A stretch of 64,000 bases of DNA from a virus. The DNA is taken from IMG/VR virus record IMGVR_UViG_3300031608_000001, positions 1-64,000 of that record, one strand, 5' to 3'. Every line of letters starts with the position of its first letter. Within the stretch, counting starts at the first letter, position 1. Position numbers and translations under genes: made by a program. This document shows, in pieces, positions 1 to 64,000 of this stretch. The notes under the pieces were generated by a model, which saw nothing but the letters and a program-made list of their open reading frames with translations, had not been told where the DNA came from and searched no databases.

Positions 1-121
1 CATTATGCCCAATTAACGACTTTTTCTTCTTCGATTCTCTCCATCTTAGAAAATCCAACGCAACTTCTCTTGTAGAATGTGTTAATGTGCTTACTGGTGT
101 TTTTACTTTTACTTTTTTCAT
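1..121 (-). CDS. Hypothetical basic protein, N-terminal part (runs off window)
   Basis: Only the first 40 codons are inside the window; the reading frame is open to position 1. The ATG at 121 has an AGGG ribosome-binding sequence 8 nt upstream. The visible segment begins MKKVKVKTPVSTL and is rich in lysine and arginine. It follows the upstream gene by 14 nt in the same direction, as in the rest of the operon. No family is recognised and no function is proposed. Confidence 0.5.
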   Translation of the reverse strand, partial: MKKVKVKTPVSTLTHSTREVALDFLRWRESKKKKSLIGHN

Positions 122-135
122 ATTAATGCCCTGTG

Positions 136-399
136 TTACCATTTGTTTTGGTCAACGCCTCTTGTATTGTAATCACTTTTAGGTGATGCTTTATCATAGT
201 TGTAAGGAACCGAAACTGCGTATGGATCTGTCATTCCTTTTCCTATCCATGTAAACTTATTATAAACTGTAGACGGATTTATATGATCAAAGTATCTGTC
301 TACACAGGTATCTTTTTCTTCTGCGTATGCTTCTACTTCATCATACGTTCCGTATACTAATTCGTTATTGTTTAGTTTTGCTAGTTCCGTGTTGCTCAT
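136..399 (-). CDS. Hypothetical protein (87 aa)
   Basis: An 87-residue soluble, acidic protein with many Asp, Glu and Tyr residues and no membrane segment. Its ATG at 399 overlaps the end of the upstream gene (stop at 396) in ATGA style, which supports both the start and the reality of the gene. No recognised domain. Confidence 0.6.
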   Translation of the reverse strand: MSNTELAKLNNNELVYGTYDEVEAYAEEKDTCVDRYFDHINPSTVYNKFTWIGKGMTDPYAVSVPYNYDKASPKSDYNTRGVDQNKW

Positions 400-716
400 A
401 ATCTGCTAATTTGTCCTAAGTAATTATCTACTTGTGGATCGTTTAATCCTCTTAGCACATCATCGGTGATGTCTGTGTCGTAGCATAGTTCACCTTGCCA
501 AAAAACTGCTAACTCCCACTTACCTTTAATAGGACGCATACCTGACTTATGTGCTTCAGGATCTTGCGATTCGATATACTCGTCGTCCATGTTATTAATA
601 AGTTCGAACTCTGGTATTAAACTAGCACCATAGCCATTTGAAAACTCGTATATACGATGCCTGCCGCCCATGTGATGAGCTGATTCCTCTTTAATATATT
701 TTCTCCACCTAAGCAT
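396..716 (-). CDS. Hypothetical protein (106 aa)
   Basis: The frame opens with a TTG at 737, but the ATG at 716 (MLRWRKYIKEES) has a GGAG sequence about 10 nt upstream and is the better start. It then overlaps the upstream gene by 8 nt. The protein is soluble with a mixed-charge N-terminus. Family not recognised; it sits in a run of small unknown genes next to the DNA ligase. Confidence 0.6.
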   Translation of the reverse strand: MLRWRKYIKEESAHHMGGRHRIYEFSNGYGASLIPEFELINNMDDEYIESQDPEAHKSGMRPIKGKWELAVFWQGELCYDTDITDDVLRGLNDPQVDNYLGQISRL

Positions 717-1248
717 GTGGTTCTGTCTCCGGGTCAACTAAAAACTCATCGTCTAGGCTTTCGCCTTCTATACTTTCTTGTTCTTCGTCAAGGTAATCTG
801 TGATAGCAAATCTTTCGTTTAGTTCTTGGCCTAGCTCGTCATCGTCCCAAAAGTCTCTGCTCTGTTCACTAATTGACATCTCGCCTGTTTCTAATGTACC
901 GCAAAAGTCATTGCCGCCTTCATGGAACTGTAATTTAATATCAACATCAGGATTATTAGCCATGTAAGTAATACATGCTTCATCCGGTGGTCCCCACGCA
1001 CTTTCGCAATAGCCAACAATAGCAGAAGTAGTATCATTAATTGTTTCCAGTTCTAAATTAGCATCGGTTAGTGAAATGTCCCACTTAGTGCCCCAAGTGT
1101 TAATTGCGTCGTCATAATCCCAATTACCAATTGGGACCATTGCTTCTAGTAACCCATCGCTACTTGTATCTGTTGCTTTACTCCATATTGCTTCGACCTT
1201 TTCTGTAGGTCCTTCAATTACAATATGATTACTACACCAATTTGGCAT
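709..1248 (-). CDS. Api92-like / DUF1281-type phage protein
   Basis: The N-terminus MPNWCSNHIVIEG is the hallmark of the Api92/DUF1281 family, a ferredoxin-like fold found in phages and integrative elements whose function is unknown. The glycine/tryptophan core (AWGPPDEACI, about residues 85-95) is also typical. The C-terminal 40 residues are a strongly acidic tail beyond the usual domain. It lies 1 nt downstream of the DNA ligase gene in one operon. The family call rests on the N-terminal signature. Confidence 0.65.
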   Translation of the reverse strand: MPNWCSNHIVIEGPTEKVEAIWSKATDTSSDGLLEAMVPIGNWDYDDAINTWGTKWDISLTDANLELETINDTTSAIVGYCESAWGPPDEACITYMANNPDVDIKLQFHEGGNDFCGTLETGEMSISEQSRDFWDDDELGQELNERFAITDYLDEEQESIEGESLDDEFLVDPETEPHA

Positions 1249-1249
1249 C

Positions 1250-2518
1250 TTACAGTTTCTCCCCTAGTTCAAAACCTCTAAAGGTCTTAAACCTTGGAAA
1301 CCTTAGGCTCCAAACATCGTCAGCGTCTTGGCTTTGTGTTGCCGCATCTGCTCTAATCTCTACTAACTGCCCGATAACTGATTCCTTAACTGCCCATACA
1401 TCTTTACGCATGTCATCAGTTAATCCGCTACCAACATTAAGGTGGAAGTCTTTGCCATCATCGTTACCTTCAACAACAAACGCACCAAGCATACCAGCAT
1501 TTTTGCCTGTACCCTCTTCAACGCCAACTACTGTTAGTGTAACTTCAATGAAAGGTTTGATCTTTAACCAAGCATGACTACGTTTACATTTGTAGCCATC
1601 ATGTGCTGGCTTTATCATTAGACCCTCATAGCCTTCTTCTAACGCAAGTTTGTTCATTGCTTTGAACTGTGCCTGCCCTTCGTCTAAGTCTAGGTTAACA
1701 AGTGTTGCTTCAACTAACTGTATTCTGTAGTTGAACAAACTGCTCAACTGAGTTAGCCTATCACGTCTATCAATAGCACTCATTGTAGTGCCTGCCGCGT
1801 TAAACTCTTCAAGTGTTAGCATGTCAAATACAGCAAGATATGAATCCTCAGTCTGAGCACCCTCTTTTCTGTGTACTTGTCTCATAAGTGTTTGGAAGTC
1901 TTCTGACATCACTTCGCCATCAAATACCATGCCTTCAAACTCTGGCTTACTTAATGCTTCGTTAATGTGTGGAAAGTTTTCTAGTAACTTACCATTACGT
2001 GAATACAATGTAGCATCACCGTTTCGCACAATAGCAATAACTCTAACGCCATCGTATTTGTATTCAATATAACATACTCCAGCAATCTTCTTAGGATGTT
2101 TAGCACCATCATGTGCTAACATACAACCAAATAGTGGAATAGTATCTTTTTTAACTTTGTTAATAAGTTTAGCACCAGTACCACAACGAAGGTCTTTGAT
2201 TAGTATTCGTCTGTACCAATCGTTCCATTGTTCGTTAGTTGCTTTATCGCAAAGTGCCTGTATGGCATCACGAGCCGCATGTCCAGTAGTCTGTCTAAAC
2301 TCTAAGTCTGTAGCAAGGTCGTTAAATTCATCTAAAGTAATGCCTTCGCCATCTTGCTCACTAAACGGAACTTGCTTAACACCAAAAGTAATTAACGGAT
2401 CAAGACACTTTGTAGCACCATCAATGAATACTGAATCCATTTCCTGCTCAATAACGTCTTGCTTGAATAGAGAACTATTGTTGCTCTCTAGTTTTTGTAT
2501 AATGTTCCATGGATTCAT
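1250..2518 (-). CDS. ATP-dependent DNA ligase, T4 gp30-like
   Basis: Joins nicks in duplex DNA during replication and repair. The nucleotidyltransferase motif I is visible as EYKYDGVR with the adenylated lysine at about residue 154; motif III-like FDGEV lies at 199-203, and motifs IV/V (EGLMIKP, WLKIKPF) near 297-325, followed by an OB-fold region. At 422 aa it is somewhat shorter than T4 gp30 (487 aa). The ATG at 2518 overlaps the upstream stop by 4 nt (ATGA), which fixes the start. Symbol left blank because the orthology to gene 30 is by motif and size only. Confidence 0.93.
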   Translation of the reverse strand: MNPWNIIQKLESNNSSLFKQDVIEQEMDSVFIDGATKCLDPLITFGVKQVPFSEQDGEGITLDEFNDLATDLEFRQTTGHAARDAIQALCDKATNEQWNDWYRRILIKDLRCGTGAKLINKVKKDTIPLFGCMLAHDGAKHPKKIAGVCYIEYKYDGVRVIAIVRNGDATLYSRNGKLLENFPHINEALSKPEFEGMVFDGEVMSEDFQTLMRQVHRKEGAQTEDSYLAVFDMLTLEEFNAAGTTMSAIDRRDRLTQLSSLFNYRIQLVEATLVNLDLDEGQAQFKAMNKLALEEGYEGLMIKPAHDGYKCKRSHAWLKIKPFIEVTLTVVGVEEGTGKNAGMLGAFVVEGNDDGKDFHLNVGSGLTDDMRKDVWAVKESVIGQLVEIRADAATQSQDADDVWSLRFPRFKTFRGFELGEKL

Positions 2519-2868
2519 GATTTCTCCTTTTTTGTGTTATAATCTGCCATCGCTTCTTTGATCATTGTGCGATACTCACCCATCAACTGCCAACCGTTTA
2601 GGTCTCCTGATGATTGAATGTCAAAACCATAGCCATCTTTAACTTGTCTATTTGGCTTAAATGAAACTTGCTCTACAAAACCAAATTCGATTTTGTAGTA
2701 TTTCTTTTGATGGTAAGTTCCTCTCTTGTCGCCATGTAACCAAAAAGTATCATCTTTGCCTTGAACAGGAGTCATTACAGCACCTGTTGTAGCCTTAATA
2801 AACTTTTTCATATCGTCCGTGTGTTGATACTTTGAAGCAAGGACGGTTGTGTTTCTTTGCGTAATCAC
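2515..2868 (-). CDS. Hypothetical protein (117 aa), GTG start
   Basis: Starts at a GTG that shares one base with the upstream TAG stop; an AGGTGG ribosome-binding sequence lies just ahead. The protein is basic and soluble (MKKFIKATTGAV region, QKKYYKIEFGF). No family recognised. It is translationally coupled to the gene upstream and to the ligase downstream. Confidence 0.6.
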   Translation of the reverse strand: MITQRNTTVLASKYQHTDDMKKFIKATTGAVMTPVQGKDDTFWLHGDKRGTYHQKKYYKIEFGFVEQVSFKPNRQVKDGYGFDIQSSGDLNGWQLMGEYRTMIKEAMADYNTKKEKS

Positions 2869-3353
2869 TATGCCACCTCTGCTTTAAGTTGAGCATCGTT
2901 GTGATCGAACCAACCATTAGCAGTCTTGAACTGACATTTGTAGTCAGAACGATCATTGCCTGGAAGTGGAATCCACTGTTCAGCCTTACCAATAATACCA
3001 CGTGCCCAAAAGTTATCATCGTCACGCGGAGTATGATTAGTCTGTGCTAACCATCTGTCACCGCCCCAACGGAATTGGATTGGTGTTTCCCAATGCTCAC
3101 ATATTTCGCCTTTGCCGTCACCGTCTTTGCCTAGTTGACGAATTTCAAAATCTAAAATGTATTCTTGCGAACCACCATTGTTATATTCAATGATGTTGGT
3201 TAGACCCGGAATGCCGTCAGCCTCAATCTTAGCAACTTGCTTGTCAGTAAGATCATCAACAAAGTACGTTGTACCGCCCTTGAACTTCCAATGTGGATTC
3301 TGTTCATCACCGTAATTTTCTTTGTATTGCGACTGGATAACTAATGTATGCAT
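2868..3353 (-). CDS. Hypothetical protein (161 aa), first gene of an early operon
   Basis: A soluble, acidic protein of unknown family, rich in Gly, Asp and Trp (RWGGDRWLAQ near 115). It is the first gene after a consensus sigma-70-type promoter (3392-3420) and has a strong TAGGAG ribosome-binding sequence. It heads an operon that runs through the DNA ligase gene. No function can be assigned. Confidence 0.65.
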   Translation of the reverse strand: MHTLVIQSQYKENYGDEQNPHWKFKGGTTYFVDDLTDKQVAKIEADGIPGLTNIIEYNNGGSQEYILDFEIRQLGKDGDGKGEICEHWETPIQFRWGGDRWLAQTNHTPRDDDNFWARGIIGKAEQWIPLPGNDRSDYKCQFKTANGWFDHNDAQLKAEVA

Positions 3354-3391
3354 AATAAAAACTCCTACGTCTTTTGTTAAACTATGTGCAT

Positions 3392-3420
3392 ATTATACTA
3401 AAAAACCGCCGTGAGGTCAA
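3392..3420 (-). promoter_or_regulatory. Early sigma-70-type promoter
   Basis: On the minus strand TTGACC, 17 bp, TATAAT. The leader to the start codon at 3353 is about 38 nt, carries TAGGAG, and is nearly identical to the leaders at 11181 and 38071. Confidence 0.85.
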
Positions 3421-3447
3421 CCTTTTTTACCACTTTTTTTGGTATAT

Positions 3448-4353
3448 TTAACTATTTGATCGCATTATTACATCGTTAACTTTAAGTTTAGATGTATTTT
3501 GTAGGAAAACCCCACGATTTTTGCCTTCTGGCATATAACGATAGCTCAGGCTGTCGTGTAATAACTGTATACCTCTTTCACCGTAATACTTCTTCAAAGG
3601 CCATTCTCTCATCATTTCTTCGTATGTATCTGAAGTAGGTTTTGCTAACTCACCTATATACCGACTAGGACTAGTATCTTCCTTTTGCCAGTCTTTTGAA
3701 TACCCAAATGTATCAAAATCCCATTTGTAGAAATTATATAATACATCTAGTACTCTATCCCTATTATCGCATTGCTCAATAACATTTTGCCACGGAAATC
3801 CACTGCTTAACTCATTTCTATGTGGCGTAGGATTTTGCATTGCTACAGGCTTAATGTAGCCATAGTGTTCCATAAAGCGATGTCTAGTGTGCTCGTACAT
3901 TTCTTCCATACGTTCAAAGCACCCAATGTAATCAACTCTTGGTGCTGTAGTATCATCTACTAGGTAATATATTTGTGGTGTTTTATGCATTGCCCATAAA
4001 CTTGTTACAGTTACAGGATCTAGGTATGTCAATAGATTTGATACATCTTTAGGCTTACCAAAGAATCTCCAATTAACCCAATATTCAAACGACATATCTG
4101 ATGCCGCCAACGGGCCTGCCATGCCCCATCTCCATAGACTAACTTCTCTATCATACGGATTCCTTACCATTGCCATTTTGTAGTTGGCATCAGGATTATC
4201 CATATAATGACAAGCCGTACTAACAGGACTATGGTTATCGAATATCTCTATATCAGTATTTGTACCATAGTTCTCTAGGAACATTTTAAAGGATTTACCA
4301 CCGGTACGTGGTATGTGGATAAAGAGTAAATCTTGTTCCGGTAAGTAAAACAT
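3448..4353 (-). CDS. Sulfotransferase family protein
   Basis: Predicted to transfer a sulfuryl group from PAPS to an acceptor such as a glycan. The N-terminal 5'-phosphosulfate loop IPRTGGKSF (residues 14-22) and the 3'-phosphate-binding motif MVRNPYDREVS (about 62-72) are both intact. 301 residues is a normal length. It is the last gene before an intergenic promoter region and is coupled by TAATG to the upstream gene. Three further sulfotransferase-like genes occur at 38729, 59926 and 60762. The acceptor is unknown. Confidence 0.82.
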   Translation of the reverse strand: MFYLPEQDLLFIHIPRTGGKSFKMFLENYGTNTDIEIFDNHSPVSTACHYMDNPDANYKMAMVRNPYDREVSLWRWGMAGPLAASDMSFEYWVNWRFFGKPKDVSNLLTYLDPVTVTSLWAMHKTPQIYYLVDDTTAPRVDYIGCFERMEEMYEHTRHRFMEHYGYIKPVAMQNPTPHRNELSSGFPWQNVIEQCDNRDRVLDVLYNFYKWDFDTFGYSKDWQKEDTSPSRYIGELAKPTSDTYEEMMREWPLKKYYGERGIQLLHDSLSYRYMPEGKNRGVFLQNTSKLKVNDVIMRSNS

Positions 4354-4673
4354 TATTTTAAGTTTGCGTTCTTAAAAAGTTCGTCAGTTCCAGCAGTAAC
4401 AACTGCCTCGACTTTTGCTAAGTTAAGATAGATCTCAACTTTTTCAGTGTGCTTATTCCATAGCCTTGATAAATCAGAGGCGTGGTTAGGATCAAGCGGT
4501 ATAGCACCTTCTATATCAGAACCCATTAGCTCAGACTCATTACCGCGTTCATCGGTAATAATTAACTTGTCACAGTATTGACTTGGTATCGATGATGGAA
4601 ATACTTCTTTAAGCATTTTATCAAAGTTACTTAGTTTGGAGTTATGGGTGAGAATTATTTTTCTCAGTGCCAT
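4353..4673 (-). CDS. Hypothetical protein (106 aa)
   Basis: Soluble protein with alternating charged helices and no recognised motif. Its stop overlaps the ATG of the sulfotransferase gene (TAATG), and it starts 5 nt after the upstream gene. Position in a late-type gene block (possible late promoter at 5675) suggests, but does not show, a structural or assembly role. Confidence 0.6.
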   Translation of the reverse strand: MALRKIILTHNSKLSNFDKMLKEVFPSSIPSQYCDKLIITDERGNESELMGSDIEGAIPLDPNHASDLSRLWNKHTEKVEIYLNLAKVEAVVTAGTDELFKNANLK

Positions 4674-4677
4674 AACT

Positions 4678-5319
4678 CTACTTCTTCTTAACTGCTGAGT
4701 TTTTTGGTCTGCCTGGCTTAGGTGCTGGTTTTAACTCCGGCGCTCTTGCGTAGGCTTCTTCTCTTTTGCTATGTGCGTCAGCTCTCATCTGATTTTGGAC
4801 ACTATCAATATCTGATTCAATAAGGTCTGCTTGTCTTAGCAGTTGTTGAGCGATTTCTAACTGCTCTTCAGCCTCTCTTCCAGATAGTTGTTTTGGTCTT
4901 TCGATCTGATTAACAGCATCCATTACAGATGTATCAGCAAGAGTTGGTTTGTCCATCTCTTGACCTTTCTGAATGTCACCGATAGCACTATTAAGATCAC
5001 CTAAAGGTATTCTGTCTTTAGTGGTTGGTAGCATAACTACTTCACTGACAGGTACTTTAGTGATTAATTTGTCTTCGTGTAACGCTTTTAGCATAATTCT
5101 ACCATCACTAAAGTTTCTACCGTTTAGTACATTGGCTAAATCATTATTATTCTGTGCTTCTAGGCTTTCGACCTCTCTGACTAGTTCATCATGTTGAGTA
5201 ATTCCTAGTTCACCTGACATCACAACTAATGCGTTTTCAGGCTCCCCAGGAACTTCTCTAAATAAAACTAGACATTTACGATCGCGCCATTCGGCAACAT
5301 GCTTCATTATGTCTGGCAT
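4678..5319 (-). CDS. Hypothetical protein with basic C-terminal tail
   Basis: A 213-residue protein with a folded N-terminal half, a long charged helix (about 135-185, coiled-coil like) and a Lys/Pro-rich tail ending in a KPGRPKNS motif that resembles an AT-hook core. The tail could bind nucleic acid. No family is recognised. It follows the acidic gene at 5321 by one base. Confidence 0.6.
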   Translation of the reverse strand: MPDIMKHVAEWRDRKCLVLFREVPGEPENALVVMSGELGITQHDELVREVESLEAQNNNDLANVLNGRNFSDGRIMLKALHEDKLITKVPVSEVVMLPTTKDRIPLGDLNSAIGDIQKGQEMDKPTLADTSVMDAVNQIERPKQLSGREAEEQLEIAQQLLRQADLIESDIDSVQNQMRADAHSKREEAYARAPELKPAPKPGRPKNSAVKKK

Positions 5320-5320
5320 A

Positions 5321-5638
5321 TTATTCCTCTACTGGTGCTTCTTCTTCTGCCGGTGCTTCACCTTCAACCGGTTGCTGAGCCTGTGCTACGGCACCCAAGA
5401 ACATGGAAAGTTTATCATAAACTGCTCCAACTTGTGATGCTTCGTTGCCTTTAAAGGCTCCTCTTTGAACTGCTAAGTCTACAATCTGCATAAGCATAGA
5501 AAGTTCTTCCAGGCTAAGTGCCGGATCGGCTTGTTGCTCTTGCTCCGGTGCTTCACCTTCAGGCATTTCGCCTACGGTGTTACCTTCGTCCGGTGCGACT
5601 GTTTCTTCTACAATCTCTGTGTTTTCGTTGTCTGCCAT
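5321..5638 (-). CDS. Acidic hypothetical protein (105 aa)
   Basis: The ATG at 5638 is directly preceded by GGAGGAAAAA, a very strong ribosome-binding site, and is preferred over a TTG at 5650. The protein is highly acidic at both ends (Glu/Pro/Ala-rich) with a helical core (LEELSMLMQIVDLAVQRGA). The strong translation signal and the possible late promoter suggest an abundant late product. No family is recognised. Confidence 0.65.
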   Translation of the reverse strand: MADNENTEIVEETVAPDEGNTVGEMPEGEAPEQEQQADPALSLEELSMLMQIVDLAVQRGAFKGNEASQVGAVYDKLSMFLGAVAQAQQPVEGEAPAEEEAPVEE

Positions 5639-5674
5639 TTTTTCCTCCAAATGGATAAATTTGTATTACAATAG

Positions 5675-5682
5675 TATTTATT
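5675..5682 (-). promoter_or_regulatory. Possible T4-type late promoter (AATAAATA)
   Basis: AATAAATA on the minus strand, 37 nt upstream of the ATG at 5638. It resembles the T4 late consensus TATAAATA. A short motif, so weak on its own. Confidence 0.3.
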
Positions 5683-5693
5683 AACTGGTGCTT

Positions 5694-6464
5694 TTATGTG
5701 AACGATAAAAAGGTGTCAATTGCAAGTTGGTCGTAAACATTAAAGGTTAACTTGGCTCCACTAAGGGTTCCACCTTTGCCGCTACCAGTATCCATAAAGA
5801 TAACACGCTCTTCATTCTTAGTGTAGTACACCAAAGGCATCTTTAAGTTGTTTACAAAATCAGGCGCCGGTTTCAATGGCGAACGATCGTGTCCAACAAA
5901 CACAATATGTCCTTTTGGTATTGCTTCAGCCCAATCATACACTCTATGAGCGTACGGCTGACCTTGCCACATTACAGTATTCGTGTTATCAACCTGTCCG
6001 TATAAGAATACGTTTTCAATTGACTTCTTCGTGATCTTCTTCTCTGCCCAAAACTCAGGATGAAACCCGCCGTGAGTAAAAAAGAAGTTTTTAAACCATG
6101 CAAAATGAGGCATCCTAGGACCAACTTCTAACATAAGGTCCCTAAAAAGATCAATACCAAAGTCTACCCTTGCTAATGTATCTCTCTGTGCTTTGCCTAA
6201 TTTAACATCATTGCCCTTTGCCCAACGATACATTTTGTTATCGTGGTTTCCTTGGATAATCATGCCATGGCCGCTATCTAATATTTCTTTAGCAAGTAAA
6301 AGACTCTCTAAAGGTTTAGGACCATAATCAATGATGTCACCAAGTTGTAGGTAATATAGGTTATTTTTACGAGCATAAGAGTAAGACGTCGCAAAGTCAG
6401 AGAATACAGAATGTACATCTCCTACTACGAGCAAACCTTTATAATTTTCTAATGGTAATTCCAC
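5694..6464 (-). CDS. Calcineurin-like metallophosphatase
   Basis: Metal-dependent phosphoesterase of the PPP/ApaH-PrpE type. Motifs GDVH (15-18), GDIIDYG (42-48) and GNHD (72-75), followed by THGG (about 130) and GHD (about 192), give all five dinuclear-metal ligand sets. Substrate could be a phosphoprotein or a dinucleoside polyphosphate; the sequence does not decide. The start is GTG, 8 nt after TAGGAG, downstream of an early promoter at 6495. Confidence 0.85.
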   Translation of the reverse strand: MELPLENYKGLLVVGDVHSVFSDFATSYSYARKNNLYYLQLGDIIDYGPKPLESLLLAKEILDSGHGMIIQGNHDNKMYRWAKGNDVKLGKAQRDTLARVDFGIDLFRDLMLEVGPRMPHFAWFKNFFFTHGGFHPEFWAEKKITKKSIENVFLYGQVDNTNTVMWQGQPYAHRVYDWAEAIPKGHIVFVGHDRSPLKPAPDFVNNLKMPLVYYTKNEERVIFMDTGSGKGGTLSGAKLTFNVYDQLAIDTFLSFT

Positions 6465-6494
6465 AACTTATACTCCTAACTAACCTATGTTGCA

Positions 6495-6523
6495 ATTATA
6501 CTAAAATTGCTCTCATAAGTCAA
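6495..6523 (-). promoter_or_regulatory. Early sigma-70-type promoter
   Basis: TTGACT, 17 bp, TATAAT on the minus strand, with a short leader and TAGGAG ahead of the GTG at 6464. Confidence 0.82.
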
Positions 6524-6529
6524 GCGATA

Positions 6530-7603
6530 TTAACGCCAATAACTTTCTAATTTACCCTCTCTAACCAGGTCAGTACTCACACAATGTGGGCCTCCTGCTA
6601 GGGTTCTCATATGCCTCATTTGAACAGGCACTGGTGTGATTCCATGCTTTTCCATGGCTTTCATCAATGGTACTTCTTCACTTGGTACTAATACATGTTG
6701 GGGATCAACACTTAATACATTCATACCAATCCAACTACTTGCTGGAGCATAGTCTTCTAAACAAGGCTGACCAACACACATTTCTTCTGTGTACCAAATC
6801 TTATCCCAATTTTTGTATATCTCGGGTACTTTATCCTTATCGACTCTACTACCATTAAGAATAACTAGACCAGGCCTAAGTGGCATAATGGTACTGTCAA
6901 CATGAGCCCAACTGTATAGGTCCTTCATTTGGTGTACCCTAAAGTCGGGGCCTAGAGCGTTCTGTAACCACTTAGCACCCATCTCATTACCGGTGTTGGA
7001 TATAAGATACAGTATGTCGTAACCCATGCGTATAAGGTTAGCAGGGTCTAGTATAGGTTCGTTATTGTTTACACTTGGGTCTCTGCCTGGTTGTATTTTA
7101 AATAAGTCATCTTGTAACATAGGCTTAGGCATCTGTAACCAATTAGCACCTTCCATCATCTTATCCATAAAGAGGTCTCGGAATAAAAAGGTTTCATGGT
7201 ACCTTGCTCTCAAACTCATAGCACCTTCGATGATCTTGTCACCTATTACAGTAACACTATCACGTGGGCAGTATGCTTCGTATTGATCGGACTTCCAATG
7301 CCCGTTGCTAACGTCTGCTGTAAAGTCCACAGCATCAAGATTAGGTCTATGTACCTTAACACCGAAATCGTTGCTTAGAACGTTGCACATTGCGTCTAAG
7401 TCCTCTTCTGCTTCGTGGTATACATGCTCTGGGTAACTACCCTTTGGCATCTTGGCATACTCTTCAGGACTTAAATTGGCATAGTTGGTAGCATGGTGAG
7501 AAAGGTCTCCATGCGGTATATTGGCACCTGTGGCAGTACCAATTATTACTTCTTTAAGTGGGTCCCATTCATTACAGGACCAAAGATCTTTATTCTGTGT
7601 CAT
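6530..7603 (-). CDS. Glycine amidinotransferase-like enzyme
   Basis: Member of the arginine:glycine amidinotransferase/guanidino-group-modifying fold. N-terminal WDPLKEVIIGT is the family signature; CPRD (about 113-116) and WAHVDST (about 233-239) carry the Asp and His of the active site, and the nucleophilic Cys is in GGPHCVSTDL at residue 341, near the C-terminus as expected. At 357 aa it is full length. It may transfer or hydrolyse amidino groups from arginine; the acceptor is unknown. It overlaps the upstream gene by 14 nt. Confidence 0.85.
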   Translation of the reverse strand: MTQNKDLWSCNEWDPLKEVIIGTATGANIPHGDLSHHATNYANLSPEEYAKMPKGSYPEHVYHEAEEDLDAMCNVLSNDFGVKVHRPNLDAVDFTADVSNGHWKSDQYEAYCPRDSVTVIGDKIIEGAMSLRARYHETFLFRDLFMDKMMEGANWLQMPKPMLQDDLFKIQPGRDPSVNNNEPILDPANLIRMGYDILYLISNTGNEMGAKWLQNALGPDFRVHQMKDLYSWAHVDSTIMPLRPGLVILNGSRVDKDKVPEIYKNWDKIWYTEEMCVGQPCLEDYAPASSWIGMNVLSVDPQHVLVPSEEVPLMKAMEKHGITPVPVQMRHMRTLAGGPHCVSTDLVREGKLESYWR

Positions 7604-7922
7604 GTGTAGTATTTACTACAATTGACTCAATATGTGGTGCTAGTCCGGTTTCTTTGCCGGTTGCTTGGAATAGTTGCACGAAGGCATTACAGTCGCCTGT
7701 ATTTTCAAAATAGATACGCCAAATATTGTCGCTACCTATCGTGGTCATATGGAATACGCCTTGAGCATTTACATCAAAGTGATCAAGTAATTCCCAAAGG
7801 GTATCATCGTCTTTGGCTGACTGAAACACTTCAAGTTTATTTTGTAACATACTTTCATAGGTAGGAGTACCAATTAAACCTTGGTACTCTATCCCTGTAA
7901 GTTTTTTACTTCTTTTAATCAT
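7590..7922 (-). CDS. Hypothetical protein (110 aa)
   Basis: Small soluble protein of unknown family. It is translationally coupled to the VWA-metallopeptidase gene upstream (TAATG) and overlaps the amidinotransferase gene downstream by 14 nt, so it belongs to the operon transcribed from 9175. The middle (WRIYFENTGDCNAFVQLF) looks like an alpha/beta mini-domain. Confidence 0.6.
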   Translation of the reverse strand: MIKRSKKLTGIEYQGLIGTPTYESMLQNKLEVFQSAKDDDTLWELLDHFDVNAQGVFHMTTIGSDNIWRIYFENTGDCNAFVQLFQATGKETGLAPHIESIVVNTTHDTE

Positions 7923-9145
7923 TATGCCTTGTACTTAACTGTTACGCCATATGGTGCTACTGGAGTTCTTCCACCGTAGCCTGCGCCGTGTACAATAAAC
8001 AATGTATCGCAGTAATCTTCGTCACCCCAACTACCCCATGGGTAGCCATCTGTGAATACAATTAGTTTCTGTGGTACAATGTCTTCTTCTTTAAGACGCT
8101 CAAACATACAATCAAACTCAGTACCGCCACCACCTTCGATTTGAATGTCGTGTATTTCATCAACGTTACTAGCATCAAATTCGTGTATAGTGTAAGTGTC
8201 TGTATCAAAGAAACAAAGTCTTAATACAAAGTTTGTGTACTGCTCCATGATACCTTTTACTTCACTACAAAGATCTCTAAGCATATCGTCGCCCATAGAA
8301 CCGGAACTATCAATAAAGCAAAATACATCTAAGTCTGTGTCGTAATCCATACCAGGAAGATAAACTTGTTCAGCAATACCTTTTCTAGCAGGTCTCATAA
8401 AAGTGTAATCGTTCTTAACAACACTTTGAATGTTCGTAGCAAGAAGGTCTCTCCAATCCAACTCAGGATTAGTAAGTTCTTGTATCATCTTTCTAACGCC
8501 TCTTGGTACATCTTTATTACTAGCACCTTTAGACGCATTCATGATTGCTTCTTTCATCTCCTCGCGGATTTGGTTTCTTTCTTCCTCGGAGTATTCTGGT
8601 GGTCCATCTTCGCCGTCTTGTCCTGGAGCATTAGCTCTTGGACCAGTACCGTCACCATCTTCGTCACCGTCAAAGTCTAAATGCATGTCTAATGTTTCTT
8701 GGTTCTGATCACCGTTCTCAAACAAGTCATCGTATACTTCATCGGAAATCCAGTTCTGATATTTGTAATCAAAACAGATATTAACTTTGGTAATCTTCTT
8801 ACCAATGTTGTTTTCAACTAAGTCCATGTTCACAACATAGTCATTTGCTATGTTCCATAAACGAGGTTCTCTGTTGCCTCTACGATCCATATGATCATAA
8901 ACACAATGTAATACCTCATGCCCCATTAGGAAGATAAGTTCATCATCATCCAATGTGTTAATAAATTCTGTATTATAAAAGAAATGTCTGCCATCTGTTG
9001 CGGCAGTCGGGCACCAACTAGATGCCTCTTGTAACTCTAACCTAGTAGCCAGGTTACCAAAGAAGCCATTATTCAAAAGTAATTGTACCCTTGCGGTAAT
9101 CAATCTATCTTTTGTTTCTTCTGCTGTAAATGTTGCTATATTCAT
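7922..9145 (-). CDS. VWA-domain metallopeptidase-like protein (DUF2201 type)
   Basis: Two recognisable parts. A zincin-like motif HEVLHCVYDH (76-85) lies in the N-terminal half and matches HExxHxxxxH. A C-terminal von Willebrand A domain has the MIDAS loop DSSGSMG (279-285) and a later TDG (about 365). A Pro/Gly/Glu-rich linker (about 155-190) separates them. Such proteins pair with MoxR AAA+ ATPases, and one is encoded immediately upstream at 9307. Likely an ATPase-assisted chaperone or protease module; target unknown. Confidence 0.82.
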   Translation of the reverse strand: MNIATFTAEETKDRLITARVQLLLNNGFFGNLATRLELQEASSWCPTAATDGRHFFYNTEFINTLDDDELIFLMGHEVLHCVYDHMDRRGNREPRLWNIANDYVVNMDLVENNIGKKITKVNICFDYKYQNWISDEVYDDLFENGDQNQETLDMHLDFDGDEDGDGTGPRANAPGQDGEDGPPEYSEEERNQIREEMKEAIMNASKGASNKDVPRGVRKMIQELTNPELDWRDLLATNIQSVVKNDYTFMRPARKGIAEQVYLPGMDYDTDLDVFCFIDSSGSMGDDMLRDLCSEVKGIMEQYTNFVLRLCFFDTDTYTIHEFDASNVDEIHDIQIEGGGGTEFDCMFERLKEEDIVPQKLIVFTDGYPWGSWGDEDYCDTLFIVHGAGYGGRTPVAPYGVTVKYKA

Positions 9146-9174
9146 ATTGAAGTTCTCCTACAAACTATACTTAT

Positions 9175-9203
9175 ATTATACTAAAAAAACTGGGTAAGGT
9201 CAA
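9175..9203 (-). promoter_or_regulatory. Early sigma-70-type promoter
   Basis: TTGACC, 17 bp, TATAAT on the minus strand, about 25 nt before the start at 9145, with GTAGGAG as ribosome-binding site. Confidence 0.85.
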
Positions 9204-9214
9204 CCTACTTTTAC

Positions 9215-9248
9215 TTAAAAAGGATGGGGGGACCGTTAAGATCCCCCC
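9215..9248 (-). terminator. Intrinsic terminator after the MoxR-like gene
   Basis: On the minus strand a perfect 7-bp stem GGGGGGA/TCCCCCC with a 9-nt loop, followed after AT CC by TTTTT. It separates the MoxR gene from the promoter of the VWA gene, so the two partner genes have separate transcription units. The rest of 9146-9306 holds no gene. Confidence 0.75.
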
Positions 9249-9306
9249 TATAGTCTGCGTCGCGTCGTTGTAGGTTGTAGGAGTAACTGGCGACACAGGA
9301 ACTAAC

Positions 9307-10386
9307 TTATGAGCCGATGTTCATATACTTGCCGTATCTTTCAACCCACTCGTCGATACGATCTACATCAGCAAAATCTACGTCTATCTCGTACTCGCTA
9401 AGAGCAATCTTACATCCGAGTACGCACATTTCTGGTTCGAAATTGTCCATTAAGAAGTTAATAAAGTTATTGAACGAAGTTGTAAGTGCCTTCTCGTCCT
9501 CTGACTCTTGAATGTTTTTCAACTCATAGCTCATACCTACTGTAAGAGCATACTTGGAAGATATTTCAAGTTTCTTAAGTTCTGTAACCTTACCTGAAAG
9601 TATTTCAGAAGGGTTAGGAAGTTTAGAAGCATTCTTCTTATGATTCATAAATTTGATTGCCATACCTTCACCAACCAAACCTGTTACAATGTCCATCTCC
9701 TCATCATGAGTCATGTCACTGTCTTCAAGCATCTGGCTAACAAAAGCCCAACTTCTTGGAGTAGCAAAACTTCTGCTTGAACTCTTAGGATCAAAGTCAA
9801 AAAGGTCTTGTTTAGCAAAAGCCAAGTAACCAACAACATCAGCAAGGATGTTATTTTCAATAGCCCATGTCTGCCATACACCGTGGTTAACTTCTACTTC
9901 TAAGTGAAGGAACCTGTTAGCAAGTGGACTAGGCATTCTGTAAGTAACACCTTTATCAGTGTCTCTGTTACCAGCCGCCGCAAGTACTACATTATCAGGT
10001 AGTACATAGTTACCAACACGTCTGTTAAGGATCAACTGATAAGCAGTTGCCTGTACACTTGGAGGTGCTGAGTTTAATTCGTCTAAGAACAAGTAGACAG
10101 TTTCATACTGACTAGCAAGTTCTTCTGAAGGTAGTTCGGCAGGTGCCGCCCACTTCATTTTGTTATCTGTTTCGTCCCTGTACGGATATCCTTTGATATC
10201 AGTTGGATCTAATAAAGCCATTCTCAAGTCGATTAAAAGGTTGTTACCTTCTTCGGCTATCTGAGCTAGGATGTCGGATTTACCAACTCCTGGAGGTCCC
10301 CATATAAATACAGGACGCTTCTTAGCGAAGGCTCTCTTGATATGCTTCTTAGCACGATCGAGTTTAATTTTTCTTACATTTTCCAT
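9307..10386 (-). CDS. MoxR-type AAA+ ATPase
   Basis: Walker A GPPGVGKS (30-37), Walker B LFLDE (99-103) and sensor AAAGNRD (about 138-144), followed by an LANRF arginine-finger region and a C-terminal lid. This order is that of the MoxR family, which acts with VWA proteins in metal insertion or complex remodelling. The neighbouring VWA-zincin gene at 7922 is the expected partner. Transcribed from an early promoter at 10424. Confidence 0.87.
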   Translation of the reverse strand: MENVRKIKLDRAKKHIKRAFAKKRPVFIWGPPGVGKSDILAQIAEEGNNLLIDLRMALLDPTDIKGYPYRDETDNKMKWAAPAELPSEELASQYETVYLFLDELNSAPPSVQATAYQLILNRRVGNYVLPDNVVLAAAGNRDTDKGVTYRMPSPLANRFLHLEVEVNHGVWQTWAIENNILADVVGYLAFAKQDLFDFDPKSSSRSFATPRSWAFVSQMLEDSDMTHDEEMDIVTGLVGEGMAIKFMNHKKNASKLPNPSEILSGKVTELKKLEISSKYALTVGMSYELKNIQESEDEKALTTSFNNFINFLMDNFEPEMCVLGCKIALSEYEIDVDFADVDRIDEWVERYGKYMNIGS

Positions 10387-10423
10387 ATTTTATTGCTCCT
10401 ACACAATTATTTAATATACAACT

Positions 10424-10452
10424 ATTATACTAAATTGTTGGGTTAAGGTCAA
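10424..10452 (-). promoter_or_regulatory. Early sigma-70-type promoter inside a gene end
   Basis: TTGACC, 17 bp, TATAAT on the minus strand. The -35 and spacer overlap the last codons of the gene ending at 10430. The leader carries GTAGGAG before the start at 10386. Confidence 0.83.
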
Positions 10453-10669
10453 CCTCTTTTTGAATCTTTTCTAATTCTTTTATTAAAGAGGGATTTGCGT
10501 CAATGTTCTTTTGTTCAACAAAAGTCATCTCAACTAGGTAACCCAACGACTGTAACTCTTCTAACCTTTGATGTACATCGGTATCAGTGTAATGCGTAGG
10601 ATCAACAACCCAATCATGGTTGCCTGCCCTAGCACTAAACTTATCTAGATAACGAAGTAAAAATATCAT
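10430..10669 (-). CDS. Hypothetical protein (79 aa)
   Basis: Small soluble protein, mainly helical, of unknown family. It starts in a TAATG overlap with the upstream gene. Its 3' end contains the promoter of the MoxR gene, so the last codons (LNPTI) are also regulatory DNA. Confidence 0.6.
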   Translation of the reverse strand: MIFLLRYLDKFSARAGNHDWVVDPTHYTDTDVHQRLEELQSLGYLVEMTFVEQKNIDANPSLIKELEKIQKEVDLNPTI

Positions 10670-11145
10670 TATGCTACCAATTCTGCTTCGATAACTAATG
10701 ATGTGATATCAACAAACCCAAACCCGTCAACTATGTGGAATGACCCACTAACTTTGTCTTCGACAATGTCACCAACTGATAGTGAATGCATATTTCTAAG
10801 TTCAGTTACTTTTTTAGTCTTCTTGTTTAAGTAAGTCCTCATAGTAAAACCACTAACGAAAGCATCAAACGTTTCGTCTGTGTCAGTGTCTTCGTTGTAG
10901 TAGTAACCATTTAGGATTTTGAATACTTCTTCTAACTTATTACCTTCAGTAACAAACTCTGCTACCTGGCATACGTTAGTGTAATGTTGAAACATATCAG
11001 CAGTAAAGCCTTTGGCGCCTTTGCCTGTTTCTAAACGAGCATTGTACTCTGGGTACTTATTTGCTGTATTTGTGTGGCCGCCATCTGGACCATTGACAAA
11101 GTCATAAACTTCTTCACTAACTTTGATTTGGTGTATATTGTACAT
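10669..11145 (-). CDS. Hypothetical protein (158 aa)
   Basis: Soluble acidic protein of unknown family. The C-terminal part (SLSVGDIVEDKVSGSFHIVDG) has the look of a small beta-barrel. It is the first gene downstream of the promoter at 11181, and its leader is almost identical to those at 3354-3391 and 38036-38070. Confidence 0.62.
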   Translation of the reverse strand: MYNIHQIKVSEEVYDFVNGPDGGHTNTANKYPEYNARLETGKGAKGFTADMFQHYTNVCQVAEFVTEGNKLEEVFKILNGYYYNEDTDTDETFDAFVSGFTMRTYLNKKTKKVTELRNMHSLSVGDIVEDKVSGSFHIVDGFGFVDITSLVIEAELVA

Positions 11146-11180
11146 AAAAACTCCTACGTTTTTGTTTAACCTATGTGTAT

Positions 11181-11209
11181 ATTATAGCAAAATACAGGGT
11201 CAAGGTCAA
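11181..11209 (-). promoter_or_regulatory. Early sigma-70-type promoter
   Basis: TTGACC, 17 bp, TATAAT on the minus strand, followed by the conserved leader with GTAGGAG before the ATG at 11145. Confidence 0.85.
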
Positions 11210-11212
11210 CCT

Positions 11213-11794
11213 TTACCAGACGTTTCTTTGATTTATTTCGCCTGCTAAGTTGTTGAATTGATTAGTAAAAGCAGAATATACTGTAACTCTTGTTAAATGC
11301 GAGGTATGTACTTCCATGCTATGTAGCAGTTGACCCGGAAAGATTACTAAATCGTTGTATTTGTTAGGTATATTAACGTCCTGCTCTTCACCAAGTACCA
11401 AGGAACCACCTTCTGTGTAGTCCCAATGTGGATTACCAAACCATAATGCTATAGTGTAGAACTCGCTATCAGCAAGTTCATATCTATCCTTATGTGGTTT
11501 AAATGTTTGGTTAGATCTAATCGCATTTATGTACGATTTTTGATATGAGCTTTTCTTACAGTCAGGAGATATAACTTTGGCATGTTCGATTATATCGCTA
11601 ACAGGAAAAATATTAATATAGTCTACTAAGTTTAAACCTGATGTAAAGTAATGCATATCAGTATCCTGACGTCCACCACCACAGTTAAAGAATGGAACAG
11701 TAGTATAGTAATCTTCCCATTTGCGTAGGACAACGTCCGAGAACGCATCAGGTATGTGTACTACTTGTAAGTCATCGATTGTGTAGGTCTTCAT
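11213..11794 (-). CDS. 2OG-Fe(II) oxygenase-like protein
   Basis: Double-stranded beta-helix dioxygenase. The iron ligands are HKD (residues 101-103) and a distal His in LLHSMEVH (about 158), with R169 (HLTRVTVYSAF) placed to bind 2-oxoglutarate. WFGNPHWDYTEGG is typical of the phage subgroup. The ATG at 11794 overlaps the methyltransferase stop by 4 nt and is preferred to the TTG at 11803. It sits directly downstream of the DNA methyltransferase; substrate unknown. Two further oxygenase-like genes are at 26271 and 36365. Confidence 0.78.
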   Translation of the reverse strand: MKTYTIDDLQVVHIPDAFSDVVLRKWEDYYTTVPFFNCGGGRQDTDMHYFTSGLNLVDYINIFPVSDIIEHAKVISPDCKKSSYQKSYINAIRSNQTFKPHKDRYELADSEFYTIALWFGNPHWDYTEGGSLVLGEEQDVNIPNKYNDLVIFPGQLLHSMEVHTSHLTRVTVYSAFTNQFNNLAGEINQRNVW

Positions 11795-12699
11795 TTGAAC
11801 CAAATATAGATCTTGTCTTGTTTCTTTTTACCTGACTGCTGACCTAGTTGCTGTTTTAGATCCTCTTCATCCTCGCATACCGGAAGACCAAAGGATACAG
11901 CATCGTCATACATTTTAGGTGATATGTTAAAACAAATTGTGCCGCCTGGCTTGATATTGTCTATACACTTTTGCCATAGCGGAATAAAGAATTCAGTATA
12001 AAACTTTTCATCTGATTCCCAAGGCTCCATGTGTTCATATATTTCTAAGTTTACATATGGTGGAGATGTTAATACAAAGTCATACTCTAGTTCACTAAAG
12101 TCTACATCGAGAGCACTTTGCCATAACATTTGTAGTTTAGGCTTTTCAAATACAGCAGGCGTCTTGTTATCAAGCATCTTAATCATGCTGTCGTATGCTG
12201 GCTTCATGTTTATATTTGTGTCAATACCAGTGTAGTCAATACCAAGTGCCCACGCACCTAACATTCTACCGCCCCAACCGGCTGTAGGATCTAACACACT
12301 TTCAGCATTATACTTTTGATATAAGTATTTGGCAGTTGTACTCTTAAACATTACAACAGAGCCTAAGTTAATCCTAAAGCATTCAAATACATTTCCTGCG
12401 GCAGATTTGCCACCTCTGTTACGTTTTCTTGCGGAGTCAATAAGTTTATCCCACTTGTCCTTGTCATTATAGATATCGTAAATAGTATCTCCGCCTTCGC
12501 GATGACATTGTAGTAAGTTCTTAAATTGATGATGGTATAGGAAAGGATTGCCATAGAAGTTATTCCTGTTTTCACCAGAGTTAAAGCCGAACAAGTTGTT
12601 TAAGTCTTTGTTCAAATCGCTGGCAGAGAGAACCTTATGTTCTTCTATCTGCTCGATTGTTACATCTTCTATATTTTTATTTACTGGTTTTAGTGTCAT
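11791..12699 (-). CDS. DNA methyltransferase (N6-A/N4-C class)
   Basis: AdoMet-dependent DNA amino-methyltransferase. An AdoMet-binding motif I is seen in LDPTAGWGGR (136-145) and the catalytic motif IV as TSPPY (211-215); SPPY is most common in N4-cytosine enzymes but also occurs in N6-adenine ones. The ATG at 12699 is preferred to a GTG at 12771, which would overlap the upstream gene by 95 nt. It overlaps the PD-(D/E)XK gene by 23 nt, so the two are probably co-translated, an arrangement typical of type II restriction-modification. Recognition sequence unknown. Confidence 0.82.
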   Translation of the reverse strand: MTLKPVNKNIEDVTIEQIEEHKVLSASDLNKDLNNLFGFNSGENRNNFYGNPFLYHHQFKNLLQCHREGGDTIYDIYNDKDKWDKLIDSARKRNRGGKSAAGNVFECFRINLGSVVMFKSTTAKYLYQKYNAESVLDPTAGWGGRMLGAWALGIDYTGIDTNINMKPAYDSMIKMLDNKTPAVFEKPKLQMLWQSALDVDFSELEYDFVLTSPPYVNLEIYEHMEPWESDEKFYTEFFIPLWQKCIDNIKPGGTICFNISPKMYDDAVSFGLPVCEDEEDLKQQLGQQSGKKKQDKIYIWFK

Positions 12700-13366
12700 T
12701 AAATATTGTCTCAACTTTCCCTTCGCATAGTGCTCTGTTCTTATGTTTGAAGTAGTCAGTATACTTAGCACCGCCGGCGTGTGACCACATGTGTCTTTGG
12801 TAATAACTCATGCCTCTACCTTGCGTATCTAGTGCTTGTAGTTTAGCATTAAGTTCGTTGACTAACGTTTCACTTTGCTTAGTAAACTCATCGATTACTT
12901 TTCTTTGTTCAGTATTAACAATGTCGTCACCTAAGTACATTGTAGACTGATTAGACTTCTCTGAACAGAACAAGTAAATGTATCCAATTTTAGGTAACCC
13001 GCCATTGTACATAGGATTATTGGATTTGCCACTCTTACACTCTATAAAAAACACTTTATTGTTTACTTTAAATATAAAGTCTGGAGAGTTATGTGTACCA
13101 GTAGGCTGACTAAAGTATACGTTATCAGGCATATTGTCTACAAACCTACCTTCTAGTAACGCATCTCTAAACGTAATGACACTAGTAAAGTGTAGGCTAG
13201 TTGCTAATGCTTTAAAGTTGCTTTGAAGCAAGGAGTTGTTTTCAAGCACATCTTCTACAGCATCTTCGTGGCTAGATAGATTGTGTACACTACCGCTAAC
13301 TGCTTGGTAGTTTCTAAAATAAGGCAATGCGTTCAATTCCTTATGTATTTTTTGTGCTTTATTCAT
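12677..13366 (-). CDS. PD-(D/E)XK nuclease-like protein, candidate restriction endonuclease
   Basis: The core SPDFIFK followed by FFIECKSGK gives P95-D96-x12-E109-C-K111, the catalytic PD-(D/E)XK signature of type II restriction enzymes and related nucleases. The region after it (SGKSNNPMYNGG) is glycine/asparagine rich. The gene has its own early promoter (13401) and is the first of an overlapping pair with the DNA methyltransferase. Restriction endonuclease is therefore the best inference; a host-DNA-degrading nuclease is the alternative. 229 aa fits either. Confidence 0.62.
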   Translation of the reverse strand: MNKAQKIHKELNALPYFRNYQAVSGSVHNLSSHEDAVEDVLENNSLLQSNFKALATSLHFTSVITFRDALLEGRFVDNMPDNVYFSQPTGTHNSPDFIFKVNNKVFFIECKSGKSNNPMYNGGLPKIGYIYLFCSEKSNQSTMYLGDDIVNTEQRKVIDEFTKQSETLVNELNAKLQALDTQGRGMSYYQRHMWSHAGGAKYTDYFKHKNRALCEGKVETIFNDTKTSK

Positions 13367-13400
13367 AATTTCAAACTCCTACATTCTTAACTTAACTTGC

Positions 13401-13429
13401 ATTATACCCTATTTCGTGGTAAATGTCAA
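13401..13429 (-). promoter_or_regulatory. Early sigma-70-type promoter of the nuclease/methyltransferase pair
   Basis: TTGACA, 17 bp, TATAAT on the minus strand; leader with GTAGGAG before the ATG at 13366. Confidence 0.83.
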
Positions 13430-13470
13430 GTTTTATAGTTCACAACTCATTTAATGATGTGTTAATGATT

Positions 13471-13478
13471 GATAAATA
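13471..13478 (+). promoter_or_regulatory. Possible late promoter (GATAAATA) for the 45-aa gene
   Basis: GATAAATA on the plus strand, about 113 nt upstream of the ATG at 13591. It matches the motif before the fibre genes. A TTGACA at 13508 has no good -10 partner. Confidence 0.35.
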
Positions 13479-13483
13479 GATGC

Positions 13484-13523
13484 TGTAACACGATTGTAAC
13501 ATACAGTTTGACAAAATGTAACA
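13484..13523 (+). repeat. Three TGTAACA direct repeats in helical phase
   Basis: Exact heptamers TGTAACA start at 13484, 13495 and 13517, with spacings of 11 and 22 bp, so they face the same side of the helix. They lie in the non-coding region between the divergent nuclease gene and the 45-aa gene. Binding sites for a regulator or replication protein are possible. Confidence 0.6.
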
Positions 13524-13557
13524 GAGCCCAATAGGGATGAAGTCGCACCAAACGTAC

Positions 13558-13571
13558 TAGCATTAATGCTA
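13558..13571 (+). promoter_or_regulatory. 14-bp perfect palindrome, possible operator
   Basis: TAGCATTAATGCTA is self-complementary and lies 20 nt upstream of the start codon at 13591, just before the ribosome-binding site. It could be an operator or a small RNA hairpin in the leader. Confidence 0.45.
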
Positions 13572-13590
13572 CAAACAAAAGGAGAAACAC

Positions 13591-13728
13591 ATGGCGAATC
13601 CATTAGGAGTAGTAGCCAGGTTTGCCCATCTAACGATTGGAACGACATCTGACTACTTTAAAAAATTCGACTCATTAATGAAATCTGGTACTATGGAAAA
13701 CATATTAGCAGGTGAGGTATACATTTAG
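13591..13728 (+). CDS. Small hypothetical protein (45 aa) on the plus strand
   Basis: One of only three plus-strand genes. ATG 6 nt after GGAG (AAAGGAGAAACAC), 45 codons, TAG, then 25 nt later a near-perfect intrinsic terminator, so it forms a complete monocistronic unit. The product (MANPLGVVARFAHL...) is mixed hydrophobic/basic, with a helix-forming middle DYFKKFDSLMKSG and no clear membrane segment. No family recognised. The clean expression signals and unusual upstream repeats make a real gene likely. Confidence 0.65.
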   Translation: MANPLGVVARFAHLTIGTTSDYFKKFDSLMKSGTMENILAGEVYI

Positions 13729-13753
13729 GTATACATTTTAGGGGTTGTTGATA

Positions 13754-13776
13754 AAGGGTCTTAGGACCCTTTTTTA
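13754..13776 (+). terminator. Intrinsic terminator of the 45-aa gene
   Basis: AAGGGTC-TTAG-GACCCTT followed by T4 after the stem. 7-bp perfect stem, 4-nt loop. In the opposite direction the T-run is poor. Confidence 0.85.
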
Positions 13777-14160
13777 TTCGGGTGTTTTTGGTTGTCTTAA
13801 ACCATTCAACCACTTTTCTAAGTTTTGTCCTTTCAGTTTAAGAATAATCGAATCCTTTTCGCTAAACAGCACTAACTTTTTATTATCAATATAATAAGGC
13901 CACACCATAGTTCTATCCATTTTAACTACAGCCTTATTTGTAAGTAGGAAGTTATCTAACGCAAACGGATAACTAGTAAAACTCTTTTCCATTAGTTTTA
14001 GGCCAAACTTGGATAGCCGTACACCTGTTATACTGTTTTTGCGTATTCTAGCATTTTTAAAGATAATTGCGATAAGTTCGGTAACGTCATACTCAGCAAT
14101 ATCGAGTTCTTTTTTAAGTTTGGATATTATTTGATATTGTAGACTATTTTTGAGACTCAT
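13774..14160 (-). CDS. Hypothetical protein (128 aa)
   Basis: The ATG at 14160 (MSLKNSLQYQ) is preferred to a more distal start that would overlap the upstream gene by 77 nt; the remaining overlap is 17 nt. The protein is basic, largely helical at the N-terminus (IISKLKKELDIAEYDVTELIAIIF), with a beta-rich C-terminal half. No family recognised. Its stop abuts the plus-strand terminator. Confidence 0.6.
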   Translation of the reverse strand: MSLKNSLQYQIISKLKKELDIAEYDVTELIAIIFKNARIRKNSITGVRLSKFGLKLMEKSFTSYPFALDNFLLTNKAVVKMDRTMVWPYYIDNKKLVLFSEKDSIILKLKGQNLEKWLNGLRQPKTPE

Positions 14161-14458
14161 TACGGATGGCATCCTCTTGTACAATAGGCCCGCCTTCCAT
14201 CTGAACAACACAGAACTCATCTGTGTTAAATTGTTTGTTTAATCTTTCTGCTAAATTAAACGCATGTCCAGGATTAGAAAAACTTGTTTTCTTATATTTA
14301 GGGCCTGGGTAGTTTAGGTATGAATGCATGGTTCTAAGATTAATAGGATTGTCATTAAAAAACACACTATAAACACTGGAAGCCGCCAAGACTTGCTCTG
14401 TTTTATAATTTGTGGTATCGTGATGTTCTAGAATCACTTTTGGCTTTGGTCTACTCAT
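14144..14458 (-). CDS. Hypothetical protein (104 aa)
   Basis: Soluble protein of unknown family, with a Pro/Lys-rich start (MSRPKPK). It follows a possible late promoter at 14477 with GGAG in the 18-nt leader. It is coupled to the gene at 13774 by a 17-nt overlap. Confidence 0.6.
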   Translation of the reverse strand: MSRPKPKVILEHHDTTNYKTEQVLAASSVYSVFFNDNPINLRTMHSYLNYPGPKYKKTSFSNPGHAFNLAERLNKQFNTDEFCVVQMEGGPIVQEDAIRNESQK

Positions 14459-14476
14459 GTATGTCTCCTGTATACT

Positions 14477-14484
14477 TATTTATC
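14477..14484 (-). promoter_or_regulatory. Possible T4-type late promoter (GATAAATA)
   Basis: GATAAATA on the minus strand, 18 nt before the start codon at 14458. Confidence 0.4.
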
Positions 14485-14517
14485 TAAAATACAGTTAAAA
14501 CATACTTTAATAGAGAT

Positions 14518-14757
14518 TTAAACTAGTTTGGACCTTAGCAATTGGTCAAAACCACCAACAAGCTCGTCGTCTACGAGTATCTGTGGCAATGTAGACACAA
14601 CTGTATTAAATGTTATTTCTATTGATTCGTACAGGCCTTGTATCTCATGAGGATCATTTACTACCGTTTCGTCGTACTCGTAGTTGTTGATTTCTAGCCA
14701 TTGCTTAGCCATACCACAAATTGGATTGTTAGTTTCTGTGTATATTTCAATCTTCAT
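14518..14757 (-). CDS. Glutaredoxin-like protein lacking the first active-site Cys
   Basis: 79 residues with the glutaredoxin fold pattern: beta strand MKIEIYT, active-site loop, TLPQILVDDELVGGFDQL (about 60-75) containing the cis-Pro and GG motifs. The redox motif that is normally CPYC reads N11-P-I-C14, so the nucleophilic N-terminal Cys is Asn; the codon is AAT. It may not reduce disulfides in the usual way. T4-like phages use glutaredoxin with ribonucleotide reductase, but no nrd gene is in this window. Confidence 0.75.
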   Translation of the reverse strand: MKIEIYTETNNPICGMAKQWLEINNYEYDETVVNDPHEIQGLYESIEITFNTVVSTLPQILVDDELVGGFDQLLRSKLV

Positions 14758-15010
14758 CTTGTTTTAACATAAACCATGTAAATTTGCCTAAGTCTCTCTC
14801 TGTTTTAAAACTAACAAATGCTCTGTCGTTTTTATTGGGTTGATCTATGTAAGGTGCTGACCTTTCAAACCACCAACCGTATCCATCCGTAATATTATCT
14901 TCGCACCACATCAAGTAACCGTGATTTATAGCATGACCAGTCATTCTGTAGTTGTACTCATACTTCCGGTTATACTCACCAATCTTAATGCTATTTGAAT
15001 TGGCCACCAT
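14747..15010 (-). CDS. Hypothetical protein (87 aa)
   Basis: Aromatic-rich soluble protein (WCEDNITDGYGWWFERSAPY) of unknown family. It overlaps the glutaredoxin gene by 11 nt and the small gene upstream by 20 nt. Confidence 0.58.
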   Translation of the reverse strand: MVANSNSIKIGEYNRKYEYNYRMTGHAINHGYLMWCEDNITDGYGWWFERSAPYIDQPNKNDRAFVSFKTERDLGKFTWFMLKQDED

Positions 15011-15164
15011 CGACTTCCATGGACATACTCTGCTTCGCTACTACATCTTTTGTAGGAGTAACTTCGCCAAGTGCTATTAGTAATTCACTAATGTCTAATG
15101 AAACTACAGTTGAACCTTTAGATTGATAGAACTTTAAATTTTCAATCAGCGTTTTTAATTTCAT
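14991..15164 (-). CDS. Small hypothetical protein (57 aa)
   Basis: An ATG at 15164 opens a 57-codon frame ending TAG at 14991. It fills the gap between the genes at 14747 and 15142, overlapping them by 20 and 23 nt, as is common in this genome. The product begins MKLKTLIENLKFYQSKGS and continues as an amphipathic helix (SLDISELLIALGEV). No family recognised. Confidence 0.55.
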   Translation of the reverse strand: MKLKTLIENLKFYQSKGSTVVSLDISELLIALGEVTPTKDVVAKQSMSMEVDGGQFK

Positions 15165-15663
15165 TACGTTTGATCTTATTAAGTTCTTTAAGTCTAAACC
15201 TTAGTTCATCTTTAGTTTTAAATGGACCTTCGTAACCATATTGAAATAGGGTAGTTGCTTTAGGGCAATAACCATGTTTCCAACCTTTCTCAAAGTTAAT
15301 AGCATACCAACCTGCGGCATACAACACATCGCTATTAGCAGTCTTGCTAAACAGCGGAATATCTCTATTGTATTCAGAGTGATCACTAGCAACCAATTCT
15401 GGTGCTGGAAAGGGAATTTCGAATCCTGCGATAAACATTTTATCTGGGTGTACTACGTGGTCTGCTTCTTTCTTAAATACTTTCGCACCAAAGAACTTTT
15501 CAACATCGCGGTCTGAGTAAAACTCTTCCTTAATTTCATTAGATAGGTATTCATATGTTCCTTGAACATTTTGATATAAAACACCTACGTTACCTCGTTG
15601 CTGATCTATTACTAACCAACTACACTCATCAACCTTTTTAATTGTTGCTTTCTTACTCATCAT
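15142..15663 (-). CDS. Hypothetical protein (173 aa)
   Basis: Soluble protein with many aromatics and an extended basic C-terminus (RFRLKELNKIKRNEIKNAD). Two in-frame ATGs at 15663 and 15660 follow GGAGATA; either may be used. No family recognised. Confidence 0.6.
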   Translation of the reverse strand: MMSKKATIKKVDECSWLVIDQQRGNVGVLYQNVQGTYEYLSNEIKEEFYSDRDVEKFFGAKVFKKEADHVVHPDKMFIAGFEIPFPAPELVASDHSEYNRDIPLFSKTANSDVLYAAGWYAINFEKGWKHGYCPKATTLFQYGYEGPFKTKDELRFRLKELNKIKRNEIKNAD

Positions 15664-15835
15664 TATCTCCTTCCTTTATTAACTCTCGTTTTCTTGTTAT
15701 TTTACCAGTTCTACTATTGGTTGTTGTTGTACATTGAAATATTGTTCCGCCCTTATCGGGTGATTCAAATGTAACCAATTTCGATTCTGGTCCGTACTTA
15801 ATTGCATCCCAAATCTTCCTTATTGCTTCTGACAT
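15653..15835 (-). CDS. Hypothetical basic protein (60 aa)
   Basis: The ATG at 15835 (MSEAIRKIWDAIK) keeps the overlap with the RNase H gene to 16 nt; a more distal start would overlap by 73 nt. The product is small, basic and soluble. No family recognised. Confidence 0.55.
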   Translation of the reverse strand: MSEAIRKIWDAIKYGPESKLVTFESPDKGGTIFQCTTTTNSRTGKITRKRELIKEGDNDE

Positions 15836-16812
15836 GCGTTTAATATCTCGCCGAACTCTGTTGCGGCATTTGTTAGTTTGGGCATGTTCCATTGATTACA
15901 AAACTTCATAAAGAAGATGCCTACATTCTGTATCTTTTCTTTCTCTGTTGATTCAACAAACACTTCTTTTACACCTTCTTTAATCTCATCCGGCTGTAGT
16001 GTTAAATCAATTAATATCCTATTACGCTCGTAGTCGTCAATGACTCTATGCTCTTGCTCTTCATGGTCAACCCAACGTTGTAACATAAAGTTATTAAAGT
16101 CAAAGCCACCGCGTTCCATATCAGCGAATGCTTCTTGCATGCCTGTCTTGTTCTTACTGCCCTTCTTCCTAGCACCTGGAAAAGCACTAAAGATGTTATC
16201 ACTTGTATCACCTCTAACACACTTTTCAAACAGTAACCATTTAGGATTAGGTATAGGCTTGGGCTCTCGTGTCTTGTTATCAATAGCACGTTTCATTGTT
16301 TTCATTTCAAATATGCCATCGTGCCTAACAACTTGATCAGTTACACCATTGTACTGGCTTATATTCTCGCTAACCAATTGATAAAAGTCGCTGTCTGTAC
16401 TAATAATCACATGCTCGTCATCTGGGTGCTCTTGTGTCCACATAGCAATTAAGTCATCTGCTTCTGCCTGTGGGTGTCTTAATACAGTACAATTAGTTTT
16501 AGTTTTTAAGTATTCAATAAAATGGTCATATGCTTCAAAGAATATTTCATCTTCTTCTTGCTGATTAGGTGACCTCTGATCCATCGAAACCTTTCTATTC
16601 TTCTTGTAAGGTTCATAGAAGTCTTTACGCCAACTTCTACCTTCTAAACAGAATACAACATGATCTCCATCGAACTGTTTCCATGACTTCTTAACACTAT
16701 TAAACATAATGTGCATTGCCATACCAACTTTCATATCAATGTCGCTAGTACGAGCAGTTACATGCTTCGCTCTAAAGAACATGTTCAATGTGTCAACTAA
16801 AATATATTTCAT
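15820..16812 (-). CDS. RNase H / 5'-3' exonuclease, T4 Rnh-like
   Basis: Flap nuclease family enzyme that removes RNA primers from lagging-strand fragments. Metal-binding acidic motifs are visible: D7 in ILVDTLN, the AEADD cluster (116-120), STDSDFYQL (138-146) and RGDTSDNI (200-207). The order and spacing match T4 RNase H and the N-terminal domain of DNA polymerase I; 330 aa compares with 305 in T4. It follows the upstream gene in a TAATG overlap. Confidence 0.88.
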   Translation of the reverse strand: MKYILVDTLNMFFRAKHVTARTSDIDMKVGMAMHIMFNSVKKSWKQFDGDHVVFCLEGRSWRKDFYEPYKKNRKVSMDQRSPNQQEEDEIFFEAYDHFIEYLKTKTNCTVLRHPQAEADDLIAMWTQEHPDDEHVIISTDSDFYQLVSENISQYNGVTDQVVRHDGIFEMKTMKRAIDNKTREPKPIPNPKWLLFEKCVRGDTSDNIFSAFPGARKKGSKNKTGMQEAFADMERGGFDFNNFMLQRWVDHEEQEHRVIDDYERNRILIDLTLQPDEIKEGVKEVFVESTEKEKIQNVGIFFMKFCNQWNMPKLTNAATEFGEILNACQKQ

Positions 16813-17228
16813 TACTTACCCTTTTTAACTTTTGCTATATCGTCATCAGTTACTTTAACAACATCAGACGGTGAACGATCACCTTCTAATCCAAAGTCCT
16901 GATCTGCATTATCTTGTAGCAGTATTGTTCTACATAAGTCGTTAAACCATGAATTAACTGTGTCCTCGTCGCTGTTTCCTGTATAACCATTGCTTTGCAA
17001 CATTGTAACAAAATTATCATTAAAGTCAAGCTCTACAAAGCCTTTTTTAGGATTAATTGGATCAACATCCATTTGTAGTACATTAACATAAGGTTCCTCG
17101 TTAATTGTTGCTAGTTCTTTTTCAAGTTCAGCACCTTCGAGGTCTCTCTTTGCTATCGCAATCTTCTTGTCTTTTTCACTCTTGAACCATAACCTAGGGT
17201 CCATTGTATCTTTCATCTTATTCGCCAT
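16812..17228 (-). CDS. Hypothetical protein (138 aa)
   Basis: Charged soluble protein with a Lys/Glu-rich N-terminal helix and an acidic C-terminal half ending in a short basic tail. Translationally coupled to the RNase H gene downstream (TAATG) and overlapping the zinc-ribbon gene by 11 nt. No family recognised; location suggests a role near replication. Confidence 0.6.
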   Translation of the reverse strand: MANKMKDTMDPRLWFKSEKDKKIAIAKRDLEGAELEKELATINEEPYVNVLQMDVDPINPKKGFVELDFNDNFVTMLQSNGYTGNSDEDTVNSWFNDLCRTILLQDNADQDFGLEGDRSPSDVVKVTDDDIAKVKKGK

Positions 17229-17370
17229 TCTCTTTCTCCTTTAATTCCTTTAACTCTGTAAAGTATGCTAAACTACACTCTGCCCCGCAGAATATTTTTG
17301 TTTTATCACCAGTATGATATTTTATTTCTTGTGGAAATACCATCTTGCTACATGTATGACACTTATACAT
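17218..17370 (-). CDS. Small zinc-ribbon-like protein (50 aa)
   Basis: An ATG at 17370 opens a 50-codon frame that fills the gap between its neighbours with short overlaps (8 and 11 nt). Four cysteines are arranged as CHTC (residues 4-7) and CGAEC (29-33), so a CxxC...CxxxC metal site is likely. The C-terminal tail is a Lys/Glu-rich helix. Possibly a nucleic-acid or protein-binding ribbon; function unknown. Confidence 0.65.
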   Translation of the reverse strand: MYKCHTCSKMVFPQEIKYHTGDKTKIFCGAECSLAYFTELKELKEKENGE

Positions 17371-17782
17371 CTTCTAATGCTTTAATATCCGTTACAATAC
17401 ATTTATCAATTCTACCAAAAGCATCAACTGTGTTGACTCTTAAGCCTTTTTGAATTCTTTCAAAATAAGATTGATTTAGTGGATTGCCAAGTATAAAAGC
17501 ATTTGCCATATTTAAATTCCAACAAAATGATACAGTTAGTTCATACTTCTTTCTATCTCTCATTTCGATTACTATTGTGTTATCATCTGTAGAATACGCA
17601 TCTCTAACTTGCCCTGTAAAAATAATAATAGGCTCTTCTACTTCTACTATGTTTTCTACTATGTTTATCTCATGCCCGTGATATGTAACGTTGTGGTCCT
17701 CTGCTAGAACAAATGCCGTCCATAACGGTAAACTGAGTACTATTGCTATTTTAACTATGTTGTCGTATAAAAATCTTTCCAT
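17363..17782 (-). CDS. Hypothetical exported or membrane-anchored protein
   Basis: N-terminal hydrophobic segment (about residues 8-27, KIAIVLSLPLWTAFVLAED) resembling a signal peptide with an A-E-D cleavage region, followed by a beta-rich 110-residue domain. It is encoded 1 nt after queE in the same operon. No family recognised. It is probably periplasmic or anchored in the inner membrane. Confidence 0.55.
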   Translation of the reverse strand: MERFLYDNIVKIAIVLSLPLWTAFVLAEDHNVTYHGHEINIVENIVEVEEPIIIFTGQVRDAYSTDDNTIVIEMRDRKKYELTVSFCWNLNMANAFILGNPLNQSYFERIQKGLRVNTVDAFGRIDKCIVTDIKALEDV

Positions 17783-17783
17783 A

Positions 17784-18659
17784 TTATTTTCCTATTGCGT
17801 TACCGTAAATGTGTACGTGAACTCTGCTTGTATAATTGTAACCTCTTTGGATAGCCTCATCGGCAATGGTTGCCTCTGTTTGTACTAACCCTTCAAATGT
17901 ACCACCAACGCCCATAATCCATACAGGAAAGTTACATCCTGCTTCGCGGAATAGTTTGGTGTTTTCTTCCACTTCTTTCCAACTTGCTTCAGTACCATTA
18001 ACAACAAATTTCAACTGACCATTGTTTGATGCTTCTGCGTACTGCCCTATTACTTCTGGCTTGATTGCTTTCTTACTCATCTCTCCAGCAGTTGCCCAAA
18101 GTTTAGGACTAAGACTCCAATACCATTCACCTGGATACTCTTTAATGTATTCTACCATTTCCTGTTCAATTGGCCTAGTGCCGTTAGTTTCAACAGTAAC
18201 ATAGTTAGGCATGTTATTACGTTTCTTAAACTCTTCCATTATATTAATCATACCAGGCTGTGTCTTCTTAAGCATCGGCTCGCCGCCTGTAAACACCATG
18301 TGCACGTTTTGTTGTGTTAGTGGATGTACGAACTTACCCTTAGGTAGAAGTGCTGTTAGCTCGTCTACAGCCTCCTCTACTGTACGATCAGTAATAAGAT
18401 GCTTGTAACGTTTACTCCAAGTGTAACTACTGTCACACCCTTTATCAAACACAGGCAAGTCCATAACATCTGTTATGTCTGTTAGGTCTAACGTTTCGTA
18501 TGGTAATACATAAGTGCTAGTATCAGTAGGATCCTTCTGTCCAAAGCCGTTACATTGAAGATTACATAGGAAAAATCTCATCCACAAACTAGGTATACCA
18601 ACGTATTGGCCTTCCCCTTGTGCTGAATAAAATGTTTCGCTATACTTTAAAGGTTTCAT
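17784..18659 (-). CDS. queE: QueE-like 7-carboxy-7-deazaguanine synthase (radical SAM)
   Basis: Makes the 7-deazapurine ring (CDG) from 6-carboxytetrahydropterin. The signature SAQGEGQYVGIPSLWMRF (12-29) is typical, and TGGEP occurs near 124-128. The cluster motif is unusual: C32 and C36 are present (LCNLQC) but the third cysteine position is F39 in NGFGQ; C75 in GCDSSYTW is a candidate third ligand. The gene follows folE directly (coupled start), and queD and dpdA lie downstream in transcription. Part of a DNA-modification pathway. Confidence 0.85.
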   Translation of the reverse strand: MKPLKYSETFYSAQGEGQYVGIPSLWMRFFLCNLQCNGFGQKDPTDTSTYVLPYETLDLTDITDVMDLPVFDKGCDSSYTWSKRYKHLITDRTVEEAVDELTALLPKGKFVHPLTQQNVHMVFTGGEPMLKKTQPGMINIMEEFKKRNNMPNYVTVETNGTRPIEQEMVEYIKEYPGEWYWSLSPKLWATAGEMSKKAIKPEVIGQYAEASNNGQLKFVVNGTEASWKEVEENTKLFREAGCNFPVWIMGVGGTFEGLVQTEATIADEAIQRGYNYTSRVHVHIYGNAIGK

Positions 18660-19351
18660 TACTTGTCACATGCAAATTGTTGTTGAAGTTTAATATTATC
18701 CATAAATTCTTTCTTTGTACCTGGATCATCTTTGAACGCACCTTTTAGAACAGTTGTCTGTGTTAGACTGCTATGTGCCTTAACACCTCTATTCTCTACG
18801 CACCCATGTGTGGCTTGTATATAAACACCTAAGTGTTCGGCACCAGTTGCCTTCTGAATCTCTCTAACAATGTCGTTAGCAAGTTCTTCTTGTAGTGTTC
18901 CACGCATAGCACACCATTGTGCTATTCTTGTGTACTTGCTTAGTCCAATTAGTTTGTCACTAGCAATAATACCAATGTATGCTACACCTCTAACTATCTG
19001 ATGGTGATGCGAACACATACTTGTAAGTTCGCTACGCACAACTAACATGCCTTCATAACGATCGTCGCTATCATTTGGAAATGCTGTTGCGATAGGCATT
19101 GCTTCATACCTACCTGCCATTAGTTCGTTAATATACATTTTAGCAAGGCGTTTGCCTGTGCCCATGCTGTTAGGATCATTCTCAGTATCAATTACAAGTC
19201 CTTGTAATACATCTTCAAACTTAACTGCGAGTTCGTCAATCAGTTGTTGCTTTTCGCCTTCTTGTATGTGGTCAGATATATTATCGCCTGCCCAAAATCT
19301 TTTACCTGCGCCAATTAAACGTTTTTTAATTGTGTCACTAACTCCCATCAT
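18659..19351 (-). CDS. folE: GTP cyclohydrolase I
   Basis: Converts GTP to dihydroneopterin triphosphate, the first step of 7-deazaguanine synthesis. Zinc ligands C113, H116 and C184 (SMCSHHH and THGCVENRGV) have exactly the spacing of E. coli FolE (110, 113, 181). The active-site region GLSKYTRIAQW (136-146) is intact. 230 aa is full length. Start is one of two consecutive ATGs (19351/19348). Stop overlaps queE. Confidence 0.95.
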   Translation of the reverse strand: MMGVSDTIKKRLIGAGKRFWAGDNISDHIQEGEKQQLIDELAVKFEDVLQGLVIDTENDPNSMGTGKRLAKMYINELMAGRYEAMPIATAFPNDSDDRYEGMLVVRSELTSMCSHHHQIVRGVAYIGIIASDKLIGLSKYTRIAQWCAMRGTLQEELANDIVREIQKATGAEHLGVYIQATHGCVENRGVKAHSSLTQTTVLKGAFKDDPGTKKEFMDNIKLQQQFACDK

Positions 19352-19538
19352 CTAACTCCTTAATTTGTTCTCTTAGTTCTTCTATTTCTCTCTTAAGATT
19401 AAGTTTCTCAATCTTCTCATTTGCCAATACGGTATCATCTAAATGATGCTCGTAGTCATCTGTTATTTTACTATCTAACTCTCTATGTCTTTCTTCTAAG
19501 ACTTTAAGATGGTTGGACAGACTTATTGATGTACTCAT
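19338..19538 (-). CDS. DUF465/YdcH-like small helical protein
   Basis: 66 residues forming a predicted helical hairpin, with the family pattern HLKVLEERHRELDSKI near 10-25 and KLNLKREIEELREQI near 44-58. DUF465 (YdcH) proteins are small conserved bacterial proteins of unclear function. It overlaps folE by 14 nt and its upstream neighbour by 35 nt. Confidence 0.6.
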   Translation of the reverse strand: MSTSISLSNHLKVLEERHRELDSKITDDYEHHLDDTVLANEKIEKLNLKREIEELREQIKELDDGS

Positions 19539-19704
19539 TGTCTTCCCTCAATACACCGTTTTCCCAATTCTCGCAGACATCGTTAGCATAATGTATGCTC
19601 TTGTCTTTGACGTTAACTGTACCAAACGGTTCGTAATTCTTAAATAAGTGTACGACAAATCCGTTGTCTTCCACTACCTCTGCTTTTTTATAAACTTTAG
19701 TCAT
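19504..19704 (-). CDS. Hypothetical protein (66 aa)
   Basis: Small soluble protein with an ATG at 19704, 3 nt after the phosphoribosyltransferase stop. It overlaps the DUF465-like gene by 35 nt. No family recognised. Confidence 0.55.
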   Translation of the reverse strand: MTKVYKKAEVVEDNGFVVHLFKNYEPFGTVNVKDKSIHYANDVCENWENGVLREDNEYINKSVQPS

Positions 19705-19707
19705 GCG

Positions 19708-20196
19708 TTATCTCCACCACTCTTCATATGGAAAGACAATCCATCTTTCCTGATCAGGTAAAACATTATTTGCTGTATAACTAACTTTATCAAATTCGCT
19801 TGACTCTTTGTCAAATAATGTACAATACTTAAGGTCGTCATGACGGATAAACATATTGTTGTTATCCTTACTATCAAAGTCATTGATAATGCTGTCAATA
19901 CCTATTAGTGTTGTACCTGTGTCGTTGATATCATCAACAACTAAAACCTTCTTGCCTATGTATTTAGATAAAATGTGTCTAAGAGTGCCGGAATCTTCGA
20001 TATGCCCGTCTCTTGTTTGCCACCTAAATGCTTCGAATGGAACTTCAAAGTAATGGCTCAACATAACACCAAATGGATATGCGCCTCTACCGGGGCCTAT
20101 CACTACATCTGGATGATATGAATCATGGGCCATCTCTCTAACGATGTGTCTGCAGTCTCTATTAAGGACGTCCCAAGTGTAATATAATTTGCTCAT
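19708..20196 (-). CDS. Purine-type phosphoribosyltransferase
   Basis: Type I PRTase fold. The PRPP-binding loop VLVVDDINDTGTTL (84-97) is complete, and VVIGPGRGAYPFG (31-43) forms the pyrophosphate loop region. Closest in pattern to xanthine/hypoxanthine phosphoribosyltransferases. It could salvage purines for nucleotide supply or handle a deazapurine base; the queE/folE context makes the second worth testing. The promoter at 20203 places the start of transcription on the A of the ATG. Confidence 0.8.
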   Translation of the reverse strand: MSKLYYTWDVLNRDCRHIVREMAHDSYHPDVVIGPGRGAYPFGVMLSHYFEVPFEAFRWQTRDGHIEDSGTLRHILSKYIGKKVLVVDDINDTGTTLIGIDSIINDFDSKDNNNMFIRHDDLKYCTLFDKESSEFDKVSYTANNVLPDQERWIVFPYEEWWR

Positions 20197-20202
20197 GTGT
20201 GT

Positions 20203-20231
20203 ATTATACCATATTTTATGGCAGATGTCAA
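20203..20231 (-). promoter_or_regulatory. Early sigma-70-type promoter, leaderless mRNA predicted
   Basis: TTGACA, 17 bp, TATAAT, then ACACAC and ATG (20196). The expected +1 is the A of the ATG. Confidence 0.83.
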
Positions 20232-20770
20232 TCGGAATCTAATAAAACTATCTCATTATTGTCAAAATGTTCTAAATCCAATAGAGCCATGTTGTCGTTG
20301 ACATTGCGTTTTGTCATTTCTAAAAACATTTCGATCTCATTCGCAAATGCTTTATCTAGTATAGGGTTCAGTGATTCTGCTTCCCCAATTTTACCTGTAA
20401 TAAGCTCACAGGCATTCTTAAGTGATATTGTAAGACCTTCTACAAGCATTGCGTCAAACCCTTTCAATCGTTTATTAACAAATATAGAACGGTTCAGCAT
20501 ACGCATATAACACTCTGCTGATATCTCTTGTATTTTGATTTCAACTCTACACTCTGCGAAAGTTAAATTCTTAAATGTTAAAATGTGATATGGGTCAAAT
20601 TCAGTGTACTTACAAAAGAACTGAATACAGTCAATGATGTCCTCTTCATTAACAGGATAGATGTTTTGAATTTCTTCTAAGTCATACCCTGCTCCAATAG
20701 ACTTGCATACTCCCATCATAGGAACAGCATGTCTTTCTGTTACATAAATCCCACGTCTTTTACTGATCAT
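20228..20770 (-). CDS. Hypothetical protein (180 aa)
   Basis: Soluble helical protein. The N-terminal segment (AGYDLEEIQNIYPVNEEDIIDCIQFF, about 27-52) resembles the small DUF433-type helix-turn-helix pattern, but weakly. The rest is helix-rich with no motif. Starts in an ATGA overlap with galE; its end overlaps the -35 of the promoter at 20203. Confidence 0.55.
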   Translation of the reverse strand: MISKRRGIYVTERHAVPMMGVCKSIGAGYDLEEIQNIYPVNEEDIIDCIQFFCKYTEFDPYHILTFKNLTFAECRVEIKIQEISAECYMRMLNRSIFVNKRLKGFDAMLVEGLTISLKNACELITGKIGEAESLNPILDKAFANEIEMFLEMTKRNVNDNMALLDLEHFDNNEIVLLDSD

Positions 20771-21756
20771 TTATTTTTAATTGCCTTTGATTTATTATCC
20801 AACCAATTCTTTGAATGTTCAAACATTTCGTCTAAACTAAATTGTGGTTTCCAATTAAGTAATTCATTTGCCTTAGTAGTATCGGCACACAAATAGGATG
20901 GGTCGCCTGCTCTTCTCGGACCAACCACATATTCTAATTGCTTACCTGTAACTTTTTCGACCGAGGAGATTAGGTCATGGATACTAAATCCAACACCAGA
21001 GCCTAAGTTAAATATACCACTCTTGCCACCGTTATTAAGATACTCTACTGCTTTTAGTTTAGCATCAGCAATATCTTGTATATGACAATAGTCTCTAATA
21101 CATGTTCCGTCTTTAGTATCGTAGTCACTACCACAAATATTAAATATCTTACCATTCATAGCACAATCAATTAAGATTGGCATAACATGGCTAGCCGGTT
21201 CTTGTGTATATCCGTTAGTTGCTAAAGGATCAGCACCAGCGGCATTAAAATACCTAGTGCTAACATAGTTTAAACCATATGCTTTATTATAGTCTTCAAG
21301 CATTAGTTCAGTCATGTACTTACTCATAGCATACGGACTCATTGGATTTGGTGTCAAATCCTCTTTAAATGGTTCTTGTGTATCTCTTTCACCGTATACA
21401 CTACTTGAACCACTAAAGATAAAGTTCTGTACGTCATGTTGTACACACATATCTAACAATGCCTGTGTTCCAGACACATTGTTTCTATAATACTTACCTG
21501 GGTTATCAATACTGTCAGGTACAACATGACTGGCCGCTAAATGTACAACCGTTTTAGGTTTAAACATTTCTAATATGCCTGCTGTTGATTGTTTAGCAAA
21601 ATCATGTGGGAATGATGTGAAGTCTTTCGACGCCCACTTCCTATTACCATTGTCAATAACTATGACTTCATAGTTTGCCTTGGCAAATGTTTTGCTTACC
21701 TGTGTTCCTATAAACCCGGAACCACCTGTGATAACAACTGTTTCTTTATCACTCAT
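20767..21756 (-). CDS. galE: UDP-glucose 4-epimerase-like NAD-dependent epimerase
   Basis: Extended SDR enzyme. NAD-binding TGGSGFIG (10-17), SSSVYGE (117-123) and the catalytic YxxxK as Y142-AMS-K146 are present, along with YFNAAGADP near 168-176 typical of GalE. 329 aa is full length. It would interconvert UDP-glucose and UDP-galactose or a related sugar, feeding glycosyltransferases in the window (24368, 32877) and possibly the truncated sugar dehydrogenase at 56440. Confidence 0.88.
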   Translation of the reverse strand: MSDKETVVITGGSGFIGTQVSKTFAKANYEVIVIDNGNRKWASKDFTSFPHDFAKQSTAGILEMFKPKTVVHLAASHVVPDSIDNPGKYYRNNVSGTQALLDMCVQHDVQNFIFSGSSSVYGERDTQEPFKEDLTPNPMSPYAMSKYMTELMLEDYNKAYGLNYVSTRYFNAAGADPLATNGYTQEPASHVMPILIDCAMNGKIFNICGSDYDTKDGTCIRDYCHIQDIADAKLKAVEYLNNGGKSGIFNLGSGVGFSIHDLISSVEKVTGKQLEYVVGPRRAGDPSYLCADTTKANELLNWKPQFSLDEMFEHSKNWLDNKSKAIKNK

Positions 21757-21916
21757 CTTCTTCTCCTTTGTCTTCGTCTGTAAACAGACCGCCCCTATCT
21801 TCTACTTCGTCGATAGTGTCACTTAATCCTTGAGCAGGTTGTGACTTGGTCGGCTGAATTACAGTCTCTTTGTCACCTCTCTTTTGTATGAAAGGTATAC
21901 GTTTTATATTAGGCAC
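21749..21916 (-). CDS. Small hypothetical protein (55 aa), GTG start
   Basis: A GTG at 21916 overlaps the end of the Hc1-like gene by 8 nt and opens 55 codons that end at 21749, overlapping the galE start by 8 nt. The product is basic at the N-terminus (MPNIKRIPFIQKRGDK) and strongly acidic at the C-terminus. It fills an otherwise empty 150-nt gap. No family recognised. Confidence 0.5.
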   Translation of the reverse strand: MPNIKRIPFIQKRGDKETVIQPTKSQPAQGLSDTIDEVEDRGGLFTDEDKGEEDE

Positions 21917-22091
21917 TATTTTTTGCTTCTTGGATTTCGTTTCTTCTAGTTTTACATAGTTTAGTGATTTCCATTAATGCCTTTCTTGCTCTTGTGGCTG
22001 AGGCTTTGATACCTGTGCCTTCTTTAAACTTCTCGTTCTCGTTTACATATTCTTCGAATAATGCTTTTAATTTAATATGTGCTTCTGTCAT
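21909..22091 (-). CDS. Histone H1-like (Hc1-type) DNA-binding protein
   Basis: 60 residues. The C-terminal half (KASATRARKALMEITKLCKTRRNEI, about residues 29-53) follows the pattern of the Hc1-like proteins of Bacteroidetes and Chlamydiae, in which an RARKA.LE..KL.KE.RK motif is conserved. Probably a small nucleoid-associated protein that could compact phage or host DNA. Assignment is by pattern only. Confidence 0.5.
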   Translation of the reverse strand: MTEAHIKLKALFEEYVNENEKFKEGTGIKASATRARKALMEITKLCKTRRNEIQEAKNSA

Positions 22092-22109
22092 GATTTTCTC
22101 CTTATGTGT

Positions 22110-22577
22110 TTAATCATCGAGCCCTGGGACATACGTCTCCTGAGCATCGTCTTTGTGCGGATTACCACCTTCATACCAACTGCCCTCTTTGGCTTGCGTT
22201 ACTGGTATTGGTTCATGGTATTCCATTTCACAGCCGTTTTCATTATCCTCGGCTACGGATATCTTTATATAGCGATCAGGATACTTTGCTTGTATCGTTA
22301 ATGCTAAATCGTCAGCGATCATCTCGCATGACTTAAAGTCTAGTTGGAGTTCTGCATTTCCATACAGTTTCTCCAACCATCTTTTAAATTGTATGAACTC
22401 TATATCTCTATCATCATGGAACACTTCAATCCACACTTTAAAGTGGAATGTGTGTCTATGCGGATAGCCTAGGAAACTGACGTCGTACTCGTCGCCAGTC
22501 GCCAAGTTAGGATCAGTTAATGCCGCAGGATACTTATGTATACCTTCTTTACTAAATGTTACCCAAATACTTCTCAT
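22110..22577 (-). CDS. queD: QueD-like 6-carboxytetrahydropterin synthase
   Basis: T-fold enzyme expected to turn dihydroneopterin triphosphate into 6-carboxytetrahydropterin, between FolE and QueE. Zinc ligands are H40 and H42 in YPHRHTFHF, with H14 (GIHKYPA) as the third. The cysteine normally found four residues before the HxH pair is absent (Leu at that place). 155 aa is slightly longer than usual. Its place in the same gene run as folE and queE supports the call. Confidence 0.72.
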   Translation of the reverse strand: MRSIWVTFSKEGIHKYPAALTDPNLATGDEYDVSFLGYPHRHTFHFKVWIEVFHDDRDIEFIQFKRWLEKLYGNAELQLDFKSCEMIADDLALTIQAKYPDRYIKISVAEDNENGCEMEYHEPIPVTQAKEGSWYEGGNPHKDDAQETYVPGLDD

Positions 22578-22585
22578 ACTATTCC

Positions 22586-22783
22586 TTAAACAATATTACT
22601 TGCTTGTGGGCCTTTCGGTCCTTCTTCAAGATCATACGTCACTTTTTGATTTTCTTCTAGTGATGTATATCCGTCTCCTTTGATTGCCGAAAAATGTGCG
22701 AACACATCTTTGCCACCTTCTTCCGGTGTAATAAATCCAAAACCTTTAGATGTATTAAACCATTTTACTGTACCATTTGCCAT
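22586..22783 (-). CDS. Cold-shock domain protein (CspA-like)
   Basis: 65 residues forming a single OB fold. RNA-binding motifs KGFGFI (RNP1, about 13-18) and DVFAHFSAI (RNP2, about 26-34) are intact; starts [10 protein letters not shown] as typical CspA. Binds single-stranded nucleic acid, probably as an RNA chaperone. Its own ATG follows GAGAGAAGAAAG. Confidence 0.95.
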
Positions 22784-22799
22784 TTCTTTCTTCTCTCTA

Positions 22800-22993
22800 T
22801 TATGAAGTCTTACCTTCGTTATTAAATTCTAAAGGTAATTCCTTCAAAATGCGAAACTTATTATTAAGTCTCTTATATCCAACTCCCAACGTATTACGTT
22901 GTTCATCTTCAATTCGTTTATTTGAATCTTTTATGATCCAAATCCTAACTGGCCTTTAATCCAGTCATTAATTTCTTGTTGTGTCAAATCCAT
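22800..22993 (-). pseudogene. Possible frameshifted small gene
   Basis: An ATG at 22993 lies in a TAATG overlap with the upstream stop and opens a 20-codon frame (MDLTQQEINDWIKGQLGFGS) closed at 22931. The -1 frame then continues without a stop to 22800 (…KDSNKRIEDEQRNTLGVGY…). A -1 shift near 22931-22945 would give one protein of about 64 aa. It may be a decayed gene, a sequencing error, or a programmed frameshift, though no classic slippery heptamer is seen. Confidence 0.35.
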
Positions 22994-23406
22994 TATGCCT
23001 CTTTGTTTGGGTTCCAAATAGTTAAGTTTTTAGTCTTAAGTCTATTAGCAACAATACTGTATCTGTTTTGTTCTGCCTTCCATTCCTTTAACCACTTGTG
23101 GCCATCGCGTTCAGCATCAATAAAGATAGCATTAGTAAATGCTAATGGTAGTAATACCCCAACATGAACAAAAATGCTTATGAGTGTATTGTATCCAAAC
23201 AAACCTAAATAGTTTGCCGCTATAAAACCAAAGAACACACTCCATACAGTGAACAGCACTAACATAAAGTAAGTCTGTAGACTTGGGTCCGGTATGTATT
23301 TCAATGGATTGTATTTCACATCCATAACTCTTCTCCAACTATTTACAAGACTGAACATGGTTCGTCTAAATAAACTTGGCTTTTTCATAATTGGTTCAAT
23401 CTTCAT
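22993..23406 (-). CDS. Membrane protein with two transmembrane segments
   Basis: 137 residues. Basic N-terminus, then two hydrophobic helices (about 47-68, YFMLVLFTVWSVFFGFIAANY, and 77-97, ISIFVHVGVLLPLAFTNAIF), then a charged C-terminal tail (ERDGHKWLKEWKAEQNR). Starts 4 nt inside the upstream 31-aa gene (ATGA). Part of an envelope-protein cluster from 22993 to 24375. No family recognised; topology with both ends in the cytoplasm is likely. Confidence 0.65.
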   Translation of the reverse strand: MKIEPIMKKPSLFRRTMFSLVNSWRRVMDVKYNPLKYIPDPSLQTYFMLVLFTVWSVFFGFIAANYLGLFGYNTLISIFVHVGVLLPLAFTNAIFIDAERDGHKWLKEWKAEQNRYSIVANRLKTKNLTIWNPNKEA

Positions 23407-23498
23407 TCTGTATGCTCTCTTATATATTCTTTAACTACATGCATCCCATAAGATGCCCATGTAATTACTATTAAACTCCATATTAACAATTCGATCAC
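23403..23498 (-). CDS. 31-aa single-pass membrane peptide, GTG start
   Basis: GTG at 23498 shares four bases with the upstream stop (GTGA), and its TGA shares four bases with the next ATG (ATGA). Both overlaps are the standard coupling seen across this genome, which strongly supports a real gene despite its size. The product is a hydrophobic helix (LLIWSLIVITWASYG) with a charged C-terminal end (KEYIREHTE). Function unknown. Confidence 0.65.
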   Translation of the reverse strand: MIELLIWSLIVITWASYGMHVVKEYIREHTE

Positions 23499-24163
23499 AG
23501 CTCTAATTCAAAGCCGAATGTTAGTATGTTTTCTTTCTTATAACTATCTGTATGCTGATTTGATACATTTATACTAAATTTATCACTAACCTGATATGCT
23601 AATTCTGTTTCTATACGAATGTATGCTTCTTTGCTAGTTTCGTATAGTGCCTTATTTGTAATACTAATACGTTCAGACATCATGTATGCTACCCACAAAC
23701 TATTTCTTAAAATAAGTTCCGTGGTGTCACCTTCTAAATATGCTAGTGATACTTCGTTACTGACTTTCCACTTGTCGCTTTTGTATAGTTTACGACCGTA
23801 CCCTGCGCCTAGTACACTTCTTATATCGTAGTCTCGTATCTCATCGTAGTCTACTTGAAGTACTGTTAGGAAGTAACTTTCATCTGTTAGGTCTTTGTTT
23901 AGTTTAAATTGAGTGTAAAGGTCATGGAATTCCACGTCACCGTTTTCACTGGCATAGTAGTAATCGCTTTCGAATACATACTGCCAACCATTTTCTAATT
24001 CAGTTCGATGATCAAAGTCTAAATTGACTGTAACTTCGTCCTTGCCACTAGCGAATATTTCACCGCTACCACCTATAGTTGTTTGTGCCGCTACTTGAAC
24101 AGTACACAACAAAAGGAATACTATTACAAATATTGATATTACTGATTTCTTAACTGTACTCAT
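23495..24163 (-). CDS. Predicted outer-membrane beta-barrel protein (DUF481-like)
   Basis: Signal peptide at residues 1-26 (hydrophobic core FVIVFLLLCTVQ, cleavage after VAA), then a mature chain of alternating hydrophilic/hydrophobic, aromatic-rich beta strands, with no helical membrane segment. The pattern and 222-aa length resemble DUF481/YdiY-type outer-membrane proteins. A phage-encoded barrel could modify the host surface, for example in superinfection exclusion or nutrient uptake. It is flanked by small membrane protein genes in one coupled operon. Confidence 0.65.
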   Translation of the reverse strand: MSTVKKSVISIFVIVFLLLCTVQVAAQTTIGGSGEIFASGKDEVTVNLDFDHRTELENGWQYVFESDYYYASENGDVEFHDLYTQFKLNKDLTDESYFLTVLQVDYDEIRDYDIRSVLGAGYGRKLYKSDKWKVSNEVSLAYLEGDTTELILRNSLWVAYMMSERISITNKALYETSKEAYIRIETELAYQVSDKFSINVSNQHTDSYKKENILTFGFELEL

Positions 24164-24375
24164 TTAAAACCTAGTTCCTTTAATGCTTGTTGTCTTGTCT
24201 TGCCCATTTTTTCTAATGCTTCGTTTATTTCAAAGTCGTAGTAAGCACCTGTAAGTTTTCTAAGTGCCGATCTTTCGCTTAACATTACACTACTGATCCA
24301 ACAGCCGTATAACATAAACCCTAGTAGTACTATAGTAAATACTGTATTAAAAATTAATGCCATAATCTCATTCAT
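24160..24375 (-). CDS. Small membrane protein (71 aa)
   Basis: One N-terminal transmembrane helix (about 5-30, LIFNTVFTIVLLGFMLYGCWI) and a charged cytoplasmic tail ending KTRQQALKELGFK. Coupled by ATGA to the outer-membrane protein gene and overlapping the glycosyltransferase gene by 8 nt. Function unknown. Confidence 0.62.
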   Translation of the reverse strand: MNEIMALIFNTVFTIVLLGFMLYGCWISSVMLSERSALRKLTGAYYDFEINEALEKMGKTRQQALKELGFK

Positions 24376-25597
24376 ATTTTTGCTTCGCTACTTTTCGTCT
24401 GTAGTATTGTCTATCTCTTTGATACTCTAATCCTAATCCTGCCATAACCTTTAATGTTCTTTCAATAGTACCATTCTGATAATCGCTGATCTTACCTAAG
24501 TTATATCCATCTAAATTGTGTGCCGATATGTCATCGAACATGTTTTCTAATTTACTTATAGCGTCTTCTAAACTCCAAGGAACGTATAAGTGTCTACCGT
24601 TGTTAGCAAATACTTCTGGAAAACTTCTATATGCTGGATATAGTGTAAGTGTGCCAAGTGTGTCTGCTTCGCTAACAGTATTGCTTACCCAATCTTGTAA
24701 AGCACAATTAAACAACACTTTGCTATCTGCCAAGTAGTTGTAGTAATCATTCTTCTTTAAGCCTGTGTATATTTTAAAGTTAGCCGTATTGCCTTCTTGT
24801 AATGCCATAGCACGATCTACATACTCTTGGTCTGAACTCTTTAGTTCAGGATGTCCACAAAATATAGCAAACTCTGTGTTTGGATCTATTTTATAGTATG
24901 CTTCTGCTAAGTCCATATAGAAATGCGGTTGTTTCTCGTCGTCCCAACGTGCCGCAAATCCAACTCTATTTGATCGTTCATGTAACGGCTTTAGTTCTGG
25001 AACTCTACTTTGTACTTCTTCTTTACCAAACGGTAAACCTGTTACATATATTGGCTTTTTAAAGCCTGCTGTTCTTAAATGTGCTACAAACTCCTCTGAG
25101 GCTACACAGATGCCATCAACAAATTCATCTACCATTTGTTCATATCTACGCATCCAGTCAAACATACCTTCCCTAATTAAGAAGTCATCTGGGTCTGTTG
25201 TTTGTGCTAAGAATCTAAGGAATACTTTAGGTCTGTACTCCGGTGGGGACTGATCCATGATATACGGTAAACATTCTAAACCAGGTGTGTACATATCTTC
25301 ATAAAAGATAACATCATCACTAGTTATTTCACCGTTCTTCATTTTTTGTACTAAGTTCATTGTTTGACTTAGACTGTAATAACTTCTACCATGTGCGTCT
25401 AACACACTACCTGTAACGATTGCTTTACTATTATCAAGTTCTTCACCTTCGATAATTTCGTAGTCTAACCCGTACTCTTTAAAAACACGTTCGTTCCATT
25501 CCTGTAACTGAAGTGTGTACCTTGCTTCATAAGACTCTAGTCCCATGTAAAACAATTTACGAATACTATTATTAATTAAACCGTTATCTTCTATCAT
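24368..25597 (-). CDS. Glycosyltransferase-like protein (GT-B fold)
   Basis: 409 residues. The C-terminal half has the pattern of a GT4-type domain: VGFAARWDDEKQP (about 233-245), FAIFCGHPEL (about 263-272), YNYLADSKVLFNCALQDWVSNTVSEA near 300-325, where the Glu binds the nucleotide sugar, and PEVFANN. The acceptor is unknown: a surface glycan, a virion protein or modified DNA are possible. First gene after the early promoter at 25622 and upstream of the envelope cluster. Confidence 0.72.
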   Translation of the reverse strand: MIEDNGLINNSIRKLFYMGLESYEARYTLQLQEWNERVFKEYGLDYEIIEGEELDNSKAIVTGSVLDAHGRSYYSLSQTMNLVQKMKNGEITSDDVIFYEDMYTPGLECLPYIMDQSPPEYRPKVFLRFLAQTTDPDDFLIREGMFDWMRRYEQMVDEFVDGICVASEEFVAHLRTAGFKKPIYVTGLPFGKEEVQSRVPELKPLHERSNRVGFAARWDDEKQPHFYMDLAEAYYKIDPNTEFAIFCGHPELKSSDQEYVDRAMALQEGNTANFKIYTGLKKNDYYNYLADSKVLFNCALQDWVSNTVSEADTLGTLTLYPAYRSFPEVFANNGRHLYVPWSLEDAISKLENMFDDISAHNLDGYNLGKISDYQNGTIERTLKVMAGLGLEYQRDRQYYRRKVAKQKYE

Positions 25598-25621
25598 ATC
25601 TCTCTATCCTCATTATCTACT

Positions 25622-25650
25622 ATTATATCACTTTTTGTGGCTAATGTCAA
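25622..25650 (-). promoter_or_regulatory. Early sigma-70-type promoter
   Basis: TTGACA, 17 bp, TATAAT on the minus strand, leader of about 20 nt with GAGGA before the ATG at 25597. The -35 overlaps the stop codon of the 38-aa gene upstream. Confidence 0.83.
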
Positions 25651-25763
25651 CCTTTTTCTATTTCTGTAAATGCTTCATGTCCTTCAAAGAACATCTGTAT
25701 CATTACATATACTGCTACGTTAACAAACGTTAGTGCCGCAAACAAAATCCATGTAGTCAACAT
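25647..25763 (-). CDS. 38-aa single-pass membrane peptide
   Basis: ATG at 25763 in a TAATG overlap with the upstream stop; 38 codons to a TGA at 25647. The product starts with a transmembrane helix (TTWILFAALTFVNVAVYVMI) and ends in a short acidic tail. The coupled start supports it as a real gene. Function unknown. Confidence 0.6.
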   Translation of the reverse strand: MLTTWILFAALTFVNVAVYVMIQMFFEGHEAFTEIEKG

Positions 25764-26269
25764 TAATCTATAACCTCGTCTTTTGTGTATTTGGTCCAAT
25801 CTGTAAATGTCTCTCTTGTTTGTAAATCATGTAAACTATGACACCATACACCTGGGTTTGTTGCCTTAAAGTCTTTGTCATCTAGTTTAATAGTAGTATT
25901 GTAATTGAACTGATTCATGTATGGCAACTTAACACTTATCATTGGTATGAATGTTGCGTACTCTGTCATACCGCATTCCAGTACTTGTTCTGCTAATGTT
26001 ACATCAAAGTCTAGTGTTAACCAGATACCTTCCTTGAGCATGTCATTAAGTAATGTATCCCAAGCCGCCCATGCTTCTGCGTCTTTAGGATGGAAACTTT
26101 GATTGGCTCCTAAGTAAATATGCGGACAAGCATTGTTTAATGCTCTAGCAAGTATTTCTTCTTTGGGCTGATACCCAACTACAAATAACGTCCTTTGACC
26201 ATAAGCAGGAGTATGCTCTACTTCTGTGCCTATAAAAAACTTTGTATCCACGTGACCTTCTCTATCCAT
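25763..26269 (-). CDS. Hypothetical protein (168 aa) of the dpdA operon
   Basis: Soluble alpha/beta protein (FFIGTEVEHTPAYGQRTLFVVGYQ at the N-terminus, ECGMTEYATFIPMISVKLPY in the middle) of unknown family. The alternating strands and helices and the acidic motif LTLDFDV suggest an enzyme fold. It is encoded 1 nt after a 2OG oxygenase and in the same gene string as dpdA, so a link to nucleobase modification is possible but unproven. Confidence 0.6.
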   Translation of the reverse strand: MDREGHVDTKFFIGTEVEHTPAYGQRTLFVVGYQPKEEILARALNNACPHIYLGANQSFHPKDAEAWAAWDTLLNDMLKEGIWLTLDFDVTLAEQVLECGMTEYATFIPMISVKLPYMNQFNYNTTIKLDDKDFKATNPGVWCHSLHDLQTRETFTDWTKYTKDEVID

Positions 26270-26270
26270 C

Positions 26271-26954
26271 TTAATTACCTATTCCAAAATCTGTGTGTAA
26301 TTGCTTTTTTAATTTTTCCATAACAAATGAATCTTTGTGTAATGCGTTTTTCAATTGAGAAGGGTCAAAGTATAAATCTTTTTCTTTTCCTTCCTGCTTC
26401 TGAAATCCAATGTACACTGATAATCTTACTTCGCTTTTATTAATTACTTGTTGTATTTGATGAAATAGGGTACCTGGGAATATAACACATCTATTAAACT
26501 TATGCTCAATTAGTGTTGCTCTATCTTCTCCTAAATAAAAGCCACCGCCTTCATCTTTAAAATATGGATTACCAAACCAAAGAAATATTAAAATATCTTT
26601 TGTAAGATGATCAACATGCCCTTCAAAAGTATCGCACTCTTGTGTGAGATTAACATGACATCTTACGCAATCTGTGTATTTAAAATCTGTTCCATGTTCT
26701 TCATTCCACTTTGTTACATAAGGAAGTATTGTAGTTGACATCTTAAATACATCTTCAATATCTTCTTTGGTCAATCCTTTTGTAAAGTAAAAAGAACTTT
26801 CCCCTTCTGCGTCTGGATAAGGATTCTCTACAGCACTTAATACAAAACCACTTTTCATATAATATCTAAGCCAGTCGCTACACATTTCTTTGCTGAAAAA
26901 GTCATCAACAATTAGTACTGGCTTATCTTCAACAACTAGTGATTGCGTATTCAT
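26271..26954 (-). CDS. 2OG-Fe(II) oxygenase-like protein
   Basis: Dioxygenase fold with iron ligands H113 and D115 (EGHVDHL) and H165 (TLFHQIQQV), and R177 (SEVRLSVYIGF) for 2-oxoglutarate. FLWFGNPYFKDEGGGFYLG (124-142) is shared in pattern with the oxygenase at 11213. It lies two genes downstream of dpdA in a tightly coupled string, so hydroxylation of a modified base or of a protein are both possible. Substrate not shown. Confidence 0.75.
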   Translation of the reverse strand: MNTQSLVVEDKPVLIVDDFFSKEMCSDWLRYYMKSGFVLSAVENPYPDAEGESSFYFTKGLTKEDIEDVFKMSTTILPYVTKWNEEHGTDFKYTDCVRCHVNLTQECDTFEGHVDHLTKDILIFLWFGNPYFKDEGGGFYLGEDRATLIEHKFNRCVIFPGTLFHQIQQVINKSEVRLSVYIGFQKQEGKEKDLYFDPSQLKNALHKDSFVMEKLKKQLHTDFGIGN

Positions 26955-27148
26955 TAGTAACTAATGTAACCCCATTCAACTAATTGTGCTTGAAAGAATG
27001 TTGCTTTCCTTACACTAAAATCCATCGGTGCTTGTATTTTACCATCCTTGGTTTCGATGATTGTTACACCTGTATCAGTTACTTCAAAGTTCACGTCATG
27101 TCCTTCGTGTGTATAAGTACCACTGTATACTGTTTTACTCTCCGTCAA
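26954..27148 (-). CDS. Hypothetical protein (64 aa), TTG start
   Basis: Begins at a TTG overlapping the end of dpdA by 14 nt, with GAGGG about 7 nt upstream; no nearer ATG fits. Small, acidic and beta-rich. Coupled by TAATG to the oxygenase downstream. No family recognised. Confidence 0.52.
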   Translation of the reverse strand: MTESKTVYSGTYTHEGHDVNFEVTDTGVTIIETKDGKIQAPMDFSVRKATFFQAQLVEWGYISY

Positions 27149-28676
27149 AGTCTGCCCTCATTATGTCTTCTTGCATGTCCATTTCGCTGTCACCAGCGTC
27201 GTATTCGTCAGTTTCAAACAAAGAACCAAACGTTGATTGTTCAGCACTACCATCTGAGAAACTAATTTCTTTTAAGAACTCTCTACCATCTTCTAGCATT
27301 TGTCTTGCGTTAGTGTTTGCTGGGTCTAATACTTCTTCGGCAAAACTATCAAACATAAGTATGGTACCGGGTACATAAGGTGATGTTTCATTGCTTACAC
27401 TACTGCCTTTAACCTTTTTCCAGTTCTTCCAATGTGTTGGTGTTCTATATTTTTCCATATCAGCCAGTCTATTTGCTTCTTGTGTTGCTGTAATATGATT
27501 ATAAACACTATGACCCATGTAAAGAGCATAACTAAGGGTGTCCCAACTAGTTGTACATTCTTTACCATTTCTATTTGTATCACCGTGTCCTAAAACACAG
27601 ATGTCGCCGACAGTAAGTCTTTCCATTATAGGGGAATGAGCAAAAGGCATAGGCATTGTAGAACCTTTCATGTCTTTGTTATCGAATGCTCTATCCATAA
27701 AGTATCCAAATCGCTTTGCTCTAAACTCATTATGTGTGTAGGTCTGACCATATGCTGTATTAACAAAAGGTGATGCCGCATCATACGATACTGTAACATT
27801 AGGATTATCATGTTTTCTTAACTGTCTTTGAATACTGGTGAGGTGACATGCCCAATTTAGGCGTCCAGTACCCAAGAAGTGAATCCAATCCTTTCCTTCA
27901 AGTAGTCCATCGTCTCTAAGATCTAATATTCTACTTAACACACTATGCATGTGTTTCATATTGATACCAGCGAATGCGTAACCTTCTAAGGCTCTGTTCT
28001 CATCACCGTATGCTTCTTGCACAAAACTTGGATTAGAAAAATGCTTTACAGCCTCATACCATTCTTTGCTATTTTCTTCATTGCTACCACTTAGTACATT
28101 TAGGAACTTAGTAGCACCTGGGTTTCTATTTCTTAGAAAGTAGTCTAAATTTAATAAACTAATATCTAATGTATCTCGGAATTCAGTTAGTCCGGTTCTT
28201 TCGCTCAGTTTGCCTACTGCCGCAAACGCCGGAACGTCAAGTGTCATACTCCAGTCTGCTGTATGCTCTAGCCATGTAAGTATCTTATTACAGAATGCTG
28301 TTCTAACAGGGTCATTAGGATCTTTAGCATTGCTCCAGTCCATTTTAATAACACCAGTAGCAAGTTGGAATCCACCCGAGTCACCAAGTATCATTGTTTG
28401 GCTACGGTCTCTGCCTTGTATCATTGGCTCACGTTCATCACTCTTTACAGGATCTAACTGTGCGTGACCACCTGAGTATAGTCCCCATGGATAAAAGTAA
28501 TAACTATCTTCCGGGTCTAGGAAGTTCATGCCAGCAGTACCTTTCTCAAAGCCTGCCGGGCATCTCCATTCTGTTGGATTAGTCGCCATCTTTTGTAATT
28601 GTGTTACATAGAAGCCACTAATAGCAGGTAAGTATACTGCCCAATCCTGATGCTTCTTTCCTAGATCTACTGTCAT
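27135..28676 (-). CDS. dpdA: DpdA-like transglycosylase for 7-deazaguanine DNA modification
   Basis: TGT superfamily enzyme expected to exchange guanine in DNA for a 7-deazaguanine base. DSGGFQ (99-104), a TGT-fold signature, contains the general-base Asp; DWSMTLDVPAF (141-151), FLGTGRLNWACHL (about 268-280) and VSYDAASPF (about 297-305), the last a candidate nucleophile region, follow. 513 aa is longer than tRNA TGT (about 370), as expected for DpdA rather than tRNA enzymes. folE, queD and queE are in the same transcription direction upstream or downstream. Which base is added is not decided by sequence. Confidence 0.83.
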   Translation of the reverse strand: MTVDLGKKHQDWAVYLPAISGFYVTQLQKMATNPTEWRCPAGFEKGTAGMNFLDPEDSYYFYPWGLYSGGHAQLDPVKSDEREPMIQGRDRSQTMILGDSGGFQLATGVIKMDWSNAKDPNDPVRTAFCNKILTWLEHTADWSMTLDVPAFAAVGKLSERTGLTEFRDTLDISLLNLDYFLRNRNPGATKFLNVLSGSNEENSKEWYEAVKHFSNPSFVQEAYGDENRALEGYAFAGINMKHMHSVLSRILDLRDDGLLEGKDWIHFLGTGRLNWACHLTSIQRQLRKHDNPNVTVSYDAASPFVNTAYGQTYTHNEFRAKRFGYFMDRAFDNKDMKGSTMPMPFAHSPIMERLTVGDICVLGHGDTNRNGKECTTSWDTLSYALYMGHSVYNHITATQEANRLADMEKYRTPTHWKNWKKVKGSSVSNETSPYVPGTILMFDSFAEEVLDPANTNARQMLEDGREFLKEISFSDGSAEQSTFGSLFETDEYDAGDSEMDMQEDIMRADFDGE

Positions 28677-28679
28677 GTT

Positions 28680-29423
28680 CTAACTCTTTGCTGGTAAAAT
28701 GTATGTGTACTCGCCTAAGCCACTGTCAATAACAATCTGCATTGCTCCAGCATTAGCAAAACTTACAGTACAATTAGCACTATCACTAAGTCTTAAAATA
28801 CTTAATGCTTTATCAATTTCCCACTTCCAGTTACCTGACAGTTCGCCTTCAACATTGTTGTTGATAGGTAGTTTACTTTTGTCTCCAGCACCTTCGCCAA
28901 TGCTAAAGAATAAAGCACCGTCTTTGGTACTTGGGGAGAACACAGGTTCAAATCCACCTAACACACCATTGAAGTAACCTAAGTCCTTTAAGTTCTTCTG
29001 CGTAGGTTGAATACTGACATCCCATGGAATATCTTTCATCTTAACAGACTTCAGTTGCTGATTAATAACATCTGCTAACATAAATCTGTAACTACCTGTA
29101 TGACCTTCAGCACTAGAAAAACTAATTTCTACTGGAATGTCATTACCATTTCTTTCTTGAGTCTTTACTTCAACGTTACTACCTTCATCTCCAAACCCTG
29201 GAAACTTTAAGTAGCCGTCTAGTACACTCATTCTGCTTAGACCAACTGTTTGATCTACAAAGTCTGCTACAGGGTTGTGTAGTTTGCCTTTTAGAATAAC
29301 AGTTTTATCTGCGTCCATCGCCTCAATCTCAGTACCTTCTGTAGTACCTGTAATTTTAACCATTTCAATGAAGCCTAAAGCATGGGTATGCCTTAACACG
29401 TCTTTAAAAATATCTTTTATCAT
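28680..29423 (-). CDS. Sliding clamp (gp45-like)
   Basis: A 247-residue beta-rich protein encoded just downstream of the DNA polymerase gene. VDQTVGLSRMSVLDGYLKFPGF (about 56-77) and the C-terminal IVIDSGLGEYTYILPAKS follow the clamp pattern, with two repeats of the beta-alpha-beta clamp domain implied by length (T4 gp45 is 228 aa). It would tether gp43 to DNA and be loaded by the gp44-like ATPase at 58730. The call rests on length, context and pattern rather than strong motifs. Confidence 0.6.
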   Translation of the reverse strand: MIKDIFKDVLRHTHALGFIEMVKITGTTEGTEIEAMDADKTVILKGKLHNPVADFVDQTVGLSRMSVLDGYLKFPGFGDEGSNVEVKTQERNGNDIPVEISFSSAEGHTGSYRFMLADVINQQLKSVKMKDIPWDVSIQPTQKNLKDLGYFNGVLGGFEPVFSPSTKDGALFFSIGEGAGDKSKLPINNNVEGELSGNWKWEIDKALSILRLSDSANCTVSFANAGAMQIVIDSGLGEYTYILPAKS

Positions 29424-29513
29424 CTCTTGTCACCTCTTTGTGTAAAGTAATTATTTAGGTCTTTTCGCCTAAAAAGTTTATAAATCCTGGCCGTTTGATA
29501 CCTAACGACCATC

Positions 29514-32222
29514 TTAATCATCGAATTCAAACAAACTATGGAATGTACTAGTAGTGTCTGTCGCTGACAGATCCCACTTTAACACACCTAATAAGTTTTC
29601 TACCTTCTTATCGATGACTGCTTTTTCCATTGCGTCCTCGTCAAAAGGCATTTCTTTGAACCAATCTGGTAATTGTAATTCGTCTGTAGGATAAGCAATG
29701 CTGGTATAACCCATATTGTTACTCTTAAGTCGACATACAATCACTTTCATACCATCAGTAATTGGCATACTGTAGGCATCACTATTTGCTAATAACATGT
29801 TATTCCAATTAATACTTGCTCTAACATGTCCAGGTATCATTACCTTAGTGTTCTCATCTTTTAGTTTCTCTAACTTATACAGACTAGCACTCTTATTCAT
29901 AGTAAATGCTTTGTTGTATGCTTCTGTATAATGTGTTAGGTTGTTTACCCTCTTTGGCATTCCTTTCATCCAAGGGTCCATTACTTTGAAACCGTTTTTA
30001 AATTCTCTTACAGTTGCTAGTACATCATTTTCTGTACCGCCATCTAGTGTTAATGTTAATACGTCACTTAAGAAGTCTTGTACAAACTCAGGCGTATCAG
30101 ATCTTTTAATATCTAGACCCATAACTTTTAGTTTACCACCCGGTGGTTGGTACCCTTCAATGTCCAGTACATTAATCGCATAACGCTTCTTGGTAATAAA
30201 CAAGCCTGCTCTACCAACTACTTCTCTACCTGCTTTTAATATATCACCTGATGACTTTGGAATGTTAAATGCCTGCTTGGCAAACTTTGGAAACGAATCA
30301 CTAACTGTATCGGATATGTTATCATAAAGTGCGATAGCACTATCCATATCTAATTCTAAATTTTGTTCTTTGCTGATTGTGTCAGCACTAAAGTATACAG
30401 AGTCAGTGTCGCCATACACAATAGTATCGCCTGTATGGTCATAACTACCAGTCATCATCTTATTTGTTTCAGCACCCATGTGTCTAGTAATTGCTCTACC
30501 AGTAAGTGTAGTTGATTGTCCAATCCTATGATCAAAGAATCTACTACCTGGATTACAAATAGCACCGTATGTACTGTTAAGTAAAATCTTTCTAACCAAC
30601 TGCCTCTTATCCCAAAAGGCTATATCAGCCGGGTCAGTTGCTTCTTTCTTTTTCTTTTGTAGTTGCTGTCTTTCGCTGTACCAACGCTCTAGCAGTCCTG
30701 GAATAACACCTTGTACGTCTGTTCTAAAGATTGTACCATTAGCACTAATACACCAAGGCTCTTTGCTGTTAAACAACATGTTATACACGTCGCCACCTGT
30801 TACATTAACTTCGGTTCCGTCTTCTAAATCTAATACAATCGGCCTATCAATGTCTTTGCTCATTACTAGTTCGTATTCATTACTGCCAAACTTGCCAGCC
30901 CACGCATCAGCAAACGATTTCTTGTCTAGTTGTATGCTTGACTTAATTTCAGAGTTAGTATACTCTTGTCTAAGTTGCCCAACTACTGTTTCGGGTGCCA
31001 TATTCAATGCTCTAATAACACTAGGATACAAGGAGTTAATGTCCATTGATCCTATCCACTGATGTATGCCTTTCTTAGGGAATGCCACATAGGCACCTGC
31101 TACTGTATGCCCCCATGGGTTATCGGAGTCCTTGCCTCGTTTCCTATCTGGTATAACCATGTTACGTCTATGTGCTTCGTTGATAATAGCCGAGTCAATT
31201 GTTTGTACCGCTCCCATTGTTACTGGAAGTAAAACTGTATTCTGATGTGCTATTTCACTAGCAAGACTAATAAACTGTAACTTGTCATCAATCTTCTTAA
31301 GCAACATTGTATCTTGTATGTTATATTCTAAGAACATTTCAAAGTCATGATTATAAAGTCTATCTAAACTACCTTCGTATGGAACTTTCTTTTCACCAAC
31401 TTCCATTTCGCCAATGTAATCTAATCTGTAACTGTGACGTTCTTCATAGTTATATTTTCTATAAAGTTGTAAGTAGTCTAAGTGTACACGACCAACTAAG
31501 TCATATGTCTGTGTGTCTTTGCCATACATGATGTATTCACGTTTAACTACGTTCTTATCTAGTAAGCATAGACGCCTTGTTTCGCTTTTGCCAAGTACCT
31601 TAATGATTCTATTAACAGTATAAGGGATATCATAACCCTCACTGTTCCAGCCACTAAGCACATCAGCATCTTCAATAAGCGACAAGAACGCATCTAGCAT
31701 ACCTGCTTCGTCTTTAAACAGTATAGTGTTGCCTACCTTCTTTGCTATCTCTTGTGCCTGTGTCCAGTTTAATGTCTTAGGCGGAACTGCTACACAAATA
31801 ACTTGATCCATCCAGTCTAAGTATACACTGATACTAGTAATAGGTGTAAACGCATCTTCAGGTGAACTGTAACCCTCTTCTGGATCAAAGTCTACCTCAA
31901 TATCAAAGAAGCACTTATGTAAGGCAGGAGCCTCTTCGCCTAAGTACTGTTCTGCCAACACTCTGTTAACAGGCTTAATGTCGCTTTCGTATGTTTGTCT
32001 ATTTTGATATAATGCGGTATTACGTTTAAAGTCTTTCCAGTTAGATGCTACGACCTTACTGACAGGATTACCATGGATGCTACGTTCTTTGCCTTTTGGA
32101 TCATCTATATAAAAATAGTATCGCATAGGATGATCAATGATCTTTCTTTCGCCACTCTTAGTGCGTTCTACCACACGAACAATGCCGTTTTTTTGATCAA
32201 ATACTGCGTCAACGTAACTCAA
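29514..32222 (-). CDS. B-family DNA polymerase (gp43-like), TTG start
   Basis: Replicative polymerase with proofreading. Exonuclease motifs: FFDIEVDF (105-112, D107 and E109), GWNSEGYDIP (about 195) and YNIQD (about 300). Polymerase motifs: A, DINSLYPS (about 392); B, KILLNSTYG (about 548); C, YGDTDS (about 605). At 902 aa it matches T4 gp43 (898). The start appears to be TTG at 32222, 9 nt after AGAGG and one base after the upstream stop; no ATG fits the N-terminal beta strands. Followed by a gene-free 90 nt and the clamp gene. Confidence 0.95.
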   Translation of the reverse strand: MSYVDAVFDQKNGIVRVVERTKSGERKIIDHPMRYYFYIDDPKGKERSIHGNPVSKVVASNWKDFKRNTALYQNRQTYESDIKPVNRVLAEQYLGEEAPALHKCFFDIEVDFDPEEGYSSPEDAFTPITSISVYLDWMDQVICVAVPPKTLNWTQAQEIAKKVGNTILFKDEAGMLDAFLSLIEDADVLSGWNSEGYDIPYTVNRIIKVLGKSETRRLCLLDKNVVKREYIMYGKDTQTYDLVGRVHLDYLQLYRKYNYEERHSYRLDYIGEMEVGEKKVPYEGSLDRLYNHDFEMFLEYNIQDTMLLKKIDDKLQFISLASEIAHQNTVLLPVTMGAVQTIDSAIINEAHRRNMVIPDRKRGKDSDNPWGHTVAGAYVAFPKKGIHQWIGSMDINSLYPSVIRALNMAPETVVGQLRQEYTNSEIKSSIQLDKKSFADAWAGKFGSNEYELVMSKDIDRPIVLDLEDGTEVNVTGGDVYNMLFNSKEPWCISANGTIFRTDVQGVIPGLLERWYSERQQLQKKKKEATDPADIAFWDKRQLVRKILLNSTYGAICNPGSRFFDHRIGQSTTLTGRAITRHMGAETNKMMTGSYDHTGDTIVYGDTDSVYFSADTISKEQNLELDMDSAIALYDNISDTVSDSFPKFAKQAFNIPKSSGDILKAGREVVGRAGLFITKKRYAINVLDIEGYQPPGGKLKVMGLDIKRSDTPEFVQDFLSDVLTLTLDGGTENDVLATVREFKNGFKVMDPWMKGMPKRVNNLTHYTEAYNKAFTMNKSASLYKLEKLKDENTKVMIPGHVRASINWNNMLLANSDAYSMPITDGMKVIVCRLKSNNMGYTSIAYPTDELQLPDWFKEMPFDEDAMEKAVIDKKVENLLGVLKWDLSATDTTSTFHSLFEFDD

Positions 32223-32495
32223 TTACCAATTCCTCTTGTAGTCTAGATCATTTATCTGATCTGAAAACTTTAGCATAAACTTCATTTGACTTGCCTCTGA
32301 TATAAATTGTGCGTACACACTAGCAGTAGGTCTGTAACTGCTTTCAAAGTCAACCACTTTACTAAATGTAGTGTTTTTAAAACTAAAGAATGGTATCATC
32401 GCATCATGTAATCGCTCTTCATATATATGTTCGTAGTCCGCATCTTCAGTCCACGGCATATCGAATAAATGTACTTTGTCTTTAGTCAGATTCAT
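32223..32495 (-). CDS. Hypothetical protein (90 aa) upstream of DNA polymerase
   Basis: Small soluble acidic protein of unknown family, translated just ahead of the polymerase. The promoter at 32503 gives a leader of about one nucleotide, so it is probably translated from a leaderless mRNA. In T4 the polymerase is preceded by the translational repressor regA, but no similarity to RegA is visible. Confidence 0.58.
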   Translation of the reverse strand: MNLTKDKVHLFDMPWTEDADYEHIYEERLHDAMIPFFSFKNTTFSKVVDFESSYRPTASVYAQFISEASQMKFMLKFSDQINDLDYKRNW

Positions 32496-32502
32496 ATTGC
32501 AC

Positions 32503-32530
32503 AGTATAACAGATAGATCTGTTTTGTCAA
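32503..32530 (-). promoter_or_regulatory. Early sigma-70-type promoter, leaderless mRNA predicted
   Basis: TTGACA, 16 bp, TATACT, then 7 nt to the ATG at 32495. Expected +1 is one base before the ATG. Drives the DNA polymerase operon. Confidence 0.75.
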
Positions 32531-32553
32531 CCTATTTTTCAGTTAAGTGTTGT

Positions 32554-32820
32554 TTATAATTTGTCTTTACCGACGGCGGCTAAAATAGTTTCTAGTGCGT
32601 CGAACTTATCGTACTCATCAGTAAACGATGCCTTGTGAGCAACTTTAACCGCTTTCATAAGTACAGCAGGTTTGAGATCCATTTCTTCAGCGATTGCTTT
32701 CACTGTCTCTCTTAAACCTACTTGTAGTGAATCAACTTCATAAAGAACTTGATCACCTTCTTTGATTAATTTGTCAAGCCTTGCGACTTCTTCTGTATTA
32801 AATGTTTTATTAAATGCCAT
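32554..32820 (-). CDS. DsbA-like double-stranded DNA-binding protein
   Basis: 88 helical residues with a charge layout (LDKLIKEGDQVLYEVDSLQ, DLKPAVLMKAVKVAHK, DALETILAAVG) close to T4 DsbA, which is 89 aa and binds dsDNA and enhances late transcription. A small DNA-binding role in phage transcription is inferred. It has its own early promoter at 32857 with AGGAAA as ribosome-binding site. Confidence 0.6.
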   Translation of the reverse strand: MAFNKTFNTEEVARLDKLIKEGDQVLYEVDSLQVGLRETVKAIAEEMDLKPAVLMKAVKVAHKASFTDEYDKFDALETILAAVGKDKL

Positions 32821-32856
32821 AAATTTGTTTCCTACATATATTTATTTGGAATAGTT

Positions 32857-32885
32857 AGTATAGCATCAAATTACGGCTAGGTCAA
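32857..32885 (-). promoter_or_regulatory. Early sigma-70-type promoter
   Basis: TTGACC, 17 bp, TATACT on the minus strand, leader of about 30 nt before the ATG at 32820. It overlaps the end of the gene at 32877. Confidence 0.78.
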
Positions 32886-34058
32886 GAACTTTTGTAAAAA
32901 TTGTTCCCATTCGTCTAAAATTATGTGGTGACTATATAAAATATTACTGTTGTGAATACATTTTTCTAATGTGTTGTTGTCAATACACTCACTGTCAAAG
33001 TTAAGAACACTAGAACAAATGCTGTCAAATTGATTATCATACGGGTCATGTATTTCATCAAACAGTTCAAAGCCTAAATCTTGTAAGTAGTTAGGGTTAC
33101 CCGGCGCATCAAAACTTATGAATGGATGTCCGTATATCATTGGTGTATATGTTTTTTCTGTTACAAGGTAATCAAATGTACAATCCTCTTTACCACCGTA
33201 TGCTGTTTCTGGTATTACTGTAAAGTAACTATTATTATATACAGTGGTTTTCCACCTATTCATATTATAGAAATATTCATGTGGGTATTCAGTTAGTGTG
33301 TATTTTTCTGCTAAGTCTTTAATATGGTCTTTGAGTCGTTCGCGCCAATTGGCATTCCCCAGCATTGGAGCATCGCCGATAGATATATAGTTGTCATCTA
33401 TGTTATTATCAATACAGTAGTTTAGGAAATCCATGCGGTATTGCCTATGGGGTGCACCTAAACATGCTATAAAGTTTTTATTTTTCTCTTGGTTGAATTG
33501 CGATGTTATATGCTTGTCGCTGTATACTTTTTTAAAATCATCTGTGCCTAAGTAACCAACATTACTAGTAGCGTCTACTCTATTGAGTAACCAAAAGTTT
33601 AAGTCCTGATTATGTATAACACCAAAGTTTGAAGTATCTATACCTTTGTCATTTAACACCTCTTTAAACTCACTTAACAAAACATCGCTGTCATATGCTT
33701 CGTCTACGTCATCAAACAGCACTACGGACCCTTGTAGTGCTTTACAATGCTCTATAGTCAAGTACCTTAGTTGTGTGTACTCAATGACAATAATGTCGCA
33801 ACTACTTACATGATCAATAAGTATTTTATCAACACTGATGCGATGATATCTATTTAGAAAGGGTAGGTATTTTTTTAATAAGAATGTTGTGTTGGGTTCA
33901 TAGTGTAAGGCATGTCTATTGTAATGATAGCCTTTAAGATGTAAGTTAGGCTCTTGCTCTATAGTTCTTACTTCTCGCCCACCATAGAATTGGTTGTGCT
34001 TTACATCATTACTTAAATTACTAACAGGCGAGAAAACACCTATTTTTAGTTCAATCAT
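32877..34058 (-). CDS. Glycosyltransferase-like protein (exostosin/fucosyltransferase-like)
   Basis: 393 aa from the ATG at 34058, which forms TAATG with the upstream stop and is preferred to a more distal start. The C-terminal part FTVIPETAYGG (about 283), VTEKTYTPMIYGHPFISFDAPGNPNYLQDLGF (about 300-332) and EIHDPYDN carry the ExK..xP..gxPfI pattern of GT47/GT10-like enzymes common in large viruses and phages. May glycosylate a virion or host surface molecule. Donor and acceptor unknown. Confidence 0.65.
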   Translation of the reverse strand: MIELKIGVFSPVSNLSNDVKHNQFYGGREVRTIEQEPNLHLKGYHYNRHALHYEPNTTFLLKKYLPFLNRYHRISVDKILIDHVSSCDIIVIEYTQLRYLTIEHCKALQGSVVLFDDVDEAYDSDVLLSEFKEVLNDKGIDTSNFGVIHNQDLNFWLLNRVDATSNVGYLGTDDFKKVYSDKHITSQFNQEKNKNFIACLGAPHRQYRMDFLNYCIDNNIDDNYISIGDAPMLGNANWRERLKDHIKDLAEKYTLTEYPHEYFYNMNRWKTTVYNNSYFTVIPETAYGGKEDCTFDYLVTEKTYTPMIYGHPFISFDAPGNPNYLQDLGFELFDEIHDPYDNQFDSICSSVLNFDSECIDNNTLEKCIHNSNILYSHHIILDEWEQFLQKFLT

Positions 34059-34363
34059 TAGTTTTCTGTGCTGGCTTCGAAATCCCAATTTTCAACGTTA
34101 AGTTCGTCAGCAAGTATATCCGCAATTTGCGTACCTTCTTGTGCCGATATGTCTTCCTGGGTAAGTACTTCGTATACTTGCACGTCGTCTGATTCATAGT
34201 GGATAACTTCTGCTTTAACTTTGTTACCACCTCCGTCAAAGGATGAAAACACTTTTGTTGGTGTTACACTTTGAACAATATCAAAAAAGTCGACAATATC
34301 AGCACGTGATATTTCGTTCTCTGTGACGATTCTTACAAAGTGTTTTCTAACCTTATCTACCAT
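34058..34363 (-). CDS. Hypothetical protein (101 aa)
   Basis: Acidic soluble protein of unknown family: a helical N-terminus and a beta-rich middle (KVKAEVIHYESDDVQVYEV). Coupled to the glycosyltransferase gene by TAATG and 5 nt after the EF-hand gene. Confidence 0.58.
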   Translation of the reverse strand: MVDKVRKHFVRIVTENEISRADIVDFFDIVQSVTPTKVFSSFDGGGNKVKAEVIHYESDDVQVYEVLTQEDISAQEGTQIADILADELNVENWDFEASTEN

Positions 34364-34368
34364 ATTAC

Positions 34369-34695
34369 TTACTTACCTTTACTATATGCTTGTGAACCAA
34401 AGAACGCGGCTACAATACCAGCAACTGCTACAAAGTATGTAGCGGCCATATCACCAAGTATAGCACCTGCTGAATCTAACCCTGCCAATAATGCTAATAC
34501 CACAGCAAATGGATATAATAATAATCCGCCTAACGCAAACCATGTCATGCTTCTTTGAGCATCACGCATCGCATCAGCATCTTCGAGTTCTTTTCTTTTG
34601 AACTCCATGTACATTGCTTCTTCGGCCTTTGAAACTTTTCCATCACCATTTGTGTCAGCGGGATGATGTATCGCTGTATTACTTTCCTCTGCCAT
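34369..34695 (-). CDS. EF-hand membrane protein (108 aa)
   Basis: One complete EF-hand loop, D14-T-N16-G-D18-G-K-V-S22-K-A-E25, which has all calcium-binding positions, followed by a charged helix and two transmembrane segments (about 49-70 and 82-104) with a glycine/alanine-rich hairpin. Encoded directly after a fibre gene. Two-helix hairpin proteins of this size can be holins, but the calcium site is not a holin feature. Function unknown. Confidence 0.68.
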   Translation of the reverse strand: MAEESNTAIHHPADTNGDGKVSKAEEAMYMEFKRKELEDADAMRDAQRSMTWFALGGLLLYPFAVVLALLAGLDSAGAILGDMAATYFVAVAGIVAAFFGSQAYSKGK

Positions 34696-34708
34696 TTATG
34701 TTCTCCTA

Positions 34709-36253
34709 CTAACTTATGACTGCTCTGTCTGTTACTCGTCTCCAACTAGTGCCATCGCTAAATGCCATTATTGGACCACCATTTTCATTTGACACATAAA
34801 TCATGTGCCCTATGTAGGCAGAAGCATCAGGAACCCCTGATACTGTATATCGTGGAAACTCAACTGGTCCTCCACTACTTTCAACTACACCATAGTCGCT
34901 GTTGACTAATGCTGTAACTGATTCTGTTAAATTACCATAGTCAACACTATCTGTTGCTGTGGTTGAAATTGCTCCGTAATCACTTACGGTTTCGAATAAG
35001 ATTGATGATACAGTACCACCGACTGTTACTTTGGCTTCTGCTTCATCATATGTGAATGAGCCACTACTTCCAAGTACTCCCTCATCATTGTATTGTACAT
35101 GCGTGTTGCTTCCTGCTGGTGGTAACGTTTTAGCATCAACGTATGCTTTGACTGATTGCTGTGAAGGAAGTCTAGTAGCACTATTGGATGACAAGGTATC
35201 CTCGTCAATTAGTGTTGCTGTTATTCTAGCATCTGCCCTAGCGTCTGTGTAGTACTTGTTAGTACCTTCAGTAATATTAGTTGTGCTAGGTGTCGTAAAT
35301 GTTACTCCACCGGAGCCGTTTGTTGTTAATACTTGGTTAGCACTACCATCGCTAGTAGGAAAACTATAAGCACCGTTTACATTAACAGTACCTGTAACTG
35401 TTATACCTGTAGCAGTTGTAATAAATTTTATGCTACTGTTATGATTTAATTGTTGTCCACCACCGGAACTAAATATTGCTGATGTTTTACTACCTGCTAA
35501 GTTAGTTATTGTAAAGGCACCCGATCTTAATCTTATAGATCCTGTGCCGGCATCGTCGATGTAACTGTTACTACCATCATGATATATTTGTAAGTCGTTA
35601 CCAGTACCAAAGTTTAGTTTATTGTTGTCTCCAAACTTGGCAGATGATGTACCACCAGTGACGATTATTGTATTTGCTTTAACAGTATTTGCCGCGCCAT
35701 TTGGTTGAATGCTACCTGTTACAGTACCACTTAAATTACCAATGAATGTACCAGCACTTAACGTATCACCGTTAACTGTCCATTCACCTTCATCTTCGTC
35801 CCAACGTATAAACACATTACTTTCAGCACCCCTGTTTACAAGTATGCCTGCGTTTGCTGTGGCTTGTTGATTTGATGCTAAGTCGCTGTTTAAGACAATT
35901 TCGTTATCGGCTATATTGAGAGTTTCTGTATTGATTATTGACTGTGTACCATTAACTGTTAAGTTACCTGATATTACAACATCATCACTAAATGTAGATG
36001 CCTGGTCAACTCTTGCAAAACTTGTACTATTAACACCGTCTACTGTACCTGCGTCAAGCAGATTCCATGTGACACTTTCGCCACTCACCGTTGCTATTTT
36101 TAGTAATGTATTACTAGAATCGAACCAAAGGTCTCCTGTTGAGATTGCACTAACGTCACTAGGGGCGTCAGATGTCCCGTATATTCTAGAACCACGTCTT
36201 CCAATTCTAAAACTACTTTGCGAGGTGCCTTTGGCATTCATAATGATTGCCAT
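34709..36253 (-). CDS. Tail fibre or virion structural protein (514 aa)
   Basis: Repetitive Ser/Thr/Asn/Gly-rich beta sequence typical of trimeric fibres. N-terminal VNGTQSIINTETLNIADN region and the later ARADARITATLIDEDTLSSN/LPSQQSVKAYVD module (about 335-375) are shared with the fibre at 39554. A possible late promoter lies at 36338. The C-terminal 80 residues differ from the other fibres and may carry a receptor-binding tip. Confidence 0.75.
   Translation of the reverse strand: MAIIMNAKGTSQSSFRIGRRGSRIYGTSDAPSDVSAISTGDLWFDSSNTLLKIATVSGESVTWNLLDAGTVDGVNSTSFARVDQASTFSDDVVISGNLTVNGTQSIINTETLNIADNEIVLNSDLASNQQATANAGILVNRGAESNVFIRWDEDEGEWTVNGDTLSAGTFIGNLSGTVTGSIQPNGAANTVKANTIIVTGGTSSAKFGDNNKLNFGTGNDLQIYHDGSNSYIDDAGTGSIRLRSGAFTITNLAGSKTSAIFSSGGGQQLNHNSSIKFITTATGITVTGTVNVNGAYSFPTSDGSANQVLTTNGSGGVTFTTPSTTNITEGTNKYYTDARADARITATLIDEDTLSSNSATRLPSQQSVKAYVDAKTLPPAGSNTHVQYNDEGVLGSSGSFTYDEAEAKVTVGGTVSSILFETVSDYGAISTTATDSVDYGNLTESVTALVNSDYGVVESSGGPVEFPRYTVSGVPDASAYIGHMIYVSNENGGPIMAFSDGTSWRRVTDRAVIS
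35131..35255 (-). repeat. Fibre module shared with the gene at 39554 (copy 1)
   Basis: Encodes a block with ARADARIT, LIDED, SSNSAT, LPSQQSVKAYVD. The same block occurs at 40630-40755 with about 75% identical residues, suggesting recombination or duplication between fibre genes. Confidence 0.7.
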
Positions 36254-36337
36254 TCGTTGCTCTCCGATATATAACCTGTCTAGCAGTAATGCTAGTCTAA
36301 ACTTAAAGTCTAGTCAAATCCAATATGGACTTAACTA

Positions 36338-36345
36338 TATTTATC
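36338..36345 (-). promoter_or_regulatory. Possible T4-type late promoter (GATAAATA)
   Basis: GATAAATA on the minus strand, about 85 nt upstream of the fibre ATG at 36253. The region 36254-36364 is the divergent promoter area and contains no gene. Confidence 0.42.
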
Positions 36346-36351
36346 ATTTTC

Positions 36352-36359
36352 CATAAATA
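36352..36359 (+). promoter_or_regulatory. Possible late promoter (CATAAATA), leaderless
   Basis: CATAAATA, then 5 nt and ATG (36365) on the plus strand. The same N5 spacing is seen at 54110. Confidence 0.4.
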
Positions 36360-36364
36360 TATGT

Positions 36365-37033
36365 ATGAGTAAAGAATATACATACTATACAGTAGACAAG
36401 ATTATGAATACTCCGCTTATCGACACCGATAAGATGTTTGTAATGAATGTTACAGAATTTATGCATCCTGAATTGTATGCCAATGTAATGGAAGAAGTAC
36501 AGGCATTAACTGATTGGCGGGCACCTGAAATAACAGGCAGAAAGAACTATCATATAGGACCAGATCAACAGCACCCACACTGGATTCAAATAGCAAGAGA
36601 CACAACTTGGAAGAATGAATTAGTCAATGATGCAATACAATCAAGGTTCGATCTCCACGAGGACATTATTCTTGGGGAGCCATTGATGTGGCAAGACGAT
36701 AACACCAACGGCATCAGTGATGTACATGTTGATAGTCCGGCATACTATTATACATATCAACATTGTCTAGCAACAGACAACGAATTTGCTCATACTGGTA
36801 CTAGGTTTTGGGAGGTTGATTGCGAATACAATCAGGCAATTGATGAAGGACTAGATCCATGTTTTGGTGAGGATAGCACGTTAGTGAAAGAGGGATTACA
36901 AATGCCTTATGTACCTAACCAAGCATACATATTACCACGTGGTAGCCGTGGCTGGCATTCATGCCCTGATCTAACACTTGAAGCGGACCATATGGAACGC
37001 ACGATGGTTTATATGATTGTTACGAAGGCGTAA
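36365..37033 (+). CDS. 2OG-Fe(II) oxygenase-like protein (plus strand)
   Basis: 222 aa. Iron ligands H121 and D123 (DVHVDSP) and a distal H198 in PRGSRGWHSCP, with R212 placed to bind 2-oxoglutarate. HTGTRFWE (143-150) matches the beta strand between them. Unlike the two minus-strand oxygenases it lacks the WFGNP pattern. There is no ribosome-binding site; a CATAAATA motif lies 5 nt before the ATG, suggesting a leaderless late mRNA. It overlaps the end of the convergent gene at 37020. Substrate unknown. Confidence 0.62.
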   Translation: MSKEYTYYTVDKIMNTPLIDTDKMFVMNVTEFMHPELYANVMEEVQALTDWRAPEITGRKNYHIGPDQQHPHWIQIARDTTWKNELVNDAIQSRFDLHEDIILGEPLMWQDDNTNGISDVHVDSPAYYYTYQHCLATDNEFAHTGTRFWEVDCEYNQAIDEGLDPCFGEDSTLVKEGLQMPYVPNQAYILPRGSRGWHSCPDLTLEADHMERTMVYMIVTKA

Positions 37034-37778
37034 CGAATTTCACTCTATTAAGATAAGTTTCCGGACCACCTGACTGTTTGCCTATGGTGTGGTCTTTTAC
37101 ATAACCAGTAATGGTAGCGGTATCGCCTTTCTTCTGTCCAACTTGTGATGAAAAGAATTTAACAAGATTTGCGTCACTGTCTTTAGCAACAAACAAGTAA
37201 CTAGCACTTCTCCAAATATACTTAACATGTATAAACTCTAAAGAAAATGATCCTCTAGTATTCAGTTCACCAACATGTTTGCTATCTTTAGCAAGTTGCT
37301 TTTCTGTTTTATTAAATGCTTTCTGCTTCTGACCGTTAGCATACACATTAGGTAAACTAGCAATTACACCTACGTCTTTGTACTGGACATACTCTTTGCT
37401 GATTAGGCCTAAAATTGTTTGCTCAAAGTCACTGATGCTTCTTTTGATTGCTTTAAGACTTAGTCCTTTAAAATACCTTACCATGTGATCGACATTAGTA
37501 TAGTCGTCATCGATGACATCAACAGTAGGGTAATACTTAGTAAGTGAATGCTCAATGCTTTTGCTCTTGAACTTTTCAATACCCATTGTGTTATTGATAA
37601 TAAACAAGTTAGGTAACTTCTCAGCATCACCGTCCTCGTCTTTTTCGTACATAGCATCCTTCTTGATGTATCCACCGTTAATTCGATTAACAGCAATAGA
37701 CAAGGTAAGAAGATCTTTTAAATTAAATTGATCTTCAAACCACTTGCCCGAAGGTGCTTTTATTTTTTGTACTTTCAT
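37020..37778 (-). CDS. Hypothetical protein (252 aa), possible OB fold
   Basis: The C-terminal third (FIHVKYIWRSASYLFVAKDSDANLVKFF, then GDTATITGYVKDHT and YLNRVKFVTPS) has the alternation of a five-strand OB barrel, and the middle is helical and basic. No family is recognised. It is encoded after a KOW-like gene under the promoter at 38071. A nucleic-acid role is possible but not shown. Confidence 0.58.
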   Translation of the reverse strand: MKVQKIKAPSGKWFEDQFNLKDLLTLSIAVNRINGGYIKKDAMYEKDEDGDAEKLPNLFIINNTMGIEKFKSKSIEHSLTKYYPTVDVIDDDYTNVDHMVRYFKGLSLKAIKRSISDFEQTILGLISKEYVQYKDVGVIASLPNVYANGQKQKAFNKTEKQLAKDSKHVGELNTRGSFSLEFIHVKYIWRSASYLFVAKDSDANLVKFFSSQVGQKKGDTATITGYVKDHTIGKQSGGPETYLNRVKFVTPS

Positions 37779-38035
37779 TAAACAGCCTCGATCATGCTCA
37801 ATGGAACATTGTAAGAACGGCCACGCATATCAACGACTGCTTTCTTGATATTCACTTTGGTAACTATACCTGGAGTACGTTTTGTTTTTTGTACTACCCA
37901 AACATTATCACCAACTGAAATGCTACCCTTTGCGTTAAGTGTCTTAACCGTGTTAACAAATGATGTTAACTCATTAAGTTCTGCTAGGGTGAAATCACCT
38001 GTTCTAATTGCTCTTTTAATCTCTATCATGTTCAT
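37778..38035 (-). CDS. Small SH3/KOW-like protein (85 aa)
   Basis: N-terminal helical half and a C-terminal beta barrel starting SISVGDNVWVVQKTKRTPGIVTKVNIKKAVVD, a pattern like KOW/SH3 domains that bind nucleic acids or proteins. Strong GTAGGAG site from the conserved early leader. Coupled to the gene at 37020 by TAATG. Confidence 0.6.
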   Translation of the reverse strand: MNMIEIKRAIRTGDFTLAELNELTSFVNTVKTLNAKGSISVGDNVWVVQKTKRTPGIVTKVNIKKAVVDMRGRSYNVPLSMIEAV

Positions 38036-38070
38036 ATAAAACTCCTACCTTTTTGTTAAACTATGTGCAT

Positions 38071-38099
38071 ATTATACCACATTTCGTGGCAGAAGTCAA
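38071..38099 (-). promoter_or_regulatory. Early sigma-70-type promoter
   Basis: TTGACT, 17 bp, TATAAT on the minus strand with the conserved leader and TAGGAG before the ATG at 38035. Overlaps the stop region of the gene at 38101. Confidence 0.84.
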
Positions 38100-38100
38100 C

Positions 38101-38688
38101 CTAATTTACAATTAAATGGTAGATTTCTTCCCAATTTTTAACTACTGTAGCGTCACCTGTGTAGTCCATATTGTGTCCATGCTCGACTAAAATAGCCTTG
38201 AGACCTGCGTCTGTACCCCAATCAGCATTCTGTGGCTTGTCTTCAATCCAGTATGCTCCAGGGTATTTTTTACCGTACTCTTGTAGTATTACATCCTTGT
38301 CAGCACCTGTGTCTAAACATACTACTTCTTTGAACGCATCGCCCATTAGTTTGTTAAGATTACGTTCTCTTAGATGTTGAGCATAAGGATCTTTGCTTAG
38401 GCTTGTAATTGCTACAAAGTGATATTGATGCTTTTCATGTAGCAGTTTCATATAATACTGTGCGTCTCTCAGTGGAGGCAAGAAGCCTATTGCGGCACTT
38501 TCATTAAACTGCTTAACTAATTTATGACCTTGGTTACGGCTAATGCCATACCTATCACCAATGCTGTACATGAACTGTGCGCCTTCGACTTTCTCATGTC
38601 CGTGATGCTCCATCCAAATGCTGAAGCCTTCTTCCCAATCTAGACATACGCCATCGCAGTCTGTTAATATTACTTTGTTATTTCTCAT
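38101..38688 (-). CDS. HAD-family phosphatase
   Basis: Motif I DCDGV (10-14; the first Asp is the nucleophile and D12 the acid), motif II AITSLS (about 92-97), lysine and motif IV WIEDKPQNADWG (about 147-158). 195 aa with a small cap, like 5'-nucleotidase or phosphohydrolases that act on small phosphates. Substrate unknown; nucleotide turnover is likely in a phage. Own early promoter at 38714 with GAGG. Confidence 0.8.
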   Translation of the reverse strand: MRNNKVILTDCDGVCLDWEEGFSIWMEHHGHEKVEGAQFMYSIGDRYGISRNQGHKLVKQFNESAAIGFLPPLRDAQYYMKLLHEKHQYHFVAITSLSKDPYAQHLRERNLNKLMGDAFKEVVCLDTGADKDVILQEYGKKYPGAYWIEDKPQNADWGTDAGLKAILVEHGHNMDYTGDATVVKNWEEIYHLIVN

Positions 38689-38713
38689 TGTCTTGTCCTC
38701 ACTATAATTGCAT

Positions 38714-38742
38714 ATTATACAGGATTAGTTAGGATATGTCAA
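38714..38742 (-). promoter_or_regulatory. Early sigma-70-type promoter
   Basis: TTGACA, 17 bp, TATAAT on the minus strand, about 25 nt before the ATG at 38688. Confidence 0.82.
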
Positions 38743-39469
38743 GTGAATTATATAACTCTACCTCTATGTCTAGTTTGTTATTCTTTAGTAAAGTGTTATA
38801 CTTAACAGCACATTCTGATCTAAAACGTGTTATTTCTAATTGTGTTTTATCCCATTGTTCAGGATCAGACTCGCGTGTATAATCTGTGTATTTTCTGGAT
38901 TCTAAATCAATGCCTTTAGTCCAGAACGGAACACTAGGCACATGCTTTGCTTTTATATTGTAATACTCTTGTATAATATTATTAATGTTTTTAATATCTG
39001 TAAACACACAATCTAAGTTTTTAATTTTATTTAAATAATGTCCAGCATGATAATCGTAGTCGGTTAACTCACATGCTTGTGACCATAACTCCTCTAGAGT
39101 TACTTCGTTGTTATGATACTTTTCCCACATGTCAGGCAGGAACCAACTTATTAATGTTTCAAACGCACTAACACGTCTGTCAACAGGATCTCTACAAAAT
39201 ACATAATGCTTAAAGTTAGGTTGCGTGTATAACTTTCTAAACATTAGATATGAATCAGCAATAGGCAATGAGTAATAAAACTCTTTGTTCTCCAACAGGT
39301 CTTGTATCTGTGCTGGTATAGTGTTACTGGATATCACCTTTAATCGTTGGGCTCTAAAGAACTCGTTAGGTTCAGTTGTTAAATGCTGTAAGTTATATGC
39401 TAGTGCTGTAGAGCCACACTTGCCTGGAGCAAATAAAGTTAGTTGTCTGTCGTAATCAATGATTAGCAT
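38729..39469 (-). CDS. Sulfotransferase family protein
   Basis: 246 aa. 5'-phosphosulfate loop APGKCGSTAL (14-23) and 3'-phosphate site VFCRDPVDRRVSAF (about 92-105) are intact. It lies downstream of the fibre gene at 39554 and after a terminator, so it may be read from its own or a weak read-through signal; none was identified. Its 3' end overlaps the promoter at 38714. Sulfation of a surface glycan is the likely role; acceptor unknown. Confidence 0.78.
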   Translation of the reverse strand: MLIIDYDRQLTLFAPGKCGSTALAYNLQHLTTEPNEFFRAQRLKVISSNTIPAQIQDLLENKEFYYSLPIADSYLMFRKLYTQPNFKHYVFCRDPVDRRVSAFETLISWFLPDMWEKYHNNEVTLEELWSQACELTDYDYHAGHYLNKIKNLDCVFTDIKNINNIIQEYYNIKAKHVPSVPFWTKGIDLESRKYTDYTRESDPEQWDKTQLEITRFRSECAVKYNTLLKNNKLDIEVELYNSLDIS

Positions 39470-39483
39470 ACGAATTACTTATC

Positions 39484-39512
39484 AAAAAAAAGCACTCCGA
39501 AGAGTGCTTTTT
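39484..39512 (-). terminator. Intrinsic terminator with UUCG loop after the fibre operon
   Basis: On the minus strand AAAGCACTC-TTCG-GAGTGCTTTTTTT: a 9-bp stem, an ultra-stable UUCG tetraloop and a T-run. It ends the fibre gene at 39554. The stem is flanked by A and T runs, so it may also act in the other direction. Confidence 0.88.
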
Positions 39513-39553
39513 CCGTTTGTTTTTGATTAGTCTAAATCAAATCCATACATCAA

Positions 39554-41410
39554 TTATACATACTTGTATTCAACCACGCCTATAACAACACCTGCTGTAG
39601 GGGTTGCTGAGGTAGAACCATTTGACTGTACAAATTGTACTTGTACTGTCGCGTTCTTAGTGAGTGCACTTGCGAATGGTAAATCAATTACATAAGTTCC
39701 AACTGCGATATCTGTTGAAGTAGCCGCTACTAGTGTATTACCACTACCACCGTTATCTTTTACAATCATACCATCAATTGAACCACCTGATAATGCTGTA
39801 GTAACATTTAGAACAACTCTACTTGCGTAATATGTTCTTCCTGATACGTTAGGTATTGTACCACAATCAAAGTTTGCGTCACTGCTATCTGCTGTGAAAC
39901 TTGCTCTAAGTGTAAGTCCGTCACCACCGTTATTATCTACATAGTCTTTGACTGCCGCTGAAGTTGGTAATGAAGTATCATTATCTGAACTTGCAATACC
40001 TTCTGCTTCGTCTACAAACTTAGTTACAGCAATACTTTCGCCACTGTCAGTTAAAGTACCAAATGATACGATTCCTGAAGCAGTTACGTTAACAGCACCT
40101 GTTAAACTACCAGCATTTAAACTTGCAGTTCCGTCTGTTAATGTTGTTGAAGTAACACTTGTTAAACTAGTAAGACTTGAATTCAAGTTAAACGTTACGT
40201 CATCCGCTGTGTTGGTTGAAGTAATGTTTGTTCCACCTAATAGTTTAAGTTTGTCAGTTGCTAATGCTACAGTATTATCCGATGCGTCATCAGACTGGAT
40301 AGTCAATGATGTAGCAATGGAGGCTGTACCTGCCGCTGTCAATCTTCCTTGTGCGTCAACTGTGAAAGTTGCAACAGAAGTTGCTGAGCCATATGCGCCT
40401 GCTGAGACGGCTGTATTATCTAGACCTAATGTTACACTACTTGCGCCGGAGGCTGATGTTATACCAGTTCCACCTGCGATAGTTAATGTAGCACTATCTA
40501 AGTCTAAAGTTCTGCCAGTTGCGTCGTCACCTGTAAATGCTAGGTCATCGTCTCTATCCAAAGCATCAACGTAGGCTTTCAGTCCACTGTTAGCCGTTGT
40601 TATTGCTGTGTTTAAAGTAGATACTGAACCATCTACAAATGCTTTTACAGATTGCTGTGAAGGTAACTTAGTAGCACTATTAGAAGACATGTTGTCTTCG
40701 TCAATTAATGCGTTAGTAATTCTAGCGTCTGCTCTCGCATTCGTGTAATACTGGTTAGTTGAACCTTCTGCTACGTCGTCAGTATCGACTGCGTCGACGT
40801 ATGTTTTGACTGCTTTTTCTGTTGGGACTGCTGTATCACTGTTGCCTGCTAGTGTTCCGTCAGTACTAAATTCAGTAACTGATGCACCAGAAGCGCCTGT
40901 GAAAGATGAGCCCAATATGCCAGCCGCTTCAAAATCAGCAACTGTCATTGTTAAAGAACCAGTACTTGAACCTGTAAAGGTTCCTGTTCCGACTCTTACT
41001 TTATCTTCGCTTTCGTCCCAACCAATAAATACATTATTGCTGTCACCACGTTCGATTACTAAACCGACGTCGTTTGCTGGCGTACCAGTTGTACCCGTTG
41101 CTAGTTCTAGCAATGAATCCGCAATAGTTGTGTTTGTTGATGAGACAGTAGTAGTAGCACCGTTAACAGTTAAATCACCAGTGATGGTGGCGTCGCCGTT
41201 AATTGAGATACTAGTTGATGTGATGTCATTTGAAAGTAGTGTTCCTTGAACATCCACGTTGGCGGCTCTAATTGCCTTAAGAGTTGAACCGTCTGATCCA
41301 GTAAATTCGTAACGATCACTCGCACTTACCCACTTAAATCTTCCGCCACTCTTACCTAGTTGAACGTCGTTGGAAACTCCTTTTAGACCAAAATTCTTTA
41401 CATCTGCCAT
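39554..41410 (-). CDS. Tail fibre or virion structural protein (618 aa)
   Basis: Thr/Ser/Gly/Asn-rich beta-structure repeats with three copies of a xPxxxAVKxYVD motif (AVPTEKAVKTYVD about 193-205, LPSQQSVKAFVD about 247-258, SLPTSAAVKDYVD about 480-492). C-terminal 90 residues form a distinct beta domain. Ribosome-binding site AAGGAGAG and a possible late promoter at 41511 precede it. Probably a trimeric fibre or whisker-like protein. Confidence 0.75.
   Translation of the reverse strand: MADVKNFGLKGVSNDVQLGKSGGRFKWVSASDRYEFTGSDGSTLKAIRAANVDVQGTLLSNDITSTSISINGDATITGDLTVNGATTTVSSTNTTIADSLLELATGTTGTPANDVGLVIERGDSNNVFIGWDESEDKVRVGTGTFTGSSTGSLTMTVADFEAAGILGSSFTGASGASVTEFSTDGTLAGNSDTAVPTEKAVKTYVDAVDTDDVAEGSTNQYYTNARADARITNALIDEDNMSSNSATKLPSQQSVKAFVDGSVSTLNTAITTANSGLKAYVDALDRDDDLAFTGDDATGRTLDLDSATLTIAGGTGITSASGASSVTLGLDNTAVSAGAYGSATSVATFTVDAQGRLTAAGTASIATSLTIQSDDASDNTVALATDKLKLLGGTNITSTNTADDVTFNLNSSLTSLTSVTSTTLTDGTASLNAGSLTGAVNVTASGIVSFGTLTDSGESIAVTKFVDEAEGIASSDNDTSLPTSAAVKDYVDNNGGDGLTLRASFTADSSDANFDCGTIPNVSGRTYYASRVVLNVTTALSGGSIDGMIVKDNGGSGNTLVAATSTDIAVGTYVIDLPFASALTKNATVQVQFVQSNGSTSATPTAGVVIGVVEYKYV
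40630..40755 (-). repeat. Fibre module shared with the gene at 34709 (copy 2)
   Basis: Encodes ARADARIT, LIDED, SSNSAT, LPSQQSVKAFVD; the counterpart is at 35131-35255. Confidence 0.7.
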
Positions 41411-41510
41411 TTTATTTCTCTCCTTGGAGTTTTAGTTGAGGTTATTCAATCCTCATACAATTTTTACATTGTTCCGGAATAATGTGTACTGTCACGATGT
41501 GTTGTAACTA

Positions 41511-41518
41511 TATTTATC
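41511..41518 (-). promoter_or_regulatory. Possible T4-type late promoter (GATAAATA)
   Basis: GATAAATA on the minus strand, about 100 nt before the fibre ATG at 41410. The region 41411-41554 holds no gene but includes an imperfect inverted repeat around TTCCGGAA (41474-41481). Confidence 0.4.
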
Positions 41519-41554
41519 GTTTGGGCCAGAAATTATGGTGTTAGGTTGTTTTAA

Positions 41555-43567
41555 TTAAATGTATGTTACTTTGACAGTAACATTGCCAGCGGTTGCGGCA
41601 TTATGATTTATTCGTAAGTTTATTTCTAGTTCTGCTGTGTTGCTTGTTGGCCATATGTATTCTGGATTACTAATGTAACCACCTACTGAACCTGGGTCGT
41701 TGTCGTCTGGTCCATGTAAGAGATCAGTGTCTCCAGTAGTACCTACTTCAATTGTAGCATCTGATGAACCACCAGTGAATGCTGTGTGTACATCTAAACT
41801 AACACTTTGTATTTTACCACCCGGTGATACATTACCTAAGTCATAGTTTTGACTGTTACCGAACCCGCTAATTGGTGCTGTTACGTTCAACGTAAGCGTC
41901 TGTGCGTCGGTATTAGCACTATCTTGGTCACTTACCTTAGTCCAAGCACTACCATCATATAAGTATAAGGCCCATTCGCCTACACCGTTATCTAGTACAT
42001 AAGCCTGGTCACCTGTTGCTGGTGATAATGAGTTTCTAGAGGCTATGGTTGCAACCACTGTAATACTTGCGGCTCTTATACCTTGCTCTACATTCATTGC
42101 TAATGGAAACATACCATTGTGTACACTATAGACACCAAAGCCGTTTTCAAAATTACCTGTGTTATCAAATATATTAATAGGTCCGCCATCTGCTCGAGCA
42201 AGTTTAAGTTTGTTACCTGTACTTGCTACTGTGGATGCTTTTAATCCTGACACATTACTTGATCCTACATAAGGATTACCATTGGCATCATCTGTGCCAG
42301 TATATATATTAATAGCATTACCGTTTGCTTCTGTGAGTGTTAACACACTACTTGTAAATGTTGCTGTTAAGTTTGGAATACTTGCGGCATTAATATCAGT
42401 TGCCATGTCTTCTGGAATAGCAACGTCAATACCATAAGCGGCCTTGCCCGCGGCATTAGTTGTAAAAGTTACAGTAGTATTACCACTGCCTCCATTAAAG
42501 ATAGCACTAAAGTTAGTGTATCCACCTACTAGTCCGTAAGCAGTACCACTAGCACTTGAATTTACTGTTGTTGGTGCCGGTGTTGTACTTGCTACTATAC
42601 TTGTACCACTAAGTGCGTTTATCTGACTTACTGATTCAGTTAACGTGCTACTAAATCCTGCTCCGTTAAACGTATGACTAACACTATTAAATATAACTGT
42701 TGTGCCGTCTGCTATTGTTGGATTAATTGCTGAACCAATAGTATTTGTTTCTATAGCATTTGCTATTTTTAAAAACATTATCTTACCAGTGTCAGTTGTA
42801 GTTAAGTCTCCATCTGTATCTGCGTAAATAAAGTCTCCTGCGTTACCTGGTATTGCTGGTACGAAGTCTATAATTCTGTTGTTTGGTGATACCATAAATG
42901 AATTTGGTCCTGGACCCGATTCAACTACTACACCAAATGCCTTACTAACAAGAGCGGCATTAGCCTTAACAAACGAACCTGTGTCTGCTACAGCAATAAC
43001 ATCACCTATAGTAAAACCGTGTGCAGTTTTTTCTAGTAAGTAATTTAGTTGTGGGTTTAAGTATTGGAATCTACTATTGACGTTAGCATAAAAGTCTGAA
43101 CTAACAATACCACTTGGTAGTGGATCTAGCATTGGATGTCCGCTTTCGTTTAGTGTAAATATAACACAACTACCAGTACCGAATATACCATTACCAACAT
43201 TACTTCTAAATGTATTGTAACGTGCCACATCTTCTACAACCGCTGTTACGGCTGATGCGGTTTTAGTTGTTATTGATGTAATTTTTAAACATTGGCCTGT
43301 GGTAGCACCTGCTATCCAGTCGCCAACAGTTACGTCTAATCCATTAAATTGTCTATCTTTTCTTGTTAAGTGAGAACCGTGATCTTGTGAAGTTACAGTA
43401 AATGATATTGTCCATTGATAGTTCTTAGGACTTGCTCCGCCTGATGCCCATCTGTCTGCTGAACCGTTTTGATATGCCCAAATGGCTTTACCTGCAATGC
43501 TACTAACACTTACACCTAAAACTTTATTTGGTACATTGAGTTCAACTTGACTAGTCTTATACGACAT
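41555..43567 (-). CDS. Tail fibre or virion structural protein (670 aa)
   Basis: A long beta-rich, Ser/Thr/Asn/Gly-rich protein with few charges. The N-terminus (about 1-170) is a distinct adaptor-like domain (DLDVTVGDWIAGATTGQCLKI), the middle repeats are like fibre shafts, and a GDQAYVLDNGVGEWALYLYDGSAW segment (about 520-545) resembles a carbohydrate or chaperone-type knob. It is transcribed with the collagen-like fibre gene, 6 nt downstream. Confidence 0.68.
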   Translation of the reverse strand: MSYKTSQVELNVPNKVLGVSVSSIAGKAIWAYQNGSADRWASGGASPKNYQWTISFTVTSQDHGSHLTRKDRQFNGLDVTVGDWIAGATTGQCLKITSITTKTASAVTAVVEDVARYNTFRSNVGNGIFGTGSCVIFTLNESGHPMLDPLPSGIVSSDFYANVNSRFQYLNPQLNYLLEKTAHGFTIGDVIAVADTGSFVKANAALVSKAFGVVVESGPGPNSFMVSPNNRIIDFVPAIPGNAGDFIYADTDGDLTTTDTGKIMFLKIANAIETNTIGSAINPTIADGTTVIFNSVSHTFNGAGFSSTLTESVSQINALSGTSIVASTTPAPTTVNSSASGTAYGLVGGYTNFSAIFNGGSGNTTVTFTTNAAGKAAYGIDVAIPEDMATDINAASIPNLTATFTSSVLTLTEANGNAINIYTGTDDANGNPYVGSSNVSGLKASTVASTGNKLKLARADGGPINIFDNTGNFENGFGVYSVHNGMFPLAMNVEQGIRAASITVVATIASRNSLSPATGDQAYVLDNGVGEWALYLYDGSAWTKVSDQDSANTDAQTLTLNVTAPISGFGNSQNYDLGNVSPGGKIQSVSLDVHTAFTGGSSDATIEVGTTGDTDLLHGPDDNDPGSVGGYISNPEYIWPTSNTAELEINLRINHNAATAGNVTVKVTYI

Positions 43568-43573
43568 TAGTTA

Positions 43574-46500
43574 CTACTCCGCCATCACAAACGTTATCCA
43601 AGCATGGGTGCTTGTTCCAAACGATCTACTTGCTCCTGTAATGGCTTCCGTTACTTTTAAGTCTACATTAGCCACAGTAGAGAAACTACCGAATGCTGTT
43701 GGAGAGCCTATTGAACCACCGCCATCTACAGTTCTAACTGTCCAGTCACCAGCAACACCGTTCATCACATATTTGTGATTACTGTAATCATAACCATGAG
43801 CCATAACTGCTATTGGTGGATAACTAAATCCTGTAAATTGTACTTCTATTTCAGCACCTGCGGCACTTGTAACTGTTGTTGCGTTAATTCCTGCTGTGCT
43901 ATCTGATATACTTGTTAGTGTACCTGATGTGCTGTAGTTTAATTTTAATCTTTCATAAGTACCCGGTCTGGTTGATCCGCCACCGCCACTTGAAACAAAC
44001 GTAACAGTATCAGTGCCAGCGTCTGTAGTAATAGTCATACCACTACCGCCAACTAATGTTAGTGTATCTGTTGCCGCGTCTGCGACTACACTACTTTGTC
44101 CTGATACAGCAATAGTTTTAAATACTTCTGAACTACCACCGCCACCTTCACCTTTGTCACCTTTGTCACCTGCCGCTCCAGCCGATCCATTTGATCCAGC
44201 ACTACCAGTTGGTCCTGCGACCGTACTGTTATCACCTTTCTGTCCTTTATCACCTGATGGACCTTGTGCGCCATCGCTACCGTTACTACCAGTACTACCT
44301 TGAGCTCCTTGCGGTCCTATTGAACCAGTTGCTCCCTTATCACCAGTTGGTCCTGTTGGGCCACCTAGTTCTCCTTTTTGTCCTTTATCACCTGTTGGTC
44401 CATTTGATCCTACGTTACCTTGCGGTCCTAATGGTCCTGTGGCTCCTGCTGGGCCTGTTCCACCCGCATTACCTGTTGTTCCTTGTGAACCCTGTGGACC
44501 TGTTGGTCCTTGTGATCCTATTTCTCCTTTTGATCCTGTTGATCCATCTGATCCATTTGAACCAGTTGTACCTGCAGTTCCTTGTAATCCCTGAGCACCC
44601 TGTGATCCTTGAGCTCCTTTATCACCTGCTGGACCTGTTCCACCAGCACTACCAGTTGGTCCTACTACTGTACTATCTGCTCCAGTGGCTCCCTGAGCTC
44701 CTTTATCACCTGTTGTTCCTTGTGGTCCTGTTGGTCCATTTGGTCCTACTACAGTACTATCTGCTCCAGTGGCTCCTTTGTCGCCATTTGATCCATTTGA
44801 TCCATTTGATCCTGCTGGTCCTGTTGAACCATTTGGTCCTGTTGGTCCGGCACCACCTGTTGATCCTACTTCACCTTTGGCACCTGCGGCCCCTGCACTA
44901 CCAGTTGTACCTGTAGTACCCTGTGGGCCAATTGCTCCTTTGTCGCCTGTTGTTCCTGTACTGCCGGCTGGTCCAGTAGGTCCTTCTGAACCTGTTGATC
45001 CTGCTGGTCCTACTGAACCAGTTGTACCTGCTGTACCTTGAGCTCCTTGAGCTCCCTTATCACCTGCGCCGCCAGCCGCTCCAGCCGGTCCAGTACTTCC
45101 TGCCGCACCTGCACTACCAGTTGCTCCAGTACTTCCGCCTGCTCCTACTTCACCTTTTGATCCTGTTGCTCCATTTGATCCAGCACTACCAGTTGCTCCA
45201 GTGGCTCCTTTAGAACCGCCACTTGCTGTAGCATCGATAGTAATTGTGTTTGAAGCATTGTCGGCTGTTATTGTTGCGTTAGCACCAGCCGTAAATGTTA
45301 ATGTTTCGCCTGTTCCTGTTGCTACTACACTATTACCACCTGTTACACTAACTGTTTTAAATGCTTCAGTGGCTCCGCCACCTCCGCCACCTGCTGAGTT
45401 AGTGATAATAACTTTATCTAATGATGTATCAGTTGTTAATGTAATACCCGAACCTGCTTCAAATGTTAACGAGTCTGATGTATTCTCTGCTACGATAACG
45501 TCTTGCCCAGCCACTACTACATTTTTAAATGAGTCTTGTGGTTGATTTGAATTAGTAATTGTTACTGTATCGCCTGTGACTGCTGTTGTTATGCCCGAAC
45601 CACCGATAACATTAAATGTGTCATCTTTAGTACTTGCTGATGTTGAACCTGTGTCACCTGTTACAGTTTTATAAAATCTTAATGCGTCAACGTTAGCACT
45701 AATATATGTGTTAACTTGACTTTTTGTATATTTGTCAATAGAAGCATCATTTAATGTTGCGTCAATGACAACACTATCAGTACCAGCATTTGGTGTAAAA
45801 CTAATGTTAGCACCACTGGTAAATGTCATAGTGTCTGAGTTAGTCTCTGCTACAACATAAGTACCATCGAACACTAAGTTCTTAAATGTACCTGTTATCG
45901 CATCAGACTTGGAAATTTGTATTGTACTGTTAGCCGTGTATTGATTTAAACTAATACCATCGCCACCTTCGAATCTAATTGCTGATGTGGCTGTTGCGGC
46001 ATTAATTGTGTTGGCTGAACCAACTACATTAACTTGGCTAATAGAATTTTGTAATTGTGCTGATGCTATATTGGCATCAACTTGTGCTTTACTGTAAACA
46101 CTTAAATTTGTTCTTGCTGTACTTTTAGATGCCAAGTCACTTAGGTTAAGTGTTTTGTTTGACATGTTAGCAAGTGTAGTATAGTCTAAGTTAGTTCCAC
46201 TAGTACCAATTCGTAGAGCGTAATCGGCTGTACCTTTAAAGTTACTAGCATAAATGTTTAAGTATACTTTAGATGAACTACCAATGTCGTACGCCTGTGT
46301 TGTACCTGGTGTACTAGATGCGTTCTTAGGAATATAATTTGCTAAGTTGGCTGTTAGTTCACTCGGTGATACACCTGACAATGATACTGATGTCCAACTA
46401 AGGCTACCACTACCGTCTGTTTTTAAAACTTGTCCAGTAGTACCATCTGATGTTGGTAATGTAAATACATTTGAAACTGTTAAACTTCTGTTAGCATTAA

Positions 46501-47107
46501 TTTTTAATGCTGGTGTAGTACTTGAACTACTGCCTGCGTAAAATACTGTACTGTTAGCACTTCGTACTTCAATGTGCCCGTCTGCTGTACTAGTACTTAA
46601 TATTAGACCATGTGCTGATTTTAACTCAACATCGGTCTGATCACTTGAACCAATTATAAATCTTGTTTTGGCATCTGATCCTTTGCTCTGACTATGTATT
46701 GGATAGTTAGCATCATTATAAACACCCGCATACGCATCAATATTAGCATTGTCTCCAAAGTTTCTTCCTCTGTAAACAAATGAGTTGGCGTTAGTGGCGG
46801 TTGTTTGTAATGTTGTGGGTAAACTATATGCTGTTGTTGAAACAGTAATGACATTTGATGCTTCTGTTATTGTAGTTGCGCCGGAACCTACAAACTTTTT
46901 AAATTTTAGTTGGTCTCCATCCTTCGCAGAAAACACACCAATTCCTGATGCTCCTGTGTTGGACGCACCTGTTACTGCGGCATTGGCATCTGCGGCAAGG
47001 CTATTTTGTGCTAAAAATACTCCTTGTGCGGCATCATATACTAGTATCTGATTATCAGCAATACTATCTATATTAAATGTTAAATTTTCACCTGTTACGT
47101 TTGGCAT
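43574..47107 (-). CDS. Collagen-like tail fibre protein (1177 aa)
   Basis: The N-terminus MPNVTGENLTFNIDS and a shaft-like region are followed by three approx. 45-aa beta repeats, a collagen-like Gly-X-Y run of about 360 residues (about 627-990; triplets such as GPT, GDK, GAQ), a fourth beta repeat and a 90-residue C-terminal domain. Gly-X-Y stretches in phage fibres are known to form trimeric rods. Possible late promoter at 47141. Largest gene in the window. Confidence 0.82.
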   Translation of the reverse strand: MPNVTGENLTFNIDSIADNQILVYDAAQGVFLAQNSLAADANAAVTGASNTGASGIGVFSAKDGDQLKFKKFVGSGATTITEASNVITVSTTAYSLPTTLQTTATNANSFVYRGRNFGDNANIDAYAGVYNDANYPIHSQSKGSDAKTRFIIGSSDQTDVELKSAHGLILSTSTADGHIEVRSANSTVFYAGSSSSTTPALKINANRSLTVSNVFTLPTSDGTTGQVLKTDGSGSLSWTSVSLSGVSPSELTANLANYIPKNASSTPGTTQAYDIGSSSKVYLNIYASNFKGTADYALRIGTSGTNLDYTTLANMSNKTLNLSDLASKSTARTNLSVYSKAQVDANIASAQLQNSISQVNVVGSANTINAATATSAIRFEGGDGISLNQYTANSTIQISKSDAITGTFKNLVFDGTYVVAETNSDTMTFTSGANISFTPNAGTDSVVIDATLNDASIDKYTKSQVNTYISANVDALRFYKTVTGDTGSTSASTKDDTFNVIGGSGITTAVTGDTVTITNSNQPQDSFKNVVVAGQDVIVAENTSDSLTFEAGSGITLTTDTSLDKVIITNSAGGGGGGATEAFKTVSVTGGNSVVATGTGETLTFTAGANATITADNASNTITIDATASGGSKGATGATGSAGSNGATGSKGEVGAGGSTGATGSAGAAGSTGPAGAAGGAGDKGAQGAQGTAGTTGSVGPAGSTGSEGPTGPAGSTGTTGDKGAIGPQGTTGTTGSAGAAGAKGEVGSTGGAGPTGPNGSTGPAGSNGSNGSNGDKGATGADSTVVGPNGPTGPQGTTGDKGAQGATGADSTVVGPTGSAGGTGPAGDKGAQGSQGAQGLQGTAGTTGSNGSDGSTGSKGEIGSQGPTGPQGSQGTTGNAGGTGPAGATGPLGPQGNVGSNGPTGDKGQKGELGGPTGPTGDKGATGSIGPQGAQGSTGSNGSDGAQGPSGDKGQKGDNSTVAGPTGSAGSNGSAGAAGDKGDKGEGGGGSSEVFKTIAVSGQSSVVADAATDTLTLVGGSGMTITTDAGTDTVTFVSSGGGGSTRPGTYERLKLNYSTSGTLTSISDSTAGINATTVTSAAGAEIEVQFTGFSYPPIAVMAHGYDYSNHKYVMNGVAGDWTVRTVDGGGSIGSPTAFGSFSTVANVDLKVTEAITGASRSFGTSTHAWITFVMAE
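43991..44122 (-). repeat. Fibre beta repeat, copy 4 (after the collagen-like region)
   Basis: Encodes FKTIAVSGQ..VVAD..TDTLTLVGG..ITTDAGTD, the same 45-aa pattern as copies 1-3 and separated from them by the Gly-X-Y run. Confidence 0.7.
44135..45225 (-). repeat. Collagen-like Gly-X-Y coding repeat
   Basis: About 120 triplets coding for Gly-X-Y, rich in Pro, Thr, Ser, Asp and Lys at X/Y. Antisense reading produces a spurious leucine- and proline-rich frame on the plus strand. Such low-complexity DNA is prone to length change by recombination. Confidence 0.9.
45231..45361 (-). repeat. Fibre beta repeat, copy 3
   Basis: Encodes FKTVSVTGG..VVATGTGETLTFTAG..ITADNASN; matches copies 1, 2 and 4 of this family. 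Confidence 0.72.
45397..45529 (-). repeat. Fibre beta repeat, copy 2
   Basis: Encodes FKNVVVAGQ..IVAENTSDSLTFEAG..LTTDTSLDK, same pattern as the other copies. Confidence 0.72.
45757..45886 (-). repeat. Fibre beta repeat, copy 1
   Basis: Encodes FKNLVFDGT..VVAETNSDTMTFTSG..FTPNAGTDS, same pattern as the other copies. Confidence 0.7.
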
Positions 47108-47140
47108 AGATTTTTCCCATTAAACTCTTTATTACTTGAG

Positions 47141-47148
47141 TATTTATC
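47141..47148 (-). promoter_or_regulatory. Possible T4-type late promoter (GATAAATA)
   Basis: GATAAATA on the minus strand, 34 nt before the fibre start. It forms one arm of a perfect 8-bp inverted repeat, TTTATCAA-AAA-TTGATAAA (47143-47161). Confidence 0.45.
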
Positions 47149-47163
47149 AAAAATTGATAAAAA

Positions 47164-47523
47164 TTAATTACTCAATGATATTTGAGAAATTGCACCATAA
47201 GCGGCAAGGTAGTCGACTCCGTTTCCAACAGCAGATCTATCTATAACTGCCCTTAAATAAACGTAATTACCTTTGAATGTATGTATCTCAGTACTAGTGT
47301 TCGATGTTGCTTTAGTAATAAGTTTGATGTCTCCCCAATCTGCGTCAGCAGGATTGAGGCTCAAGGTTGCTTGTAGTTTGACTGTTCCAACAAAGTTGCT
47401 GTATTTAATACTTACAGAATGAATCCCATCGGTATAGCCATAATAACTATCCGCTTTTGCTTTGTCACCGGTCTTATTCATGGTAGACCCGGTATTTGCT
47501 AAAATTTCAATACTTCTTCTCAT
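47164..47523 (-). CDS. Hypothetical beta-rich protein (119 aa), likely structural
   Basis: A beta-sandwich-like small protein with a Tyr/Gly/Ser-rich core (YGYTDGIHSVSIKYSNFVGTVKLQATL). Encoded directly ahead of the fibre operon with its own possible late promoter (47539) and GAGGA ribosome-binding site. Its short, soluble beta nature suggests a virion decoration or fibre component. Family not recognised. Confidence 0.6.
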   Translation of the reverse strand: MRRSIEILANTGSTMNKTGDKAKADSYYGYTDGIHSVSIKYSNFVGTVKLQATLSLNPADADWGDIKLITKATSNTSTEIHTFKGNYVYLRAVIDRSAVGNGVDYLAAYGAISQISLSN

Positions 47524-47529
47524 AGTGTC

Positions 47530-47554
47530 CTCAATTAGTATTTATCTAATTGAG
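47530..47554 (-). repeat. 9-bp inverted repeat around a late-promoter motif
   Basis: CTCAATTAG, a 7-nt loop, CTAATTGAG: a perfect 9-bp inverted repeat. The late-promoter core GATAAATA (47539-47546) occupies the loop and first base of an arm. Could be an operator or an RNA hairpin at the end of the lysozyme gene; no T-run follows. Confidence 0.6.
47539..47546 (-). promoter_or_regulatory. Possible T4-type late promoter (GATAAATA)
   Basis: GATAAATA, 15 nt before the ATG at 47523, inside the inverted repeat. Confidence 0.42.
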
Positions 47555-47572
47555 TCTTGAAAAGAATGTTTG

Positions 47573-48040
47573 CTATACTGCTTCTAGTCTTGCCATAAGT
47601 CTTTCAGCACGGTTAGTAACTTGTCGGTACCACTTACTGTCTCTGCCTTCAGTACCTGCCTTTGCCCAGTCACCTTCGTCCAGTGCTTTCTTAAAGTTTT
47701 TAAAGCCACTTAGTCTAGGTCTGCCCATGTTGAACATCATATTAACTAGTACTTCTTGTACTTCGCCTGGCATATTATCAAAGTCTTCATACAACACTGA
47801 ACATTCTGATATAGCAGTATCTAAGTCTTTCTCAAAACAGTCGTTAACTCTGTCTTCGTCAATAGGCGTGCCAACTGGTTGACCAAACTCTGTGTCTGAT
47901 TCCAGTACAAGATGTCCTACACCGAATGTAGGCAATCCTAGATGATCGTGATATACTTCGTATACTACACCTTCATCAATTTTCATTTGTTCAAATACTG
48001 CTTCTCTATCTAAACCTTTGTCTCTATTAAAAAATCCCAT
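47573..48040 (-). CDS. T4-type lysozyme (GH24 endolysin)
   Basis: Cleaves peptidoglycan glycan strands at lysis. The catalytic triad E23, D32 and T38 (DEG..YHDHLGLPTFGVGH) has exactly the 9 and 6 residue spacing of T4 lysozyme E11-D20-T26. The C-terminal SKWYRQVTNRAERLMARL matches the family. 155 aa. There is no signal peptide, so a holin is needed; none is obvious beside it. Spanin-like genes lie 4 kb upstream at 51678-52576. Confidence 0.9.
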   Translation of the reverse strand: MGFFNRDKGLDREAVFEQMKIDEGVVYEVYHDHLGLPTFGVGHLVLESDTEFGQPVGTPIDEDRVNDCFEKDLDTAISECSVLYEDFDNMPGEVQEVLVNMMFNMGRPRLSGFKNFKKALDEGDWAKAGTEGRDSKWYRQVTNRAERLMARLEAV

Positions 48041-48041
48041 T

Positions 48042-48638
48042 CTATTTCTCCGTTATAGTTTCACTATATAGTTTACAGACTTTTAAGTCTTTTACTGATT
48101 CCTTTTTAAGGACCAGTTTAATTTTTGCGATATCATGCTTTTCATTTGTATATACAATATGTGTATAACCTGATCGGCTACGATGTATTCTATTAGAACC
48201 CCGCTTGTATAAGTTAGTGACAACACTATCGATCTTTGTAGATTCGTTGTTGTTACTTCTCCAATGCCTTGATAGTTCTACTCTATATCTATATTTACCA
48301 AAGTATAGTTTCTCCCTACAGTCAAATACGCCTCTAAGCATTTCTTTATAAACTGCTTCGTTATATGGACTGTGGACTTCATCTACTAAGTCATCAAACG
48401 CTACTACAAATTTCTCAGCATCAATTTGATTTTTAAAATAAATGCTTAACTTTTTACGTTGAACTCTAATAGTGTCTTCCCATGTGTCATACAGATTTGC
48501 GTGTAGCCATTTAAATATTTCTTCAAAACGCATAGCATCGTGTTCCCACTGATTGCCATGTACTGTAACTTTAAAAGGATATGAATTGTAAAATATTTTA
48601 GCACTAGGTATAGTATCTAAACTTGTAATCTTAAGCAT
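48042..48638 (-). CDS. Hypothetical protein (198 aa)
   Basis: Basic soluble protein without recognised motif; beta-rich N-terminus and aromatic/arginine-rich C-terminal half (RKKLSIYFKN, HWRSNNNEST). Overlaps clpA by 8 nt and precedes the lysozyme by 1 nt, so it may be in the lysis-proximal operon. Function unknown. Confidence 0.58.
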   Translation of the reverse strand: MLKITSLDTIPSAKIFYNSYPFKVTVHGNQWEHDAMRFEEIFKWLHANLYDTWEDTIRVQRKKLSIYFKNQIDAEKFVVAFDDLVDEVHSPYNEAVYKEMLRGVFDCREKLYFGKYRYRVELSRHWRSNNNESTKIDSVVTNLYKRGSNRIHRSRSGYTHIVYTNEKHDIAKIKLVLKKESVKDLKVCKLYSETITEK

Positions 48639-50817
48639 CTGTATTCTGTATAAACACTATGCCGTCAATGACATTGTGATCAACTGTAATAGTTCCGCTG
48701 ACTGCTTCGTCAAACAATATTTTCTTACTGAGTGGCTTCTTGACTTCTTCTTCAAACAGCCTCTTTAATGGTCTTGCTCCCATGGTAGGATCGTATCCTT
48801 TTTCTGCTAAGTATTTCTTAGCCGCATGTGTAAGTTTAATTTTCATCTTAGTATCGTTTGCTTTGAGTAGTTCATTTGTGTCTTTAATTGTTCTAGTAAC
48901 AATAGACATAATCTCTTTAGGACCTAGCACATTAAATCTAATAAACGCATCAATCCTATTTCTAAACTCTGGTGTAAAGAATTGCTTAGTTGCTTGTATG
49001 TCAGCATCACTGTGAGTCTTTTCGCCAAAGCCTATCTTAGCAGTATCTAGTTTTGCGGCTCCTAAGTTACTTGTCATTAGTAGTATTACATTAGTAAAGT
49101 CTACAGTTTTACCTGTGGCGCCTGTTAGCCTACCGTCGTCCATGACTTGTAGTAATACTTGTAATACTTCTGGGGCGGCTTTTTCTACTTCATCTAGCAA
49201 TAAGATACAATTAGGATTCTTATCTACTTCAGATAGCAACATACCTTGACCCATTTCGCCTTCGGCATGCCCAACGTATCCAGGAGGAGCACCAATCAGT
49301 TTACTTACACTATGTCTTTCCATGTACTCCGACATGTCGAAACGTATTAGTTTTACATCCATTGTTTCTGCCAATATCTTTGCTGTTTCTGTTTTACCAA
49401 CACCAGTAGGACCAACAAATAAGAAACTACCAATTGGCTTGTTAGTGTCTCTAAGTCCTGCTTTGCTAACTAGTATGCTTTCAACTAGTTTATCTACTGC
49501 TTCGTCTTGCCCAAACACTTTAGATTTAATGTCCTTGTCTAGTGTTTTAAATCCTTTTGTATCTTCGATGTCAATAACATCTGCTTTCATCTTAGCAATT
49601 TTGGCTACTTGCTGAAGAATAGTTTCCATTGTTACTTCTTTGTTTTTTGCTATTTTAGTTACAGCACCCGCGGAATCTATAACGTCTAATGCTTTATCAG
49701 GGAACAGTTTGTTCTTAATATATCTATCGCATAATTCAACTGACCTTTCTACTAATTCTTTTGTATACGTTACACCGTGGAAGTCTTCATAGTGACTCTG
49801 TAGGCCTAAACATATCTTCATTGTATCTTTTAAAGATGGTTCTAATATGTCTAGTCTTTGGAACCTACGCATTAATGCTCGATCCTTTTCAAAGTTAGTC
49901 GCCCATTCATCGGGTGTAGTAGCACCAACACATAAAAGTTTACCCTTACCGAGTAAAGGCTTTAACATGTTTGCCGCATCTACATTACTTCCACCGGCAC
50001 TACCGGCACCCATTATCATGTGTATCTCATCGATAAACAAAATGGCATTAGGGTCATTTTCTATTTGTTCTAGTACAGTTTTTAAACGTTCTTCAAAGTC
50101 GCCCCTATACTTTGTACCAGCCAACATTGTAGCAATGTCTAACTGATAAACTGTTTTATCTAATAGTATCTCTGGTACATCCTTATGTACAATCTTGTAC
50201 GCCATGCCTTCGGCGATAGCAGTTTTACCTACTCCTGGTTCGCCAACTAAACATACGTTATTCTTTTTACGTCTAGCAAGTACTTCAATAACATCTGTTA
50301 CTTCTTCGACTCTACCAATGAGAGGATCGATTTGATTGTTACCTGCTTCAATATTTAAATTCTTTAAGTAGTCTACATCGCCAAACTCACCTGAAGCAGT
50401 ATCTGAAGATAAGTGCTCAATAAGTTTTTGTCTGTCTAGACCGTTAATAGCAATAAAGTAGTTAGCATGACTTTGTAATTCGTTAGTAATACTTACAAGC
50501 ACATCAATAGCATTAATTGTTTCTCTGCCATTAAAGATACTTTGAGCAAATGCTCTTTGAAATACACGTTCAACTGCCATTGTTTTCTTTGGGTCGCCTG
50601 TGCTACCTGCTTCTGACTTTAGATTATTAAATTCATAATCTTCTAAGTACTGCTGTAGGTCAGTCCGTAATGTATTAACGTCAATTTCTAGTGCTGTACA
50701 CACATCAATAATCTCTTGTTCGTCTAAAAGAACTAGAGCAATATGCTCGATGGTTACATACTCATGACCGTAGTTGATTGCCTGTGTTACTGATGCTTCT
50801 AATACTTTATCTATCAT
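48631..50817 (-). CDS. ClpA-like AAA+ unfoldase (two AAA domains)
   Basis: N-terminal Clp_N-type domain, then AAA domain 1 with GEPGVGKT (about 192) and AAA domain 2 with GPTGVGKT (about 470), GARPLKR at the C-terminus, 728 aa like E. coli ClpA (758). A ClpP-docking IGF loop is visible (AKIGFGEKT, about 594), placed as in ClpA before FTPEFRNRID. No ClpP gene is in the window, so it would use host ClpP or work alone. Possible redirection of host proteolysis. Confidence 0.88.
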   Translation of the reverse strand: MIDKVLEASVTQAINYGHEYVTIEHIALVLLDEQEIIDVCTALEIDVNTLRTDLQQYLEDYEFNNLKSEAGSTGDPKKTMAVERVFQRAFAQSIFNGRETINAIDVLVSITNELQSHANYFIAINGLDRQKLIEHLSSDTASGEFGDVDYLKNLNIEAGNNQIDPLIGRVEEVTDVIEVLARRKKNNVCLVGEPGVGKTAIAEGMAYKIVHKDVPEILLDKTVYQLDIATMLAGTKYRGDFEERLKTVLEQIENDPNAILFIDEIHMIMGAGSAGGSNVDAANMLKPLLGKGKLLCVGATTPDEWATNFEKDRALMRRFQRLDILEPSLKDTMKICLGLQSHYEDFHGVTYTKELVERSVELCDRYIKNKLFPDKALDVIDSAGAVTKIAKNKEVTMETILQQVAKIAKMKADVIDIEDTKGFKTLDKDIKSKVFGQDEAVDKLVESILVSKAGLRDTNKPIGSFLFVGPTGVGKTETAKILAETMDVKLIRFDMSEYMERHSVSKLIGAPPGYVGHAEGEMGQGMLLSEVDKNPNCILLLDEVEKAAPEVLQVLLQVMDDGRLTGATGKTVDFTNVILLMTSNLGAAKLDTAKIGFGEKTHSDADIQATKQFFTPEFRNRIDAFIRFNVLGPKEIMSIVTRTIKDTNELLKANDTKMKIKLTHAAKKYLAEKGYDPTMGARPLKRLFEEEVKKPLSKKILFDEAVSGTITVDHNVIDGIVFIQNTDA

Positions 50818-50825
50818 AATACTAT

Positions 50826-51641
50826 TTAACTGTTACGTTTCCTTTCTTGTTGAATTTGTCGTAACAAATCTTGATGCCGTTGCTCCAAGTTTTCTACTGG
50901 ACAAACTTTTATTAAAATTAGGAAGTCACCTACTATGCCACTGTTAGCCATAATAAATCCTTGCCCACGAAGTTTAAGTCTTGAGTCCGGTGCCGAACCA
51001 GGCGGAACCTTAACGTCTAATTTCTTACCCGATATGTGATCGAGTGTTACTGTTGTACCCATAATTGCTTGTATATAATCTATTTCAATAGCACCAATTA
51101 GATTAGGCCCGTCTCTTCCAAACGTAGGATGCCTACTAATTTGTAGCCTAACTCGTAAGTCGCCTGCGGGTAAGTTATTATCCTGTATAGGAGCCTTGCC
51201 TGGTATGTTATATATTGTATTATCACGCACACCTCTAGGTACTTGAATATCTAATTGCCCTGTACCAACATCAATTCTTTTAGTAGTACCAAAGTATACA
51301 TCCTCTAACGAAACATCAATATGAGTTTCCGCATTAAAGTTCTGCGGTCGTTGTCTTTGTTGCCGTTGTCCATTCTGAAAGATGTCACCAAACATATCAG
51401 CAAATGGATTGCCTTGATTGTTAAATGGGTTACCACCTTGATTCCTAAACGGACTAGGGTTATCGTACTCATGTTTCTTTTGTGGGTCGCTTAATGTTTC
51501 GTATGCGGCTTGGATCTTTTTAAACTCGGCTTCGTCGCCACCTTTGTCAGGATGATGCTTAGAGGCAAGTTTTTTATATGCCTTCTTGATCTCATCTGGT
51601 TGAGTGGTGTGATTAACACCTAGGGTTTCGTAGTAATCCAT
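50826..51641 (-). CDS. DnaJ/CbpA-type co-chaperone
   Basis: J domain (1-65) with HPD at residues 30-32, a Gly/Asn/Phe-rich linker (about 72-100), and C-terminal domains I/II with no zinc-finger cysteines, so a class B (CbpA-like) protein. 271 aa. Stimulates Hsp70 (DnaK) ATPase; phages recruit host DnaK for replication and assembly. The promoter at 51649 leaves about 1 nt of leader. Encoded directly upstream of the ClpA-like gene. Confidence 0.87.
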   Translation of the reverse strand: MDYYETLGVNHTTQPDEIKKAYKKLASKHHPDKGGDEAEFKKIQAAYETLSDPQKKHEYDNPSPFRNQGGNPFNNQGNPFADMFGDIFQNGQRQQRQRPQNFNAETHIDVSLEDVYFGTTKRIDVGTGQLDIQVPRGVRDNTIYNIPGKAPIQDNNLPAGDLRVRLQISRHPTFGRDGPNLIGAIEIDYIQAIMGTTVTLDHISGKKLDVKVPPGSAPDSRLKLRGQGFIMANSGIVGDFLILIKVCPVENLEQRHQDLLRQIQQERKRNS

Positions 51642-51648
51642 AAAGTGT

Positions 51649-51676
51649 ATTATACAGGATTATACAGGTTTGTCAA
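51649..51676 (-). promoter_or_regulatory. Early sigma-70-type promoter, leaderless mRNA predicted
   Basis: TTGACA, 16 bp, TATAAT, then 7 nt to the ATG at 51641; expected +1 one base before the ATG. Confidence 0.8.
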
Positions 51677-51677
51677 G

Positions 51678-52088
51678 TTATTCTGTATCAGAAAGTCTGT
51701 CTAGGAAACTACTTAAAGACGACTTAGTTTCTGCTTTAGTCTGCTCTCCTTCGTAGTATTTTTTGTATTGCTCTACTTGGAATCTAAGTTTTTGTAATTG
51801 ACTGTTAGAAAGTTGCATATTCATTTGTAATGCTTGCCAGCCTAAGTCAGTAAAACCAAATATAACAGGGTCAATGCCTTGTTCTTCAAGTCTAGCAAAT
51901 ACTTCTCTTTGATTTTTACTTGATACGATTATAACTTCTATCTTAGCCATAGATTCTACACTAATAGGATCTAAGTTAAGACGTTCTCTTTCTACTTCAG
52001 TTTTAAAAATTTCTATATTCTTAACGCCCATGGAAGAACAGCCTGACACTAGCAGTACTAATAGGATTGGTGCGAATAGTTTTTTCAT
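51678..52088 (-). CDS. Lipoprotein, o-spanin candidate
   Basis: Signal peptide with lipobox LVSGC (C17 lipidated), then a Ser-rich segment and mainly helical 115-residue domain. It is coupled by TAATG to a one-TM protein with a coiled coil (52088). This arrangement is that of i-spanin/o-spanin pairs, which fuse inner and outer membranes at lysis. At 136 aa it is longer than classical o-spanins. An alternative is a host-surface lipoprotein. Confidence 0.58.
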   Translation of the reverse strand: MKKLFAPILLVLLVSGCSSMGVKNIEIFKTEVERERLNLDPISVESMAKIEVIIVSSKNQREVFARLEEQGIDPVIFGFTDLGWQALQMNMQLSNSQLQKLRFQVEQYKKYYEGEQTKAETKSSLSSFLDRLSDTE

Positions 52089-52576
52089 TAGTTTGCCTCG
52101 TAGTTTGGATTAGCAGTAGGGGAACACATTGCGTTGTAGCCTAGATCTGTTTTTAGTTTAACTGCTACTTCTTGTTCAGTTAATGGACTGCCCTGTGCTA
52201 TTTCGTTACAACGAATCATGTTGTCCCAATCATTATTTAATATCCTTTCTACACTTACTGGTCTATTAACGGCTAAGTCGCCAAGGTCTCTTCGTTGGCC
52301 ATCTGCGTTTGTTTTAGTAAACCGTGTTGTTAAGAATTTTTTATCTTTTTCTAGTTGTTTGTTCATTGCGTCTAACTGAGCATACATTTTCTTTTGTGCG
52401 TTGAAGTCTTCTTCGCGTTGCTTCATTACTTTCTTTTGTTCTTCGATGCCGTCTTCTAATTTAGCATTGTTGGCTTCTGATAAGGCTAGGTTAGCCTGTA
52501 GATTTTTGACATAAAGTACACCGCCTCCTGCTGTTCCAAGGACGATCAGTAAAAAGAATAGTTTAATTTTCCACAT
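52088..52576 (-). CDS. Inner-membrane coiled-coil protein, i-spanin candidate
   Basis: N-terminal signal anchor (about 4-26, KLFFLLIVLGTAGGGVLYV) followed by a long charged helix (about 29-85; LALSEANNAKLEDGIEEQKKVM) predicted as a coiled coil, then a globular C-terminus with two Cys (about 138, 152). 162 aa. Its stop is fused to the start of the lipoprotein gene, supporting a two-component spanin role. Function is inferred from topology only. Confidence 0.58.
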   Translation of the reverse strand: MWKIKLFFLLIVLGTAGGGVLYVKNLQANLALSEANNAKLEDGIEEQKKVMKQREEDFNAQKKMYAQLDAMNKQLEKDKKFLTTRFTKTNADGQRRDLGDLAVNRPVSVERILNNDWDNMIRCNEIAQGSPLTEQEVAVKLKTDLGYNAMCSPTANPNYEAN

Positions 52577-52793
52577 TGTGCTTCTCGACTAGATCCAAAA
52601 CTTGTTGTACCGTCTGTACATCAAAAGTTTCTTCCTCAGGAATTGTTATACCCAGTGCTTCTTCAAGTTGCATGAAGATATCCACTACGTCTAAGTCATC
52701 CGCGCCTAGGTCGTTAAGCATGTTAGTTTCTGGAACTATCTCTTTGTCGCGACCAAAATGGCCTTTTAATGTGTTTAATACTGTCTCATTCAT
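52563..52793 (-). CDS. Acyl carrier protein-like protein lacking the pantetheine Ser
   Basis: 76 aa with the ACP fold: ETNMLNDLGADDLDVVDIFMQLEEALGITIPEEE (about 22-55). In true ACPs the attachment motif is DSL; here A31-D32-D33-L34 has Asp where Ser should be (GAT GAC codons), so no phosphopantetheine can be added. It may be a decoy or scaffold ACP, or bind proteins without carrying acyl groups. Sequence otherwise resembles AcpP. Coupled by TAATG to the upstream gene. Confidence 0.85.
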   Translation of the reverse strand: MNETVLNTLKGHFGRDKEIVPETNMLNDLGADDLDVVDIFMQLEEALGITIPEEETFDVQTVQQVLDLVEKHNVEN

Positions 52794-53554
52794 TATAATT
52801 TTCGTAGTAATAGTATTTTATCACTCTGCTCTTTTGTTATGGTGAATCTTTGGTCTGAAAAATTATTCACTGTATAATCTTTACCCAGACATCTTTCTAA
52901 AAATAAGTCGTCAGTTGCTCTATCTAAGATTGGCTCCTTGGATATATCTTCCATGATCTCTGCTTCACCGAAATTAACAATTTCGTAGTTAAATGCCTTA
53001 CGACCATTGTTAATTGTAATTGTATTCTTATGCTCGTTCTCGTCTAACGTGACATTAGATACTAAACTTTCTAGGAAAAAGTTTCCTATGTTATTATTGT
53101 ATTGTTGTTTTTCTTCTTTCATTTTATTCTCTTGAAACTCTTCTCTAGTTACATACTTATCAGGATCTGTTATAACATAGTTCTTCCAACTAGTATCCTC
53201 TGCTGTAAACTCTTTATCTGAATAGTAAGGCTTATACATCCAGCCATCTATTTCCATTATGTTCTTTAAATCTGCTACAACTGTTTCTGCTAAGTCAAAG
53301 AAATCACTTGATCGTTTAACTTCAACAAACACCATATAGTTGCCGTCTTCATTTGTTGCTGGACTGGCCTCTACATCTAGTACATCGTATGGACCTGTCT
53401 CGATAAAATGCGATAAGTCTTTTGCTGGCTCTTTATCTTTAACATAAAATCCTAATACAATAACTTCGTTGTTCTTACCTGTCTTAGGTGCGAACTCGTC
53501 TATGCTAACTTTAGGTAACACTAGGTCTTCTAGTTCATTATATTTCAATGTCAT
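52793..53554 (-). CDS. Hypothetical protein (253 aa)
   Basis: Acidic soluble protein with an N-terminal beta-rich domain (EVIVLGFYVKDKEPAKDLSHFIE) and an extended middle. No family recognised, but its position next to 53538 in a late-looking block suggests a structural or assembly role. Overlaps the upstream gene by 17 nt. Confidence 0.6.
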   Translation of the reverse strand: MTLKYNELEDLVLPKVSIDEFAPKTGKNNEVIVLGFYVKDKEPAKDLSHFIETGPYDVLDVEASPATNEDGNYMVFVEVKRSSDFFDLAETVVADLKNIMEIDGWMYKPYYSDKEFTAEDTSWKNYVITDPDKYVTREEFQENKMKEEKQQYNNNIGNFFLESLVSNVTLDENEHKNTITINNGRKAFNYEIVNFGEAEIMEDISKEPILDRATDDLFLERCLGKDYTVNNFSDQRFTITKEQSDKILLLRKL

Positions 53555-54104
53555 TGCCTAGATCTCCTGCTTGTGGATTCAATTCCATATTGTTTGAATC
53601 TAAACCACCTGTTAAGTTGGCTCCTGCTTCAGCGTCTTCGACACTAACGTTATCGTCATCGTTTACCAAGTAGTCTGCTTCTATCTTTTCTACAAACTTT
53701 CTAGGTATCTTTAACTCTACTAACCAAACAGGGTCTTCGTTTATCTTAGTCTTTCTATAAACTCTATTCTTTTTAATTTCTATTGTAATATCTTCTGGAC
53801 TTGTTATCTTTTTTGGATATTTGTATACATCTTCAACAAATTTAACTTTGATATCCTTTTTAGTAAGCCTGAGTCCGCCTTCTGGGTCTGGCATTTCGTC
53901 TCTTTCGTACATTAAAGTAAGGTTTACCCAATATTTGCTAGGTCTACCGACTTCAACAATCTTACCTTTGATCCAGTTCTTATATGCGTAAACGCCTAGA
54001 TGTTCAAAAAGACCATCTACTTCCATTATCATGTCCAACAATTTCTTGTCTTGATTGATTAATCTTATAGTATTGTTAATATCTTCCGATGTATAGTTTG
54101 CCAT
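53538..54104 (-). CDS. Hypothetical protein (188 aa), leaderless start
   Basis: The frame also has a TTG 15 nt upstream at 54119, but the ATG at 54104 (MANYTSEDINN) is preferred. There is no ribosome-binding site; GATAAATA lies 5 nt before the ATG. The protein has a helical N-terminus, a beta-rich middle and an acidic, Asn-rich C-terminal tail. No family recognised. Confidence 0.6.
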   Translation of the reverse strand: MANYTSEDINNTIRLINQDKKLLDMIMEVDGLFEHLGVYAYKNWIKGKIVEVGRPSKYWVNLTLMYERDEMPDPEGGLRLTKKDIKVKFVEDVYKYPKKITSPEDITIEIKKNRVYRKTKINEDPVWLVELKIPRKFVEKIEADYLVNDDDNVSVEDAEAGANLTGGLDSNNMELNPQAGDLGNDIEI

Positions 54105-54109
54105 ACAAC

Positions 54110-54117
54110 TATTTATC
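54110..54117 (-). promoter_or_regulatory. Possible late promoter (GATAAATA), leaderless
   Basis: GATAAATA then 5 nt and the ATG at 54104. Same geometry as the plus-strand gene at 36365. Confidence 0.4.
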
Positions 54118-54149
54118 AAAAAGATAGCGAAGGCTTTGTTTACTTGAGT

Positions 54150-54282
54150 ATAAAAGTTAACTGAGTTGCTAACTTATAGTGGTTTATTGCTAAATATTTT
54201 TGCAATGATTTATAACCATTTAAAAAGTTATTTCACCCATAAGCACCGTAAGGCGAGGAAACTCACTTACGGTTTTTTTATG
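54150..54282 (+). promoter_or_regulatory. Structured leader of phoH with attenuator-like hairpins
   Basis: Three inverted repeats in the 180-nt leader: AAGTTA/TAACTT (54154-54175), a TGGTT/AACCA pair enclosing TTGC/GCAA (54179-54219), and the terminator stem (54245-54273). No plus-strand gene precedes it, so the hairpins probably regulate phoH or end a short RNA. No consensus promoter is clear in 54120-54180. Confidence 0.5.
54245..54279 (+). terminator. Intrinsic terminator inside the phoH leader
   Basis: ACCGTAAG, inner GAG-GAAA-CTC hairpin with a GNRA tetraloop, CTTACGGT, then T7 (54273-54279). It lies 24 nt before the phoH ATG and just upstream of its ribosome-binding site (GAAGGAGACA). 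Confidence 0.82.
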
Positions 54283-54302
54283 ATCACAAGAAGGAGACAA
54301 AC

Positions 54303-55043
54303 ATGTCACGTAAAAAACGAAAGGAAAGAGAATTCAAGGCGAGCATTCGCCAACTACAAACGGAGGATTTAATATTGAAACTTGACACCAGATACTTGAA
54401 CAAAACGGCAAACGTAATAGTTGTACCTAAGAATATAACGCAGGACACATTACTAGAATCTTTAGAACATACGGCAACCAGTATAACCTTTGCTGTAGGA
54501 CCAGCAGGCACGGGCAAGACGTATATAACGACAAAGAAGGCCATTCAAGCATTAACGTCAGGAAGAGTTTCAAAACTAATCATTACTAGACCAGCAGTAA
54601 GTGTAGACGAACAACACGGATTTTTACCAGGAACACTACAGGAGAAAATGGCACCCTGGACAAGACCGATCATCGACATTCTCGAGGAACACTTCACACC
54701 AAGTCATATTGAAACCATGATTGAATCGAATATTATTGAAATAGCACCATTGGCATACATGCGTGGTAGAACATTTAAGAATGCTTTTATTATCGCAGAC
54801 GAAATGCAAAATGCGACAGAGGAGCAAATGAAGATGCTATTAACAAGAATAGGAACTAACAGCAAATTAGTTGTAACAGGCGATTTGAATCAACATGATA
54901 GAGGTTTCGGTGACAACGGACTAAAGGACTTCTTAAATAGAATTAAAGACAAAGACTCAAATTATATTAAAACAATTACATTCACTGCCAAGGACATTGA
55001 AAGGCATCCAGCAGTTGCCGAAGTACTCAGTTTTTATGATTAA
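54303..55043 (+). CDS. phoH: PhoH-like ATPase
   Basis: P-loop ATPase widespread in marine phages. Walker A GPAGTGKT (66-73), ITRPAVSV (94-101), Walker B DEMQN (166-170) and LVVTGDLNQHDRG (about 187-199) are complete. N-terminal 45 residues are basic. 246 aa. One of only three plus-strand genes, preceded by a terminator-bearing leader. Linked in bacteria to phosphate starvation and RNA metabolism; its phage role is unsettled. Confidence 0.93.
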   Translation: MSRKKRKEREFKASIRQLQTEDLILKLDTRYLNKTANVIVVPKNITQDTLLESLEHTATSITFAVGPAGTGKTYITTKKAIQALTSGRVSKLIITRPAVSVDEQHGFLPGTLQEKMAPWTRPIIDILEEHFTPSHIETMIESNIIEIAPLAYMRGRTFKNAFIIADEMQNATEEQMKMLLTRIGTNSKLVVTGDLNQHDRGFGDNGLKDFLNRIKDKDSNYIKTITFTAKDIERHPAVAEVLSFYD

Positions 55044-55258
55044 GAGTTTTGTATCTTATGTAAGATAATATCACTGATATGACCGACTTGTGAATGTTCA
55101 ACATCATACAAGTCGGTCATTCTATCAACAGCACTTTTAATAGCAACTAACGGGTCACTCTTGCCTTGTTTAATATGAGTATGTACAAATCCACCTGGCT
55201 TAAATTCCGCCTCGAATTTTAACATCTCACTTGCTACTGATTGTAAGTCGTGTTCCAT
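55040..55258 (-). CDS. Hypothetical protein (72 aa)
   Basis: Small soluble protein with His residues (GFVHTHIKQGK) and no recognised motif. Convergent with phoH, whose stop it overlaps by 4 nt, and overlaps the SDR gene by 25 nt. ATG at 55258 without a strong ribosome-binding site. Confidence 0.52.
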   Translation of the reverse strand: MEHDLQSVASEMLKFEAEFKPGGFVHTHIKQGKSDPLVAIKSAVDRMTDLYDVEHSQVGHISDIILHKIQNS

Positions 55259-55803
55259 ATTGATAAATCAAAGATCTCATATTTGTGTGGGGTGTCTATC
55301 ATCCATTTGACTAGGTCTGCCATATGTTCTGTAGTCATCATTTCTCTTGCTGGTGGCTTTATGCCGGGATCGATATCGAGTGCCGCCATTTCAGTGTCAA
55401 CATAACCTGGGTTCAAGTTCATAACTCTACATTGTTTATTGAATCCACCTTGCTGTCCAAATGTTATATGCTCTACCGCATGTTCCAAATGTCTTTTATC
55501 AGCAGAGTATATGCTACCTGAAAAGTTATGCTCGTATCTTGCTCTACTACCTAAGTTAATAATTGTTTTAGGTTTGTCAAACCAATGTTTAAATATAATT
55601 TCAAACAACCTTGATTGATATGTACTTAGGTATGCGTTATTGATAAACACATCGCATGGCACTATCTTCATAGCACACATATTAGTCTGCTCTATACTAA
55701 AGCCATTGCTTCTACTTAATCCTACTATCTCGTGTTCTTGCCCAAGCAAGTCCGCACAGGCTTTTCCTATTCCTTTAGTGTGCCCTGTTATTGCGATTTT
55801 CAT
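55234..55803 (-). CDS. Short-chain dehydrogenase/reductase
   Basis: 189 aa from the ATG at 55803, coupled (ATGA) to the upstream gene. Rossmann TGHTKGIG (6-13), the NNAY (about 56-59) loop, and the catalytic S..YxxxK as YSADK near 100-104. Shorter than most SDRs (about 250) because the beta-strand/loop between Rossmann motifs is compressed. Substrate unknown; reduction of a sugar or small carbonyl compound is likely. Confidence 0.75.
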   Translation of the reverse strand: MKIAITGHTKGIGKACADLLGQEHEIVGLSRSNGFSIEQTNMCAMKIVPCDVFINNAYLSTYQSRLFEIIFKHWFDKPKTIINLGSRARYEHNFSGSIYSADKRHLEHAVEHITFGQQGGFNKQCRVMNLNPGYVDTEMAALDIDPGIKPPAREMMTTEHMADLVKWMIDTPHKYEIFDLSIWNTTYNQ

Positions 55804-56027
55804 ACTATTAATCCTAATATATAAATGATTGTTAGTCCGACGTTCATTGTCCAGACTGTTGTTTCCTTCCATAGCAGACCTACTATTACCCATAAACTGT
55901 TAGCAGTTATAAATGCGTAATGGTGATATGATAGTTCAGGTACAAAACTTGCTAGGCAGGCCGCTGATACAAGAATCGCTGTAGCAATCCAGGCAAGTAT
56001 TTGATATGGTTTTTCGTTTTGTGTCAT
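55800..56027 (-). CDS. Small membrane protein with three helices (75 aa)
   Basis: Hydrophobic segments at about 9-28, 34-50 and 55-73 with few charges, so a small three-helix inner-membrane protein. Coupled to the SufE-like gene upstream and the SDR downstream (ATGA overlaps). No family recognised; a small pore or holin-like protein is possible. Confidence 0.55.
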   Translation of the reverse strand: MTQNEKPYQILAWIATAILVSAACLASFVPELSYHHYAFITANSLWVIVGLLWKETTVWTMNVGLTIIYILGLIV

Positions 56028-56443
56028 GCTGATGCCGTATGTTGTTTTGCTATGTACTTCATTCTATTGAATACACTCATCATACCAAGTTGTCTTTGCA
56101 TACTTAATTGTGCGCCAAGTGGTATCTTTTGTATTGCTGAAGAAGTAAAGTTTAGCATTTCGTTAGGTGTGTAACCACTGAATGCTTCTGTAAGAATAAA
56201 CAGTAAGCCTTTTACTAATTTACTTTCTGAGTATGCGTAAAACTGTAACGTGTTTTCGTTGTCCTTAATATAGTGTACCCACACTTCGCTTTGACAACCT
56301 GACACAAAGGTTTGCTCATTGCGTAATTCCTTGTCTTCAATTAGTTTTAAGTCATTGCCCATTTCAATTATGTATTCGTATTTGTCTATGTCTGTTTCTA
56401 ATGTTTCCAGTACGTCGACGTATTCTTCTATTGATGCTATCAT
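56024..56443 (-). CDS. SufE-like sulfur acceptor protein
   Basis: Accepts sulfur from a cysteine desulfurase for Fe-S cluster assembly. The reactive Cys is C50 in TFVSGCQSEVWV, as in SufE (C51), and LVKGLLFILTEAFSGYTP (about 76-93) and the C-terminal SMQRQLGMMSVFNRM match the family. 139 aa is full length. No SufS is present; it would need host SufS. It could serve radical SAM enzymes, two of which are in this window. Confidence 0.85.
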   Translation of the reverse strand: MIASIEEYVDVLETLETDIDKYEYIIEMGNDLKLIEDKELRNEQTFVSGCQSEVWVHYIKDNENTLQFYAYSESKLVKGLLFILTEAFSGYTPNEMLNFTSSAIQKIPLGAQLSMQRQLGMMSVFNRMKYIAKQHTASA

Positions 56444-57243
56444 CTTAGTTTCTTATTTTTGTTAACTGCTTTTTCTAACAGTGAGAGTTTAATATTTTTA
56501 GACTGTGCGTAATGTATTAATGCTTCTGTGTCTTTAGGAAAACAATGTCCACCAAAGCCAAACTCTCCATCTGGTCCTGGTACTTTCATATGACTACTGC
56601 CCATGCGTGGATCTCTGGTTAGCATGTCTGTGAACTGTTCCCAACTTACCATACTGCTACTTGCTTGTTGTAGTTTGAATAGTTCATTAAAGAACACTAC
56701 TTTAGTTGCTAACCAACTGTTTATTGTGTACTTGATTAAACTTGCTGTACTTAGATCAACTTTAAATGTAGGAACTACTCTTACATCACTGTATCGATTG
56801 TATGCTTTCTCTACAGTATCGCAATCCTTCCACTTGCCACCAAGCACTTGCATATTTGGATCTATAAAGTCTTGCGCCGCTTTGGCTTCTGTGAGAAACT
56901 CTGGGTTATAAACTATTTTTAGTTTGTATGACTTCTTGAATACATGTAAGTAGTCTGGTATGATTGTACTTTTAACTACTACTATTCCTTTATAGTTGTG
57001 CGAGTCTAGTTGCTCTAGTACCTCAGTAACTATAGTAACGTTGACACTACCGTCTTCATTGGGCGGTGTTGGAACACAAACAAAAGTAAGTGGTGGATCG
57101 AATTCATTGACAAGTTTATCAATTGAGTTGTCTGCTGAAATTTTAGGATCCACCACATACTGCTCTGCTGTAGAGAAGCCACTGCTGACTGCACTACCTA
57201 CAAACCCTTTGCCTATAATACCTAACTTATATTGTTGAGCCAT
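56440..57243 (-). CDS. UDP-glucose/GDP-mannose dehydrogenase-like protein (short)
   Basis: N-terminal NAD-binding GKGFVG (11-16), VPTPP (57-61) and the catalytic Cys in FGGHCFPKDTEAL (C234), all family motifs. At 267 aa it lacks the C-terminal UDP-binding domain of full-length enzymes (390-450 aa). It may oxidise a smaller or unusual nucleotide sugar, or depend on a partner. Coupled to the SufE-like gene and overlapping the radical SAM gene by 22 nt. Confidence 0.75.
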   Translation of the reverse strand: MAQQYKLGIIGKGFVGSAVSSGFSTAEQYVVDPKISADNSIDKLVNEFDPPLTFVCVPTPPNEDGSVNVTIVTEVLEQLDSHNYKGIVVVKSTIIPDYLHVFKKSYKLKIVYNPEFLTEAKAAQDFIDPNMQVLGGKWKDCDTVEKAYNRYSDVRVVPTFKVDLSTASLIKYTINSWLATKVVFFNELFKLQQASSSMVSWEQFTDMLTRDPRMGSSHMKVPGPDGEFGFGGHCFPKDTEALIHYAQSKNIKLSLLEKAVNKNKKLR

Positions 57244-58730
57244 AACTTTTTATTCCTAATATACTTGTTTATATGTTTAAAACTGTATACTTTTAATTTA
57301 TGATTCAGCATAGCAAATGTCATACCTTCGTGGTCTTTAACATCTCTCCATACTGACTTGTTATCACCTATGCCCATAGACAGTACACTAGACCATGTAA
57401 AGGCATCAACCGCCACAAATACACTATTGGCCATTGCTTTGTTAACAAACTCGTTCTTCCAGTCTTTGGCTTCTTCCTCAGTCGTGTAGTCAGTTGACCA
57501 AGACCCATCGTCGTGTACATCGTATCCAAACTTATCTGGGTTGATGTCTAAGTCTGCTAACCAACCTTCGTCCCACACTACAGCCGACTTGGCTTCTGGG
57601 TGGTTGGCATGATATATCATTAACTCTGACATCACAAGGTTGTCTATTAATCCCTTACTGATCATTAAGTTTATTTTACTTTTTAAATTTTCAAATGTGT
57701 CGCCTTTGAGTCCTACAATAAAACTACACGAACTCCAAAACTCAGGTATCTGTTTCTTTATTTCTGTGAGTGTCCTAACGTATTTTTCAAAGTTGTAGCC
57801 TTTCTTTATCTGCTTGGCTCCTTCCTTAGACAATGTTTCAATGCCAAAGTTTAAACTAACAATGCCTGCCTGCTTTATCATTTCTATTTGCTCAGGCCTA
57901 TTCATTATAACATCTAGTCTAGCATACGCAGATATCTTTGGCTTGAAGTCTAACTGCTGTACAACTTTTACAAGTAGTTCTAGTTTCTCATTGCTTTCGT
58001 TTAGTGTGTCGTCTGCGGCAAAGAAGTTTGTTATGCCGTATTGTTCGTATGCCGTTTTAAATGTGTACAGCATTGCTTCTTCTGTGTTAAGTACAACGTT
58101 CTTTGCGTTACGCATTGGGTAGTTACAAAAACTACAATTAAACTTACAACCTAGCGATACTTCAAAACCTATTACATCCTTTTCGTTTAAACAATCATCA
58201 GGCTGAAACAAATCAAACAGTACAGGCTTTTCTTTATCTAAATCGTAGTTAAGGTTTGTGAATATATTATCGTCTTTGGTCCTATTGAATCGTGTCATGT
58301 CTACATTGGCAATCCAATCCCTAAGCATTTCATCTGCTCTGCCAATGAATACTCCGTCGATGTCTGTGTAAAGTTCTATTTGCTTTTCGTTGACTACTCG
58401 CATTCCGCCTATAATGATTCGTACATTATTGTGTGTGGACCTAACGGTTCTAGCAATCCTAAGCATCTGACCCATGGCACTATCTTCGTCATTGTCCCAT
58501 GGACTTCGTATAGGTAAACTAATACCAATTACATTGTCGTCTGAGTCTTTAAAGAATGTGTTTAATAATTCGACTAGGTCTTCGTCTTTCCAATGTGTAG
58601 CATAGTCTATAACTGTTGCGTCAGCATCGTTGTCGTGAAAGATACGTTTGATTATGTGTGCGCCAAGACTCCTATAATTGTTATAGTAAGCACCATTATT
58701 GGTTTCCGTTAGGATTGCGGCTTTCATCAC
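57222..58730 (-). CDS. Radical SAM protein with B12-binding-like N-terminus
   Basis: C195-x3-C199-x2-C202 (LGCKFNCSFC) binds the 4Fe-4S cluster. The N-terminal 150 residues have the layout of a B12-binding domain (VIGISLPIRSP, RIIIGGMRV, GVFIGRADEM), and the C-terminal part is extra. 502 aa. Such proteins methylate or rearrange substrates; target unknown. It precedes the sugar dehydrogenase and SufE-like genes in an operon, which could supply cluster sulfur and substrate. Confidence 0.82.
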   Translation of the reverse strand: MMKAAILTETNNGAYYNNYRSLGAHIIKRIFHDNDADATVIDYATHWKDEDLVELLNTFFKDSDDNVIGISLPIRSPWDNDEDSAMGQMLRIARTVRSTHNNVRIIIGGMRVVNEKQIELYTDIDGVFIGRADEMLRDWIANVDMTRFNRTKDDNIFTNLNYDLDKEKPVLFDLFQPDDCLNEKDVIGFEVSLGCKFNCSFCNYPMRNAKNVVLNTEEAMLYTFKTAYEQYGITNFFAADDTLNESNEKLELLVKVVQQLDFKPKISAYARLDVIMNRPEQIEMIKQAGIVSLNFGIETLSKEGAKQIKKGYNFEKYVRTLTEIKKQIPEFWSSCSFIVGLKGDTFENLKSKINLMISKGLIDNLVMSELMIYHANHPEAKSAVVWDEGWLADLDINPDKFGYDVHDDGSWSTDYTTEEEAKDWKNEFVNKAMANSVFVAVDAFTWSSVLSMGIGDNKSVWRDVKDHEGMTFAMLNHKLKVYSFKHINKYIRNKKLWLNNIS

Positions 58731-59653
58731 TAGTGGGCATTCATCTCTAATTCAACTAAGGTCGCACTTAAATTAATTTCTGGGTCAGCACATGAAACAC
58801 TCTTAACCATGCCATCTCTAATAATAACAATGCTCTGGTCTTGCTTCAGTGGATCTGTTCCCCACAGTTCTAAGTTACGATATAAGAATTTAAAGATGTC
58901 TTCATACTCTTCAGGCCTTGCTTGGTCACATATTAATGTCCTTGCTTTTTTATAATCGCCTGCTTTAAATAAGTCCACCATGGCTAACATCCAATCTTGT
59001 GTAGCACCGTCGCCTGCTTGTGGTTTCTGTAGGACGCCATCAAGTACATTCTGCTGTACTAAGTTAATACTTTTCCTTAAGTCAGGATAACTTGCTTGTA
59101 CATAAGTGTCTAGTGTTTCTAAGTCTATCTCTACGCCTTCTGTTACACAGATAGTTGCGATACGAGCCGTGAATTCATTTATGTCTAGTTTCTCAATATG
59201 GAAACCCTGTGACCTACTATGTAGTGCTGGTATAATTCGTTGTGGATAGTTACAAGTAAGTATAAACCTAGCAGTTGTATGATACATTTCCATCATGCCA
59301 CGTAAAGCCGCTTGACCGTTTGGTGTAATGTAATCTGCTTCATCAAGTAATACATACTTAAAGTCACCAAAAGGCATTGTGCTTACAAAGTTTGTAATAC
59401 GATCTCTAATAATATCAATACCGTTTTCGTTACTAGCATTAATTTCTAGTACATCAAACGGATCTACTTCTAAACTGTTTAGCAATAACTTTGCTAGTGT
59501 TGTCTTACCTGTGCCAGGTGCTCCGCTGAATAGTAAATGCGGTAATGCGCCATCGCCAATCCATGCTTCAATTTGTCTACGTTGGTTAGCATCACGGAAT
59601 ACATATCCGTCTACTGTATTTGGTCGATATTTCTCTACCCATAATTCTTTCAT
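58730..59653 (-). CDS. Clamp loader ATPase (gp44-like)
   Basis: Loads the sliding clamp. Walker A GAPGTGKT (44-51), Walker B LLDEAD (103-108), sensor 1 LTCNYPQRI (133-141) and the arginine finger SRS (147-149) where most have SRC. 307 aa matches T4 gp44 (319). No gp62-like small subunit is recognised next to it; the 79-aa neighbour is too short. Located about 29 kb from the clamp and polymerase genes, unlike T4. Confidence 0.9.
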   Translation of the reverse strand: MKELWVEKYRPNTVDGYVFRDANQRRQIEAWIGDGALPHLLFSGAPGTGKTTLAKLLLNSLEVDPFDVLEINASNENGIDIIRDRITNFVSTMPFGDFKYVLLDEADYITPNGQAALRGMMEMYHTTARFILTCNYPQRIIPALHSRSQGFHIEKLDINEFTARIATICVTEGVEIDLETLDTYVQASYPDLRKSINLVQQNVLDGVLQKPQAGDGATQDWMLAMVDLFKAGDYKKARTLICDQARPEEYEDIFKFLYRNLELWGTDPLKQDQSIVIIRDGMVKSVSCADPEINLSATLVELEMNAH

Positions 59654-59889
59654 TTAAGTACCTCTACTGTTGTATAGTCATGAAACGTTGTGTTCACAAA
59701 GTTCCTTATTTTTTCTATTCTTTTTATATTGCCGCAGTCGTCATAACAATATGTTACAAGTTTCTGTTTTATTATACCTTCGATTGCTCCTGGGTATAGG
59801 ATCTCACAGTTCATGTGCCCTGGTAAGTGTGCTGATATCTCTGCTGGTTGCTCGATATACAGATCGTCAAATAAGTCGCCTTGTTTCAT
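59650..59889 (-). CDS. Hypothetical protein (79 aa), leaderless start
   Basis: Acidic small protein with two cysteines (YCYDDCG) and no recognised motif. Encoded just upstream of the clamp loader, overlapping it by 4 nt. The promoter at 59897 leaves a 1-nt leader, so the AUG is at the transcript end. Confidence 0.58.
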   Translation of the reverse strand: MKQGDLFDDLYIEQPAEISAHLPGHMNCEILYPGAIEGIIKQKLVTYCYDDCGNIKRIEKIRNFVNTTFHDYTTVEVLK

Positions 59890-59896
59890 ATACTAT

Positions 59897-59925
59897 ATTA
59901 TAAACTAAAAGGGGAGTAATGTCAA
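59897..59925 (-). promoter_or_regulatory. Early sigma-70-type promoter, leaderless mRNA predicted
   Basis: TTGACA, 17 bp, TATAAT, 7 nt, ATG (59889). Expected +1 one base before the ATG. Confidence 0.82.
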
Positions 59926-60687
59926 CTACTTTGTGTAGCCAAAACATTCAAAATCCATATTCCAACATTCAGCGATCTTTTCCCTGTTGTTGTTATGGTC
60001 TAAAAGGTAAGCAAAATCGCTAGTACTCACTTTGTCATGTGGATGTCTGTGAGCGAATACGTTTGCTGTATGTAAGTCTGTGGACCTGCCTAGTATTGCT
60101 TGTGATACTGCTGGCCATTGTGTGGTAATGCTTTCTTGCTGAACAACATGATCAAAGAAATGTATGTTGTCTGCGTTATTGTTTAGGACTGTATGGAACA
60201 ATGGTTCGTTGACCAAACTAACTTGCCACCAATACTTTGCGTTGGTGCCACTGTGATATTCAACTAGGCTATCTAAGAAATTAGTAAAGCCTTCAATGTG
60301 TATGCTCTTGTCGTCTGTCATCTTGTACAAGGTCATGTCTAATTGTAGTTCAGGGAATATGTCGGTTGGAGGTTGGTTAGGGTGTGTTAGGTCACTGACG
60401 TTAACACCTATGTCTGGACCGTAGTGCCAAATGTCTGCTAAGTATCCTGCTACAATTCGTGTATAAGGATTACGACAGAATGTTACTTTAGGTCCTGCGA
60501 GTATATCGTTTTCAATAATATCAAATAGGTCGTAGTTGATAAACGCATTGTCACCTGATAGGTCTAAGTAATTATCTTGACCAATGTATTCGCCAAGCCA
60601 GTTGTTTAAACTATTACTACCGCAACGTCTTGCTTTAACAAATACAAACGGTGTAGCAATATGTTTCTTACCTATTAGTATTTCCAT
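59926..60687 (-). CDS. Sulfotransferase family protein (paralogue A)
   Basis: 253 aa. 5'-phosphosulfate loop KARRCGSNSL (18-27) and 3'-phosphate motif TFCRNPYTRIVAGY (about 69-82). Very similar to the neighbour at 60762 across its length (FVKARRCGSNSLN, ILAG.KVTF.R.PYTRIVA, NNNREKIA..WNMDFECFGY), so a tandem duplication. Likely sulfates a surface glycan; acceptor unknown. ATG start. Confidence 0.8.
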   Translation of the reverse strand: MEILIGKKHIATPFVFVKARRCGSNSLNNWLGEYIGQDNYLDLSGDNAFINYDLFDIIENDILAGPKVTFCRNPYTRIVAGYLADIWHYGPDIGVNVSDLTHPNQPPTDIFPELQLDMTLYKMTDDKSIHIEGFTNFLDSLVEYHSGTNAKYWWQVSLVNEPLFHTVLNNNADNIHFFDHVVQQESITTQWPAVSQAILGRSTDLHTANVFAHRHPHDKVSTSDFAYLLDHNNNREKIAECWNMDFECFGYTK

Positions 60688-60690
60688 TAT

Positions 60691-60762
60691 CTAATTACCC
60701 CAAGGAGCAATCCAGTGCTTATAAAAACTCTTGCCCCATTTGTTAATTAACTTCATTATCAT
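60691..60762 (-). CDS. Micro-ORF (23 aa) between the sulfotransferases
   Basis: ATG at 60762 in a TAATG overlap with the upstream stop; 23 codons ending 3 nt before the next ATG (60687). Product starts MIMKLINKWGKSF, basic with Trp residues. Position and coupling suggest a translated micro-peptide; composition and size limit confidence. Confidence 0.4.
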   Translation of the reverse strand: MIMKLINKWGKSFYKHWIAPWGN

Positions 60763-61556
60763 TATTTCTCATACCCAAAGCATTCAAAGTCCATGTTCCA
60801 GACATCAGCAATCTTTTCTCTGTTGTTGTTATAGTCTAGCAAGTACGAATAGTCTGGCTTAGTAGTTGATGTCAAGTGCCTGTCGTTAAACGTATTTTGT
60901 TTGTTTAGTGGTATAGGCTCTCCTAATATCTTTTCACTTACTATAGGAAATGCTGTTGCTATTTCTTCTTGCTTAATTATGTAATCAAAGAATTGTACAT
61001 TGTCTTTGTTATTATCTAATACTGTATGGAACAACGGTAATGTTACACTAGTGTTCTGCCACCAGTAGTCAGTTAGTGTGTAAATGTACGAGTCGGATTT
61101 AGTTGTATCTACTTTTTGATTGTATTCTATTAACTTGTCTAAAAAGAATGTAAAGTTTTCTACGTGAATATCTTTATCTTGTGTAAGTTTATACGAGTCA
61201 AACTTGACAACATCCTGCCAACCAATACTGTTATAGTCTGGTTGAGTTTTATGTGATGTGTCGCTAATGTTTGCTGGTAAGTCTTTGGCAAGATGCCATA
61301 TGTCAACGAAGTAACTTGCTACAATTCTTGTGTACGGACTACGACTAAATGTAACCTTTGTGCCTGCTAGTATATCATCTTCAACAATATTAAACAGACT
61401 ATAGTTATTACACCAGTTGTCTCCTGCCATGTAACAATAGTTATCTTTGCCTACATTATCATCTAGCCAATGATTTAAACTGTTACTACCACAACGTCTT
61501 GCTTTAACAAATACAAAAGGATTTTTATAATCCTTATGGCTTACAATTATTTCCAC
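60762..61556 (-). CDS. Sulfotransferase family protein (paralogue B), GTG start
   Basis: 264 aa. 5' loop KARRCGSNSL (18-27) and TFSRSPYTRIVASY. Paralogue of the gene at 59926 with the same end, WNMDFECFGYEK. Starts at GTG, overlapping the upstream gene by 10 nt. The two copies differ mostly in the middle region that would contact the acceptor. Confidence 0.8.
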   Translation of the reverse strand: MEIIVSHKDYKNPFVFVKARRCGSNSLNHWLDDNVGKDNYCYMAGDNWCNNYSLFNIVEDDILAGTKVTFSRSPYTRIVASYFVDIWHLAKDLPANISDTSHKTQPDYNSIGWQDVVKFDSYKLTQDKDIHVENFTFFLDKLIEYNQKVDTTKSDSYIYTLTDYWWQNTSVTLPLFHTVLDNNKDNVQFFDYIIKQEEIATAFPIVSEKILGEPIPLNKQNTFNDRHLTSTTKPDYSYLLDYNNNREKIADVWNMDFECFGYEK

Positions 61557-61792
61557 TTACGTTTAAGTTCCTTTGATATAAGTAACTTCTTGTGTTCATG
61601 TAAGTAGTCATCTTCCTCGTGGTACACCGGAGACTTTTTAATAATCTCTTGGCATTGCCACAATACTTCATAAACTTTCTTTTTACAACCAAAGCCATTG
61701 AAACCATCTATGTTGTTGTCGTGCATTACGCCTTCCCACTGCCATAGTTGTTCTCTAATTGCTTTGTTACCTGTTTTTTCAATGTACGGCAT
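61547..61792 (-). CDS. Hypothetical protein (81 aa)
   Basis: Small soluble basic protein with no recognised family (two Trp/Cys-rich segments, WQWEGVMHD, EVLWQCQEII). It overlaps the membrane protein gene upstream by 14 nt and the sulfotransferase downstream by 10 nt. Confidence 0.55.
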   Translation of the reverse strand: MPYIEKTGNKAIREQLWQWEGVMHDNNIDGFNGFGCKKKVYEVLWQCQEIIKKSPVYHEEDDYLHEHKKLLISKELKRKWK

Positions 61793-62030
61793 TATTATCC
61801 TTCTTTTTAAAATATGATCTTACAAAATACTTTCTAACGATTGCTACCATAGTAAAGTTTACTGTAAGGAATACAGAAGTCCAAAAGATTGTTTCGGCTT
61901 CTGTGGTTAAGTCGGGCAGGAAAGTTCTGTTTGCTACATATAACAAGAACATGTTTAACGGAAAGTTAATTACTAATGCTAGTGCTGTGTCGCTTACTGA
62001 TTCAAAGAGTGCGTCTTTATCTAGGCTCAC
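61779..62030 (-). CDS. Membrane protein with two helices (83 aa), GTG start
   Basis: Two transmembrane segments (about 16-36, ALALVINFPLNMFLLYV, and 47-68, TIFWTSVFLTVNFTMVAIV) and basic tail RKYFVRSYFKKK. The ESVSDTALALVINFPLN pattern resembles a conserved small membrane protein of tailed phages. GTG start shares four bases with the upstream stop. Two-helix topology also fits a holin. Confidence 0.62.
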   Translation of the reverse strand: MSLDKDALFESVSDTALALVINFPLNMFLLYVANRTFLPDLTTEAETIFWTSVFLTVNFTMVAIVRKYFVRSYFKKKDNNAVH

Positions 62031-62527
62031 ACTTCGCCCGGATTCACGGTTTGAGTACTGGCTTGCTTGGCTGAGAACACTCTTTGTTGTTCATTCAACG
62101 CAGACGTCATTGCCTGTCCCTCAATATATTCATCGGGTAAATCGGTGCCCGGATAATATCCTAGTACACCGTCGTGGTAATCAACCTTCCAAAACAAGAA
62201 TTCATGATTTGTTTTTGCTGAAGGATTGATTGTCATTTCTACTTCGTCAGTATCAACATGTAATGTTTCTGCTAACTGGTCTCTATAATCATTTGTGTTT
62301 AGTCTTAAGTTGTTAGTCCATCTGCCATGCTTTACAACTACCCACCATCCTGGTTGTAGTGTGTCACTGACATCAGGTCCTACACTTAATACTTGGAACC
62401 ATCTTGCTCTGATACCTGTTTCTTTGGCATCATCATTTAGTAGATAAATTCCACTTGCTAGACGCTTCTCACCGAAGTCGCCATTTATACATAAAAGGTT
62501 GTCACCTATTGCTTTTAGTTTACTCAT
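62027..62527 (-). CDS. GroES-like co-chaperonin
   Basis: 166 aa from the ATG at 62527 (MSKLKAIGDNLL), preferred to more distal codons. The N-terminal half follows the GroES barrel: IGDNLLC, VLSVGPDV and GWWVVVKHGRWTN. T4 encodes the GroES substitute gp31, which allows GroEL to fold the capsid protein. The C-terminal 70 residues have no GroES counterpart. Coupled to the 162-aa gene upstream. Confidence 0.62.
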   Translation of the reverse strand: MSKLKAIGDNLLCINGDFGEKRLASGIYLLNDDAKETGIRARWFQVLSVGPDVSDTLQPGWWVVVKHGRWTNNLRLNTNDYRDQLAETLHVDTDEVEMTINPSAKTNHEFLFWKVDYHDGVLGYYPGTDLPDEYIEGQAMTSALNEQQRVFSAKQASTQTVNPGEV

Positions 62528-63008
62528 TGTCTTCCCAGTCATCTTCAAATATTGGCACCATATCAATGTCACCGTTTGGTAGTTCTACTTCTTTATAAGT
62601 AATTGGTTCTTTGCTTTGTGCCTGTGCTTTATTCTTTGCTATTTGTGTTGCAACTGCCACTTCAGGATCTATTTCGTTTTGTTGCTTGACTGGTTCAGGA
62701 TCTGGTTTGATCTTTGATTCTGCTCTTGCTGTGGAGGCTGTCTTTGGAGCAGGTCCTCCTGGTACACTAATGTCACCCGATACTGGCTGTGTTGATTTAA
62801 CACTAACGTTCTCGTCTACTGATGAGTCGGCATTCTTATAGAATTCTCTAGCACGTTCGTCTGCTGTTTTAATTACTTCACCACCCGGACCCAGTAAGTC
62901 TCCTCTAGCATTAACTCTCATGTTGCCTATCGCAATACTGTCGCCTTGCTGAGCAATGACTGACTCCATGTCAATGACCTTGCCTTTACTTGTTATATGT
63001 TTACTCAT
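62520..63008 (-). CDS. Hypothetical protein (162 aa)
   Basis: The N-terminal 50 residues (MSKHITSKGKVIDME, AIGNMRVNARGDLLG) look folded, followed by a Pro/Ala/Lys-rich disordered linker (about 80-125) and a conserved-looking acidic tail (PNGDIDMVPIFEDDWED). Family not recognised. Coupled to the DnaE-like gene (8-nt overlap). Confidence 0.6.
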   Translation of the reverse strand: MSKHITSKGKVIDMESVIAQQGDSIAIGNMRVNARGDLLGPGGEVIKTADERAREFYKNADSSVDENVSVKSTQPVSGDISVPGGPAPKTASTARAESKIKPDPEPVKQQNEIDPEVAVATQIAKNKAQAQSKEPITYKEVELPNGDIDMVPIFEDDWEDNE

Positions 63009-63543
63009 CTTTTAAAAATTCCTTAATGTCTAAATTGTATTTGAGGCTATCAACTTTATGTACACCAAGTATATATAATACATAACTTGCTACACTACTG
63101 CCTCTTCCAACACCCCAGACTATATCATTACTTCTCATGGTATCAATAATATATATCAACACTTGTAGTATAGGATATAGGTTTCTGGTTCTATACATCT
63201 CTAACTCTATACTTATCCTCTGGACTGCCTCTATGCGTACATCCTTTGGCAATCTTTGTGAAATGTATTGTTCAATATCAATTGCTTTATATTCATCGGG
63301 TATGAACCATTTAGTTTGTTGTTGTGTGTGGTAAGTAGGAATGTCAATATCCATTTCATCTAACACACCTAAAGGTCGCAAGTCCAAATGGTCGCATAAT
63401 GTATTGTATAACCCTACATCATCGCTGTTTACAAACTCTGCGTCATCTAATGACTTGTTGTTGTACAACATTTCTATGCCATGATCGTCATCAATTAACG
63501 ATCTGCTAAATTTGTCTGTGTTTATATTAACTTTGGTTTCCAT
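63001..63543 (-). CDS. Fragment-like protein with DnaE palm entry motif
   Basis: 180 aa. GVGRGSSVASYVLYILGVHKVDS (144-166) matches the start of the C-family polymerase palm domain, where DnaE/PolC have GxGRGSxxGSxVxYxLxIT.xDP. The rest of the palm with catalytic Asp residues is missing; the protein stops 10 residues further on. N-terminal region YKAIDIEQYISQRL resembles the part preceding the palm in DnaE. Probably a non-catalytic relic or DNA-binding module. Confidence 0.65.
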   Translation of the reverse strand: METKVNINTDKFSRSLIDDDHGIEMLYNNKSLDDAEFVNSDDVGLYNTLCDHLDLRPLGVLDEMDIDIPTYHTQQQTKWFIPDEYKAIDIEQYISQRLPKDVRIEAVQRISIELEMYRTRNLYPILQVLIYIIDTMRSNDIVWGVGRGSSVASYVLYILGVHKVDSLKYNLDIKEFLKDE

Positions 63544-64000
63544 GATTTATTCTTTTTAAATTCTTCTAAGTCGATTATCTCGCCTGATGTTTTAGAATCG
63601 CTCATTGCTTCTCTAATCTTACTGTCTAGTTCATTGAGCGGGTGTGTTACTGCTTCTTGTACTTTATCAAAATGATTTTCTAAGTAAAAGTTATACTCTT
63701 CTTCGTCTTTAGCAGACCCATCAAACGTACTAATGTCGTTCCTAAACCACCAAGGTAGTTCGTGGAATGCTATTGTACCATCTAGTATCATATCCGTAAT
63801 GCTAGGTAAAAAGTCGTATTCTGTTTCATCATCGTAGTAAGTATAACAAACTTTTGTCCTATTGTCAATGATTTCCAGTCCGCCAATAAAACATTGATCA
63901 GTTATTGTATTCAGTTTAGCATGTAACATAATACCTAATGATGCTTCGCCTAAGTCCGGCGACAGTAGTACATTATTATCAAACTCACTAAACAACCCTA
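63522..64000 (-). CDS. Hypothetical protein, upstream part beyond window
   Basis: The reading frame is open to position 64000; a TTG at 63995 could be a start but the gene may extend further. Visible part is acidic and soluble, with LPSITDMILDGTIAFHELPWWF (about 65-86) and a C-terminal helix (SKIREAMSDSKTSGEIIDLEEFKKNK). It overlaps the DnaE-like gene by 22 nt. No family recognised. Confidence 0.5.
   Translation of the reverse strand, partial: GLFSEFDNNVLLSPDLGEASLGIMLHAKLNTITDQCFIGGLEIIDNRTKVCYTYYDDETEYDFLPSITDMILDGTIAFHELPWWFRNDISTFDGSAKDEEEYNFYLENHFDKVQEAVTHPLNELDSKIREAMSDSKTSGEIIDLEEFKKNKSWKPKLI

Follow-up and report, generated by a model that had tools for sequence, protein, structure and literature searches.

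What does an intrinsic terminator do between a promoter region and the ribosome-binding site of phoH, a gene that is widespread in marine phages and whose function is unclear (PMC3037559)? The window (the whole 64,000-nt stretch analyzed) comes from a 66.7-kb IMG/VR fragment of a marine phage and encodes a phage DNA polymerase. Its phoH is a single plus-strand gene amid minus-strand genes and adjoins a virion gene, a placement also seen in Pseudomonas phage PA5oct. The earlier note on this sequence had stated that no plus-strand gene precedes the terminator; this holds for annotated genes close upstream, the nearest being 36365–37033, but overlooks a conserved plus-strand upstream reading frame (uORF) that runs across the terminator. 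The features discussed here are collected in Table 1.

Table 1. Features of the phoH leader and gene (window coordinates)
Feature	Position	Strand	Basis
T4-type late-promoter-like octamer, GCTAAATA	54189–54196	+	TAA[AG]TA element in relatives; start predicted at ~54202
H-type pseudoknot, 28-nt element	54203–54231	+	covariation; match to bacteria-only model
Pseudoknot helix 1 (AAUG with CAUU)	54204–54207 / 54217–54220	+	
Pseudoknot helix 2 (AUAAC with GUUAU)	54212–54216 / 54227–54231	+	
Pseudoknot A5 loop	54222–54226	+	
uORF, 55 codons	54205–54372	+	stop-free frame; regular start and length in relatives
Intrinsic terminator, CCGTAAG GC GAG GAAA CTC A CTTACGG TTTTTTT	54245–54279	+	fold z; covariation
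Terminator outer stem, seven pairs	54246–54252 / 54266–54272	+	
Terminator inner stem, GAG/CTC with GAAA loop	54255–54257 / 54262–54264	+	
Terminator T7	54273–54279	+	
phoH Shine-Dalgarno, AAGGAG	54291–54296	+	read from sequence
phoH, 246 aa	54303–55043	+	PHROG 170 PhoH-like, E 8.8e-75

The terminator described earlier, with its GNRA-loop inner hairpin and T7 ahead of phoH, is borne out. For the 46-nt hairpin the folding energy is −14.8 kcal/mol (z −3.9; as stable in 0 of 200 shuffles), the 156-nt leader region has a fold z of −3.6, and 23 nt separate the end of the T-run from the phoH ATG. Leaders were compared using phoH homologues taken from viral contigs; a hairpin abutting a T6–T7 run recurs 20–32 nt upstream of phoH in leaders with PhoH down to ~55% identity, with fold z of −1.7 to −4.8. 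Double changes were found at each of the first four stem pairs in the 22 leaders tabulated (pair 1, CG20/GC2; pair 2, CG16/GC6; pair 3, GC16/TA2/CG2/AT2; pair 4, TA15/GC6/CG1). Because the stem sequence varies while pairing is retained, the hairpin and U-run are maintained and not due to chance; a stable hairpin, an adjoining U-run, and compensatory changes together identify an intrinsic terminator. A sigma-70/terminator scan returned nothing beyond shuffles and did not report the phoH terminator, presumably owing to its internal loop. Two further upstream hairpins had also been proposed, but the candidates (54154–54175, AAGTTA..TAACTT; 54186–54206, ATTGC..GCAAT) are absent from relatives and either precede the predicted late promoter or overlap it, so they are probably not part of the RNA. 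The conserved upstream structure is instead the pseudoknot of Table 1, which the earlier list lacked.

A TAA[AG]TA element stands at a regular position, ~106–142 nt upstream of phoH, in all 33 uORF-type leaders. Promoter activity at GCTAAATA, and hence the start at ~54202, is inferred from this resemblance to T4 late promoters, in which transcription starts six bases past the octamer. If that spacing holds here, the uORF would begin at about +3 to +8 in relatives, where its start lies mostly 7–12 nt past TAAATA; in the window the uORF AUG is 8 nt downstream from TAAATA (~+4), making the frame near-leaderless. The T4 late promoter consensus is TATAAAT (PMC3037559). The word CTAAATA shows no enrichment in the window and was set aside as a genome-wide promoter word; GATAAATA is more informative, and late-promoter-like sites of this form stand before genes elsewhere in the window, as do the remaining NATAAATA copies. 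We also noted three window genes, at 36365 (+), 50817 (−), and 54104 (−), whose ATG coincides exactly with the start predicted for a TAAATA promoter with a five-base spacer; these are probably leaderless late mRNAs. Outgroup phoH genes (leaders L185–L217, and L339, which is PA5oct, at 1020–1095) have a TAAATA element close upstream too, in short leaders with small 5′ hairpins and no conserved uORF.

The uORF crosses the terminator and overlaps phoH by 70 nt in the +1 frame. Between the predicted transcription start and phoH, 28 of 33 leaders have no stop in the +1 frame; summed over the 33, this frame contains eight stops, versus 81 and 109 in the other two frames. Among 27 terminator leaders, the frame opened by the 5′ start reads past the T-run in 26, and in the exception (L004) it ends within the stem, 17 nt short of the T-run. 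The terminator thus sits inside a leader reading frame, as in pyrBI-type attenuators. Two leaders (L387 and L001) use other frames that are still open, and in L001 and L003 the uORF is fused to phoH in frame. By chance, the frame of a given leader would stay open up to the T-run with a probability of 0.12–0.48, and the product over 20 representatives is ~1e-11 assuming independence, which related sequences do not have. The overlap inside phoH was rejected as a sign of selection: synonymous shuffles are open equally often, so its length is not evidence.

The encoded peptide behaves differently. In most pairs pN is close to pS, purifying selection on the uORF amino acids is not consistent across these pairs, and a search against PHROG gave no match below E 0.06. 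A conserved peptide was accordingly dropped as the main reading, also because tandem copies of the pseudoknot in Bacteroidales break the frame. With the frame kept open while the peptide varies, it is the act of translation, and not its product, that appears to be conserved. No uORF was found in the outgroup phoH leaders (PA5oct, Phosso, Atu_ph07, and the freshwater clade).

In a PhoH tree, all uORF phages form one clade (96/87); at least two terminator losses occurred in this clade, with the uORF retained. Eight uORF leaders have no terminator, and the leaders without a T-run are C-rich and G-poor, a composition that hints at Rho-dependent termination. Elsewhere, freshwater relatives (L032–L049) also have no T-run in the last ∼90 nt of the leader (e.g., L033, around 2640–2731). 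There a hairpin, CCTACTT..AAAGTAGG, covers the phoH Shine-Dalgarno in competition with a GTAGGAC/GTCCTAC pairing farther upstream, and this arrangement may be a translational switch. A separate observation concerns two almost identical leaders (L001, 2880–2930; L023, 2875–2925): PhoH of the window clade and of L023 are only ~58% identical, and the leader may move among phages as a cassette.

The 28-nt element at the predicted 5′ end of the RNA forms an H-type pseudoknot with nnAUG/CAUnn and NNAAC/GUUNN pairings and five A's as its last loop. The uORF AUG lies within a strand of helix 1, a few bases from the predicted 5′ end. Many phoH leaders have ATGATNNNNAACCATNNAAAAAGTT in common, and this pattern, derived from phage leaders alone, had 22 matches in viral contigs, all 22 directly upstream of phoH; a control pattern with two bases altered gave four viral matches at unrelated places and none at phoH. 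(The bare 14-base motif AACCATNNAAAAAGTT was discarded as a viral-contig query, being too short for specificity.) Covariation was assessed over 35 sequences: 43 cells showed double changes compared with 15.7 in shuffles, and none of 500 shuffles scored as high. Pair 6–23, which adjoins the AUG and whose column was left free by the pattern, is paired in 33 of 35 (AU16/GC10/UA4/GU2/UG1), and pair 7–22 is AU33/UA2; in phages alone the pair beside the AUG is kept in 11 of 12 (permutation P ∼ 0.001). Four of five whole-structure measures exceeded all 500 shuffles, and the fifth (how many pairs carry a double change) was reached in 51 of 500. Sliding the pseudoknot partners abolished the signal.

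About a dozen lineages have no pseudoknot, and the uORF is kept in leaders without it. Relatives lacking the knot often have the start codon covered by a 5′ hairpin instead (L015, L017, L024, L030, and L184); over 11 representatives the combined p for such hairpins is 0.009, a modest suggestion of the same logic built from another structure. We also observed ATGGC directly downstream from the T-run in most terminator leaders (window 54273–54284; L001–L235), even those lacking the knot, and TTTTTTTATGG is complementary to CCATnnAAAAA in the knot loop.

The same element occurs in bacteria. A pattern search of 84,980 bacterial and archaeal genomes returned 49 loci, 42 of them directly upstream of metE (21), metK (11), or mesX (10; PF08908) in Bacteroidota; one further locus precedes phoH, on a contig of a gammaproteobacterial MAG, and six are unassigned. 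In metK leaders the element is present as a tandem pair, and one metE leader also has a cobalamin riboswitch upstream. Both helices of the bacterial loci show compensatory changes, and the bacterial copies alone give the same covariation picture as the full set. A model built from bacterial sequences alone (R2) had a sole match in the window, at 54199–54235, with an E-value of 2.2e-7 that is flattered because the bacterial copies were retrieved with the phage pattern. For the same reason, shared invariant bases were set aside as proof of phage–bacteria homology, being partly circular: The phage-derived search partly imposes the invariant columns and not the covarying ones, and we relied instead on gene association and the free columns. 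The element is sparse in class Bacteroidia, with four of 295 genomes at one mismatch, some of the four being chance-like. Apart from these loci, several Sphingobacteriales leaders (L471–L482, 75 nt upstream of metE) have no pseudoknot and share another conserved block, GCTTTTAAC.GATTTATT..TTAATC..TTAAAAG.

An aptamer-like element with covarying structure, found in leaders of related genes (42 of 49 loci), is what is expected of a riboswitch. A search of Rfam with the window and its relatives found no family at gathering level, and none of the SAM riboswitch families of Rfam 15 matched at E ≤ 10 (L379, 1850–2010; window, 54180–54310). A search of the freely accessible full-text journal literature yielded no description of the pseudoknot. 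In bacteria the element acts as RNA and not through a peptide, since translation of copy 1 of Bacteroidales tandems often gives MIGNH-stop and copy 2 may lie in a different frame. Burial of a start codon is not its general function either, given that in some Bacteroidales copies adjoining metK without the full pattern, AUG is replaced by UUG with a compensating change of CAU to CAA. The genes that bear the element synthesize SAM or SAM precursors, which makes SAM or a closely related compound the most likely ligand; it would turn expression off. The earlier suggestion of a phosphate link gained no support; gene association indicates methionine/SAM. A strong Shine-Dalgarno is unusual among Bacteroidota genes, and that of this phoH is strong, so the phage and bacterial pseudoknot copies may belong to different hosts. 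Sequence comparison establishes the terminator, the uORF, the pseudoknot, and the order in which they stand, as well as the occurrence of the knot in metE, metK, and mesX leaders.

The earlier note had named lack of leader conservation as one thing that would refute its reading, and the leader proved conserved. Its attenuator or riboswitch interpretation remains the best one, given the conserved leader, the covarying terminator, and an aptamer-like knot, shared with methionine/SAM genes, between promoter and terminator, but it missed the translation component: A conserved reading frame crosses the terminator, which makes it likely that translation takes part in the switch. What we propose, tentatively but as a real prospect, is a two-step cis-regulatory switch, in which a ligand-stabilized knot gates the uORF and uORF translation gates the terminator. 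The T4-type late promoter would begin an RNA whose first nucleotides form the pseudoknot. When the knot is stable, probably with ligand bound, the uORF AUG would be buried and the frame untranslated; with no ribosome on the uORF, the hairpin and U7 would fold behind RNA polymerase and phoH would be off. In the open state of the knot, a ribosome could initiate at the 5′-terminal AUG, trail the polymerase through the hairpin, and block termination; read-through would then allow phoH to be transcribed and translated from its own Shine-Dalgarno.

We further infer the ligand and its identity (gene association makes SAM or a related compound of the methionine cycle probable), control through burial of the start codon, and ribosome-dependent antitermination. 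Leaderless initiation requires an accessible 5′-terminal AUG, according to Brock et al. (2008) as cited in PMC5312081; ribosome dependence is established for terminators inside translated leader peptides and for those shortly past stop codons (PMC4824070, PMC5021804); and riboswitch–uORF coupling is known (PMC11260477). Several points count against the two-step switch. Unless it pauses, polymerase often arrives at a terminator within the first 100 nt of a frame ahead of the ribosome (PMC4824070); the parts are separable, as the terminator-less leaders and knot-less lineages attest; and some Bacteroidales copies have UUG in place of the AUG.

The closest rival is a plain pyrBI-type attenuator in which uORF translation and the terminator suffice and the knot is a ligand-free element for 5′-end stability or ribosome loading. 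Retention of the uORF in knot-less leaders, the 5′-terminal start-codon hairpins in several of them, and the Rho-site-like composition of T-run-less leaders all fit this account; we nonetheless judge it unlikely, as a ligand-free stabilizer leaves the knot's presence before metE, metK (in tandem), and mesX of Bacteroidota unexplained. Those same loci make it rather improbable that a protein (PhoH itself or a regulator) binds the knot in an autoregulatory loop: A single protein would be needed in both phages and distant Bacteroidota, binding methionine-gene leaders. The idea draws on H-type pseudoknots known as translational operators, such as that of T4 gene 32, and on the proposal that PhoH-family proteins are nucleic-acid ATPases.

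It is very unlikely that the uORF is a real gene, or that its T_TTT_TTT heptamer directs a −1 frameshift into phoH to give an extended PhoH. The T7 is in frame as T_TTT_TTT, with phoH in the −1 frame, in most terminator leaders, and the fusions in L001 and L003 are suggestive, but the peptide is not conserved, the T7 lies in a different frame in L016, L018, and L020, and the uORF is present in several leaders without T7. Least probable of all is a trans-acting RNA of ~75 nt with incidental phoH read-through, the stand-alone short RNA of the earlier note, which nothing supports: A promoter, structured RNA, and terminator need no downstream gene, but the knot always lies directly upstream of phoH in viruses (22 of 22) and of metabolic genes in bacteria, and the linker and hairpin sequences are not conserved.

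Beyond the two-step switch itself, it is possible, if somewhat doubtful, that the 28-nt knot represents a new riboswitch class, likely responsive to SAM or methionine, that controls metE, metK, and mesX in Bacteroidota and is used by marine T4-like phages in the aptamer–uORF–terminator circuit of phoH. If so, it would be among the smallest riboswitches known. As a short, concrete candidate that can be tested directly with synthetic RNA, the pseudoknot is the most valuable part of this work. A leader that senses a metabolite would tell us what the phage responds to when making PhoH, and an aptamer, a near-leaderless uORF, and a terminator would together constitute a new way of linking sensing, translation, and transcription.

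SAM-II-type riboswitch folds are pseudoknots. The SAM-II, SAM-V, SAM/SAH, and SAM-II long-loops families (RF00521, RF01826, RF01727, and RF01726) are likewise small and precede metK or other methionine genes, but their conserved bases differ from those of the phoH/met knot, which has no match among them even at E up to 10. The candidate phoH promoter, with its TAAATA-type octamer, resembles the T4-like late promoters of marine myoviruses (PMC3037559), and the window also has a phage DNA polymerase gene and GATAAATA sites; GCTAAATA differs from TATAAATA at two bases, and the phoH leader has a start codon just a few nucleotides downstream from the predicted promoter. In the Mycobacterium tuberculosis metE/ppe2 system (PMC11260477), a B12 riboswitch is coupled to a short upstream frame whose translation determines how much of the downstream gene is expressed, but with a large cobalamin aptamer, translational control, and reinitiation, whereas the phoH leader has a 28-nt pseudoknot and an intrinsic terminator. 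Closest in layout is the Escherichia coli pyrBI attenuator, where an intrinsic terminator also lies inside the translated leader frame (pyrL) and ribosome coupling suppresses termination (PMC4824070, PMC5021804), as we propose for phoH. At pyrBI, read-through depends on translation and on a UTP-dependent polymerase pause; the phoH-leader frame, for its part, is near-leaderless, extends into the regulated gene in a different frame, and begins in a pseudoknot common to methionine genes.
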